Shown here piece after piece: positions 1-64,000 of a DNA stretch of 64,000 nt. Location: contig NC_055989.1 in assembly GCF_018446385.1 (NCBI RefSeq), forward strand, positions 130,537,004 to 130,601,003, read 5' to 3'. The notes under the pieces are model-generated. The model ran no database searches. It saw nothing but the letters and a program-made list of their open reading frames with translations, and was not told the DNA's origin. Both the position numbers and the translations under genes were made by a program. How positions within the stretch are numbered: the first letter of the stretch is position 1; each line of letters starts with the position of its first letter. The DNA comes from Zingiber officinale (Eukaryota > Streptophyta > Magnoliopsida > Zingiberales > Zingiberaceae).

Positions 1-3000
1 TGGGTTCCTTGGAGGAGAGAGGGATTACACCAAACTGAAGGGGGACACAGGCCCATTGGTTTATCCAGCTGGGTTTCTCTATGTCTATTCTGGCATCAAA
101 TTTCTGACTGGAGGAGAAGTCTTTCCTGCGCAGGTGAGATGCCAGTGAATCTGCAAAAGGTTTTTCCAGGTTATCTTCCATTTTAATGGCTTTGAATTAG
201 TTTTCAAAGATGTATTTGGGCTTTGTTGATAATTGTTAAAGTTTTTATGTGTTAAGCGAATGTTTATAATAACGTTATTGAGAATTCTTAAGAAGTGAAC
301 CTCATCCTGTTTGAATTTTCAGTGTAGGAGAACGGGACATTGAATGTAGAATGTAGAGCTGTCATTGTTACCTGAGAAATTGCATTTCTTTTTTTCCTTT
401 TGAATTGATGTGCTTCTAAGATGTAGATATGTTATTTACATTATTGATCATGCAGTTATAGTTTCCTTAAGCTCATTTTCTCTTTTGGTCCTCCATATTA
501 TAAATTAATTATGTTCAATATACTTAAGAAAAAAATTGATGGAATAGTTAGGCTGGAAGGATAAGAAATTCCTTTAGGTTTTGAATATCTTGGATCAATT
601 ATTTAACAAGAATGGAATATTCAATGCAAGTTCACTTGCCGGTGATGTTATCTTGCATACAGTTCAATGCAATAGGAAATGAATCGATTAGATTTAAATA
701 TTGCCGGTGATGTTGTCTTGCATAGAGTTCAATGCAAGGATGAGATAAGGTTCATGCAGCCACTCCCAAATAATTGGGATAAATATAATTGATTGATGAT
801 GGTGATAGGGATATCCATGCCTTTCGGCAATCTTATGAGATATGTGAATTGCCATATCTAATTATTTTAGGAGCTACAAACAATGAAAATATCTTCCTAG
901 GAAAATAAGTGAAAAAAACTCTGTTTCTCAGTTCTTTCAAGGGTCAAACTGATCAGGCTTTTACTTATTTACTTACCATTAGAAGGGCTATTAAAAAGTT
1001 TGCTTGTGGTCTTCTTACACACATGATGAAATATTAGTGTGATTAATTATGTTCTTACCATTGTTTACCTCTTGCAGATCTTGTTTGGCATTCTTTATAT
1101 AATAAACCTGGCGGTTATTTTCTTCATCTATATAAAATCAGATGTGGTATGAAAACTCTTGAGAGTTTATTACAAGAAGTTACTTATGTCTTTGTTACCT
1201 CTCTGTTGTTTTTGTCCATGTGCTTCATATAACAATTTTGATATGTTTGTGGTTTATTTACTGAAATTCAATTTGGCTGTCTCATACGATATGCATTTTT
1301 TACCTCACTTATGTAGCTGAACTACTAGATCTTTTTTCTGTGCGTCAGCATATTTATGTTATTTCATTTCTTAGTCTTAGTGTATGAATGTCTTCTATGC
1401 TGGGTGATGTCTCTAACTAAACCTTTTTTCTTATTTAGAATCTTAAGGCAAAACTTGGTCTTCATTTTACTGGTTTTGTTTCTGTTGTTGTTTTAACTGG
1501 TAGCACAAATTGTCTTGCATACTCCATGAGAGTAATAGCATTATATTTCTTGTTTTTCATTGAAATTTATGACACAAGCTAGATTGGGACATCTTTGCTA
1601 GCATTTATGTATCATTGTCAGTACTGGTTAGTGGAAAATATGTATCAAATATATAAAATAAATCACAGTTATATTATATAGAAATCATTGTTGATTGATC
1701 CTTGAAAAAAATTTAGATCAGATGAATGCAAAGGATAATTATTAAACTGGATTTTATGCATCATAAAATAAGTTCCTCACATCTGACTGTTTTACATGCA
1801 TTTCCGTCTCTATGATTATTTTCTATGCCACCTTTGATCTTTGAATATTTTGACAGCTTCCATGGTGGGCTTTCAGTCTCCTTTGTTTGTCAAAGAGGGT
1901 GCATTCCATTTTTGTTCTTCGTCTGTTTAATGACTGTTTTGCAATGACTTTGCTTCATGCTTCTCTAGCTTTGGTTCTATGTCAAAAATGGCATATGGCT
2001 TTGATTATTTACAGGTACACACTTTTTTTATCTGTCAAATATCATAAGCAATAGTAAATGAGGTTTATGACTATGATGGTTGATGTCTATTTGTGTTTTG
2101 ATCTTTCACATTTGCCTTTTGTCTCTGTAGTGGATCTGTGGCAATTAAGATGAATGTTCTTCTTTATGCACCACCTCTGTTTCTGCTCATGTTGAAGGTA
2201 TACAAATATGCTCCTGAAGATCCATTTATTAGATATTTTGGTTCATCTGTAATCTGTTGTTGCTTATTGATAGTTTTCTGTTGTTAATTTGAGTATCATG
2301 CTGTAGGCTCTTGATATTAAGGGCGTCTTTTCTACCTTGTTTGGTGCTGCACTAGTGCAGGTATCAGTCTATGAATCTACATGTTTTTCTTTACCATATC
2401 CTTCAAAGTGTAAATTTCTTGTTCTACTTCTACACATTTTAAAAATTTGGATTATTACAATCTACTTAATATTGGAATCTCTTCCATAAAATATTTTTTC
2501 TTATTCTTTTCATGTTGCTCTTTCCTGTACTGGTATTCTTGAATTGGCTTTAATTCATCCATATCAGGTTTCACTTTTTAGTGAAATTTTATATTTCCGA
2601 ATTTGTCTCTCTCCTTGAAAGGTCCTTTACAGTTTACCCACTAAGGAAATTTGGCCATTAGTATTCTGTTTACTGTTTGAATGAACTGAATTGTCACATT
2701 TGACATGTACCTGGTACTAAGTTACTCACTGCAGTTTAAGATTTTATGCTCTCTTCTTCATATAAAGTTACTTTGATGCAATATCTAAATCTGTAAAGAA
2801 AGGGAGCTAAGAATTTGTTTCTCATCTTCCATTTTCTATGTAGATGTTAATCCTTGCGAAAACTGAAATTTTCTCGCTATTTCTTTTGTCATTTACCCAT
2901 TAAATTACAAAACCTTTATTGTTTTAAGCCCTGATATATATTACTCTGTTTACTTGATTTGTATTCCAGTTGTATAAGCCTAAGGTAGAAGTTGATAAGT

Positions 3001-5692
3001 CAATTTCACTCAAGTTGTGCTTGTTTCAGATGATATTGCGTATTTATATTATATAGTTGTGGCAAACTAGGCCTAGAACTGAACTAAATGGATATGTTAG
3101 GTCCAAATCGCATCTTAACTATGATAACTTGTCACCTTGCTGGTTAATTTTCTGGCATCATGTGAGTTTTCTTTCCAAGTTCATGTCGAAAGATGCCTGC
3201 TTGTTGATAGAGGAGAAAGATAACCAATCTACTACAAAGAAACAATTTTTTCATTGAGATCATTTTCAGAGTGATGAATTAGTTATTTACTTATTTATTA
3301 ATAGCTATTCAGTTCTATTTGAATTCTTTTTTCCAATAAGAGTCTGCCCATATATGACCTTAGTTGTATAGTGATAATTTTGTGATATTGGTGTAATTAC
3401 TTTGACTTAAACCAGCCTTTGATGTTCCTTATAGTGCTATCACCTCAACAATGCTTAGTTTTCTAGATTTATCTATACTTATTTATTATTTTATGCCTTC
3501 ATCTCTTTATAAAATAATAATTTGATCACTTGAACTCTGGTTTTTAAGAGTTTGATGCTCTTTCAACTCAATGCTTAGCAAACCACTTATGGATTTACAT
3601 TTCCCTTCTTAACAATTAAATGGTGAATTTGCAGATCATATTGGGCTTACCTTTCTTGCTGACATATCCAGTTGAGTACTTATCAAGAGCCTTTAACCTT
3701 GGACGTGTCTTCATTCATTTCTGGTGCATATTCAATCTTGACAACCTTAGATATTTCCAGTATAATTGATTGTCCTAAAAAATAAATTTATACTTTCTTT
3801 ATAACATATTCCATTGCTAAGTTACAACTTGTAGAAGCGAAGACACCACCTTAGTAGACGAATACAGGCAACATAAACACTACATAGTTTAAAATTGTAT
3901 AATTTCGCCATTAGCCCAAAAATTGATATAAAATTTTAAAAATTTTACACTACCCTCATAATCATAGATTTTTAATTATATTTTACCCTTACATATTTTC
4001 ACATAAAATTGTACTTTACATTTCATTTATAATCTAAGTCATTATCTCTTAATGCTAAATTATTTAATGATAACAAATGATTATTTAAGATAAGGATAAT
4101 CATTTTATTTAATTAATATAATTTTGGGTGTTGATAATTGGTTAATTTCTTTGGTACTATTAATTTGTTGTTTTTTGTAGATATATTTATATAATAATGG
4201 AGTTAGGCAAGATTTTCTATCGTTTACATTAGTTTTACTATGAAAATGAATATTTTAAATCAAATATTTTTTATTTTTATTTAAAAAAATAGTGTAGAAA
4301 GTGAATGTTTGTTTGCCAAATAAGATTTTATAATTTTCATCTCTTTCAAAACGTTTTTGTTTGATATAGCAAACAAATGTTCATTTTTGTACATGCTGAT
4401 ATTAGGTCCCAATTATGTTAGGTTGGTAATGAATATTTTCTTGTCCTGGAGATTACATACTGAATGTGCTGATATCCTTATCCGTGGAGATTATTTTGGG
4501 CTCCTACATCTTAATCACTAGTTTCTTCCAAGACATAGGAAAAAATGCTTTTAATGTTTGTACTTGTCGCGTGTGTTTCAGGATATTGATGGGGTTAGAT
4601 ACACACATAATTCTCATAGCATGATTTTTTCAGGTCTGTTAATTTCAAGTTTGTTCCAGAACAGATATTCGTATCAAAGGAGTTTTCCATTGCTCTGTTG
4701 GTTCTTCATCTCATGTTGCTTGCAACTTTTGCACAGTTTAGGTGGTCCAAGTGAGTGCTTAAATCTTTGTTCCTTCTTCTTTCATTCTGATCTTCTTATA
4801 TCTGTTTGACCATGTACTAATATGCATCCTTCTCTAACAAGACTGAAACATTTTAATCTGAAATTAACTGTTTTCTGAGAATATCTAAAGTGCAGGAAGG
4901 ATCATTTTACACAATGTTTTGCTTATAACATCTACAAATTACATTATCTATAGTTACTCAGAGTTGCAACATTTATGAAATACTAAAAGTCAGTGAATCC
5001 ATCAACTTGCATTGGCAGGAGCGAAGGGCTTTTTATTCTCTTGAAGGTCAAAGTCAGTGATGCCTTATCATCTATTCGACGATTTCATTCCTATGAACCA
5101 AGAACCAAAACTCTTAACAAATCATGTATGCTTTAAATTTTTACCAAGTATTTTACCTTGTGTTTCCTTTGACTGAACATGCAAGTGGGCTGACATCCAT
5201 CTAGATGTTGCTTCTGTTATGTTTACCGGGAATTTCATTGGCATAGTATGTGCTCGGTCCCTTCATTACCAGTTCTACTCATGGTGAGTCATTTTCAACC
5301 TATAATCTCTGCAACAAATACACAACCCAAGTATTTGCTGAGTCAAACAAATACTACTAAATTCTTACTCTAAGAAGAAATCTCTCTGCTGTTTCAGGTA
5401 CTTCTACTCCTTGCCCTTCCTTTTGTGGATATCGCCTTTCCCTACACCTCTAAGGTTGGTTCTCGGCAAGATCATTCATTATAGACTCGTAATGCTTTTG
5501 ATTGATATAATTTGTTTTTTCAGACTCATTTTGTTTGCTGGAGTGGAGCTTTGCTGGAACATCTACCCTTCAAATGTCTACTCTTCATGTTTATTGCTGT
5601 GTGTACACTTGTTCATACTCCTGGGTCTTTGGATCGCCCCTGTCGATTGTGAATATGCTACTCAAAAACCATCAGAGAAAAAAGAAGAATGA
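1..5692 (+). CDS. ALG3: ALG3, Dol-P-Man:Man5GlcNAc2-PP-Dol alpha-1,3-mannosyltransferase (5' end outside window)
   Basis: This enzyme adds the first lumenal mannose (alpha-1,3) to the dolichol-linked N-glycan precursor in the ER membrane, using dolichol-phosphate-mannose. Eleven exons keep frame: 1-133, 1078-1146, 1857-2014, 2131-2197, 2307-2360, 3635-3723, 4634-4750, 5019-5125, 5205-5283, 5398-5454, 5524-5692. They give about 366 residues. Seen: the ALG3 signature [20 protein letters not shown] in the first exon, then [48 protein letters not shown] and [20 protein letters not shown], with many hydrophobic membrane segments. The N-terminal exon(s) lie upstream of the window, so start and promoter are not visible. 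The C-terminus ends in a short charged tail (KPSEKKEE) before TGA. All introns read as GT-AG; the 0.9-1.3-kb introns hold only AT-rich sequence. Family assignment is firm; exon edges were called by eye. Confidence 0.94.
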
Positions 5693-8600
5693 TCATTCTT
5701 CCATTTTTTTTCCCTCTTTAAATTACGTCTGAACACAAAAACTGAGTGGAATTCAACAGATTTCTGAATGACTTTGTTTCCTTTGTCCAGCTTTAACCAG
5801 AAAGGAGGGGCAGAAGGCTCTCAATCAATGATGCTACAAGACATCATCAATATCCACCACCTCAATTATTATTATTATTTTTTCCTTTAATTTTTTTTTA
5901 TCATTAATTATGATTATTTGTGGCAGTGGTGTCTGTTGCAGAAATCATGGCCTCTACCTTTCATAGAATTCAATTGAATCACACACAGCCACTCAACAGG
6001 TTGCCATTGGGCAACCTGTCCCAATTCCCAAGGCAAAGTAAGTGCTAATGGTAATTTATTGGAATGATTAGGAAGCACAAACAATGGTGTTAGAGAGAGA
6101 CCAACTTCAACCTCATTGAGAAAATAGACCACTCCCTCAATACATTCTTATCTATTGGCTAAGGCTCTAAGAGTTCACTATGGTTGAGGAGTCAATTCAT
6201 GGCCATAAATTTAAAGGATGCCTTGCGTTGATTGTAGGGCAAAGACAGAATTAGGCAAAGGAGTTGATTGATTGAAGTACTCAAATTGAGTTTGCCAAAG
6301 ATATTAAATGTATTAAGGTGATTGAATGGAGTAGGTTGGCTTGCCATGGTGAAGTGGAATAGTTGAGTAAATCAAGTTAGTCTACTTATAATGATTTGTT
6401 TAGCTCGCAAACTACTACGGAAAGGAGAAAAATTGAAAAAATGTTTAAAAAATTGATAAGTATTCTTTTAATTTGTGAAGAACACTTAAAATATATGGAT
6501 GAAAATATTGAAAATAATAATTTATTTAAGGTTGGATTTGAATTCTATTGTATTGAGAATTTCCTTGATCTTTTTTCTTTTCTCTTTTTATTTCTGTAGA
6601 AAGGAGAGAAAAAGTGTCACTAAAATTTTTTTTATCATTCCCTTTTAGGAGATCCCTAATCACATGATAGAAAGTGAGTGAAGTTGGAAAGAAGAGAGGA
6701 TCTATGCTTGTAGCAGTCGAATCGCAAGAGAGGAGTTTTTAGGGAGGAAAAGAAAAGGGCAAAAATAAATGACCTTTTATTGTAAAAAAAAATGCTAATT
6801 AAAAAAAAAATAAAAAAAAAGATGTTTATTTTATTTCTATTTCTATTTCTAAAACACTCTTGTGCTAATATTATTATAGAGAATCTTTAATTCACTTGGA
6901 TGTGGTTTATCTGATTTTATAAAAATTTCACCTGCCACCAAATAATATAGATGGAATAGAAGGAACGATCCATGGGAATTTAACTCTGTTGGGAAAACTC
7001 ATCCTTATACTTACTAGGGTTTGTTCTATGAGTGTCGTGTTCAAAATTATTTAAATATTATTCAAATATTGAAAAAAAATATTTTAATTTGATTAAAATT
7101 AGTATAACTTAGATTAAAAATAGACGAATATCATTGGATTAAAATTACTATAATAGGAACATATTAGTCAAAATTGTTATAAAGTAGATTAATTTTGAAA
7201 TAGTTGATAAAAAATATTTAAAGTAATTTTAGTTAAAGCTATTCTAGTTGTAGTTGTTTTAAAAATAATCAATGTGTTTTTTTTATAATTTAAGTATACA
7301 ACTCTTACATTAATTCTGAAAATCACTATGAAAATCTATAGTAAATATGAAAAGTACATATCATAAATGGTTTAAATATCATAGGCACATGATGTACCCT
7401 ATGAAAAATTTGAAATGTTTTTGCATAAAAAGTATGTCCTACTTTTTAATATAATGTTGAATTAGATAATATCATTTTATATGATCAGTTCGATGTTATA
7501 GAAATTTTCTATTGGTTGATAGGATAAATTAAGAAATATTCATGATGGATAACTCATAAGTTCAATATTATATGATTATCTGTCTCATTTAGAGAAAAAT
7601 CCTTATAAATATATCATAGCTCAAATATTACATATATTTGAGTAATAATTTGATGTCCTTTTATGTGACTGACTATAGTTTTAGAAACGTATTTATTATT
7701 ATTATTATTATTATTTAGTAAAAATCGAGCATTCTTATTATCACAATGATTGTGATGAAAAATAAGCGGAAAGGAAAAGCAAAGAAAAATAGTTGAGTGA
7801 TGTAAAGACATTAATGATCGAGAAATCTAGTGGGCAAAGAGACATCAATTAAATTTCTGAGGTGGAAGTCGAATACGATAGGTCTACTACTCTACTTTTT
7901 AGGACCGATTTATATTTTTTAAAAAAAAAATTGATTGTAATACGTTTATTAATTTTGAAGTACTTAGTTATCTGATATTTTATTTTATACAATATTTGAT
8001 AATCGGTCGTGGAAACTCTTCTTTCTTATGTTATTAATCCATTTTTTTAATTTTTATCGAATTATTATTTTTATATAAATAAATGTATAAAATGTAAAAT
8101 ACTAATATAATTATAAATATTAAATTAAAATATTAATTAATATTATATATAGTAAGTGAAAAGTAAAAATAAATAAATTGACAGTGGAGTCATAAAAAAA
8201 TTATTAAAAGAGTAAGATTTTTAACTTTTGATATGACAGAATATCAAATTCAATAAAAAATTTATGATATCCTTAATAGTCTTTCTCCTATATTTAGAAG
8301 GAATATTTTTCTAAATATCCCTAATTTTAAATATTCTTCATTTGAAAAGTACATTAGGGGGAGGAGATTTAAAATCACAGTTAGTAATAAAAAAATAAAA
8401 ATATATATTTAATGATAGGATTTAGAATATTTAAGAATAATATTTCATAAATATTTAATTTATGGGATATTTGATTCTTAATTTAGAATATTTAAAAAAG
8501 TGAGATATTTATTTTATAATATTGACATGAGGACTATAAATATTTTAAAGAAATACCTTATACAAGCTTGGCCTTTTGTCACTTAAGGCGGGCCTATGCC

Positions 8601-8850
8601 CGAAGAAGATAAACGAGGACTTATTTCGCTTTAATCAAACAACCTTTTAAAAAGGGATAAATCGAAACATTATTACACCTACTCTTTATATATAAAATTG
8701 TGAATCAAAGATCAATCTACTTTCATTCCATTAAAAATCCGACAACAACAACAAAATATTCAGCTTAAAATATTATCGTTAATTATTTTTCCTAGGATTT
8801 TACTCTTTTAATAAAATATTAGAAAATCAAATATTATTTTTATATTGTAT
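5693..8850. other. AT-rich intergenic spacer with no supported gene
   Basis: This runs from the ALG3 stop to the leader of the next gene. The first 200-300 bases are presumably the ALG3 3' UTR. The rest is strongly AT-rich with short A/T runs, a TTA microsatellite (7691-7716) and AAATATT-rich sequence around 8.2-8.55 kb. Short open frames here have no recognisable domain and no splice partners. A small GC palindrome (CGGGC-CTAT-GCCCG) sits near 8.59 kb. I see no intact mobile element with matched ends. Confidence 0.6.
7691..7716. repeat. (TTA)n microsatellite
   Basis: About eight TTA/ATT trinucleotide units in AT-rich intergenic DNA. Confidence 0.85.
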
Positions 8851-9257
8851 TTTGGTAGTTGCCAAAGAACGTACGCATCATGGGGAACGTGTCATGCATG
8901 TGTTCTTCGATCAACATTTTTTTTCTTGCATAATTAATTTCGTCGATTTATTCCATTTTTTTAATATTTATTATCTTCTTCTAAATTCTCCTCCTATCTC
9001 TTTCCTCTCCATCAATGCTCTTGCTCTCTCCTTCTTCTTCACTGAAGCAAGCAAGCGAGCAGCCGACAGCATCCTTCATCTCCACCCAAATTTGATCTTT
9101 GTATCTTCGCCAATTTCAAGTTTTTCCCGTCTATTTCTTTTAAAAATCGATTTTTTCTTGAGATCCATTGTTTTTTTTTTTTTTTGTTTTTGCTTCGTTG
9201 CGGTCAGTTTCAGTGGTGATACATAGTGAATCCCGAATTGAACCAGTTTGAGGTGAG

Positions 9258-12200
9258 ATGGCCAAAGGCGAGGGAGGCGGCGGCGGCGGAGGAGGAGGAG
9301 GAGCCGGTGGAGGTGGCGGTGGCGGCGGAGCGCCGAAGACGGATGACACGGCGCCCCACCCGGTGAAGGAGCAGCTACCGAATGTTTCTTTCTGCATCAC
9401 CAGCCCTCCTCCATGGCGTAAGTTTAGGTTAAATACCAACCGAGAATGATGGGATTGATACTTTATTTTATTGGAAGAATCTTGCAACTTTTTTTTTTCT
9501 GATTCCTTGATGCATTCTGATTTTGTTCTCATCCTTTTCACAACTTTTTTATGCTTAAACTGTACGATTATTGATTCATTGCCTGCTGGATTTTGATATT
9601 TTGGGGCTTTCGTTGTTCTTAGCTTTTGATTGTCAAATCAAAGACCTCGTTGCTTTTAGATTAAGAATCTTCTTCTGAAGTTAGAATAATTCCAAATTAG
9701 TTGTTATTGTTTTTCACAAACTAATAGATGAATTCCAAAATTCTGAATCATGCAGCTGAAGCTGTTCTTCTTGGATTCCAGCATTACCTGGTCATGTTGG
9801 GCACCACAGTTATCATTCCTACCATTCTTGTTCCTCAGATGGGTGGTGGAAATGTGAGTCCAAACCACTTTAACTATTTCATAATTTGAGAGATTTACTT
9901 TATCAATCGAGTGTTAAGATCCATGTAGATGATTGTTGTTACTCTATCTGCTTAATCTTGATCATGTCCTAATCTGAGGGTCACTTTCGATAAGCAGGAT
10001 GAGAAAGCTAGAGTGATCCAAACACTACTCTTTGTGGCTGGATTGAACACACTCATACAGACAACTGTTGGAACTCGGTTGCCTGCCGTGATTGGAGGCT
10101 CATACACATTTGTTGTGCCAACTGTCTCGATAATTTTGGATGATCGGTTCAGCCACATTGTTGATCCACACGAAGTACGTTTTCCAACATTAAAATTTTC
10201 CAGCTTGCATCAAGTTCATAATTTAACAACATGAGAGATTGTATTTTACTACTATCATGAGAACATGTAGACCACACCTACACTAAGATTATCAAGAATC
10301 AAACAACTAATATGCTAATACTAGTCATGAATTGGCCTATGGATAATTCGGTATGTGAGAATCATGCAATAACTCCTTTGTGAGGATACTAACCGCAAAA
10401 TCTTACGGGTATGTAATGGTGAGCAGAAAATGCAAAGATTCTCCCTCGGATAAGTGAATTGAGAAAAAGATTCTCATTGTTTTTTGAATGAAAACCAAGG
10501 TGATGCAGCAAAACAGAATAAGTAATTTTGGATTGCAAAATTCTTGGCTTGCAGAGATTTCGGAGGACAATGCGGGCTACTCAGGGTGCTCTTATTGTTG
10601 CTTCCATCATTCAGATGATTGTCGGTTTTAGTGGATTCTGGAGGGTTGCAGCAAAGTATGGAGTTGAACACTTTTGTGCATAAGTTTTGTTCTTTATGTA
10701 AAAAGAATTGTTTCATCCAAAAGTTATGATTGTGTTAGTAATTTTACAAAATTAATCAAATAACCCCGTATTGTGTTTCTGAAATTTATCCTTCAGTTTA
10801 AATTTGTCTAATTCCTAGTATATATATTTAACTGTAGACATTTAAGCCCTCTTTCTGCTGCGCCACTGGTTGCTTTGGCTGGCTTTGGCCTCTATGAACA
10901 CGGTTTTCCTGGAGTAAGATTTCGCCATTATCATTCTTTCTGAAGATTTTAAATGGCTTCATTTCGATGTAGTCGTTCTTAATTTTTTTTACTCTTAATG
11001 AATCAATTGCTGACAATGATACAGGTTGCAAAATGTATTGAAATTGGACTTCCACAGCTAATAGCACTAGTAGCATTGTCACAGGTATAGATTTGGACAA
11101 CTCTTTGGAGATTCTCTTAAAGCCTTAGTTTTCGGATTCATTAAAATTCAATTTCTTGCAGTATGTGCCACATTTCCTACATGTGAAGAAGGATATATTC
11201 GACCGGTTTGCAGTCATATTCACTGTTGCAATAGTATGGTTCTATGCTTACATCCTCACCATAGGAGGTGCATACAGGCATGCCGCACCAAGAACTCAGC
11301 TACATTGTCGTACCGATCGCTCTGGACTTGTTGGCGGATCTCCATGGTAGTGTCGAGTTGCCTATCTTTTTTGTTGTGTTTTGCACCATAAGGTTACTCC
11401 AATTCGACATCCTAGGAAATGAGTTTCGAGTTAGATTTTTTGCTAAGTGAGCATAAGAATGTGCATATATGCCTCCCTGAACTGCAGCATCGCTGTAATC
11501 TTGGGACCGCCACTGCAGCTCTCATATCAAGTTCATTTTGTGAATGTTTTAAAACAATTGCTTCGAACTGTCACCATGCGTTGGTAGAAGAAATATTTAT
11601 GTTCATGAGACCTTTTTATCTATAACTAGATTGGCCTTCTACTCGTACAGGATAAGAATACCATATCCTTTCCAATGGGGGAGACCAAGTTTCAATGCAG
11701 GTGAATCTTTTGCGATGATGGCAGCTGCATTCGTTGCTCTTGTAGAGGTCTTCTATCACGCTTCTCTCTTTCTTTCCTTCGAGTTACCTTACTAAACTCT
11801 CATATAGTAAACTTTGTCAAATCCAGTAGCTAAATATGTTTGAACATTTTACTTCACGATGTAGTCAACTGGTACTTTCATTGCGGTTTCGAGGTATGCA
11901 AGTGCCACACAGATTCCCGCTTCAGTTCTAAGTCGAGGTGTCGGTTGGCAGGTATTGAAACTAACAATTGCACCTTATGAAATTTATGAAAGATGTGATA
12001 CTAGTTTCGACTTGTTTGTTTAATTCCAGGGAGTTGGAATATTGTTGGATGGAATATTTGGGACGGCAAATGGTTCCACTGTGTCCCCGTAAGGCGATAG
12101 ATTCACACAATCTTAATGAAGATTATGCTTAAATTTTAGACTGATGAACTGATTACCTAACACTATTTCTTGATGCAGTGAAAATGCTGGTCTGTTAGCA

Positions 12201-12970
12201 TTAACTCGTGTTGGCAGTCGAAGAGTTGTTCAAATATCTGCAGGCTTCATGATTTTCTTCTCTATTCTCGGTGAGTCACTTGACTTTGCTTTGATATGCG
12301 ATTTCTCGCTGATAACTTTTAAGTCCTGCCAGCAAAATTTGGTTTTTGCAGGCAAATTTGGAGCTGTTTTCGCATCCATTCCACTGCCAATTGTTGCGGC
12401 TTTGTATTGCCTTTTCTTTGCATATGTCGGTATGTCTCATCACTCTAATTTGCAACTTTTTTTTTCTTTTTTTTTTCCTTACACCAAATTTGTTTATGTG
12501 CTCTAACAGGAGCTGCAGGTCTTGGCTACCTTCAGTTCTGCAGCCTCAACAATTTTAGGGTGCTATTCATCCTAGGGCTCTCGGTGTTTCTTGGCTTCTC
12601 GGTCCCTCAATACTTCAAGGAGTATACGTTAGTCGCCGGCCATGGCCCTGCACACACTAATGCCAGATGGGTAATGCTTTCTGTTTTGATCAAGATGCAA
12701 CTGAGCTTGTTTCCTGTATTCAATTGTTAATAAACCAGACTGTCTCTCCAGTTCAACGATATTGTCCATGTGATATTCTCCTCGGAGGCGTTTGTTGCGG
12801 GCTTGGTTGCATATTTCCTCGACTACACTCTGAACAAGAACGATAAAGACATGAGGAAAGAAAGGGGTTACCATTTTTGGGACAAGTTTAGGACCATGGA
12901 CAAAGACCCAAGAAGTGAAGAGTTTTATAAATTGCCATTTAATCTTGATAGATTCTTCCCATCAAACTGA
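9258..12970 (+). CDS. Nucleobase-ascorbate transporter (NAT/NCS2 family, NAT6-like)
   Basis: A multi-pass plasma-membrane carrier of the nucleobase-cation symporter-2 family, which moves purines, pyrimidines or urate in plants; the substrate cannot be read here. Fourteen exons keep frame: 9258-9417, 9756-9853, 9998-10174, 10555-10655, 10838-10913, 11025-11084, 11162-11346, 11651-11747, 11865-11951, 12030-12088, 12179-12270, 12352-12429, 12510-12670, 12752-12970. The protein has 549 residues, close to the plant family size. Seen: a Gly-rich N-tail (residues 5-24), the QH motif in GFQHYLVMLGT, VGTRLPAVIGGSY, FVALVESTGTFIAVSRYASA, and the NAT signature ENAGLLALTR across the exon 10/11 junction. 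The C-tail ends KLPFNLDRFFPSN. The start is the first ATG after a CT-rich leader (8900-9257). The gene is convergent with the potassium transporter, with 306 bases between stop codons. The long Gly run is unusual but is only low-complexity sequence in the cytosolic tail. Confidence 0.95.
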
Positions 12971-13276
12971 ATGCAGAGTTTCGCGAACAGCTTAAACAAT
13001 CAATCGGATCCAGGTGTGTGCTTTTCTTACATTGTTTGTAGATGTCTATTTTGTGTATTCCGATAGGTAAAGCTACATGTTATCTTCCTATTTCACTTCT
13101 GTATCGTAAAGGATAAATGTTTGGGATTATTACTTCTACCTTGGCCCCTATCATTTTTAACATGTAATTGTTTCCGTGATACTAAAAGATCTACCGAAAA
13201 CAATTCCTCTCATGCTGAAACTGAATACCTATGTGAATTTACACTGACAACTGTGATGTACATTCTCATTGAGCAC

Positions 13277-16200
13277 TCAAACATTGTAAACCATTCCGAC
13301 TTCTAAAGTAGATGCATGAGGAATGTTCACCGCATAGGCAGGCCCCCTGCAATTCCTCCTTAAGAAATCATACCCGATATCGATCGCAAATCTCTTGATC
13401 AAACCGGATCCGCTCTTTGCCTTCAACTCGGTGTGCCCCAAAATGAATGCCATCCCGGCTTCCCTTGCTTCCATCAGCTCCTGAAGTTCCTCCCTCTCGC
13501 TGGTACTGATATGCGAGGGGCTCTCAGGCAAAACAAATCTCACCTTCTTCCTTCTCACAACTGGTGATTGTATCTCCCTCGAGTTCGAGGGACCAGCTGC
13601 ATCATCTGGATTCATCTCTTCTTCTTCACATAATCGTAGTCCAGCTCCGACCACTATCATTTTATCATTGTTCTTTTCTGGTCGTTCGGGTGTTCCACTC
13701 GCATGGGAAATGTTGAACTGGATGAACTCAGCGATGCTGCAGATTAAGTCCTTCTCGAACTCGATATCATCCCTGTGCACATCACGGTAGCCATACCGCA
13801 AGATGCACCTGTATACCCTGTATTCTTTCGGGCCAATTCTTCCCACAAGGAATCGCTCTTCCGGTCGGACATAAGGCACTGGGACAGACTTGATGCATAG
13901 GAACACAAGGACCTGCAGAAATGAAGTATGTCATCGAGCATTTTTCAGTTTGTCCCAAACATAACATCCAGTATCACTTTGCTCTCTAAGCACTTTGTAT
14001 ATTGAATGTAGGATGATAATACCAACTTCATCGATAAGCAAAATACCTTACGAGCATGGGAAAGTTATAACACACCATAAAGTTTAGCACCGAACAGAAT
14101 TTTCGATCGAATAGCTAAAACAATACATAGCATAACTTGTAGCTGACCTGGTGAAAGGCTGGGAGATTGGTGAGAAAGTGTGAAAAGATGACTGGAATTC
14201 CTGATACAAGTTCAGAATGGATGAGGCCAATGCCTCGCACACGAACAATTCCGAGATTAGGGCCGAGACCAAGGAGCCAGTCGATGGAGACCTTATTTTG
14301 GAGGTCGACTTCGTGCATTTTGAGTGTGCCGTAGTGCCATACATACATAATTATCATGAAGACGAACGAAAGGGCAATTGGGACCCAAGCTCCTTCTAAG
14401 AACTTGATGAGGGATGCAGAGAAGTACAATGTCTCAATCGACCCAAAGAAGAGGATGAAACATACAGCGAAAAAGATGCTCCTGTGCCAACATAAAACTA
14501 TCACAAGGGCCATCAAGCAGGTTGTAACCAACATGACGGTAATCACAGCTAACCCTGTAATCAAAACCACAAGATAACGCAAGAAACACCGAGGCTCAAA
14601 GAATTTCTCGCAAATGAACTTGAGACCAAACTGGATTGGGCATAACATACCTGATGCATTGCCCAGGCGCCTCGTGTCTCTGAAACCAACAGTTACGGCG
14701 AGGCACAGCGTCATTAACATCCAATTGATTCCCGGAATGTATATCTGTCCATGAAATTTCGACGAAGTATGAACGATCTTCACCCTAGGGAAGCAGCTCA
14801 ATGCAGAGCACTGCTTGATGATCGAGAAGGTACCAGTGATAACAGCTTGGCTTCCGACAACAGCTGCCAATATAGCAATTGCCAGAACTGGCCACCTTAA
14901 TTTCTCTAACAAAATAGTTTGTCGAGTTAGACAACAACATTAACGATAATCTTTCAGATATAGCGTCAGTACCTGGCACAGATACATAGAACCCGATATG
15001 GTAGTCACTTTCTATAATATGATGTTTCGATAGATAAGCAGCTTGTCCCATGTATGCAAGGATCAAGGAAGGATAAATCATGGAAGTAAAAGCAATCTGC
15101 TTGAAAGTACTATATATGTTAGAGATAACTAGTCGATATATCATTCACTCATCTAGAATCTCAATGCCTCGACCCTCACCTGTATCGATAACTGTGAAAA
15201 ATGCCCCAAGTCAGCATACATAGCTTCAGAACCTGCAAGAGCAATGGAAGAATCAAATGTGATCCATGTATACGATTAGAATTGAATGGAAATAGATAAG
15301 TTTATACACCTGTTATGCACAATAGTATTCCTCCCAAAGACATCCAACCTCCTCTTTGAGTTTTCTTCAGAAATTTGTACATGTAGTAGGGAGAAAGAGC
15401 TTGATACACATGAGGGTTCCAGTGAAAAATGTTGTAAACACCGATCGCGCTGATGCATATGAGCCAAGTAACGACGATCGGTGCAAACAGAAAGCCAACC
15501 CGATGTGTGCCATAGTGTTGCAGGGCAAACAAAGCAACTAATATGGCACATGCAACAGGAACCTCAACGTCTGCAAGTTGAAAGATCAGTCTTAAGTTCT
15601 CACAGCTCTGTTGTAGGAACATAAATTTCAGTTTTTTATCGCAGCAAAAGCATATGAAATTTCGGTTTCAGAGATGTGTTCAATTGGATTTCTGAGATGT
15701 GTAAGTGTTGCTCACTGGTCTACTTATCAACAGTGGATATGTAAGGATTGTGAAAAAGAAAAACTACAAACTTGAAATTAGTTGTGGAATGAATCTCTTC
15801 CCAACATTTCCAAATTTGTTCTGCTAGTTGATTAGGGTTTTAGTGATCAGATGAGAAGTAATTGCAAAAGACAAAGAACATATTAATGGTGAGATTTGGC
15901 TTACACTTGTGTTGTTCCCTGGACATGGACAACTCAAGGCCTGAAACAGCCGAGAAAACTGTAAAGAGATCACTTTTCGGTCAGGGATTGGTCAAGAACC
16001 CTAAAAAATGGAGAGAATTCAATGAATAGCCAGGAATTACCAGAAATTGCAGGTGTAAGAACGCCGTCCCCAATTACCATGCAGGTCCCAATCAGAGCAA
16101 GGATCAATAACAAGCGCTGCAGCACCTGGTGCTTCTCGAGAAGCTTCTTTACCTTAGAGGCCGCCGCTGCGCCGCCCAGCGACGCAGCGGTGCCTCCGCC

Positions 16201-16689
16201 GTCCATCTTCTTGTACGTGGAGAGGTCCTCGTCGGCGAGTTGCCCGTTGGGCAGGAATCCGACGCGGGCGTGGCGGCAGAGGAGGGAGTAGAGCGCAAAG
16301 GTGCCACCTTCGCCATTGTCATCGGCGCGGAGCACGATACAGACGTACTTGAGAAGTGGAACAAGAGTGAGCGTCCAGAAGACGAAGGATAGCACACCGT
16401 AGATCTCCTCATTCGTCTCCGAGTGCTCGATGTCCTCCGCGAAGGTGTTCTTATACACGTACAGCGGCGACGTGCTCAGGTCGCCGTACACCACTCCCAA
16501 ACTCTGATACGCCAATGTCACCACCGTCCACCACGAACCCTTCTTCTGCCACACCAGACTCATCAAACAAGAAGCAAAAGGGGGAAACCTGATCTTTTCA
16601 TAGTTTCTCGAAGTAAAAAACTTGCAAAATACCTTTCCCAGGTCAAGGTAACTGCCGCCGCCGCCGCCGCCGCCGCGTTCGAGATCCAT
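13277..16689 (-). CDS. HAK/KUP/KT-type potassium transporter
   Basis: A K+ uptake carrier of the KUP/HAK/KT family, a multi-pass membrane protein. Nine exons on the minus strand, listed 5' to 3': 16633-16689, 16041-16545, 15905-15958, 15310-15570, 15180-15232, 14973-15096, 14651-14905, 14148-14554, 13277-13912. They give 783 residues, the usual length. Seen: [76 protein letters not shown]-type membrane stretches in exon 7 and [22 protein letters not shown]. The C-terminus ends in LEVGMVYNV. The start chosen is the ATG of [19 protein letters not shown]; no ATG lies just upstream in frame. The first intron (16546-16632) is 87 bases, a multiple of three without a stop, so retaining it would insert 29 residues. 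The glycine run is coded by a CCG/CGG-rich tract. The GC-rich first exons contrast with the AT-rich introns. Confidence 0.96.
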
Positions 16690-17233
16690 GCTTGAAGAAG
16701 TCAAGAACTCACCGAGCTCATTACAAACGCAACAGCTTCATCTTCACAGAATCACTGCCAAGATTGCATCTTTAGGGCCTCTGCCCAACGAAAAGCCATC
16801 AACAAGCAAGCAGGAAGACGAGGAGTTCATCTGGAGGTCAAGTGGGTGAGGAGGGAACACCTAAGGACGCTCTATATGGTGGAGAGAGCTAGGTCAAACA
16901 ACGGGGTAAAATAAACAAGAGAAAAAGGGGGCGAGATTAGAATATTGCGAGTGAATGCGAGAGCTTAATTTAACAGAGCAGGTGAGGTCAATTGGAGCAG
17001 CAGAAACTATGGTTTCAGTTACAAATTGAGAGCGAAGGGAAGAAGAGGTAGCAGCCATTGAAAGACCTGCAGAAGGTGCGGCTGGTGCGTTGCGCTTCGC
17101 TGTGGTGGTACCATCTCCCACGCTTGCTGTCTCCCTGCTTGCTTTCCTGCTTTTGAGGGCATTCCAAGCTCAAGCTGAGCGGTGACGAGCTGGCATGAGG
17201 ACGTGGAAAGCACTACGAGGAGCAGAGCAGAAC

Positions 17234-17272
17234 AGAAGAAGAAGAAGAAGAAGAAGAAGAAGGAAGAAGAAG
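17234..17272. repeat. (GAA)n tract in the presumed 5' leader of the potassium transporter
   Basis: About a dozen GAA/AGA units. On the minus strand this is a CTT pyrimidine tract, typical of plant 5' UTRs, about 550 bases upstream of the transporter start. Confidence 0.8.
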
Positions 17273-17289
17273 CCTTAGTCAACTGCAGC

Positions 17290-18124
17290 TGGGCAAATGT
17301 GCAGAAAAATACAATTTTAAAAAATAAAAATAAAAAATAAAAGAGATCTTTGTGACAAAAGAAGTTTGATTTGTGCGACTTTATTTAGATTTTTTTCAAA
17401 TATATTTAAATGGTAAGTTTTAAATATAATTTATTATTCTTTGAAAAAGCAAATTATACCATTTTCTCTTACTAATTATTCATCATCATTAATGCAGAAT
17501 ATTTCCAATAACTATGTGTTTAAGTCCTGATTGCAAATAAAATGAATAATATATATTATATTTTTTATTTCAGAGAAATTATGTTCACTTCGACAAAACT
17601 CAAAATAATGGGGAAAAAAATCATGTTTGCTTTTGCATACAACCAATTTGATCTAATTTTAAATTAGCATTAATTAATTGTAGTCAATAAGATTAGGTCT
17701 GATGTCAGGTGTTGTCATCAAGCATTCTTTCATAAATAATATATATTTTTTGAAATACACTCAACTAATAAGATAATTAAAAAGTACTAATTGTTCAACA
17801 GAAGCTACTAATGTTTATCATTTTATTGAAGAAAAATATCTAGCAATGTGCTGTATGAAATTCAAATATTAGATATTTAATTAATCATTGAAGTATCCGA
17901 TCATTACATTATTATTCGGGGCTAAATCAAGATTATTTTAGTCCTAACAAATTGTTGTCAACTCGAAACTAAATGTTAATTATGTTAATTTTATGAATTA
18001 TTACCTAAACAAAATATACTTGAAATATGATAAAACGAGTCGACTAAATCTTTAGTCCATTAAATTATTATAATTTTGTTAATATTAATATTTAAATACA
18101 TGCTTTTACAACCAAATATATAAA
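17290..18124. other. AT-rich spacer between divergent genes
   Basis: This separates the leader of the minus-strand potassium transporter from the SINE and the plus-strand SR-factor gene. It must hold the transporter promoter. I could not pick out a single convincing TATA box among many A/T runs, and I see no coding sequence. Confidence 0.5.
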
Positions 18125-18142
18125 CATAAACTAGGCCGGAGG

Positions 18143-18346
18143 GTCCCTTTGTATGGATCTAGTGGTTAGTACATGAGGTGTTGTCGTCATGAAATATGGG
18201 GTTCGAATCTCGGTAAAGCCGAGGTAAATGCCTCCCTTATGTGCTAGTCATTATTCCAAAGGCTAGTAGTCGTCTGTGATTTATCTCCTCCGTATTGGTC
18301 CTGTGACGGATTGACAGGGACGTTAGAGTATTCACTTTTTTGCCAC
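18143..18346 (+). mobile_element. tRNA-derived SINE (Au-like) with 18-bp target duplications
   Basis: The element is about 204 bases, with a pol III box A-like stretch (TAGTGGTTAGT, 18160-18170) and a box B (GGTTCGAATC, 18200-18209), and a T-run tail near 18336-18341. It is flanked by the perfect direct repeat CATAAACTAGGCCGGAGG at 18125-18142 and 18347-18364. The head-box-tail layout and T-rich 3' end recall plant Au-type SINEs; naming that family is inference. The perfect duplication implies a fairly recent insertion. It lies just upstream of the SR-factor leader, so it may sit in that gene's promoter. Confidence 0.88.
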
Positions 18347-18439
18347 CATAAACTAGGCCGGAGGCCTACTTATTAGAGGTCCAGTACGTGGTCCGTTTCA
18401 GATTACACGTATGCACTTTCCACTTATATATCTGTATTT

Positions 18440-19811
18440 ACCTCCCTCTATATCCGTGGGACCGACTCTGGGGAGCCGCTACGGTTCCACATTTGTTTTT
18501 TCGAACGATTGCTTACGTTAGCGAACGCTTCCGTAGGTCGACCAAAACCCTAAACCCCATTGCGTCTGCAACAGTCGGGAACATTCTAACGGCGATTTTG
18601 ACGCCGGACGAGGTAAGTTCGTTTTGGTTGTTTAGGTCTTCATCTCCTTTCCTTTTCCTCTCCCCTTCTCAAGGCGTTTTTTTTTTGCTCCCTCTCTTTT
18701 CGTTGGCCTGGAAATTGAAGTCGCTGTTCGTCGTGCTCTCTTTAGGGTTCGCCATTTTTTTGTGTGTATTTTTGGGTCTGGAAATGTGCTTTAAGTTTAT
18801 TGAAGGTTAATGTTTGATTCGAACTGGTTTCACCAACATAACGTCTGGCGTTTGTTTTATGAGATTTAACAGAACGTTTGATTAACTGACGTTTCAAAAG
18901 AGTGACTTTTCTGGGTACTGATTATACAATTGTTATGGTGGAGTAATCGATAAACTGATGACGTATAATTCTATGGGTCCTTATTTCACTTTGTGCTTGT
19001 TCTTTTGTTTTTTCATTGGATACTTCTATTTTCGTGAGTGGAAGAACCTGCATTTATATACAAAGGATGGATTGTGATGTCAAAGAGTTATTTTTTGAGC
19101 GAATCATAGCAAGGCTGTGATATTTTTTGGAACTATTTAACTTGCACCTAGATGTGATCTTAGAGGCAGTTGCTTTTCCCAATGCAAGATACCATAAATA
19201 TGCTTTTAGAGGATGCCGCTTCGTCTAGAGAAATTATGCTAGAGAGTTGTTGCAGCTGGACTATATCTGTCTGGGGCTCATTCAGGGTTGGGCATTTTAC
19301 TATGAGCATTTTCATAAGTTTTAGAAAGAATATCCTAGAATCTGTCTTCTTAAAATAATTACTTGATTTTGAAAAGACTATGGTTTTCAATTTTTCTTGT
19401 TCTAGTAAATCCATCTAGCTTTAGTATTTGGGTAGGTATTCTGAGAATGTTCTTCAAAAATCAGATAAGAATTTATCCTGGAGTATCTGGATTTTATTTG
19501 GCAACTGCATATTTGTTCGTGACTCTCCTTCTCCTACGCTAACCATTTTCAATTTGTTAACAATCAGGATCATCTAATATCCAATTACTCATTTATAGTT
19601 ACTGGTTATTTCATACTTAACATTATTTTCGAGTTATGGACTCATGCCTTGTTGTTATCTTGTTTTGATTTTTTAATAATTAAATTTAATAGAAATATCA
19701 ATCTAAGGTGATGTGTATGCTCGGAAATTTGAGTCTCTATATATTTGGATAGCAGCATTTCTGCCTCACTCATAAATCTCTATTAATTAGGTTGACAATT
19801 GTTGATACAAA
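18440..19811 (+). promoter_or_regulatory. 5' UTR exon and leader intron of the SR splicing-factor gene
   Basis: A non-coding first exon ends with a strong donor at 18612/18613 (GAG|GTAAGT). A leader intron of about 1.2 kb ends at 19790 (TTAATTAG), and the second exon starts 21 bases before the ATG at 19812. The transcription start near 18.44 kb is a guess. Long leader introns are common in plant SR genes. Open frames in this stretch lack any domain. Confidence 0.65.
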
Positions 19812-22800
19812 ATGTCTCGGGTTTATGTTGGGAATTTGGACTCAAAAGTCACAGAAAGAGTTCTGGAAGATGAATTCCGAACATTTGGTGTTCTTCGAAG
19901 GTACTCTACTGTCAAAATGCCATTATTTTTGCCTGACAGTACCTTTTGAAAGTTATGGTATGCCTATTGATGGAATTATTTAATAACACAACCTGTTGTT
20001 GGAGTTATTCTGCATCATGTTCATGTTGTTTTAGACATTCCATTGCAATGTGAAATCACAAAACAAATTTGACAGATGTTGGCATGAAATCCAATTTGGT
20101 ACTTGGTGCATGATACATGAATTGTTAAGTAAACCATTGTTCTAGGCCTCAGTTATCTTTTGCATTTTCTTTGAACTGTGAAATTAAATCATTGCTTTGT
20201 CCTATTATTAAGAATGCATACATTTTTTCCCCTTTATTACATCAAAAATAGGTGTTTGTTGCCTATACACATAATTTCCTTTCAAATTTATTCGTATTTA
20301 TCCTTGATCTATGTTTTTATTTGATGTACTCATTGCTCCAGATTTTGTTGATATTAGTGTAGTAGAATTTATCTGAAACTGTCAGATTTTTTCTCCTTGC
20401 ACATGCCCCCAAAGTGAACAGGATGGGCTGTTATTCTCTTTTATTTGGCTGAAAATGTGCTCTTATGTTATATTCCAAACGTTATTGTATGAACATTGCA
20501 GTGTTTGGGTTGCTCGAAGGCCACCTGGTTATGGCTTTGTTGAATTTGATGATCGAAGAGATGCATTAGATGCCATTCATGATTTAGATGGTAAAATTTG
20601 CATTTTTAACTTGTTTTTTTACATGATGAATTTGTTAACACATCTGAGTATATTTGCACAAGAATTAAATACTTGTTTTCTTTTTCATATTCTCGTGACA
20701 TTATCTTCCATTTTTTGAATTGTCAAAAACTGCACTATTTAACTTTCTGTCTGAATGGCACAAAAGCTATTTTGAAAATACTTTTTGAGAGCTTAATTCT
20801 GTCATGATCTAGTAATTTTGTTTTATTTTATTTAATAGAGGTAGAATGCTAGCTTGCTGACCAAGTTGGTATTGCAGCTTGTTTTGCATCAGTTTGATCA
20901 TATCATTGTTACTTCTCACACATCATGGAGTCCTTTCTTAATCCTCCTAATGCTTTCCTTATCACCTCCTTCCAATGTCTGCTCACATTGGATCTACATC
21001 TCCATTTCATTGCCGGTGGATCCCCATAACCATTGTTCTTCAAAATGTTGTGTTGCCTGGCACAACACACCCAGTACATCTCATTTCTGCTGAGGACCGA
21101 AACCCTGTCTTGGAATGAGATTGCAAACCTTGCCACTAACAATGCTGCACTGTGCTACGTCCCTGTTTGTGTCATGCTGCATCACATGTTTTACTCACGC
21201 CTTAAATCAAGGATGGACATTGTTGCAAATGATGAAATTTTACTTTAGTGAGCCTGCTGTCTTATGCATAAGAATCAAGTAGGAGCGGGTTGCATTATGC
21301 ATGATGCATCATGCATTTGCAGCAACAGGAAGGGGAGAAGAATAGACTATTGAGATTTAGAAAGTTCTTATTCTTCTCGTTAATAGGCCCAAGTTCCATG
21401 TAATTCGCTCAGCTCTGGCAATTCTGTGGGCAATTATACAGGATTGGTTTTTATGCACTTGTATATGTGCATGAGATATTATTAGTGACGCCAAAGAACA
21501 TATATTTTCAGTGTGGTTAGAGTTAGGAGTGCAAATGAATCGAATCGAACCGAATAAATGAAAATATTAATATTTGAGTTCGAGCTTGAAAAATATATAT
21601 GATATTCAAAGCTCAATTCGAAACTCGAAAATACAAATAATTTTGGCTCGAGCTCGATTCGAAATAAAATTCGAGCTTGAGTTTGATTCGAATTGTTCAA
21701 GCCTTGATTCACTATAATTTGAGATGACTTAAATTTGAATTCTGTTCGAATTATTCTAACCTTAATTTGAATATATTTAAGTTTAAATTATATAAAAATA
21801 ATTAGAATTTGATTCGAATTCGGCTCGCGAGCCGCTCGTTAACATTCAGACAAAATATTATAGGTTCGAATTCGGTTTGAAAAAATTATTGAAGAGTTCG
21901 GCTCAAATTCTATAATTTCAAATATAAATCGAATATTTTTAGAGCTGGCTCGAAAAGCTCGCGAACCGGCTCGATTCGTTTGCATCCCTAGTTAGAGTTA
22001 TGTGGGAAGAGCTTGTTATGACTTGTGTAGTTATTTTCTGTAAAGGATTTTTTAAGGATGCACTCCTATGCACAAATTTTACTTTTTAGGTCCAGGTTTT
22101 TCAACTGTAGAAATTTCCAATTAGAGAAATGGTTTACCCATATAATATATATTTGCAATTGCACTTTGTTTAGTATCTTCACTCTTTATGGTAGAGGCAA
22201 GTGCCTGTCAGTTTTAGTTTCAATTATAATTTTGTATTTTTCTTTTGATTATTTGCTGTCATTTTTAGGTCTTTATCAGTGTTTATCAATTATATTTTTT
22301 CTGGCTTTTTTGATAGGGAAACATGGGTGGCGTGTGGAGCTTTCTCGTAATTCAAAAGGTGAAGGTGGTGGACGTGATAGGCGTGGACAAGGTAGTGGTG
22401 GGGACATGAATTGTTATGAATGTGGTGAACCTGGTCATTTTGCCCGAGAGTGTAGATTACGCATTGGATCAGGTGGTTTAGGAAGTGGAAGGCGGAGAAG
22501 CCCTAGTCCACCTCGCTATCGCCGTAGCCCTAGCTACGGTCGCAGGTATGTTTTTTCTTGTTTGACATTGATTATTATTTTTGTTTGAAGATTCATTGAC
22601 AGATTGCAGTTGTGACAACAAATATTTTGGTTCAACTACTCTCAATTTTATTTATGGTTCACATACTCTCAATTTTATTTGTTACTTTCAGCCCTACCCT
22701 GTAGCCTTTTCTGCAGGTGTCACTATGTAGAACAGATGAATATAGTTTTGTACTTCACATTACCCTATGATACCACTTTGTTAACCTTGATTGCAATTAC

Positions 22801-23607
22801 TATTTGAAATCTTGCAATATGATTTTATGCTCTGATGATTTGAAGGCACAATATCTGCATCTCTTCGTAAAAACTATAGCATGTGCTGTCGGACATGTAT
22901 AAAGCTTTAACATAAAGGTATGAAATGTATGGAGTTTTCTTTTTTTTTTAGCAGAAGTCGAAGCCCGCGAGGGGGAAGATCTCCTCGTCGTCGCAGCTAT
23001 TCACCTAGGAGTAGGTCACCAGCACGTCGTAGAGATTCTCCTTATGCTAATAGGTATGTCAGCTAAACCCACATTCTTGCATTGATTACCAAATTATCAA
23101 ATAATCTTTACTTTACCCTTCTCACATAATAAGTTAGCTAAGGAAATATATGACTGCAGAACATTTCTGATGCTAACACATACAATATGGTGAGGGAATA
23201 TATTTAGCTTTTTTCCCATTGGCAGAAGTCAAAGCCCATGAGGGAGAAGATCTCCTCGTCGCAGCTATTCGCGGAGTAGATCCCCAGTGCATCGACAAGA
23301 TGGTTCTCCTTTTGATAATAGGTATTCCCTATAAGCTCTCATTTGTCATGTACCAGTAAATTCATTTGGTCTTATTTAACAGTCCTCGATCACTATTCAT
23401 TTCAGAAGTCCTGGCCCTGAGAAGAACTACAGTCCTTCACGGGCAAATGGTCATGAAGAATCTCTTAATGTCAAGGGGTACTGCTGGTTGCTTTGAAGTT
23501 TGAGGATGGATGTCTGCTTAACTGAGTAAATTGCTTGTTATTGTGGTCAACAACTCATGCCGAATAATTTTTGCAGGGACGGGCAATGGAGCAGGAGCAA
23601 AAGCTAA
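19812..23607 (+). CDS. RSZ22: RSZ-type SR splicing factor (RSZ22-like): RRM, zinc knuckle, RS domain
   Basis: A nuclear pre-mRNA splicing regulator, plant counterpart of SRSF7/9G8. Exons: 19812-19900, 20502-20590, 22317-22545, 22955-23053, 23226-23321 (see below), 23406-23477, 23577-23607. Seen: RRM with [20 protein letters not shown] and [13 protein letters not shown], linker [16 protein letters not shown] knuckle [14 protein letters not shown], then an RS tail ([19 protein letters not shown] and [19 protein letters not shown]) ending WSRSKS. Exon 23226-23321 is 96 bases, a diverged copy of the exon before it, and has an in-frame TGA. Including it would stop the protein at 173 residues. Skipping it keeps frame and gives 202 residues, the length usual for RSZ22. 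The acceptor before 22955 is a TAGCAG tandem (one-codon choice). Intron 20591-22316 is 1.7 kb and holds a MITE. Long introns in plant SR genes are often sites of regulated splicing. Confidence 0.92.
21526..21990. mobile_element. MULE-like MITE in an intron of the SR-factor gene
   Basis: A non-coding element of about 465 bases with imperfect terminal inverted repeats: GGAGTGCAAATGAATCGA at the left and, read inward from the right, GGGATGCAAACGAATCGA. It is flanked by the direct repeat GTTAGAGTTA at 21516-21525 and 21991-22000. The 10-bp duplication suggests the Mutator-like superfamily. The interior is rich in short inverted motifs such as GCTCGAGCTCGA. No transposase is coded. Confidence 0.8.
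22955..23321 (+). repeat. Tandem duplication of an RS-domain exon
   Basis: Exons 22955-23053 (99 bases) and 23226-23321 (96 bases) align along their whole length. Both begin AAGTC(G/A)AAGCCC, share AGAAGATCTCCTCGTCG, and end in TTCTCCTT(A/T)(T/G)... AATAG before a GTAT donor. Both are in the same phase. In the second copy the codon matching CGA of the first is TGA, as from deamination of a CpG. Confidence 0.85.
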
Positions 23608-24400
23608 AGTGCACATAGTGCATCTCAGAAACTGTTAAAGAAGGGACCTTGGAACATCTTTAAATCTCCTATAGTTTAGTAGAACGATGAAGCTTTGGAT
23701 TCTTCCATTGGCTGGAGCACTCTCCTCAGCTTTACTGGCACATGGAGAGGTTACTTTTCTAGTTCACTATTCTGTTTTGTTTTGTTTCTTTTCCAATACT
23801 GAATTCAATACTTGAATGTCGTAGCCGATTAATCATGTTTTAAGATTGTTAGTTTAATGTTGTTAAGTCAATGCTATTAAGGTCTTTAACAAAGTGATTA
23901 CCCTATTTGTTTTTGTTTGAGGTGTGTGGAGTTCTGCCAAGATATAGAACGGCCACTCCGCGGGCTCTTCTTCTCGACACTGTCTTGGCATCACTGCTTC
24001 TCCCAATCTGTTTCTGCCAATCTTTCTATTTCTGCCAAGTGCTATGGCATCTACGCAAAATTGGTACTCCATCAGAACTGATGAACTATCGGCAGAAGTT
24101 AGAAAAGATGTGAAACTTTTTTCTTTGCACTGTTAAGGATTTGGGGCTTTGCTAGGGTTTACCAATCTCTTGCTTCTTTGCTGGAGTTTTGTATGGTGTT
24201 TAGTTGTGTTCAAAGCAATCTATTGATGACAGTTAAGTTGTTTATCGGCATTCCACCATTTGGATCCACCCTTTCTTACTTGACAAGGCGATAACAAGTT
24301 GAAATTTGACTACGAAGCGAAGTTCCTTTTCGAAGAAAGAAAGAGGGAAAAAAAAGGGGAAAGAAGATAGGGAAGAGGTGGCTTCCGCCCACTCTCGATC
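23608..24400. other. 3' UTR of the SR-factor gene and spacer
   Basis: The first few hundred bases after the stop are probably the 3' UTR. Beyond about 24.2 kb the sequence changes to a purine-rich stretch (24.33-24.38 kb). Nothing coding is recognisable on either strand. Confidence 0.5.
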
Positions 24401-24529
24401 TTTGACCCTTCGAGATAAATAAAGCATAATAATGTTTTTAGTAAACTCTAAGTTTAACTTTATGCATATAGAATCAAATCAAGTTATTATCAAGTTGAAT
24501 ACTCAACTTATTTGTAAATACTTGGTTCA

Positions 24530-25030
24530 TTTACAATCCTTTTCATTGGTACTAATATCTCCCATCCAACAACACTATTATTCAGATGTTTCCAATCCAA
24601 CCTCACTGTGGTACTGATCTTTCCAACCTAGCACCACAATGGTACAATGTGGTACTGATAAGGTACTGGTCTCTCTGATTTATCCAATACAGCATCAGAT
24701 TGATGTTGATATCTCTTAACCCAATAACACTATTGTTTTGATTTCTCCAAGTATTGTTGATATTTTCAGCCCAGCACCTTAATGACGCTGGTTTCTTCAA
24801 AGCAGAACTACAATGGTGTCTATTTCTTCAACATAGCACTACAGCCAGTTTCTCCAAAGCAACACCATAGTTTTGATGAACAGGCTATGTGCCATAGTCT
24901 TGATGAAGAGGCTGGGTCAATTGAAACAAAGTTATATCTTCATCTTATAGCATCACAATCACTCTTTCACACTATCATTATCTTCCTTAGGCACCCCTCT
25001 TCGTCTCTATGCCCTGGTTTCTGAATTTAT
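24530..25030. repeat. Degenerate short-period repeats with AGCACCACAATGGT-like motifs
   Basis: Units of roughly 40-45 bases recur with heavy divergence, built on AACACCA/AGCACCACAATGGTACTGAT and TTTCTCCAA motifs. A similar short-period stretch in the opposite sense (TTTGAAAGTTCAGCACCAAAG) follows the second ~290-bp array near 29.3-29.5 kb. No coding function is visible. Confidence 0.5.
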
Positions 25031-25049
25031 ATACTTCTAGGTCTATTAA

Positions 25050-26060
25050 TGAATTTTAGTTAAAACTTATTAATGGACCTAATCATTTATGATTGGACTC
25101 AATCCAAATACATTAGGTTTTGACTTGAGACCTAATGTCACCATACCCTAAAGTCACACCCTCTTGACTTAGTAAGTTGTAGAGCATATGTTTTTTAAAA
25201 ATCAACTTTGTGTTAATTAACACAGTTATATCCACATTTTGGAGCTTGATAACTATTCTTGCACAACAACACTATCTTTCCTAAACTCCTCTCTTCCTCT
25301 TCTATCCTAGGTTCAGAATTTTTATATTTTTATGAGTTTTAACTAAAGTTAAAACTCATTGATGACCCTAGTGATTTCTGATTTAATACAATCCAAGTGC
25401 ATTAGGTTCTTGGCTTGACACTGAATGTCACCATACCCTAAAGTGACAACCTCATGGCATTCTAAACTATAGACCAGTTGTTTTCAAAAAATCAATTAAA
25501 TCTAATAATCACTCTTGCATAACAACACTGCCTTCCCAACGCTCTCTTATTCCTCTCCATACCCTAATTTGAGAATTATATATTTCTAAATTCATCAATG
25601 AATTTCGGCTAAAATCTATTGATAATTCTAACCATCTCTGATTAGATCCAATCTATATGTTTTAAGTTCCTAGCTTGACACTAAGTGTCACCGTGCCCTA
25701 AAACTACATACTCATGACCTCTTAAGCTGGAAACCACTTGTTTTCAAAAAATCAACCTTGACATAAAGTCATATCCTCATCTTAGAGTTTGATAATCACT
25801 CTTGTATAACAACACTATCTTCCCTACACTCCCCTATTCCTTTCCATGCCCTAGTTTTAGAGTTTTTATACTTCTGGGTCATCAAAAAGTTTCGATCAAA
25901 ATTTATCAATGGTTCTAGTCATCTCTAATGGGACCCGATCTAAGTGCATTAGGTTCCTAGCTTGAAACTAAGTGTCACCATGCCCTAAAGCCACAACGGC
26001 ATGACCTTCTAAGTTGTAGAGCAAACATGTATTCAACTTGGAGCTTGATAATTATGTTTT
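25050..26060. repeat. Array 1 of a diverged ~290-bp tandem repeat (about four units)
   Basis: The landmark TGTCACCAT.CCCTAAAG recurs at 25136, 25426, 25686 and 25973, spacings of 290, 260 and 287 bases. Each unit carries the same order of landmarks: a CTTGACAC block, GACCTTCTAAGCTGTAGA-like block, GATAATCACTCTTGCATAACAACAC, CTCTCCATACCCTA, and GATCCAATC..GTGCATTAGGTTC. Units are clearly diverged by eye, so the array is not young. Confidence 0.85.
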
Positions 26061-26658
26061 TACAGCAACACTCTCCATCCTTCCATTCTCATACAATCTC
26101 TCTTTAATGATCCATCAATCGAGATATGTAAGGTACAAAATTCTTGCATTTCTAGTCCTCTTGACCATTCAATCGTAATAAACCCTTGTTGTCCCTAAAG
26201 TCACCATGCTAGCTGTGATTCGAATTCTCCATGCCTTCCTCACTTATTATAATATTTATAACAAAAATCACAACCACGTCCAAAGCATTGTTAAAGTGGG
26301 AATAATCTTTTGAATATATAAAAAAAAAAGTGAAGGTTCAGATGAAATTAGTCACAATTATCTCTTTAAATACAAGATATTTCACATTGTTTAGCTTTAT
26401 TCCCTGCCCTCAAATTCTATGCATGTGCTTTTGTCTCAATTTCTCTCGAATATTTCATCTCATTTTCCATACTTCAGCAGCTTACGTTATTCTTAAAGCA
26501 AACATTATGATGCAACAATTTTTTCAATGTCGAATTTTAAATTACAAGAGGCGAAATATGATATTTTATATAATAATCAGCAAACAGTGATGCCTCTGCT
26601 TCTCCATAAATAGCGAAAGCAGGGAAAGTAAAACAGGGGAAACAGAGCAGGGCAAGAG
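26061..26658 (+). promoter_or_regulatory. Promoter and leader of the small GC-rich gene (duplicated at 29.5-30.13 kb)
   Basis: This stretch between array 1 and the ATG at 26659 includes CTCCATAAATAGCG, a TATA-like box near 26604, and a purine-rich leader. A near-identical copy stands before the beheaded second copy at 30127. Conservation between copies reflects duplication and does not by itself show function. Confidence 0.55.
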
Positions 26659-26997
26659 ATGGCCGACCGGCGCAGGAACACCACCAGCCTCTACGATAGC
26701 TCCGCCTCCCTCGCTGGGAACTTCATCCCGTCGTCTCACTTCGCGCTAGGCCGCAACGAACTCGCTGCGGCGGCTGCACCCGGGCCCACGAAGCCCACCT
26801 TCCCCGTGGCGGTGCCCCCGCCGGCGGACGTGTGGCAGCTGGTGGTGGAGGAGCCGCCGGCGGCGGTGGACAAGCTCGCGGAGGAGTACATCCGGAAGGT
26901 CCGCAAGAGGATGCGAGCTCAGCAGTTCTATTCGGGGCCGCCGAACGTGATCGCGCTTGCGCCGCCGCCGAAGTACAAGGTGGTGGCGATAGAATAA
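26659..26997 (+). CDS. Small GC-rich single-exon gene, function unknown (112 residues)
   Basis: A complete reading frame of 112 residues beginning MADRRRNTTSLYDSSASLAG and ending PPPKYKVVAIE. GC content is far above the surroundings, as in monocot coding exons. Seen: a Ser/Thr-rich N-terminus, an Ala/Pro-rich middle with no membrane segment, and a charged helix near residues 71-88 (VDKLAEEYIRKVRKRMRAQQ). No signal peptide. I do not recognise the family. The basic helix faintly recalls the C-terminal motif of DUF761-type plant proteins, but I would not assign it. It has a TATA-like box about 50 bases upstream and a likely 3' UTR to about 27.16 kb. The 5' half of the locus is duplicated downstream. 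It could be a lineage-specific or fast-evolving gene. Confidence 0.65.
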   Translation: MADRRRNTTSLYDSSASLAGNFIPSSHFALGRNELAAAAAPGPTKPTFPVAVPPPADVWQLVVEEPPAAVDKLAEEYIRKVRKRMRAQQFYSGPPNVIALAPPPKYKVVAIE

Positions 26998-27169
26998 TTA
27001 AGGCTGCGGTTAACTAAACTTTAGCTACTTCTTGATGTACTAATTAAGTGGCCAACTAATAAATAGTGCTGTGCTAGTTGTGGGTATAATACAATAAGAT
27101 ATTTTCACGAAGGGCTGAGTTTGGGTTTGTGAAGTCATTCAAACGTCACCTGCAGCTTCGTGCTTAAAC

Positions 27170-29290
27170 CAACTCCACGATGTTGATTTCTCTAAATCCA
27201 AATGCATTAGATTTCTGACTTGACACTGATTGTTTCCATGTCCTAAAGTCACATCCTCTTGACTTACTAAGTTGTAGAGCATATGTTTTTTTTTTTTAAA
27301 TCAACCTTTGTGTCAATTAACACAAAATTATATCCTTATTTTGGAGCTTGATAACCACTCTTGCACAACAACACTAATACACTATCTTTCCTAAACTTCG
27401 CTCTTTCTCTTCTATCCTAGTTTTAGAATTTCTATACTTCTAGGTCCATCGATGAGTTTTAGTCTCTAGTGATCTTTGATTGGACTCAATCCAAATGCAT
27501 TAGGTTCTTGGCTTGACATTGAATGTCACCATACCCTAAAGCGACAATCTCACGACCTTCTAGACTATATGCCACTTGTTTTAAGAAAATGAGTGTTTGT
27601 GTCAATTGGCATAAAATCATACACTCATGTTAAAACTTGATAATCACTCTTGCATAATGATACGGTGCATAAAGGTACGACATGGTCGTTGGGAGTTAAG
27701 GAGATGTGACAGTCAGAAGTTAAGAGGATATGACAGTCAAAAGTCAAGGAGACGTGGCAGTTAGAAGTCAAGGGGATGTGACAGTCAACAGTCAGGAGGG
27801 CGTAACTGTCAACAGTCAGGAGGGCGTGACTGTCAACAGTCAGGAGGGCGTGGTGGTCAACAGCTAGGGAAAGAAGAGGTAGGACAGTTTGATATCGTCA
27901 GACGTAGGATGCCCGGTCGGGTGCTTACAGATCAGGATCCTATATCTGAATCAGGATGCGCAATCGGGATGATACCTGACCTACTCCAACTGGTTGGATT
28001 TTCACAGCTCGGTTATATCCATGCCTGATCCTTTCAATAGGTCAACTCTCAGTCAGCTCTTGAGCAATTTCACCACAGCTCTCCCTGCCCTTCAAGACTT
28101 AGTCCAAGTGCTATACCTAATAGATCATCCCGAGCTGCCCTATTCATACTCGAGTGGGACAGAAGGTGTTACACGACAACAAGGTCAGAGAATCGTAATC
28201 ACTTGTCAGAGAAGAACTACTGTATGCTAGAGAATATTTCAATGGTTTGCGGTCATCTGCGAACAGAACCTTCTTCCAGTCCACAAGAGGGTGTCACGCA
28301 TCCTCCATCACCAGACAGGTCTTGACACCCGACATTCCCTAACATCAGTTAGGCTCCAGAGGTACACACTGTTATATAAAAAGGGAGGTCCTTTCCCTTG
28401 AGCAGGTATGCTCTCTCGCACATTCACACTTATCTTCTACTTTTCTTTCTCCTTCGTACATTATTTTTTTTGGGGAAAAAGTACTTGACTTGAGTGTTGA
28501 AGGGCCTACTCTGGAGACTTTTTCCTTGATTTCTGGCCTCTAATATTCTGTGTGGTTGGCTAAGTGTGCGCAGAGTTCAAGTACCGCCACCTCAGCTATC
28601 ATTGTCCGTCAGCACCACGTGGGGGGCCGTTTTTGTGGGTATATACGAGAAGGGTGTCCTAGTCGCTTCTCCGTCAACGCCAGCAACAGCTCATCTGACC
28701 TTCATCTGACTCATATTCCGGACAGGATCACATAACAACACTACTTCCCCTACACATCCTTATTCCTCTCCATACCCTAATTTCAAAATTTATGTACATC
28801 AGGGTCCATTATCTGGATTCATCAATAAGTTTTGGCTAAAATATATAGATGGTTCTAGCCATATCTGATTGAACCCAATCTATGTGTTTTAAGTTCCTGG
28901 CTTGACAATGAGTGTCGCCATGCTCTAAAGCTACCGACTCATGACCTTCTAAGCTTTAGACCATTTGTTTTCAAAAAATCAACCTTGACATAAAGTCATA
29001 TCTTCATCTTAGAGTCTAATAATCACTCTTGCATAACAACACTACCTTCCCTATACTCTCCTATTCCTTTCCATGCCCTAGTTTTATAGTTTTTGTACTT
29101 TTGGGTCCATCAATAAGTTTCAATTAAAATTAATTAATAGTTCTAGCTAGCCATCTCTGATGGGATCTAATCTAAGTGCATTAGTTTCTAGCTTGAAACT
29201 GAGTGTCACCATGCCCTAAAGACATAACTGCATGACCTTCTAAGCTGTAGAGCAAATATGTCTTCAAATTGGAGTCTGATAATTACGTTT
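27170..29290. repeat. Array 2 of the ~290-bp tandem repeat, split by a solo LTR
   Basis: The same landmarks as array 1 occur at 27231, 27524, 28913 and 29204. Removing the LTR and one target copy (1078 bases) brings the middle spacing to about 311 bases, so this is again four units. Array 2 plus the downstream promoter copy forms the second unit of a segmental duplication. Confidence 0.83.
27658..28730. mobile_element. Solo LTR of a retrotransposon (1073 bp)
   Basis: The element starts TGATACGG and ends GGATCA (TG...CA) and is flanked by the 5-bp duplication CATAA at 27653-27657 and 28731-28735. It lies inside a repeat unit whose uninterrupted consensus (CTTGCATAACAACAC) is seen in the sister units, so both edges are exact. 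Inside are a TATA box (TATATAAAAAGGG near 28.38 kb) and a short tandem repeat of ~24-bp units at 27.7-27.87 kb (CAACAGTCAGGAGGGCGTGA). No coding part is present. The superfamily is unresolved; the layout suits Ty3/gypsy. Confidence 0.88.
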
Positions 29291-29490
29291 TCACAGCACT
29301 CCAAATGTTGAAATCAAAATGCTATGGTAGTGAATTTGAAAGTTCAGAACCCAAGTGGTGTTGGATTTGAAAGTTCAGCACCAAAGTGGTATTGAGTTTT
29401 AAATTTCAACAGTTGAATTTGAAAGTTAACACCACATTGATGATGGATTTGAATGTGCAACACTACAGTGGTGTTATATTTGAATGTTCA
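29290..29490. repeat. Short-period repeats after array 2
   Basis: About five diverged copies of a ~40-base unit built on TTTGAAAGTTCAGCACCAAAGTG. This segment has no obvious counterpart after array 1 and so marks a difference between the two duplicated units. Confidence 0.55.
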
Positions 29491-29499
29491 GCATCTGTT

Positions 29500-30150
29500 T
29501 TAACAATCCATCCTTCGATTCTCATACATTATATCTCTTTAATGATCCATTAATCGAGATGAATAAAGTACAAAATTCTTGTATTTCTAGTCCTCTTAAC
29601 CATTCAATCATAATACACCTTTGTTGTCCCTAAAGTCACCATCCTAGTTGTGATTCTAACTCTCCCTGCCTTTCTCACTTGTTATAACAAAACTCATAAC
29701 CACCTCCAAAGCATTGTTAAAGTGGGAATAATCTTTTGAATATATATATAAAAAAACCAGTGAAGGTTCAAATGAAATAGTCACAATTATCTCTTTAAAT
29801 ACAAGATATTTCACATTGTTTAGCTTTATTCCCTGCCCTCAAATTCTATGCCTGTGCTTTGTCTCAATTTCTCTCGAATATTGCATCTCATTTTCCACAC
29901 TTCAGCAGCTTACGTTATTCTTAAAGCTACATTATGATGCAATAATTTTCTCAATTTCGAATTTTAAATTACAAGAGGTGAAATATGATATTATATATAT
30001 ATATATATAAATTAAAGTAATTAGCAAACAGTGTTGCCTCTACTTCTCCATAAATCGCTCGCTCCATCTCACTGACTTGGATAAGAAACAGGGAAGCGAA
30101 AGCAGGGGAAACAGAGCAGAGCAAGAGATGGCCAAATCGGTGTCAGGGGA
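29500..30150 (+). pseudogene. Second copy of the promoter and start of the small gene at 26659, truncated
   Basis: From about 29.5 kb the sequence follows 26.08-26.66 kb closely: the TTTAATGATCCAT block, GTGAAGGTTCA, CTCTTTAAATACAAGATATT, TTAAATTACAAGAGG, CTCCATAAAT and the leader AACAGAGCAG.GCAAGAG. It reaches the same ATGGCC start at 30129-30134 and then loses similarity within a few codons. The remaining coding region is absent, so this copy cannot make the 112-residue protein. An extra TA microsatellite (29992-30009) distinguishes it. Confidence 0.82.
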
Positions 30151-30383
30151 TAGAGCTCAAGTCACGGTGTCCAAATCTAATGTGACTTGACACCGTGATT
30201 CAAGTCCTGGCAAACCGGTGCGTGTATTTCCCACCCCGTTATATTTCATTTTTATTTGAAACTATACGAACGATTAAAGTGTTCTATTATTCAACGCAAC
30301 TTCGTACACGGTGAAATAGGTTGAGACTTGAGATTACAGTTTGATGTTGAAGTGAAGGTGTTGAGATCCCAGGGATTTTAATG

Positions 30384-31320
30384 CAGGGCCGTCTCAAGAT
30401 TCCTTGAGGCCCTATGTAAAAAAATTAAAAAACAAATTTTTTTAATATATTTTTAATTTTCTTTAATATTTTTCATTTAGATTTGGGACCGAAAATAATA
30501 ATTTTAAAAAAATATTTTTAAAATTAGTTATTAAAAAGAATTAAATATTATTTTTTAAAAAAACTAATTTTTGATATAAAATTTAGTTTTCTGACGGGTA
30601 TTTTGATAATAATTTTATTTTTTATTAATAAAATTTTAAATTATTTAATCTTTTTTTAGTTAGAATGTCAAATAGACTTTATTAATTTAATTTTAAAAAT
30701 TTTATTTTTGCAAATGCATTTTACTTTGTATTTTATGATAAAAAAAATCTCTAATTCATATTATTATCGAGAAATAAAAAGAAAGAGCGAGGAAGAAATA
30801 TTATCGGCAAAGGAAGAGAAGGACGTTCTCTGCGAGTATCATCGGTGAGGAAGGAGAAACATGCAAAATCGTTGATGAAAAAAGAAAAGGGCACAATGCA
30901 TTGATGAGAAAACTATTAGGATTTTTAAGAAATATTGAGGAGAAAAGAATTCATTAAGTTTTATAAGAATTGTATTACTAATTGCAAAATAAAATGAGAA
31001 TTGGAGTAATAATAAAAAAAGAAAGAAATATATCAATTTAAAAATGAATTATATTTAAGGTAAAATAAAATTTCATATAAAATTATGGTAGGTAATTAAT
31101 GAGAAAATAAAGATAAGTACAAGGTATAAATAGGAAGTGGAATCATAATGAATTAATTGACAAGGTGTTATTAATGAATTAGCAAGACATTTATAATTAA
31201 TTAATATTAATGATGCTAATTTAATTTTTTTCAATATCTTTAATTAATTAATTAATAGGTTCCAATAAAATTGGGGCCCTAGTCATAGGCCTCAATGACC
31301 TATGCCTTGAGCCGGGCGTG
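30384..31320. mobile_element. Non-autonomous hAT-type DNA transposon (937 bp)
   Basis: It begins CAGGGCCGTCTCAAG and ends in the imperfect inverted repeat, which read inward is CACGCCCGGCTCAAG (12 of 15 match). It is flanked by the exact 8-bp duplication TTTTAATG at 30376-30383 and 31321-31328. The 8-bp duplication and CAGGGCC end are marks of hAT. The interior is very AT-rich and codes no transposase. Confidence 0.85.
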
Positions 31321-31328
31321 TTTTAATG

Positions 31329-33300
31329 TGATGGGACATACTCTCTAAGGTTAAATCTTATCCAAGATATATAACACCTGGGAAGTACGAAATTATTTAT
31401 AAAATTAGATCGTCCGTTAGGATCTATTTACGTTTCTCAATTTATCCTAATGATATGTGGAAATTTTTCATGAGATCGAACCGATATATTTAGGATTAAT
31501 GGATAAGTTAGATACTTAAATTACCAAAAACTATAAATTATTTAAGTTGTTTGGAGCTATTTCTTTATAATTTCCTATTTTAAGTTTTTTTAGTTGACAA
31601 TATTTAGTTTTCGTCGATTAATTTTGAAGTGACTTGTCCGATTGTATAGAAGTTTTTCATCGATCATCTGGATAAATCAAGAAGTACTTGTAGTGAACGA
31701 TCTATGAACTCAGCGTTCTTAGGTCAACCACACATTAAAATAAATTTATCCGTTAATTTACTGAAGCTGAGACTAATATTTAAATGTCCGAGAAATTGAG
31801 AAATCGCTTTGTCATTGTATCATTATCCTGAGAACTATCTAGAGTTATTTTGTGCCTTAATCTCGAAGTTATCCAGGCTATTCCATAGTTCACTTGCGGT
31901 ATCACCCTATGGTATCACCCTATCGATTCGATATTCGACTTGATAATTTGATACTTTCTACACCCGATTCCCATAGTTTGGATAGAACTCCACCACATTA
32001 TTTCTTGTTCTATTTGTAAATCATGAATATATATATAATTAATTGAAACCATGAACAAGAAGCCATTTCCTTGTCTTCCTCTTGCAATGGTGGCCCAAAA
32101 GCTGTAAAGGAGAAGAATAGAATATGAAGAAAAGCATAAGATGACAACAATAACAACAACTCACACCACAATTATTATTATTAATTTTAATTTACATCTC
32201 ATTCACAACATGTGGAACACACACAGCAATAATGCACAAGCATTTTTTTTTCTTTTTCATTTATATAATAATAATAATAAAAAAAAGAATTTTAACTTTA
32301 TTATTACTTTTGTCTGAATATTTAATTCATTGTGGGGATTCTTGTGGTGATACCAAAATGGCAAAACATAAAAAAGTTTAAAGTCTTTTTAACTCTGGAA
32401 TCCGATCCTTTCCAAAGAAGTGCATAAATAGCATAAGAATTATCAATAATTCAGGGGTTTTTGTGGACACATGATATAATTCCACCGACTTATTATTATT
32501 ATTATTATTAAACTAAATTCCACTGTTTGACTTATAATTAATATGTCCTTAAAAATTTAAAAGTCAAGGAATATTAGGTCTTTAATTAGGTGAGGGTTTG
32601 AAATACTTATCCTTCTTTTAAATTTATTTTTAAAGAATATTAATTTAGGAAAACCTTTTTTAATGTTTAAAAAATGTGTTTTCCTTTTAAATATCTAAAT
32701 ATTTAAACGAAAACAAAATGTGTTCTCTTTAAGTTAGTTTTTGTTAGGTTTTTCTCTACTCCAAATGTCATTTTAAAATTTATAAATATCATTTCAAAAT
32801 ATTAAATAATATTTACATAAAATTCATAAATTTAGCAATCAATAATTGTTGTATTCATATTTTTTTTTAATAATTGCGTCCATTTAAGATTTTATATTAT
32901 ATAATTATCAAATTTACTCCTCTTGTAAATTTTCTACTCATTTTAAATAACTATATGTTTTTTTTTATAATTCAGATATATAATATTTTTGAATCAATAA
33001 TTAATTTAGTTTACACAAATTTTTCACTTATCATCAAAATAAATTCAAAAAACACACGTGAATTCTGGCTGAATCGATCAAACCGGTTCAATCGGATAAA
33101 ATTATGGACCGGAACTGTGACCTGGTCAACTAGGTCAGATTTGGATGGCATTGATTGGACTTGAGCACCGTCATCACTCACCTTCTCCCTCATTTATTTT
33201 GAGCCCGTTGCCATCACGTTTTGACCTGCCTTTTCCACTCTGTAACGAGAAGAGAAGTTAAACTCAAAGTTCCAATTTTTAAATTGCTACAGCCAAGTCG
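31329..33300. other. AT-rich spacer before the receptor kinase
   Basis: No gene is supported. There are short TAA/ATT microsatellites near 32.17, 32.27 and 32.49 kb. The 31.35-32.0 kb part is less AT-rich and may be an old repeat, but I found no matched ends. The last few hundred bases contain a (CT)n tract (33.34 kb) typical of a plant promoter or leader. Confidence 0.5.
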
Positions 33301-33667
33301 CATTCATTCACCAATTTAATCTCTGTCATCTCATCCTCTCTCTCTCTCTCTGTATCTATTCTTGTTCCTGGCATTCATTGGGTGTTGGCTTTTGAGAAGA
33401 GATCCATAAGACGCAACAAGGTTCAATCTTGCTGATAATGGCAGTGCTGGTTTAGTATAACTGTAGAAGAGGGAGCAGTACAGTAGCTATCTTCTTTTCT
33501 CCACTTTTGTCCATTCCAAGCCATCTTCTTCGTCATTGAACCCTTCCCTTAAAGCAAAATCCAATTTTTACCAGCAGAGAGACACGTCGCCGACACTGCT
33601 GCTGTGTCGGATGCAAGTATATTAGTCCCCTCGGCTTTCAACGAAGAGGAAGAGCTCGGAGGAGGAG

Positions 33668-36600
33668 ATGGCAAGAGGCGATCGTCTCCCGGCGGCTCTT
33701 GTTCCTTTTCTGCTCCTCTTCGCGGCGGCGGTGGAATCCGCCACCGATTCGTCTGACGGTACGTCGTGAAGGAAATTGATTCGCAATGTAGGGTTTTAGA
33801 GGACTTCTCTGTGGGGAATGGGAAGGGGTTTTCTTTTGTTGCATTTGATTCAAAGAGTTTAATTTGCAGTTCAAGCTCTTGGTGTGTTGTATACTTCTTT
33901 GAATAGCCCTCGGAAGCTCTCCGGGTGGACTGAGAGCGGCGGTGACCCTTGCGGCGGCTCGTGGAAGGGGGTTTCTTGCTCCGGTTCAGCTGTTACTGCC
34001 ATGTAGGCATTCCGGGTGAATCTCCATCTATTTTGGTCTTCTTGCTTCGTAATTATGCTGTCTCTCTTGCTGCAACAGAAAGTTATCAGGATTAGGGCTT
34101 AACGGTTCCCTGGGCTACCTCCTTTCAGATCTCTTGTCTTTGAAAACACTGTGAGCAATCCTATAGCTTTTGAAATCTCATCTTTTGTTCCATAAATGTG
34201 GATTATTTCTGTGGAACGATTCATCAGGTTCTTCCATTTTACCTTATTTGCAGAGACTTGAGTGACAACAACATACAAAAAACCATTCCATATCAACTAC
34301 CACCCAACTTAACTTATCTGTAATGATTTTGACGCATTGGAGGTTCAATTTTCCTTTCTTAAAGTCATTGTCATGACTGACTAATTTGTATCATTTGCTT
34401 TGTTGGTTGATGCAGGAATCTCGCTGGCAATGATCTTCATGGGAATCTTCCATATTCTATCTCTAGCATGATCTCTCTCAACTACCTGTAAGTTGTTTGT
34501 TGGGGTTCCTTGTGCTTCTTGACGGTGTAGATAATTTTATACTGAACAGTATTCATATTGTATCAATGAAGCAATCTCAGCCACAATGTTCTATCGGAGA
34601 TTGGTGATCTATTCAGAGATCTTCAGAACCTCTCTGTGTTGTAAGATACTTGTCAATGATGTTCTTTTTGTTCCAGTACCTTCTTACGCTGTAATTAGAA
34701 TTTCTACCTTACCATTTAAGTTCATAGAAGCAATTTATGATGGTTGAATGCTTATAATATGGAATATATTACGCCTTGTTTAAAATTACACCAATTCTTC
34801 AGGCATGTTGCTTAAGTAGTAAGGTATATTTTGTTTAAGCTTACTAGGATGAATTGCAATTTGCAATGGCAATTGTCTCGGATGTTGTTGTTGATGTTGA
34901 ATTGTCATCCTAAATTGCTTGTAATAATAATTTCTCCGGTCAATATACTTGGACATTGTACACATTCATCTTAAGCTTGTATATGATTCATCTCAGGGAT
35001 TTGTCTTTCAACAACTTCTCCGGAGATGTACCTAACTCATTTGGTTTCATGTCCAATCTTTCCTGTCTGTAAGTACGCCAAAAAAGAGATTGTCCTATTT
35101 GTGTTCTTATGCCAGCCACATTCATGACATAAGATTCCTAAGCTTTATGTCGTCGTTGCTTCTGCAGTTATTTACAAAATAATCGATTGACAGGATCAGT
35201 TAATATTCTTGCAAATCTAGACCTAACTACTCTGTAAGTTACCTTGAGCAAGGTGCTACCATCCCACTCTCTGCAACCAAAATCTAATGTTGTTTAATTT
35301 TTTTCAGTAATATTGCAAACAACCAATTTAATGGTTGGATACCACAGGGTTTCAATTCAATTCCAAACCTTGAGTGAGTTATAAAATCTTTTTGCATGTA
35401 CAAGTGTTTTCTTCTGCTTTTCCAGTCTCATTACTGTGATTTTCATACATAGGACTGGAGGAAATTCCTTCTCCAATAACCTGGCTCCTCCCCCACCACC
35501 ATACATGCCACCTCCTCCAAGAAGACCACACCGGGTTTGTGATGACACTCAAGAACCTAGATATATGCCATCATCAAACTCTCCAGATCATGCGAGCAAC
35601 AAACAGAGCTTGACTACAGGTCAAGTGATAGGGATTGCTATAAGTTCGACAGTTGGTGTGTTATGCATACTATTAGCTGGAACATTGTACCTTTTCAACA
35701 TTCGGAAGAGTAAACATGATGGTATTATTAGTGGGAGTGATTCTGGAAGGTTAGCAGATGTCGGTACAAACAAAGGTACCCCATCAGTTCATAATTTTTG
35801 GTTTCTTTCCTTTTATTTCACGCCCTTAATTTTTCTTCTCTGACTTCGGGACACATAAATATCCTATATCTCTCAAGAAGGAGATAATTTCTGTGGATAT
35901 TTCATTCCTAATATGTAACGACAATTACATCGAAAAACTGGTTTTACTTATATCTACCAGCATCAGTTATGAAATTGTTTCCTGACTATCAAACTATCAG
36001 ATTCATATGCTATGATGATTGTATTATAATTTTATGAAATTTCCTTTTAACTTGAAGGAAACACAAGAATCACAAAAGCCTTCAAAATCTCCTCTCCATT
36101 CAACCACACACTCTCTTATCCTGTAAATAATATATTCATCAATATCATTTGCTTGCTGACTAATAGATCCAAAATATCTGTAATAGCTACTTCTACGAAT
36201 TTTATCTTCATCCATATTAATATTACTTTTCTTCTTATCTTACTATTAAGAATACATTTCATGCAATTTAATAATAGTTCTACTTAAATACCTCTAGTAG
36301 AATTGGATTTACAACACAAAAATTAACTTTTTATAGTCATGGAGTGTTAGTATTTATTTGTTGGCATACCTTTAAACAACTTTGTGATGTAATTAATTTC
36401 AAATTATTTATCATTCCTCTCATGGTAGATAACCTTGCATTAATTTCTTAAATTGACTTGAAAAGATTCACATTTGCACTATCAATGTTAACAAATTTAT
36501 AAACAACTCAAAGAAGCCCTCCCCACACTACTACAACTTTCCGATTTACCTCCTCACATATGGTCGTTGGGCTGATCGTGTGGGGCCGCTGGGTGGCAGA

Positions 36601-38866
36601 TTCCACCTTTGGCTACCATGTTTATAAACAACTCAAAGCTATGTAATTAGTTTCAAATTATTTATCATTTATAAGATTGTTTACCCAAATTTCTATCAAT
36701 TACATGAAAAATGATCTGCTTAATTTTGGGTATTATGTATTGGGAGATGTATAATTTTTAACATTAGATAAGTGTATACTTGTGTTGATTCATTAAGGTA
36801 AGTAGACAAATCTTTTTTCCTGGGATTATTTGATTGTTTATGTACAGTTTTTGATACAGTCTCATATATTTTCTAGTCTTTATTAACAGTCTCATATATT
36901 TTCTAGTCTTTATTAACATACAAGTGAATCAATTTCCCTCTTGTGCATGACTTAACAAGTCACTGAGAAAGAGATGCAAGAGCAGATGCTGAAAAGTCCT
37001 TCCACAGCAAGTCTGAATTTTCCTGATAAAATCATAATTCACAAGTTGGATGAGAAGAGTGGAACTGCAAACCGAACAAAAGTGTCTACAGCTGCAACAT
37101 CATATTCTGTTGCTTCACTTCAGGTTGCAACGAACAGCTTCAACCAGGATTGTCTTGTGGGTGAAGGTTCCCTCGGTCGGGTATATAGAGCAGAATTCCC
37201 TAATGGAAAGGTGATCTTTGGTGAACTACACCATGTAATGAAAAAGTTTTCATTCATTTTAGAAACCAAAATGTGCATAACAGAGAAGATTAAGAGCTCA
37301 ATTGTTGTTATCTAACTGACAAAAACATAAGATATATCAATCTGCACCCTGATATATAGCTTGACTGGAAAATAAAATAACTCATTTCGTTTACTTGTGT
37401 TGAGTCTTCTGTTATATCTCAAATCCTTGAAGCCTGTCAGCTTACATTTTTCATTTCTACTCTTTGTAAAGGCCAATTTTGTTATGTGTACATTATTTGG
37501 GAAACTATGTTGCTATATTGATTCCTTTTTACTCTTTTTCTTCACCTTGTTAAATTAATAGTATTCTTGTTAAATTAGGTTAGTGTAATGATCACATTTC
37601 CATTTTGGCGAAGCGTCACTGATTACACTTTAGTTGTTCTGCTAATTTTAGCGTGACATACCAATCAATTCCTTGCCTCTCCCAGGTTTTGGCAGTTAAA
37701 AAGATCGACAGTGCAGCATTATCCATACAAGAGGAGGATAACTTTCTCGAGGCTGTTTCAAATATATCGAGATTAAGGCATCCAAACATCGTTGCATTTT
37801 CAGGATATTGTGCAGAATATGGGCAAAGGCTTTTGGTTTATGAATATATTGGAAATGGAACTCTGCATGATGTGGTGCACTTTGTTGATGATTGTAGCAG
37901 GAAGCTATCTTGGAATGCCCGGATGAAGGTATCTCTCGGTACCGCTAGGGCACTGGAGTAAGTACTGTTTGAGACTGTAAAATTGGTTAGTACTTTTTGA
38001 ACATGTATCGCCTTCAGTGAATTGGACTCACCTTTCTTTGTACTCAGATACCTGCATGAAGTATGTTTGCCCTCTGTAGTACACAGAAATCTCAAGTCTG
38101 CGAACGTCTTACTCGATGAAGAGTTTAACCCTTACTTGTCGGACTGTGGACTAGCTGCCTTAACACGGAAAACCGAGAGACAGGCAAGTAAAACAGAAAC
38201 TGACAATGTTAGCCTTGTAATCAGACTTCATAAATCCTTGACTCAACAGGCTTCGACCGAGGTAGTTGGCTCATTCGGTTATAGTGCTCCAGAATTTGCA
38301 ATGACCGGAATGTATACTGTGAAGAGTGACGTGTATAGCTTTGGAGTAGTGATGTTGGAGCTACTCACTGGTCGGAAACCACTTGATAGGTTTGCTTTCA
38401 TCAACTGTTTGCTTGACTAAATGTTTTCAGATTCCAACAGCTGATTTCTATATGCTTGTATATTTCAGTTCTAGAGTGCGATCGGAACAATCCCTTGTCA
38501 GGTGGGCTATTCCTCAACTCCACGACATAGACGCGTTATCTAGGATGGTTGATCCAGCATTGAATGGAATATATCCTGCCAAATCTCTTTCGCGTTTTGC
38601 TGACATAATTGCGCTATGTGTTCAGGTACTTCAAACCAATTCAATAGCATGTTATTTTTCCAGTCTTTCATCAAACATGAAAATTCTTATCATCCTGCTG
38701 GCAGACGGAACCAGAGTTCCGACCGCCGATGTCAGAAGTCGTCCAACAACTAGTTCAGCTGGTGCAGAGAGCAAGCCCGCTCAGAAGGCGATCGGGCGAG
38801 GAATTTGGATTCTCGTACAGGGCATTGGAGCAGGAAACCAGAATGGCAGAGAACACACCATTTTAA
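33668..38866 (+). CDS. STRUBBELIG-receptor-family LRR receptor-like kinase
   Basis: A plasma-membrane LRR kinase of the SUB/SRF family. Sixteen exons: 33668-33758, 33870-34002, 34079-34150, 34254-34319, 34416-34487, 34572-34640, 34997-35068, 35168-35233, 35308-35373, 35453-35775, 36960-37210, 37686-37957, 38048-38183, 38250-38389, 38469-38625, 38705-38866; 715 residues. Seen: signal peptide ([15 protein letters not shown]), [17 protein letters not shown], six LRRs each on its own 66-72-base exon, a Pro-rich stretch ([13 protein letters not shown]), a membrane span near residues 297-320 ([20 protein letters not shown]), and a kinase domain with GEGSLGRVY and VLAVKKID. The catalytic loop reads [12 protein letters not shown] rather than HRD, and DFG is DCG (DCGLA). 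Both fit the known atypical, probably weakly active or inactive, SUB-type kinases. The intron at 38184-38249 is GC-AG. The ATG chosen is the first in the leader that gives a signal peptide. Confidence 0.93.
36857..36916. repeat. 30-bp perfect tandem duplication in a receptor-kinase intron
   Basis: Two adjacent identical 30-base copies beginning CAGTCTCATATATTTTCTAG. A recent slippage or duplication event inside the 1.2-kb intron between the membrane-span and juxtamembrane exons. Confidence 0.9.
38184..38249 (+). other. GC-AG intron of 66 bases, open in frame
   Basis: The donor is CAG|GCAAGTAA and the acceptor TCAACAG|GCT. Joining the flanking exons restores the kinase activation-segment sequence [18 protein letters not shown]. 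The intron is 22 codons long without a stop, so retention would add 22 residues right after the DCG motif. Confidence 0.82.
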
Positions 38867-39807
38867 TTTTTTTGATTTTTTCCCCCTCTTTTCATTATCA
38901 ATATTCAGTTCCTTCAAAACATATTGTTTAGTACATTTCTGTTCTCGGAGTTTATTAAAACTTATAGTAAATCAAAGAAATAACAAATTTAATGATAAAT
39001 TGGAGATGCTTCTCTAATTGTAATTGTACTTGTGTTTATTCTGAGTTTCACCAGATGCTCCAAAAACTTCTGTTAATTCATCAATTGGACGACAGAGCAT
39101 GGATTCTGTCATTTTATTGCTCTAGATATCTCAAACTGAAGTTGTAGAACTTTCAGTGGTTAATTTAGGAGAACAGATGTAGCAATCTTCACCTGGAATC
39201 GATGATATGACGATCAGCAAAACAACTTGCTCTAAACTCCACCAACAATCTCTATGAATTAATATAGTTTTGAACAGTTTTTCAATTTATGCTGATAAAA
39301 ATTTTTAGAATTGATCTGATTCAATATTTTTTAATATAGTTTTGTTTTTTTTTTTTTAAGTGTCGCACGATGCTTCATCAAATTTAAATTAGTGTTTTAG
39401 TAGGGACTAAAATACAAACTAAACTTGGGAGGGTTCTCATTGAAAGTTAGTCGCGTCATTAAGGCACGTAAATCAGGAGACAAGTCTGACTAAGCACGCA
39501 ATTAACTGCGACTAATGGGAGCAATTAATGGGAAAGCGAAAGAATCGGAGAGATAAAGATTGAGGGAGTGGAAATCTGCGATTCGATTCGATCAATCCAT
39601 TGGAGATTTAAATCCTTGGCGAAAGCTACTGCTGTCGCCTTCTTTTTTTGCTCAAGATTCTGCGCTTTTGGGGCTGCACTGTTCATTCTTTTGAGTGGCG
39701 GAGGCAGCTCGATCGAGCTCGGATTCCAAGTCGTAAAATTTGCAGTTTTCCCCTGTTTTTGAAGGGTTTGGTTGGTTGATTCTGTGATAGGGTAGGAGAA
39801 AGCTCCG
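38867..39807. other. Spacer and 5' leader of the CCCH gene
   Basis: The first ~150-300 bases are probably the receptor-kinase 3' UTR. A T-run lies near 39.35 kb. From about 39.54 kb the sequence is a likely transcribed leader of the zinc-finger gene. No coding feature was recognised. Confidence 0.5.
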
Positions 39808-42800
39808 ATGCCCTACTCCAGGCACAATGCTGTTTCCGATTTTTCTTGTGACGCCTCATCGGATAACCTTGAAGGTGTTTTACCTGTTTATGGTTTGATT
39901 GTTTTGTAAGAACTGGAAAAGTTTTCGCTTTTCGTATAATGGAACATGGCAATTGATCTGTGGTTAGTGATGGCAGAGCCTTTGAGGCATTTAAAGACTG
40001 GGAATGAGAAGGATAGCCAAGAAGACGCAAAAGGTAGTATGAATTTGTACCCTGAGCGCCCTGGAGAGCCAGATTGCAGCTTCTACACGAGGACTGGATT
40101 ATGCAATTATGGGAATAAGTGCAAGTTTAATCATCCTCCTGTAACCATGCAAGAAGGACCACTAATAGAGGTGATGTGATTCATGTTACTTAAGTTGCTA
40201 GTGGAAACCAACTATGCTTTTTTAGTTAGAACTCATCCGTGGAGGAATTTCATATGGATCATGCTGTTAAAACCAGAAGTAATTGTTTCTTGCAGGGAAC
40301 TCATCACAAAGATGAACTTCCACAAAGAGATGGTCAACCTGATTGCCAGGTACATTATATTAGAGAACCACGGCCATTTTTCTGTTTTCTCCATCATGGA
40401 TATGTCTAACGGCCCAAATCTAGGCTTCAACTGAGATCTCATTTACCTGGCTATTGTGCCACCCCCTTAACACTCCATAGCAGACGAGATCAACTTTGCC
40501 TTCAGCATCCTCATGGCAAATTTGCTTCCTTACCCCTGATGGTTTCTCCTATGAGTTCTACAAAAAATGCAAGGGTGCCCCAATCACTATCATTTTCCGA
40601 CTCATTATACACTTCTGTTCAGAAATTGAATTAGGCCCTCATGTGCACTTTCATTCAATTTAACCATTAAGTTTTTTTTTTCAATTAATTGGATTAGGAA
40701 CACTAATTATGGGGCAAATTACACCAAAATTTCTTCAATGCTAGCTCGTCAGGTGATCTAAGTCATTTTTGACGTTTCAATCTAACCTACTACAGAACAA
40801 TGAAGCAACAGACAACAAGCACAAAAATACTCCAAGGACAATGGACAAGGATTTATTTGAAAATCCCAACATGTTAAAATCAGAAGCGAGGAGAAAAACA
40901 AAGATCACTAATATAAAGGAGTAACCAAAATGGATGTATGTTTCACACCAAGTGATAAATAACTACTGAAGGCAATACTTGAGCGTTGTTTATATTCCTT
41001 GGTGACCAACCTTTCCATGTATTCTACCTTATCACAATCGGGTGTACTTATCTGCTTCCTAGGCACCCATTTATAGCAAACATTTTGTTTGTTCCTTATA
41101 TGCTCTTAGTGTCTGGTTTTCACAGACTTGCCTATATGAACATATTTTTCACCTTTTGGAAAGTCTACAAAATTTCGGGTGTAAATCTTCTCAAATAACT
41201 GCATCTCTTGTTCCTTAAATACAAACCATTGGGCTACACCAACCGGTGAGATAGTATGAGCAAACCATACCTACAACGTGCAATAGATCTTGTTCCTATG
41301 CAACAATAAGAGCGCAACCAATTGACTTAGCGTCAAATTTTTAGGAAAACATAGATGATCCACAAACATCCAAATGAATATGATCTAGATTATCCTTTAA
41401 TTGACATACTGTTGTGCCGAAACTGACCTTGTGCTTCACAAAGCACTCTACTTGCATAGACTACAAGTGGTTATATACTGCCCAAAACTCCAACGTATTT
41501 TACCCAGTTCCCCAATCCTCACAGTAAGAGAAGATCTGTTTCCGAGGTTATACTTTCAATTCTTGAATTAAGAAGAAAAAAAAACTCTACTTGAAAGGGC
41601 CTTCTTCTGGAAGGGCCTATTTCCTTTTGAAAATTATTGTAGCTTATCTTAATTAGAAGCTTGATTTCATTTCTCAATAAGTTACTGCTAATCTGTTGCT
41701 GATATGACTATAAGTTGCATTTATTTCTTTTTTCCTAAATGAATGCATTAAATATCAGACCATAGGATGATTGTGGGATTCTACTTACATTTTCTTTGTT
41801 TCAATTGGTCTGCAGTTTTTTCTCAAAACAGGAACTTGCAAGTTTGGAAAAAACTGCAAGTATCATCATGCACGAGATAAGCACGACGGCCAACTACTTC
41901 AGTTCAATATTTTGGGTCTACCGATGAGGATGGTGTTTAACATTTCCATTTTCTTAAGCTTCAAACATTTAGTTGATGGACTTTCTGTGAGTATAATTTT
42001 GCTCTGGGTCCACAGGATGAAAAATCTTGTCCCTACTACATGCGAACAAGATCTTGCAAATTTGGAGTTACCTGCAAATTCAATCATCCACAGCCTAACA
42101 ATACCACAACTTATTCTGGATTTTCTGCTCCTACCCCAGTGCCATATTCAGTTGGACTACCATTGTGTTTTTCTAGGCCCCCTTTCATGTTGAGTCCCGG
42201 ACTAGATGGTCTTCAATATTACATGCCTGTTATTCTTCCACCAACACAATTGACCATGCCGATGCAACAGGGTTGGAGCACATATTTGGTGAGCCACTCA
42301 AATCCACTAGAGTATCTATGCATTATGCTTATTGTTTAATGGATAGATATGTTTGATTATATGTTACAGGAATTACAAGATTTAACATAACTGCACATTT
42401 GTTTCTTAGTGAAATGTGTTTGCCATATTAACAATCGGAATATGCAGTATGTTTTTTAGTTCTAGCTCATCTTCTTGTGTGTTATTTTTTAAGTTATTAA
42501 TTAAATTTGTTACCGTGATAGTATTATAAGCTTTTGACTACAGGATATAGATTATTACAGTTAATGCATTACATGTGTCTCCCATATTTTTTTGCTGAAG
42601 AATACGTATTTTTGGCATTTAAGTTGTGTCTATAGTTGAGAATTATGACTAGCTCTTGTCTAAGATAGGCTTAAAATTCGAATGTCAACCTAAGTATTCT
42701 CTCAAACGACGTTATTATTAGTCCTAACCACGTACCAAACATGTACAGCCAGGCCCAAGTGTGTCGGTGGATTTCCCCGAGAGGCCTGATCAACCAAAAT

Positions 42801-43291
42801 GCCAATTTTATATGAAAACAGGGAGCTGCAAATTTGGTAGTTCATGCAAATATCATCACCCTAAGGAGATGAATCAAGTATCTCCATGCTTCATGGGATC
42901 GGTAAATTTCTTCACTTGCTCTTAGTTCAAAGAGAGAGAGTGTTTCTTTTTTCTTCTGTCTGATTGTGGTCCTTGTTCTAAAACTTCCAACACAAATCCT
43001 TCTGACTCGATGGCAAAGGATGCTCCTGCGTGCACATACGGAATCTGCAAGTACGGTGAAGCTTGCAAATTCGATCATCCTTTTGTGGCTATGCTACCTC
43101 TTCAAGAACCAGCATCGATCTCTGCCTACCACAGGAGGACCAAATTTACGTGGATGGCGACCCATGATTTATGCCATGGGGTCCCAAAATCACCAAATGA
43201 GTTCAAGAAATCTGTGAGCATTACTGAAATCGAAGATGGCTCCTCAACAGAGACTTCTCCATCACACACTGCTGCACCTCAATCAGATTAG
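39808..43291 (+). CDS. CCCH-type zinc-finger protein (plant five-finger class, RNA/DNA-binding)
   Basis: A nuclear nucleic-acid-binding protein of the plant TZF class with spaced C-x8-C-x5-C-x3-H fingers. Exons: 39808-39874, 39968-40170, 40296-40349, 41816-41932, 42016-42288, 42749-42901, 43019-43291; 379 residues. Fingers seen: [20 protein letters not shown] (residues ~56-75), [60 protein letters not shown], and a fifth [16 protein letters not shown] in which the first spacing is x4 rather than x8. Each finger follows a PERPGEPDC or similar lead. The start at 39808 ([15 protein letters not shown]) is preferred because it splices in frame to the second exon; an in-frame ATG at 39970 (MAEPLRHLK) is the alternative. 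The 1.47-kb intron 40350-41815 contains a decayed copia fragment. The C-terminus is Ser/Thr-rich. Confidence 0.92.
40900..41490 (-). mobile_element. Decayed Ty1/copia fragment inside an intron of the CCCH gene
   Basis: Read on the minus strand, the stretch holds integrase-like residues (HKVSFGTT, then [10 protein letters not shown]) near 41.33-41.46 kb, and, further on, reverse-transcriptase-like residues (YKWVPRKQ then [10 protein letters not shown]) near 40.98-41.08 kb. The order integrase then reverse transcriptase is that of copia. The piece is short, carries several breaks, has no LTRs that I can see, and lies opposite to the host gene. It is an old fossil. Confidence 0.62.
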
Positions 43292-44179
43292 TGTTAATCT
43301 CCATCGTCTCTTAATATGGTTACAGAAATGAGATTTCAGATCATCGCCGTCTCAGTCACCTTTTTTTGCTTATGACTGCCTTGAGAACTAGGGAAGCTTG
43401 CAGATACATAAGATGAACTGTGATAGCTGTGTTGCTGTAAGAAAAATCAATGGAGTCACATGTAAAGATGCTAGAATTTCACTGTGTTAAACTTGTAATG
43501 GATCTCAACTTTTGGAACATATCTCGTTTATTGTTGTATGAATTCAGTTTTGTAGGTTCAATTATTGTGGGTAGATCCAAATTCAACCAAAAGTCGGTCG
43601 ACTGGATTAGATTCGACTCGGAAGGTAACACACCCTTGACTAGCATGAAGATCTTGGCAGTAGAAATCAAGGGTGAAAGAGATGGTCAACAGAAAATGTC
43701 AACCCTTTTATTTTTCATCAAGTTTACATCAAAGGCCAAGTCAAGAATCTCACAAACTTTCACCCCCAAATTTGGGGGCATTAAATCATGCAATGGTCAC
43801 AGCAATAGTCAGAATTCTCCAAAAAAAAATTATTTCTTGACCAAGTAAACTTTCAGAAATAAGACTCATTCAGTAGTCTCCATAGTCGACTCGGAAATCA
43901 GCCAGTCAGAGTTCATCTTCTTATGTCACAGTTTATCTTAAGTTTTTGAAAAAAAAAGAGAGAAAAGAAATGATTTTATTGTCCTGTCCAATTATTTATG
44001 TATCCAATGGGATTGCTTCCTTTCATTAATGGCGTCTCCTCTGCAAGAGCAACACGAAGAGTTAAGAGTCGCTGTTCCCAACTACTGATCCTTCTCCTTC
44101 TACTTCTTCTTGGTCGCCGACCTTTGGTCCAAAGTTGCCATTTTTAGCGTTCCTGTTCCTTCAAAATCTCATCTTGACG
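43292..44179. other. CCCH 3' UTR, repeat-like spacer and leader of the next gene
   Basis: After the probable 3' UTR, the 43.56-43.92 kb stretch carries GTCGACTGGATTAGATTCGACTCGG and CATAGTCGACTCGGAAATC motifs that look like an old LTR-type repeat. I could not find its ends. The last ~150 bases are CT-rich and suit a leader. No gene is supported. Confidence 0.45.
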
Positions 44180-44845
44180 ATGAAGAAGCTCGCCAAGGGC
44201 CAGGCACGGCGGGTCCACCCGGCCCCGTTTCCCAACCATCTGGCTGCGCTCCCCGCAGCGGTGATGGCGCTGGCGGCGGTTCTGGCGCCCGAGGAGCAGG
44301 AGGTACTGGCCTACTTGCTCTCCAGCAACGGCGGCGCCGGAGGAGGCGGAGGGGAGAGGCGGAGGGAGTGGTCGCCGCAGCGGCCGACGCACCTTCCGGA
44401 GCTGGGCTGCGGGTGCTTCGGGTGTTACACGAGCTTCTGGGCGCGGTGGGACGCGTCGCCCAACCGCCAGGTCATCCACCGCATCATCGACGCGGTGGAG
44501 GAAGGACTGGCCTCCAAGGAGCGGGAGCGCGGCCGCCGCCGCCGGCGCAGCGGCCGCGGCGGACGGAAAGGTGCTGCCTTTAAGGCCGCGGCGGCGCCGG
44601 AGGAAGGCAAAGTAGCTCGGCCTCAGCTTTTTCCATCGTCCGATGACGACGGCCGTGAATACGACGATACGACCAGCAGCGTTGACGGAGCGGATGAGGA
44701 GGCGCCGCCGGTAGCGGCGGCAGAGGAGAAGGTGGAGGACGGAACGAGTGATGGCGACAACTCTGCCATTAATGCGATCGACAAGAGCTCTGTGAGGAGA
44801 TTTATGACCTTCATCGGTGAAAGAGTTTGGGGCGTCTGGAACTGA
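44180..44845 (+). CDS. Conserved plant protein of unknown function, single GC-rich exon (221 residues)
   Basis: Starts MKKLAKGQARRVHPAPFPNH and ends VRRFMTFIGERVWGVWN. From memory this layout belongs to an uncharacterised angiosperm family: a basic N-terminus, a hydrophobic helix LAALPAAVMALAAVLAPEEQ followed by EVLAYLL, a Cys-containing block LGCGCFGCYTSFWARWDASP then NRQVIHRIIDAVEEG, an Arg-rich low-complexity linker, an acidic Asp/Glu-rich region, and a conserved C-terminal SVRRF-FIGERVWGVW box. No signal peptide or clear membrane span; the paired CxC..C residues may bind metal, which is speculation. The ATG at 44180 is chosen over an in-frame upstream non-family extension because the family begins MK-basic-VHPAP. 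Codons are strongly GC-rich (GGC/GCG runs), unlike neighbours. Confidence 0.82.
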   Translation: MKKLAKGQARRVHPAPFPNHLAALPAAVMALAAVLAPEEQEVLAYLLSSNGGAGGGGGERRREWSPQRPTHLPELGCGCFGCYTSFWARWDASPNRQVIHRIIDAVEEGLASKERERGRRRRRSGRGGRKGAAFKAAAAPEEGKVARPQLFPSSDDDGREYDDTTSSVDGADEEAPPVAAAEEKVEDGTSDGDNSAINAIDKSSVRRFMTFIGERVWGVWN

Positions 44846-45904
44846 ATCCACAAGAAAAGGAAGGATTTTTGTTACTAAAATGGGTTAGAATTCGATCTCC
44901 CCTTTCCTGTTCCTGATCGAGGTAGTCGTCTTCTTCCTTCCTCCTGTAAATTTTCTGCTTTGTTGGAACTCAAAACAGAGTTCTTTTGCTTCATGTAAAA
45001 AATCGCTCCTTTTAAGAACCAAACTGTTCTATCATTAAGAAATTTCATCCTAACTTTCATTTGCTATGAACAAATCTATTCGATGGAGTGAAAGTGAAAC
45101 AAAAAAAACACATAAAATTTACTCCTTTTTGCGATTATCTTTTTAAAGTTTAATCTATTATTATCAAATTCGATAAGAAGGACTTTGAAAAAGAAAGACA
45201 AAATAAAAGTAAATTGGCTTACAATTTATTATTAGGATTTGGAAATCTATGAGAAGATTTTGACGGAAAATATAAAAAGGATTTTGTTGGCATTTGTAGA
45301 GACAAAAGAGAGTGGGTGATGTTAAGCCCAAGGACGGAACAGTAGCAGCATCTTCATGCTTTGGAATTCCCACAGCAACAGCAGACAAATAAAAGGGTTT
45401 AGTTAACTTTTCCATGTTTCGAGGATGTTGTCGATACCTACGAAGCTCACACAATTTCAATTTTTAAAAATAAAAATTAAAGGGCAAAAATTAGAATTAC
45501 GCCCCAAGTTAACAAAAATATAGTGTTAGCATTTTTTCTCCTTCTAAAAACAGTCGTCCCTCTCGTAATTTTATCGGGTTTTACTTATTATTATTATTAT
45601 GATAAAAAAAAACTAAAATATAAGTGAGGTGTCATCTGGACGATTCTGAAAATAAAGGTGTTATTTTGACTTTTTTTTACTAAATTATTTATAATTTTTT
45701 AAAGCTCATTCATAGATTTGGTAAAAAGAGTTAAACAAGGTCAAGCTCAATTTGGGCTCAATCGACCCATTTAGATGGTGTACCATAATTTTATTTTATT
45801 TAATTAATGAAGAAGATTAGAACCAATTTCATAAAAAATTAGAAAATAGAAATTTTGAATAAAAAAAATGCAGAAAACAATAATCAGAATTATATCAATT
45901 TTCT

Positions 45905-45946
<42 letters not shown>

Positions 45947-46599
45947 TAAGTCAAGGGTAAACATTTGACCATTAAAGATTCATTTTTTATATCCTAATCT
46001 TCCACATGGAATCTTAATTAGATTGTGGCAGAACAATTACTTAGATTCGTGTTTCAAAAAAAAAAAAAAAAAAAGGAAATTAAATCATCTTTAATTTTTA
46101 ATCTTTCTGTAAAATTAGGTTTTTTAATTAAAAAAATACTATTAAATAAAAAAGTCATGTAATTTAAAATGATATTTTTATTATAACAATTAAATAAGTC
46201 ATAGGCCAATATGTCAATTGATTTTAAAAAATTATAAATATATTATACTATGAGTTGAAATTCTCTTAGATTTTTAAAAACTAAACTAATCTAGAATTTA
46301 TCTCTTAACATTTCGAATATTATGTTTGCTAATTATTTGTGCATAATTAGCATAGAGAACAAATTTAGAGCTTACTAATTAATTCACTAATCATTTCCTC
46401 AATATTAATTTGCACACTAACTCGGTGCCTAAAAAGATGCCATTAAGACTAATCTCTCAAAACGAATTAAACTAATTAACACCATTAATGGAATTGCTGT
46501 GGAAGAACAAAACAATATATGATGCATGAAATTAATAAGAACTGATTAATATATAATCAGACTGATATTACATATAAATACTGATTAGCACTGCACTAA
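44846..46599. other. AT-rich spacer, including the 3' flank of the minus-strand peptide gene
   Basis: No further gene recognised. It includes a long (TAA)n microsatellite at 45905-45946 and an A-run at 46054-46073. The last few hundred bases before 46600 would be the 3' UTR of the minus-strand peptide gene. Confidence 0.5.
45905..45946. repeat. (TAA)n microsatellite
   Basis: About 13 uninterrupted ATA/TAA units, likely polymorphic. Confidence 0.92.
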
Positions 46600-46767
46600 C
46601 TAATGGCCTGGGCCTTTGCTGCTGGGTCCAGAGTTGGCCACTTTTGCTAGCACCACACCTCCATTGATGGACCTTGATCCTTCCACCACATTCATGGACA
46701 TGAACAGCAACGTCACTGCAACAACAAGCATCATCATCATCACTGCCATGGAGCTTGAATTCATCAT
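46600..46767 (-). CDS. PIP/PIPL-type secreted signalling peptide precursor (55 residues)
   Basis: A short minus-strand frame starting with ATGATG at 46767 and ending TAG at 46600. The N-terminus (MMNSSSMAVMMMMLVVAVTL, then LLFMSMNVVEG) is a clear signal peptide with a hydrophobic core at residues 7-24. A short variable region follows, and the extreme C-terminus is SGPSSKGPGH. This matches the SGPSxxGxGH motif that defines the plant PAMP-induced secreted peptide (PIP/PIPL) family, whose mature C-terminal peptides act outside the cell; AtPIP1 signals through RLK7. At 55 residues it is at the short end of the family. One TATATATA box lies 40 bases upstream and a W-box (TTGACC) about 90 bases upstream, fitting defence induction. 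Single exon. Alternatives such as IDA or CEP are less likely because their C-terminal motifs differ. Confidence 0.84.
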   Translation of the reverse strand: MMNSSSMAVMMMMLVVAVTLLFMSMNVVEGSRSINGGVVLAKVANSGPSSKGPGH

Positions 46768-46806
46768 CTTCTATTGAATGGAAGAGATAGATAGCTCGTT
46801 TGGCTC

Positions 46807-46814
46807 TATATATA
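46807..46814 (-). promoter_or_regulatory. TATA box of the PIP-like gene
   Basis: TATATATA within CTATATATAG on the minus strand, 40 bases before the ATG. That leaves a very short 5' UTR if transcription starts about 30 bases downstream. A TTGACC W-box lies at 46856-46861 on the same strand. Confidence 0.65.
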
Positions 46815-46861
46815 GAAAGAGAGGGTTAGGGTTAGGTTTCAGAAGTTGGGGTTTTGGTCAA

Positions 46862-48200
46862 AAGATCTGCAAGCGAGGGTTTGAAAAACCATGAAAAATG
46901 CCATGTTGTTTGCGTGTGTGGAATTTATGTGGGTTGACAAAATGGGAGGGTTTTGATACACGAGTTGTGGGGGTCACACACCTTTGTTCCTCCCTTCATT
47001 AATTTTGAAGCTAGTAGTGTTTAGTAAACTTTTGATTGAGATCTCTCTTCGAATATAATGGCTACCTGTCGGTGTTCCTTAGATTTAGGTGTTAATTTGA
47101 CAGATGATTAGTGAGTGATTACGGTTGTTTTCGGTGGGTATTAGTTGGAAGAGAAGGATTAGTGATCTTTTATAGCTGGAACTGAGTTTGGATTTTTGTA
47201 TGCCGACAACTTGTTGTTGAGTTGTGTGCGCACACTGGGAGACGGCAAGAGAGCAAACTTAAGCTTGTTGTTGTCAATATTTAGATTTGTTAGTCCTTTT
47301 CATTGTTTGTTTGTTTTGTTTTCTTTTTCAGAGTTGCTCAAGGTGTTTGTTTGTCAACCAGTGGGGGCTACGAAATTTCGGTGTGTTCAAAGTTTTTGAC
47401 CTGCAAATGTTCAATCTTTGAGGCTTTGATTGAACAGAAGAGTGAAGATCGAACACGAGTTGGTTAAATCCAACACTGCAGCAACAACAACAACAACAAC
47501 AAAAACCCCTCGTTGACAATAACTTGCGATAAATTTTTTACAAAAAATCATTGCAAAAAAACTTTGTGACGAATTTTGTAACAAAATTTTTTTCGTCGCA
47601 AATTTGTCATTACAAAATTTTATCATGAAAAAAAATTAGTCACAAAATTTATAACAAATAATATTTTACCACAAAATTTATTAGAAAATTAGCCACTAAT
47701 TTTGAATTTGCAACCAAAAGAATTTTGAACAAAATTTCATGGCGAGAGACACTTTTTCGTTGCAAATTTTACCAAAAAAAAAATAATCCATAGCAAAATT
47801 TGCCACCAAAATGTCATCTTGTTTTCTATTCAAATACTGAAACAAAACAGTTAGATGAATTGACCTAATTTATTACCAACAAATAGATGAGCTTTCATCG
47901 AAAAATAATTTAGATTAGTACACTTGATGAAATCATCTGTAACAACACCATATATGTTTTTAGCTGCACCCGAATGCAACCAGAAAAGCTAAAGCAAACA
48001 TTCTATTGATCAAAGCTAGTAATATAATTGATTCTGTGTGAAGTCAATAGAGATGACGTGTTGGGTAGTTGACTTTGTTGTTGACTGGATAAAAACTCTG
48101 GGATGGAGAATAGATGATACCTGGTACTCCTTCTTGCGCACACCGCAAAAAGAGCAAAGGGGAGCGTTAGAGCAAGAATTAGAGATAGCGCCAATAACAC
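46862..48200. other. Intergenic stretch with degenerate ACAAAATTT repeats
   Basis: This should hold the remaining promoter of the PIP-like gene. An (AAC)n tract lies at 47481-47503. From 47.51 to 47.85 kb, variants of GTCACAAAATTT / GTCGCAAATTT recur in both orientations every 20-40 bases, as in subterminal regions of DNA transposons. I found no matched ends and no gene. Confidence 0.5.
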
Positions 48201-48279
48201 AGACACTCCGATGCTCCCTAGTATACATTCACCCATTCTGACTTTGACAACTGTGACCTAGAGACGATTCACCTAATCT

Positions 48280-48670
48280 TAGAAATCCCTAAGAGTTTTT
48301 TCATTCGTATCCCAACTCCTCAAGATCGTCCTCATCGTTCTCCACCTTGCTATGTCACCTTTTTCAAGGATCAACTTCTTGGGGGGTCTTCTTTTTCCAA
48401 TCCCCCATTTTCTATTTGAAATAGGTTGCTACTTTAATCTTCTCTCTAATAACTAGCATCCAATATCTTCTGCTCTATGTGTGGAATGACTATTATGTTC
48501 CTCCTGTATGGCATCCCATTGACCCCAAGGAACTTTCATTGTTTCTCTTATCCTAAGAAGTCCAAACCCAGGGTCTTCTTGTTCCAATCTCACCCTAAAG
48601 TAATTTTCTTGAAGAACTTGCTTTCCTCTAATAAGGAATAAAAATCTCATTTCTTCTTCATTCTGTTGGT
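48280..48670 (+). mobile_element. Fossil piece of a gypsy-type retroelement (gag-like region)
   Basis: The plus-strand translation contains phrases such as FFKDQLLGGSSF, MFLLYGIPLTPRNFH and FLFQSHPKVIFL. These recall the widespread plant 'putative gypsy-type transposon' (Transposase_28-like) gag region. It is broken and partial, with no LTR pair identified. The call is from memory of the family and is modestly supported. Confidence 0.45.
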
Positions 48671-48746
48671 CTAATTTGAACTAATGGCTTAACTCAGATT
48701 TTGATGAATGACAAGTGAGTTAAGTTAGGCGTTTTTGTGATCTAAT

Positions 48747-50564
48747 TGTTAGTTAGAGCCCTAGAGCCAATCATTTGATGATTGTTGTATGGACTTGTTG
48801 TATCATATTCTTGTATATAAATAAAAGCATTTATTTTTGGTTATTATACTTACTTGTATTGGTGCCAAATAACTAAGTATAATAGCGTCCTTGAGTAGAA
48901 GGTTCTTACCTATATCAATCGATTGGTTGAATCAATAGTGAGATGATATAGGGAACACTACTCTTAATCATTCCTAGTCAAGTATTAACATTCAGGGACA
49001 ACGTTAATGCGACGAGACAAGCATGTAGGTCAACTCGATGACTTGATCTCACAAGTCATGGATATGCAGATATCAAGTTGACACATGGGTATGCATTGGA
49101 GAATGTATACTGAATGACCCGCCATGAGAAAGTATCATGGATCGTTATATGAGTGTCATATACTTTCTCATGTGGCTATTAGTATGACTACTAGTCCTTG
49201 GACCTGAAGTCACCATGGTTCCCTACATAAGGAGTTACGTACTTTACCTTCGTCAAACGTCACCCGTAACTGGGTGGACTATAAAGGCGATTACTGGGTA
49301 TGTAACAAATTATGCGGAGGGATGTGAGTGATGTAGATGAGATCTATCCCTCCTATATGACGGGAGTGACATCGATATTCTTGATAGAGTGAGACCACTA
49401 AGTGCATGACCATGCCCAAATGAGTCAATATGAGATATTGAGCTCATTTGATTGAGTGAGTCTACTTGGAGTTCAAGATTTAGATTGATTAGAGGATGAC
49501 ACGGTCTATGCCTCATATTGATCAATTTAGATGTCTAGGATAGAAGGACACTTGTCATATATTGTGAGGAGTCACAATTAGTAGTCACAAGGTGATGTTG
49601 GATCTCAGCATTCTTGTAACTTGGGTAGTAATGATGTGTTGCTAGATACCGCTCATTACTTATGCTTCTAAATGGGTTTAGGAGCATTGCCAACGTTACA
49701 AGAACCTATAGGGTCACACACAAAGGGCAATTAGATGGAGATTAGGTTCATTTGATGAACCTAAAGGATTAGGTTCATGTGATGAAGCAAATTAGATTAA
49801 GAGTAATCCAAAGTGAGCTAATTGAGTTGGACTCAATTTGGTTCATGTGTTAAGTGAGTCTAATTTGGACTTAGACTCATTTAATTAATTTAATTCAATG
49901 AATAGAGATTCATTAAATTAAAATTGACTTGAACCAATGGTTAGATTAGATCAACCAAGGGAGAGAAGTGGTCAAGTTTGACTTGACTTAAGTAGGATGA
50001 TGAAGAGTCAAGTTTTGACTTGACTTTGACTTGACCAATGCCACATCATCAAAGCTTCTTCATTTGGTCAAGTTTGACTTGACCAAATGCCACCTCATGG
50101 AGGAGATCAAGAGACTTGACTCTTGATATTCCATGGGGGTTAAGAAGGATAAAGTGGCCGACCACTTTGGATGTAAGTTACAAGAGTGAATTGATTTTTC
50201 ATTCAAGTGTTCTTCCTCCTCTCAACCTATCTTCTCTCCCTCTCTTCCTCCTTGCCGTGACCATCAAAGGTGCTAGCACACCTTTTGTTTGGTTTTCTCC
50301 ATCTCTTGCTTGTGTGGATACACATAGAGGAGTATCTACCTTGATACTCTCGAGATCCGGCGAACCGTGGACGAGCGGGATTAAGCGAAGGGCTTCGCAT
50401 CAAGGGTAACCTCCTTTCCTTTGTAGATCTAGTGTAGATCTAGGCTTAGAAAACTTGTACGTGAAAGTTTTACGAATTTTATTTCTTCGCACGGATCTGT
50501 GGCATGAGAATTTCGGGGTTTCCGCAATGCAAAAAGCGGTTTTTACGGCCCGAAAAATCCAACA
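48747..50564. mobile_element. Solo LTR of a retrotransposon (1818 bp)
   Basis: It begins TGTTAGTTAGAG and ends AAAATCCAACA (TG...CA) and is flanked by the 5-bp duplication CTAAT at 48742-48746 and 50565-50569. There is no internal coding region. The sequence beside it (48664-48741 and 50570-50581) reads as one broken older element, which gives the relative age. Superfamily unresolved. Confidence 0.83.
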
Positions 50565-50581
50565 CTAATGCATTTACCAGT

Positions 50582-53500
50582 TGGTTGGTCCTAGGAATAT
50601 CGTACCGCTTCCCCTGTACAAAAATTTTGTATAAGTCCTGAACCTTTCCTAACAACCTATTATGTTCTTTAGAAATTAAATTCGGAATTGCAAACGTAAC
50701 TTAATATTATTGATTCCAAATTTAACTTATCTGTTCTTAGAGGTTTAGACTTGAATCACAAATGATACTTAACATTATAGATCCAAATCCACCTATGTTA
50801 TAAATTCAATTAAATATTTATTTCAAAAATCGGCTCCCAAGTCAAACATGGCGAGGTACTTGACCTTCTTGGATATGGGAACATCCACCACTGCCTCGAC
50901 AAAGCCTCTTAACGAAATTCAATATTTAATTTCCTTATATAACTCTAGGTTTAACCAAAAAGAACAATCGAATCACAAGATCGAAAAATAAAAGAAACAC
51001 AACTTCGAAACAAATCAGAATATCTAGAATCTCTAGTCTCTTGTATTTGATATTTCAAAACTATACAAAGAAAACTAGTATGATGCGAAATAAAATTACT
51101 AGTTATACCTGTTGGTCCCCGTGGGTATTTTGATGTGATCAACCAAGTTGGTTAGGTCCTGCTGTGTTTGATCCCTGTGTCTGAGTGTGCAGGAGCTTAG
51201 GAGCGCAGGTAGTCGAGCGGAAGATGCAGCTACTGGTAAAATTTGACCGTTTGAACTTGGATAAAGTTTTGTCCGCTGGCTCAGTTCGAGGCGCCTTGGA
51301 CCTCTATTGGAGGCGCCTTGGACCCTCGAGATCAGATTTCCAGAGGCTATTTAAAGGCCCCTGGAACTAGGAATTCAATACAACTCAAGCAATCAATTGT
51401 GTAGCCATTCCTAGCAATAGTTCTAAGCTTCCAAAGTGTAAAAGGCTTCTCCGCCTTCAGTAAAGGAGATTCTTTTTAGTGCGCTTCTCATTGCCCTGGA
51501 TTAACAACCTCCTTGGTTGTAACCAGGTTAAATTCATGTTTCTTTTCTGTTTACTGTTTTAATTACTTTACTGCTTTATTTACTATTGCACTAATTGAGT
51601 TGAAAGCATGAGGAGGGTATAGTTTATTTTTGTTTTCAGCAATTCACCCCCCTCTTGCCGGCCTCCGCTGCACCTACAATACCTTTCTTTGTAAACAACA
51701 ACCTCTTGATCTTCTATCATATTTCTCTTCTTATCTCGGACGTTGTGTGGGCAATGATCTACCGAGATGAGAACCACCCAAGCCCTTCTTCTTCATTCTT
51801 CCAAGTTTCGGCCAAGCAAGCTTCTTCAAGAAATTATAAGTCTCGGCCACCAACCAAGCTCCAAGGAAAACTAGGAAACAAAACATCCTTTCTCTTCTTC
51901 TTCTCCAAGCTAGATCCGACCACCAAAATAAGCTCCTAGAGGTTGACGAGGTTCGACCACTAAGGAGGAAGAAAAGGAGGAGATGGAGAGATCATATGAC
52001 TGACCACTATCAAGGAAGAAAAGAGAGTGGAAAAATAGAAGAGAGTTCTCTCTCATGAAGGCACTCCTACCCTCTCTTTTATAATCCTTGATCATGACAA
52101 ATAAGGAAATTTAATTATAATTAAAATTTCCTTTATTTTCCTTGCCATTGGTTAATAAGGAAAATTTAATAAAAATTCCTTTTAACCCCTTCTATGGCCG
52201 ACCACCTTAAGAGCTCCAATTTAGGCAAGTTTTAAACACAAAATTAAAATTTCCTTAGTTGTTTCCAGAAATTTTTAAAATAAAAATTTCACTATAAATT
52301 TTCCCTTCATGGTTGGTTATAAAAGGAAATTTTATAAATTAAAATCTCTCTATTAAAACACGTGGATGATTTCCAAAAAGGAAAGTTTTCTCTAAAATTA
52401 AAATCTTCCTTTCAATTTACAAATAAGGAAAGATATCAAATCTTTTCTTAATCTTTTGTAGAAACTTATAAAAGGAAATATTTAATTTTAAAACTCTCTT
52501 TTTAAATCATAAGGATGGTTTCATAAAAGGAAAGTTTTATCAAAAAATAAAAATCTTCCTTTTAACTATAAATAAGGAAAGATATAAAACATTTCTCTTA
52601 ATCTTTTTATAGAAAGCTATAAAAGGAAAGATTTATAATTTTTAAAACTCTCTGGTTAAAAAAGGAAAGTTTTCTCAAAAATTAAAATATTCCTTTTAAC
52701 TACAAATAAGGAAAGATATCAAACCTTTCACTTAATCTCTTGTAGAAAACTATAAAAGGAAAGATTTAATTTTAAAATCTCTTTTAAAACCATGGCTTCC
52801 ACATATGGAAAGATTTTAAATAAAATCCCGTTTATTCTTTACATGACCGGCCACACCAAGCTTGGACTCCAAGCTAGGGCCGACCACCTTGACTTGGCTC
52901 AACCTTTGGCTTGGCCGGCCCAAGCTTGGACTCCAAGCTTGCTTGGCCGACCACCTAAGGTTGGGTAGGAAAGTGGGTATGCGGTGGGTATAATTTTCTA
53001 TATACAAGATGCTACGATAGGGACCGAGAGGAGGAATTGGTTTTGATCTCCCGATGAAATTAAGCTTCCCGTGTTCACCCCGAACACCCAACTTAATTTC
53101 ATCAATAATAATTCATACCACTAAAGTATTATTATTGAACTACCGCACCAATCCCAAATTACATTTTGGGCTCCTTCTTATTATGAGTGTGTTAGTCTCC
53201 CTGTGTTTAAGATGTTGAATGCCCACTAATTAAATGAGTTACTGACAACTCTTTTTAATTAATATCTTAGTTCAAGAGTAGTACCACTCAACCTTATTAT
53301 CATGTCGGACTAAGTCCACCTGCAGGGTTTAACATGACAATCCTTATGAGCTCATCTTGGGGATATTATCAACCTAGATTACTAGGACACAGTTTCCTTC
53401 TATAATCAACAACACACACTATAAGTAATATCATTTTCTAACTTATCGGGCCTATTGATTTATCGAGCTAAATCTCACCCTTTGATAAGTCAAAGAAATC

Positions 53501-53924
53501 AATACTAAATATATGTGTTTGTTATTATATTAGGATTAAGAGCACACACTTCCATAATAACTAAGGCCTTGTTCTTTTATTAAGTCAGTATAAAAAGAAC
53601 TTATCTTAAATGGTTCTGCTCAATACACTCAGAGTGTACTAGTGTAATTTATCAGTCAAGATAAAACTAATACCTAATTATACTACGACTATTCCAATGG
53701 TTTATTTTTTTCCATCTCAGTCGTGAGCTACTGTTTATAATTTATAAGGAATTGATAACATGATCTTCTGTGTGTGACACTACACACCATGTTATCTATA
53801 ATATAAATTAATCGAACAACTACACTTAACTTATAAATGTAGATATTTGACCAATATGATTCTTATTTCTAGGTAAATATTTATACAAAAAGCTAGGCTT
53901 TTAGTATACATTTCAACAATCTTC
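50582..53924 (-). mobile_element. Copia LTR (3' LTR of a minus-strand element), interrupted by another LTR
   Basis: Read on the minus strand it starts TGTTGAAATGTATACTAAAAG at 53924 and ends GGACCAACCA at 50582. A purine tract (AAGTGGAAG) stands just before its start, as expected for a 3' LTR. Features include a TATA-like TTATAAAAGAGAG near 52.08 kb, AT-rich GGAAAGTTTT modules and a CTTGGACTCCAAG palindrome. Without the inserted 51110-51678 element it is about 2.77 kb. The left edge is inferred from TG...CA; its matching target duplicate was not found. Confidence 0.72.
51110..51678. mobile_element. Solo LTR (569 bp) inserted in the copia LTR
   Basis: It starts TGTTGGTCCCCGTGGG and ends GCACCTACA, flanked by the exact 5-bp duplication ATACC at 51105-51109 and 51679-51683. 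The flanking copia LTR continues on both sides. It must be younger than its host LTR. No coding region. Confidence 0.88.
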
Positions 53925-56900
53925 CACTTATACTAAAAGACTATGCTGCCATATACCCTACCATACATCTGATTCCCAACCCTTCAACATGCTCATCAAA
54001 AGCTCTTTCCTTAAGGACCTTAGTGAAAGGATCTCCTAGGTTATCACCTGATGCAATTTAGGCGGCAACAACTTCTCCTCATTATATGATGACTCGTATT
54101 GGGTGGTACTTGCGCTCTATTGTATTTACTTGCCTTATGGACTTATGATTTCTTTGAGTTTGCTACTGCACCACTATTAATACAATAAATTGTAATAATT
54201 TTTGGGCAAACCAGAAATCATGTCTAAGTCCATTATGAAGTTTCTGAGCCATATAACTTCTATGACCGCCTCAAAGGCTGCCACATACTCAGCTTCTATG
54301 GTGGAGTTCGGAAAAGCTCCTATGCTTAATACTCCTCCATTGTTATGGCTTCACCTCCTAAAGTAAACACAAAACCCCGAGGTTGACTTACTATTGTCCC
54401 TATCTGATTGGAAGTCTAAATCCGTGTAACCTATAGGGAGCAAATCATCTGCCTTGTAAACTAGCATATAATCTCTAGTCCCTCTAAGGTACTTTAATAT
54501 ATGCTTTACGACAGTCCAGTGTCCCGATCTTGGATTACTTTGATATCTGCTAACCATGCCCACGGTAAAATAGATATCCTATCTCGTGCATAGCATATAT
54601 TAGGTTTCCTACAGTAGAAGCATAAGGAACTGCTGTCATGTCTTTTATCTCTTTTGATGTCTTCGAAGACATCTTTTTAGATAAAGATACTCCATACTAA
54701 AAAGGTAGAAAAACATTTCTTGGAGTCTTGCATGCTAAAACGAGTTAGGATACTATCGATATATGAAGCTCGGGATAAGCACAACATTCTTTTCTTGTGA
54801 TCCCTTATTACTTTGATCTCAAGAATATGTGCGCATTCTCCTAAGTCCTTCATATTGAATTGCTTGGACAACCATACCCTTACTTCCGACAACACTTTAA
54901 TATTATTTCCAACTACCAAAAATGTCATCTACGTATAGTACAAGAAATACCACCACGTTTCCATCACACTTCTTGTATACACAAGACTCATCCCGACACT
55001 GAATAAATCCATAAGTATGGATTACTTCATTAATTCGGATGTTTCCAAGACCTTGAAGTTTTTTTCAGTCCATAAATAGACCGATTGAGCTTTCATTCAA
55101 GATACTCTTTGCCCTTTTCAATGAACCCCTCTGGTTGCTTTATATGGATGCTTTCTTCAAGACTTCCATTAAGGAAAGCTGTCTTGACATCCACTTGCCA
55201 AATCTCATAATCCATATGAGCAGCAATAGATAAAAGAATCTGGATAGAACTAAGCATGACTACCGGTAAAAGGTTTCCCTTTTTCAACATGCCTTGCTTT
55301 GAAAGTTTCCACCTTTCCGTCTGCCCCTCTTTTTCTATTGTAGACTTATTTTCACCCAATGGCTTTTACACCATTTGGTGGTTCTATAAGCTCCCAAACT
55401 CTATTAGAATACATAGATTATATTTCAGTATTCATTGCTCTTTACTAAGATGCTGCATCTTTATCTTGGAATGCTTTATCATATGTCCAGAGATCAGGTT
55501 CATGTTCACAAGGGCTCTAGTCCAAAGACTCATGAATCTTTCATGTTGCCTTAACAACCCTCCCACTACGACCAGACACTTTCTGCAATTGTGTATAATT
55601 TGTGATACGTGTTGCAGTTTCTTGTGATATTTCATCTTGTACAATTGGTACTAGATTAGACATGTCTTTTATTATTTCCTTAAGAACAAATTTACTTATG
55701 GGCTTGTAATTCATTACATAGTCCTCTTCTAAAAATTGGGCATTGGTGCTTACAATGATCTTCTGATTTTAGGACTATAAACCTCCTTTCATTTCTCTAG
55801 GATAACCCACAAACAAGTGATCTTCTGTCCAACTTATCAGTGTCTCCCTTCAGCACATATGCTGGACTACCCCAAATCTGAATATGCTTCAGACTAGGCT
55901 TACGCCCATTCTATAATTCTATGAGAGTAGAGGGTTCTAACTTTAGAAGGTACTATGTTCACTTATGTTTCCAGAGTATATCCTCAAAACGAATTTGGTA
56001 ATTCTGAATAACCCATCATTGATCTAACTATTTCCATAAGAGTCCTATTCCTTCGTTCTACTACATCATTCTATTGGGGTGTACCAGGTGTAGTCAGTTG
56101 TGATTGAATCTCAACTTCTGATAAGTGACTCCTAAACTCTCCTAAGAGGTACTCGCCACTACGATCTCACCATAGTGTCTTGATACTTTTACCTTGACAT
56201 TTCTCCACATCAGTCTTGTACTCTTTGAACTCATCAAAACACTTAGACTTGCGGCGCATCAAGTAAATATATCCGTATCTCGAATAGTCGTCTATAAAAG
56301 AGGCGAAATATTCGAAACCACCTCTTTCCTGGATAGTCATAGGTCCACACAAATCAGAATGAACCAATTCCAACACTTCTTTGGTTTTATACCCCTTAGA
56401 CTTAAAAAGCCTCTTTGGTCATTTTTCCTTCCAAGTAAGACTTGCAGGTTGGAAAATTTTTCACCACTAATGAACCCAAAAGTTCATTGGCTATTATCCT
56501 TTAAATCCTACTCAAGTCAATATGACCTAGCCTTAGATGCCAAAGATATGATTGGTTCATTTTAGAAGGTTGCTTTCTCTTATTAGAGTTAGAAGATGTG
56601 TTATTAATTTCCATTTGTTGCATCGTGGGAGTTATTGGATTATAAATTGTCAACCAATGTACCAGAATAGATAACTTCCCTATTATTCTTGATAACAACT
56701 TTGTTATAAAAAAAATAGAATATCAAGTTCTTTGATAGTTTAGAAACTGAAATCAAGTTCTTTCTAAACTTGGTACATAAAAATAATTTCTCAAAATTCA
56801 TATTTTATTCCTATCAGAGGATAAACATCTCCCACTGCAACAACTGCTACTTTTACAGTAGTGCCCATGTAGACGGTGTTTTCCTTTTCATATAGTTGTC

Positions 56901-58533
56901 GGGTTTCTTGGAACCTTGCAATGAATTGCAGACATAATCAGTGACTCCTGTATCTACACGCCAAGTATCGGTAGATATCACCACTAAACATGTTTCAACA
57001 ACTAATGAATAAAATACACCTATATTGTTCTTAGTTTTGAGAGGACAGTCTACCTTAGAGTCCAAGTTATGTTTCCAATCATTATAATTGAGACTACTAA
57101 GTCTATTCTATAGTATAACAACTAGGGTATTGACAAACATTTGAAATCCTAAGAATCACAAAAATATTTGGTCAAGACCAACACCTCAAATTCCTTGTGA
57201 TTTATCCATTAATTTTATTATCTTGTCAACCTAACTTTATGACAAATAAAATTAATAGTTGGTCTGTCTTTGATCAAATATTTGGTCAAAACTTTGAAAC
57301 TAAAATAATATTGATTCCTCAAAATAATATTATTTAAATTCACCAACACCTCTAACACCGTGAATTTTGTATACCACGTTAGTGTGGACGTATACAAAAT
57401 CAAACATTTGTAAAAGGAGAGTCTTACCCATTAATTATCTTGTCAACCTTAAATTACCTCAAACACCATGAATTTTGTATGCCACGTTAGTGTGGACGTA
57501 TACAAATTCAAATATTTGTAAGAGGAGGTTTTGCCCTTTTTATTATCTTGTCAACCTAACTTTATGACAAATAAAATTATCTCAAACACCGTGAATTATG
57601 TATGCCACATTAGTGTGGACGTATACAAATTCAGACATTTGTAAGAGGGGGTTTCACCTTGTTTCATGACAAATTAATAGTTGGTATTCCTTTGGTCACG
57701 TAAAACAATAGCAATGACTTCGTTGGGGAGGATACTATTGAATGCGTCTAAGTGTATACCATTACTTGATACTTAGTCCATTAAATAGGATTATGCCCCT
57801 TCAGTTGGAGAAGATCACACGCTCCTAAATAATTTCCTATAACCATCCATAAAGGAAGTTTGATCTAGTGATCCACAACAAACCCATCCGTTGTGGAGGG
57901 AGACACTCAAAGCCAACACGCAAGCTTGTTACATCACTTACAAACCAGTAATGGAGACTGTGGAGTTTATTTAAAAATCTCTCTCCCACTTAGTTATTTA
58001 AGGTGAGGAATTTTAACCTAGCAAGCATACATCACACACATCACAGTAAATAAAAACAATAAATATGGAAATTAATTTTTCAACTATTATGGCCTTTTCC
58101 ATCACTGTCCTTCGTGTGCTGCCAGCCCTAGGGTTCATGCCGTCGGGTCCATTGAGCTTCCTTTTTCGCTACGCCTCTGGTCCTCCAATAGCACCACGCC
58201 TCACAAGGATATGATCCGCGGCAGAAAGAATAAAATTTTACATACATCGATCTTATATTCCACAAGGGAATGCACATCAAGTCTAGATCGAACATAAAAG
58301 TAAAATCCTAGGGCTAATACAACTCCTGCTGTAATAGTTAAATACAATCATGCACACACAATAAAATGTCCTTAACATGTCCAAGGGTCCAATCACACAC
58401 AATAACCATAAGCCATAATAGTTGGAGCCTGCAATCACAGAGTTAGCATATCATACTATTATTCTGCCTAAATTATGTATGACATGTGCATAATTAAACT
58501 GGAAACTAAACACACAGAGTCAAACCCTAGCTC
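53925..58533 (-). mobile_element. Decayed Ty1/copia body
   Basis: On the minus strand, in copia order from right to left: a protease-like patch (near 56.95 kb), a pre-integrase zinc patch (LWHLRLGHIDLS near 56.5 kb), integrase (LVHSDLCGPM and FIDDYSRYGYIYL near 56.3 kb), reverse transcriptase (WQVDVKTAFLNGSLEE near 55.2 kb, MKDLGECAHILEIKV near 54.83 kb) and RNase H (DLDFQSDRDNSKSTSGFC near 54.4 kb). It carries many breaks and is a fossil. The right-hand part (57.7-58.5 kb) is gag/leader-like without clear domains. Confidence 0.85.
57340..57660. repeat. Three ~115-bp tandem units with an internal inverted repeat
   Basis: The motif CACCGTGAATTTTGTATACCAC recurs at about 57356, 57464 and 57587, followed each time by GTTAGTGTGGACGTATAC. 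The centre of each unit pairs with itself (GTATACCAC against GTGGACGTATAC). The units lie in the decayed copia body. Confidence 0.75.
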
Positions 58534-60284
58534 TTGTTAGAGTATATACTAAAAGCCTAGTTTTTGTAAATATTTATTTTTGAAATAAAAGAATCACATT
58601 TAGTCAATATCTACATTTATTTGTTAAATGTAATTGTTCAATTAATTTATATAGTAGATAACATGGAGTGTGGTGTCACACTCAGAAGATCATGTTGTCA
58701 GTTCTTTATAAATTATAAATAGTTGCTCGCGACTAAGATGGAAAGGAACAAACCATTAGAATAGTTGTAGTGTAATTAAGTATTAGTTTATCTTGACTAA
58801 TAAATTACACTGATACACTGTAAGTATATTGAGTAAAACCATTTTAGGTAAGTTCTTTTTGTATTGACTTAATAAAAAGAACTAGACCTTAGTTATTATG
58901 GAAGTGTGCGCTCTTAATCCTAATATAATAACAAGCACATATATTTAATATTTATTTCTTTGACTTATCAAAGGGTGAGGTTTAGCTCGATAAATCAATA
59001 TGCCCGATAAGTTGGGAAATGATATTACTTATAGTGTGTGTTGTTGATAATAGAAGGAATCTGTGTCCTAGTTATCTAGGTTGAGAATGTCCCCAAGAGG
59101 AGCTCATAAGGATTGTCATGTTAAACCCTGCAGGTGGACTTAGTCCGATATAACAATGAAGTTGAGTGGTAATACTCTCGGAGATAGATATTAATTAAGT
59201 GAGTTGTCAGTAACTTACTTAATTAGTGGACATTTGTTATCTTAAACACAGGGAGACTAACACACTCATAATAAGAAGGAGCCCATAATGTAATTTGACA
59301 TTGGTGTGGTAGTGCGGTAATAACTCTATAGTGGAATGAGTTATTATCGATGAACTTGAGTTGTGTGTTCGGGGCGAGCACGGGATACTCAAGCTCATCG
59401 GAAGGCCAAAACCAATTTCTCCTCTAGGTCCCTGTCGTAGCCTCATTATAGCCTCAAGTCTATCCAAATGTAAGGCTCTTCTTGGTATCCAAGAAGTGGG
59501 CCGGTCCAATACTTGGTGACCAAGCAAGGGCCGGCCACATCCTCTTCTATAGGGGCCGGCCCTTTGCTTGGTGACCAAGCATGAAGGGGCCGACCACAAT
59601 AATTCAAAAAGGGAGGGTTGTTTTAATTTTTAAAATCTTCTCTTTGTAGAAAACTATAAGTTTTAAAAGAGAGATTTTAATTTTCAAAACTTTCCTTATT
59701 TGAATTAGGCCACATGTTTTAATGGAAAGTTTTAAAAGTTTTAAAACTTTCCTTTTTTAACCATCCTCATGGTTTAAGAAAAAAAAGGAAAATAAGTTTT
59801 AAAATTAAAATTTTCTATCATCATGTTAAAAAAGGAAATTTTATAAGAGAAGTTTCAAATTTTAAAATATGGTTTTAATTTTTAAAACTTTCCTTTTTTA
59901 ACTCCTACTTTAGGAAAGAGAGCTTGTAAAATTTTATAAGAGTTTTTCTTCTTGTAAAATTTTATAAAAAAAAAATTATTCCTTTCCTCTTATGGGGGCC
60001 GGCCAACCTTGCTTGGTGCCCAAGCAAGGTGGCCGACCATGTTTAAAAAAAATAAAATCATCAAATTTATTTTTGGTGATTGATTCAATCAAGAGGAAAG
60101 AAAAGGAAAAATAAAAGGGAAAAGGAAAAACTCTTGGAAGATTTTAATTTTTGTAAAAATTCTTTCCTTATTTGCCTTGGGCAAGTAATATAAAAGAAGG
60201 GGTGAGGAGGCTTCATGAGACACAACAATTCTTATTCTCTTGCTTGGAGAACCTCAAGTGGCCGGCCCTCCCTCTCCCTTCTTG
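58534..60284 (+). mobile_element. Copia LTR of the same family in the opposite orientation
   Basis: Starting TGTTAGAGTATATACTAAAAG, it follows the minus-strand reading of the left LTR for over 1 kb (shared GATAACATGG, GTCACAC.CAGAAGATCATGTT, AAACCCTGCAGGTGGACTTAGTC), roughly 80% alike by eye over the first ~220 bases. It points the other way, so it is not the 5' LTR of the minus-strand body. It is interrupted at 60285 by another element and resumes at 63955, running off the window. A TATA-like ATATAAAAGA lies near 60.19 kb. Confidence 0.78.
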
Positions 60285-60820
60285 TAACGACCACCCTTCT
60301 TACTACTACTACACTCTAAGGATGACCGTTACTTGACTACTAACTCTACTTAACCGGTATGATAAAAATCACATGGAAACCCTACCGAAAAATTTCGACA
60401 GAGTCTCCCCTGTACCGGTGACCATATCCGTAAATACATACAGAGTATACTCAGCCACAGGCGGCTGGAACATATATTTTCACAACCACGCAGTTTAATA
60501 AATCAAAACATGCAGGTAATGAAAAGCGGAAACATAACTTCTTACTACAAAATTTTCTTATCAACTTAATAAGAAATTAAACTAAACAAATTCTTAAACT
60601 AAGTGAGTTCTTTAGCTAAGTCCAAAGGATCTCCATAGTCCACACATCACACACCGTCACAGCATCTCCTTGTCGCCTTCTTCCTTATACTTTAGCTTTT
60701 CCTTTATCTGCAGTAGGAGGAAAATAGTATCTATAAGCTAAAAGCTTAGTGAGCGTTATCCTACTCACAAAAACTCGATATGCATGTATATAAATAAAAC
60801 ATGCTAAAACTGAATGCTAA

Positions 60821-61250
60821 CATGTAAAGCTACTCATGCTCATAAATAGCAAAGAAATCAACTAACTGAAAAGCTAACATGTATAGCTACTCATGCTCAT
60901 AAATAGCAAAGGAATCATGCTAACTGAAATACTAAACATGTATAACTAATCATGCTCATAAATAGCAAAGGAATCATGCTAACTGAAATACTAAACATGT
61001 ATAGCTAATCATGCTCATAAATAGCAAAGGAATCATGCTAACTGAAATACTAAACATGTATAACTAATCATGCTCATAAATAGCAAAGGAATCATGCTAA
61101 CTGAAATACTAAACATGTATAGCTAATCATGCTCATAAATAGCAAAGGAATCATGCTAACTGAAATACTAAACATGTATAGCTAATCATGCTCATAAATA
61201 GCAAAGGAATCATACTAACTGAAATACTAAACATGTACAGCTAATCATAG
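60821..61250. repeat. 59-bp minisatellite, about seven units
   Basis: Units begin CATGTATAGCTAATCATGCT at 60821, 60878, 60937, 60996, 61055, 61114 and 61173, with a partial one at 61232. The central units are almost identical and the edge units more diverged, the usual mark of unequal exchange or slippage within an array. Confidence 0.92.
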
Positions 61251-61478
61251 AACTATCATGTGTATCAATAGGAAACTGAACTGATACATAAGCTGAACTA
61301 ATTAATGCTAAACTGAGTCTAACTTGTATTAACATAACTAATTTGTGAAGTTTTGAAAACTATTTACATAATAGATCAAAATAATAATCATGCTGCTGAT
61401 GGGCCCGTCAACTGTACTTGCTGTGCGCGCATCCCTAACTAAACCCGGGATTGCAAGTTCCGAGTCTAGTAGGGTTTA

Positions 61479-61660
61479 CTAGGTTATCTAAACCTAGGGA
61501 CGACTGTGGGAGCCCAACCCAATGGATATCTAATCCAGTACAGTGCCACTGCTGAAAATAAAATACTGATTTCATAGCTAATTTTCTTACCTTGCTTTAA
61601 CTAGGTTATCTGAACCTAGAACTAGGTTATCTGAACCTAGAGGCGACTGTGGGAGCCCAC
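61479..61660. repeat. Palindromic CTAGGTT-ATCTG-AACCTAG modules
   Basis: The near-perfect palindrome occurs at 61479-61497, 61601-61619 and 61622-61640. The first and last are followed by the same GCGACTGTGGGAGCCCA-type tail, so a larger module of about 140 bases is duplicated, with an extra palindrome inserted. Confidence 0.8.
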
Positions 61661-63713
61661 CCATTGGACCGTAGTCCCATATAAGCTGAAGCAAGACTAA
61701 ATAAGTTATTTTAAATGCTTCTACTGCATTAACTGAGCTATTAAAATGCCTACTGTAGCATTATATTGAGCTAAGCATTTTATCAAGCACTTGGGGTGCA
61801 CTAGAACACACTCTACGTACTGAAAATCTATATACAAAGCTTAACATAGATCTGCATGTAAAGCTTAATAAAAATCTGCATACTAAGTTTATCAAAATCT
61901 GCATACTAAGCTTATCTAAATCTGCATGCAACACTTATGAAAATCTGCTTATTAAAAATCTGCATACTTTACTTATAAAAATCTGCATGCTATAAAAACA
62001 GAACTGCTCATGTTATTCCAATAGCAAATAGGAAACTAGAACAACTTAAGCATGCTGTGAAAGTAAAACAACTTAAGCATACAAAGAGATCTAACTATAC
62101 TAAAATTCTGCACTATACTACTAAATTCTGCATACTATAAGCTTATTCAAAAATCTGCATTCAAGCTTAATAGAAATCTGCATTCATGACTAGTAAAAAT
62201 CTGCACACTAGTACTTAATGAAATCTACACATATTCAACAAAATATCATGCTTACTAAATAACAAAGGGGCTAAATCTGCAATGCCATTAAACAGGACTG
62301 ATCATGTTTGTTAAATAGCAAAGAAAACTAATACCACATACTTAGATTAAAGGCTGTTCGTGCCCTCTAACTAGCCCAAAAAGGTCTAAACAGAAAATGC
62401 TAAAACATAGGGCTGTTCGTGCCCATTAATGGCACAAAACTATTAAAAACTTTGCTGGAATTCTATAAAAGGAACTAACTTTGCTTTACTTACAACAACC
62501 CATAAATCTCTAAAGGTCTACTAGACACAAACCATTTTACTGCATAATTCATTAAAGAAACCCATTCTTATACATGGCAACAAAAAGGTTTAAAACTACA
62601 TGGTAACAGGAAAGAAGAAGAAACTGTACAGGCTGACTAAAAGTACTAAAACTATGAGCTAAATGAGAATTAACAAATTCTGAAATAGAGAGCTCTGTAA
62701 ATTTAGTATGAGCTAAACTTGACATGGAACAAATTCTAAAAGAATAAGTACTGCTCAATGTACAATTTGTTCATGCACGTCTAAACTTGTTCACAGTAAA
62801 TTTCTGCACACCTATATCTGTGCACTAAATTCCAACCTTCACTAAAAATCGATCACACCCCCAACAGTCATCACACGAAGATAAATACACAACTGGAAAC
62901 AACTACTGTCTTAACAATCGATCCTCTTTAGGTATGCTACAACAGGACACTAAGGAGCAATCAGACCTTCTTAATCTTGCTACTACAGAACTTTGAATTC
63001 AGTCCAGAAGCTAGCACACATGGTAGAGAACTAGATTAAAGTCCAACACCTATAGCATAAATCCGTAATCATAACTATTAGGAAAGTTTAAAGCCGAAAC
63101 ATGCAAACATGAAAGGAAGCTATACTGTCATTCACCATATGGTTCACGAATCAACTTTTTGGAAGAGACAACTAAGAGCTTGTACACATAAAAGGGAAAC
63201 TAGATTAAAATCTCTGTACAATACTATTAAGCTATTCCAAACTCAACCCCTTCTATCTCCTTTATGTGATCCACGGCAGCAACTCAAGGAAACTTCAAAC
63301 AAATCCGAAAGCAAAGAAAACAATTCAAAGCTCGGAACTACTCCTACTGCAGGTGAGAAGCAACTCACCGTGATTTGCTTGAACTTACAACCGACGGGAA
63401 GAACTCTAGGGTTCGGAGAGATGAAAATCTCGGTCCCTTGCTTGTGCTCACAGCTTCTCCTCGGCGAGAAGATCTTGTAATCAGCAAGGTTCGTCGGAAG
63501 GAAGCCTTCGTCGGCCGTCGGAGGGATGCCCTAAACTCCTTCGCGTTTTCGTCCGAGCCGGAGTCGGCGTCGCCGCGTGAGAAGAGGGATTGGGAATTAT
63601 GAGAGAAATTTCTAGGTTTTTGAAAAAAAGAAACTCAATTCCTTTCTTATACTAGGGTTTCCTATTATCTAACTACGGCTTAAGAATATTTCGCACCATA
63701 TATATTTAACATA

Positions 63714-63799
63714 ACTTGCTTAGCTCAGTTGGTCAGGCCGGCTGTGCTTGGGTCCGAGGAGCTGGGTTCGAAACCTAGCTTCTACAATTTCTTTTTTTT
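63714..63799 (+). other. tRNA-related segment with intact pol III boxes inside the LTR
   Basis: Box A TAGCTCAGTTGG (63721-63732) and box B GGTTCGAAACC (63765-63775) match the pol III consensus at tRNA-like spacing, and a T-run terminator follows (63791-63799). The T-arm can pair (CTGGG with CCTAG), but the acceptor ends do not pair, so this is not a working tRNA gene. It could be a captured tRNA or the head of a SINE. Confidence 0.62.
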
Positions 63800-64000
63800 T
63801 AAAACTTCTTTCTTTTGTAACCCTACTAAACGACCTCCAAAAATTACGTAAAAATACTCTAAAAATTCCTAAAAATCTCTAGAATATTTTAAAAGTATTT
63901 ACAAATATTTTTATGGACTTTTAGAACTTGAAATAGGGAAAATTGGGTTGTTACACTTCTCTTTTCCCTTTTGCTCTCTTCTCCTTGGTGGTGGTGGTGA

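Follow-up and report, generated by a model that had tools for sequence, protein, structure and literature searches.

The gene described here lies on the minus strand of the window, by which we mean the whole 64-kb stretch of ginger DNA that was analysed (C4:130537004-130601003 of a 3.09-Gb assembly comprising 211 contigs). Its single-exon coding sequence, for a PIP/PIPL-type precursor, occupies positions 46600..46767, stop codon included, and was delineated by reading the open reading frame (ORF) and by comparison with an allele that has the same frame and no indel. It runs from ATG to TAG and translates to MMNSSSMAVMMMMLVVAVTLLFMSMNVVEGSRSINGGVVLAKVANSGPSSKGPGH, a cysteine-free protein of 55 residues, which confirms the length proposed in the initial annotation. 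An in-frame stop sits two codons 5' of the first ATG and, therefore, the precursor could not be extended without an intron. The C-terminal end of the protein is SGPSSKGPGH, with the stop directly after it: this is the exact SGPSxxGxGH terminus that had been claimed, and across the six frames of the window the pattern S[GAV]PSxxGxGH followed by a stop occurs a single time, in this ORF. Given the base composition of the window and independent letters, the chance expectation for SGPSxxGxGH plus stop is 1.8e-6 occurrences per window and 0.085 per 3.09 Gb. Short ORFs as such are common, there being 176 ATG-initiated ORFs of 40–120 residues in the window, 12 of which have a hydrophobic core (mean of at least +2.4) near the start; nevertheless, these expectations, together with the retention of motif, frame and TATA box in the second allele and the occurrence of the same ending in paralogues (see below), make it extremely unlikely that we are dealing with a functionless chance ORF. 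Searches with the 55-residue protein matched no Pfam family and no relative among PDB sequences. Scans of bacterial and archaeal genomes and of viral contigs gave, respectively, 216 and 43 stretches that fit a pattern, none of them confirmed as relatives, and, as these collections contain no plant genomes, they are silent on plant orthologues. As RNA, the transcript region shows no unusual folding, its stability being matched by 157 of 200 shuffles (z 0.75).

Three parts can be distinguished in the precursor. The predicted signal peptide (residues 1–30; 46678..46767, minus strand) was assigned from hydropathy and a simple -3,-1 rule: its methionine- and valine-rich core reaches a best 11-residue hydropathy mean of +2.9, and the rule places the cut after G30, between VVEG and SRS, with S33 and G36 also allowed. 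The strong signal peptide of the initial annotation is thus upheld, as a prediction, by both the hydrophobic N-terminus and the permitted cut sites. Met7 (46749) is a possible alternative start, and the hydrophobic core is kept with either one. There follows a short variable region, SRSINGGVVLAK (residues 31–42; 46642..46677, minus strand), delimited by ORF reading and alignment, and then the predicted mature-peptide region, VANSGPSSKGPGH (LADSGPSSKGPGH in the other allele; 46603..46641, minus strand), delimited by ORF reading and comparison of the alleles. Within the ligand, peptide position 6 is Pro (Pro48), whereas position 8 is Ser.

The TATA box and the W-box that had been noted directly upstream are both present, but the latter carries no weight. 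The TATA element, CTATATATAG (46806..46815, minus strand), was recognized by sequence and is found at the same place in the other allele. The string TATATATA starts 47 bases 5' of the ATG, with a chance probability of ~0.017 in 80 bp of one strand, as against 0.12 for the looser pattern TATA[AT]A[AT] in the same 80 bp and strand; from this spacing, the transcript would start ~15 bases before the first ATG, so that initiation at Met7 is a possible alternative. The W-box-like TTGACC (46856..46861, minus strand) lies 94 bases 5' of the ATG, and the other allele has one at -93. There are 100 occurrences of TTGACY in the window, against 83 expected by shuffling, and the probability of one W-box within 200 bp on either strand is ~0.27, which is chance level. 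In ginger paralogues, TTGACY is found on some strand in five of nine upstream stretches of 200 bp, a count that adds little, as several of the nine belong to presumed alleles. Elsewhere in the window (27694-27863), a tandem array with a 24-base unit contains a W-box-like cluster.

The second allele and the genomic setting

The same ORF is present at C3:150854166-150854333, where 53 of the 55 residues are identical. The coding differences amount to 3 of 168 bases, all of them in codons 43–45 and none an indel, and they result in two amino-acid changes, V43L and N45D, just ahead of SGPS; the 126 coding bases for residues 1–42 are identical. Directly upstream, 202 aligned bases contain one substitution and one single-base gap, and the remaining stretches of the aligned 2.6 kb have 1.5–6.2 differences per 100 bases. 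So few differences cannot prove selection; the changes at residues 43 and 45 could reflect relaxed constraint ahead of SGPS. SGPSSKGPGH is exact in both alleles, neither has an internal stop, and the TATA box is kept. At a minimum match length of 150 bases, the C3 block is collinear with the window from ~0.3 to 58 kb, with insertions and some rearranged pieces after 48.7 kb. We considered the C3 copy as a polyploid homeologue and rejected this: the ginger assembly is described as haplotype-resolved (PMC8342452) and, therefore, the C3 copy is an allele, C3 and C4 being partner chromosomes of one diploid. The two also differ 1 kb 3' of the gene, where ~370 bases in the C3 allele (near 150852816-150853184) are missing at window positions 45587-45597.

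In searches of the ginger genome, the two alleles were the only matches to the window protein, to the 25 residues at its C-terminus and to the DNA of the gene. Likewise, for the 741 bp surrounding the gene, the sole matches in the ginger genome at E ≤ 0.001 are the stretch itself and the allele; this search skips simple repeats, and a missing match is no proof of rarity. The gene had been described as standing alone in a repeat-rich spacer; a dispersed repeat, which is context outside the gene, starts ~0.7 kb upstream (47480..48230, no strand assigned). The repeat was recognized by its genome matches and has at least 43 matching pieces, its own place and the allele included, from 40 scored candidates out of 259. 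The recognizable retroelement is more distant: a broken copia-type element (54680-56418, minus strand) is represented by two RVT_2 reverse transcriptase pieces in separate ORFs at 54.7–55.4 kb and by a weak integrase-like piece, below the cut-off, at 56.2–56.4 kb. It lies ~8 kb off, with the dispersed repeat closer, and so does not adjoin the gene, which had been placed at the edge of a retrotransposon nest.

The nearest long ORF (44180-44845, plus strand) is convergent with the gene and lies 1.8 kb 3' of it. It has no Pfam match at E 0.001 and is multi-copy, with 18 matches in the ginger genome, its own place and the allele included. Apart from these two, five matches were taken with 8 kb and three with 1.5-kb flanks, the other eight being outside the check; looking for an ancient duplicate, we found no PIP ORF in the 8 kb 3' of the five. 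Loose SGPS-like matches beside two of the neighbour-ORF paralogues (L031 and L034) have neither GxGH nor a signal peptide and were discarded. Further features of the window are the exons of a K+ transporter gene with K_trans and K_trans_C domains (13277-16737, minus strand) and a tandem array of ~6 copies of a 59-base unit at 98% (60808-61248).

PIP-type paralogues in ginger

A 20-residue query with the Arabidopsis/potato PIP1 ending led, at a weak E of 2.78, to three ORFs on C7 and C8, which end in RLPSGPSPKGPGH. With one of these as query, the ginger genome gave 14 matches, 11 of which reach the C-terminus: two on C7 and one on C8, two C5/C6 pairs, a C6/C49 pair and a C1/C2 pair. Ten of the 11 were read, the C1 copy being left out, and the counts are accordingly lower bounds; if each pair is allelic and the tandem on C7 is taken as one, there are at least about five loci besides the window gene. 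All ten paralogues end in KGPGH (SGPSPKGPGH in eight, SGSSPKGPGH in two), an agreement that is partly by construction, as the first of them were fetched by a PIP ending, and that comes from sequences which are not independent, as presumed alleles are among them. All ten also have a hydrophobic N-terminus, as judged by eye, and Pro at peptide position 8, where the window gene has Ser.

Outside these elements, the window protein and the paralogues have nothing clear in common. A BLASTP comparison with a C7 protein aligns the last ten residues alone, nine of them identical. Arg32, which sits two residues past the predicted cut, pairs with the Arg of the AARP motif in one alignment and is unpaired in a 12-sequence alignment, so its homology is uncertain; the window protein has GSRS after the signal peptide, as against AARP at four of the five other presumed ginger loci. 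Several paralogues in one genome that are alike mainly in the signal peptide and the C-terminus are themselves a trait of the PIP/PIPL family. The initial annotation had looked to syntenic homologues conserving only these two parts for support, and this pattern is seen, for the last ~10 residues, among the ginger paralogues as distinct from orthologues in other species.

The motif model that had been proposed as a further check also picks out the window gene. A hidden Markov model (HMM) of the 13 C-terminal residues, built from the ten paralogues, puts the ORF at the top of the 2036 in the window with at least 20 codons (E 0.014, the next at E 3), and the best value in the reversed window is 2.1; the test is not motif-free, the ten source sequences having been reached via a query with the PIP ending, and the alleles among these ten do not count as independent. 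With a full-length HMM of the same ten, the ORF is not singled out (E 0.97, fourth; reversed-window best 0.04) and, therefore, the homology rests on the C-terminus. The potato StPIP1 peptide, which is of PIP2 type, found no match in the ginger genome, and a query with the AtPIP2 ending matched the window gene alone.

The window gene looks like a further ginger PIP/PIPL locus, an outlier with Ser at position 8 and the shortest precursor: the paralogues, with the Met chosen, are 69–78 residues long, as against 55. Such differences might be expected of a decaying family member, once functional, whose variable region is largely gone and which is now silent or inactive, and the replacement of P8 by S, the GSRS in place of AARP, and the two amino-acid changes between the alleles beside the ligand could all be read in this way. 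Both alleles are intact, however, with no indel or stop, an exact SGPSSKGPGH and a preserved TATA box, and we consider decay improbable. As Pro is kept at position 6, Ser at position 8 need not abolish function.

Family membership and possible function

PIP/PIPL precursors, as defined in PMC4526919, consist of a signal peptide followed by an Arg, a variable region and SGPS, with GxGH at the very C-terminus. As far as can be judged from sequence, the window gene has these features, the Arg by position and with some alignment ambiguity: the ORF ends in SGPS, SK, GPGH and a stop, in agreement with the C-terminal rule, and the protein is small and cysteine-poor with a variable middle, as is typical of the family. 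At 55 residues it falls below the 69–108 residues given for the 11 Arabidopsis members (PMC4526919). Prolines at positions 6 and 8 are named as a common PIP trait in PMC4154866, which goes beyond the definition as stated in PMC4526919, and hydroxylation at position 6 of AtPIP1 is described as contributing to, or raising, activity (PMC4154866).

The two halves of the motif occur separately in other SGP-rich C-terminal ligands, the GxGH end being common to CEPs and SGPS to IDA/IDL peptides (PMC4526919), which might suggest that the gene belongs to one of these families instead. However, PIPs are described as leaving two positions free between SGPS and GxGH, in contrast to CEPs, which carry a central proline (PMC9532867); with SK at this point, the window gene is spaced like a PIP and unlike a CEP. 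Moreover, in IDA/IDL peptides SGPS is followed by (R/K)(R/K)HN (PMC4526919), a tail that is absent from the window ORF. With both spacing and tail a misfit, a CEP or IDA-like identity is very unlikely.

Among known systems, AtPIP1 (At4g28460; Hou et al. 2014, PMC4154866) resembles the window gene in its signal peptide, variable region, single C-terminal SGPSxxGxGH and Pro at position 6. It differs in its length of 72 residues and its ligand, RLASGPSPRGRGH: in the window gene, position 8 is Ser instead of Pro, and pairing K42 with the Arg of RLA leaves an extra residue ahead of SGPS. Potato StPIP1_1 has the same architecture, with a single SGPS and a GPGH end, in a precursor of 76 residues with the ligand RLPSGPSPRGPGH; it is reported to be elicitor-induced, secreted and active (PMC10667265). 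AtPIP2-type precursors have two SGPS motifs, as opposed to one here; their peptides, like those of the CEP and IDA families, are C-terminal SGP-rich ligands related to PIP1 (PMC4526919). A text search of the literature did not find the exact ending SGPSSKGPGH; related endings led to potato StPIP1_1 alone and to no ginger peptide, and there was no ginger PIP among the matches listed for ginger peptides. What looks new, the PIP/PIPL family being already known, is the ginger locus, with its unusually short precursor and no other close copies found.

Overall, we conclude that the ORF is very probably an intact, intronless PIP/PIP-LIKE gene, of which cultivated ginger carries two alleles, its family membership being predicted from the C-terminal ligand and the architecture. 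From transcription onwards, we infer each step of its action by analogy. The precursor would enter the secretory pathway via the predicted signal peptide, and the short propeptide would be trimmed, probably near K-V/L-A-N/D before SGPS, to release a peptide of ~10–13 residues ending in SGPSSKGPGH. Pro48, the equivalent of position 6 of AtPIP1, might then be hydroxylated, and an RLK7-type LRR receptor kinase, together with a SERK co-receptor, could recognize the peptide, whose C-terminal GPGH is free. By the precedent of AtPIP1 and StPIP1_1, immune or stress responses would be raised (PMC4154866, PMC10667265).

The initial annotation spoke of a PIP-like defence peptide. The PIP-like precursor is well supported by the paralogues and the motif; a role chiefly in immunity, presumed from the relatives, we put at about an even chance. 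Somewhat less probable, though still substantial, is the case of a real PIP-LIKE gene whose main role is developmental or in abiotic stress. PIPL3 is auxin-induced and apparently developmental, TOLS2/PIPL3 inhibits lateral root initiation, and PIP3-RLK7 works in salt tolerance (PMC4526919, PMC10704477, PMC9532867); additionally, as a W-box in the upstream region is no more than chance would give, the gene has no sequence mark of PAMP induction. Applied PIPL3, on the other hand, still activated defence-related processes (PMC4526919), and the sequence of the window gene does not favour development either.

More speculatively, the PIP/PIPL gene might represent a distinct minimal-precursor subclass, perhaps of the Zingiberales, with almost no propeptide, a single SGP proline remaining for hydroxylation, Ser at position 8 and ligand N-termini that differ between alleles (VAN and LAD). 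We regard this as rather doubtful; if true, a single clonal ginger plant may produce two forms of the peptide, unlike in their processing or their affinity for the receptor.

PIP peptides are reported to amplify pattern-triggered immunity in Arabidopsis and potato (PMC4154866, PMC10667265). The ginger sequences, from the window gene and at least about five further loci, are short enough for direct synthesis, and the peptides are candidates for priming a clonally propagated crop. The window gene itself adds modestly to a known family, and the greatest use may lie in the small set of ginger PIPs; as a short natural variant, with Ser8 and a minimal propeptide, the gene offers a probe of which precursor parts are needed. 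Within the set, the paralogue at C6:398984 and C49:15968 has SGSS instead of SGPS and is thus without Pro at position 6. On C7, two near-identical PIP1-like copies (C7:2546222 and C7:2580802) lie in tandem ~35 kb apart, with 99.94% identity over 1703 bases, measured to the end of the compared stretch; the match begins just inside the coding sequence, so that the tandem copy has neither the first codons nor the upstream region of the original, and its N-terminus is a different one.
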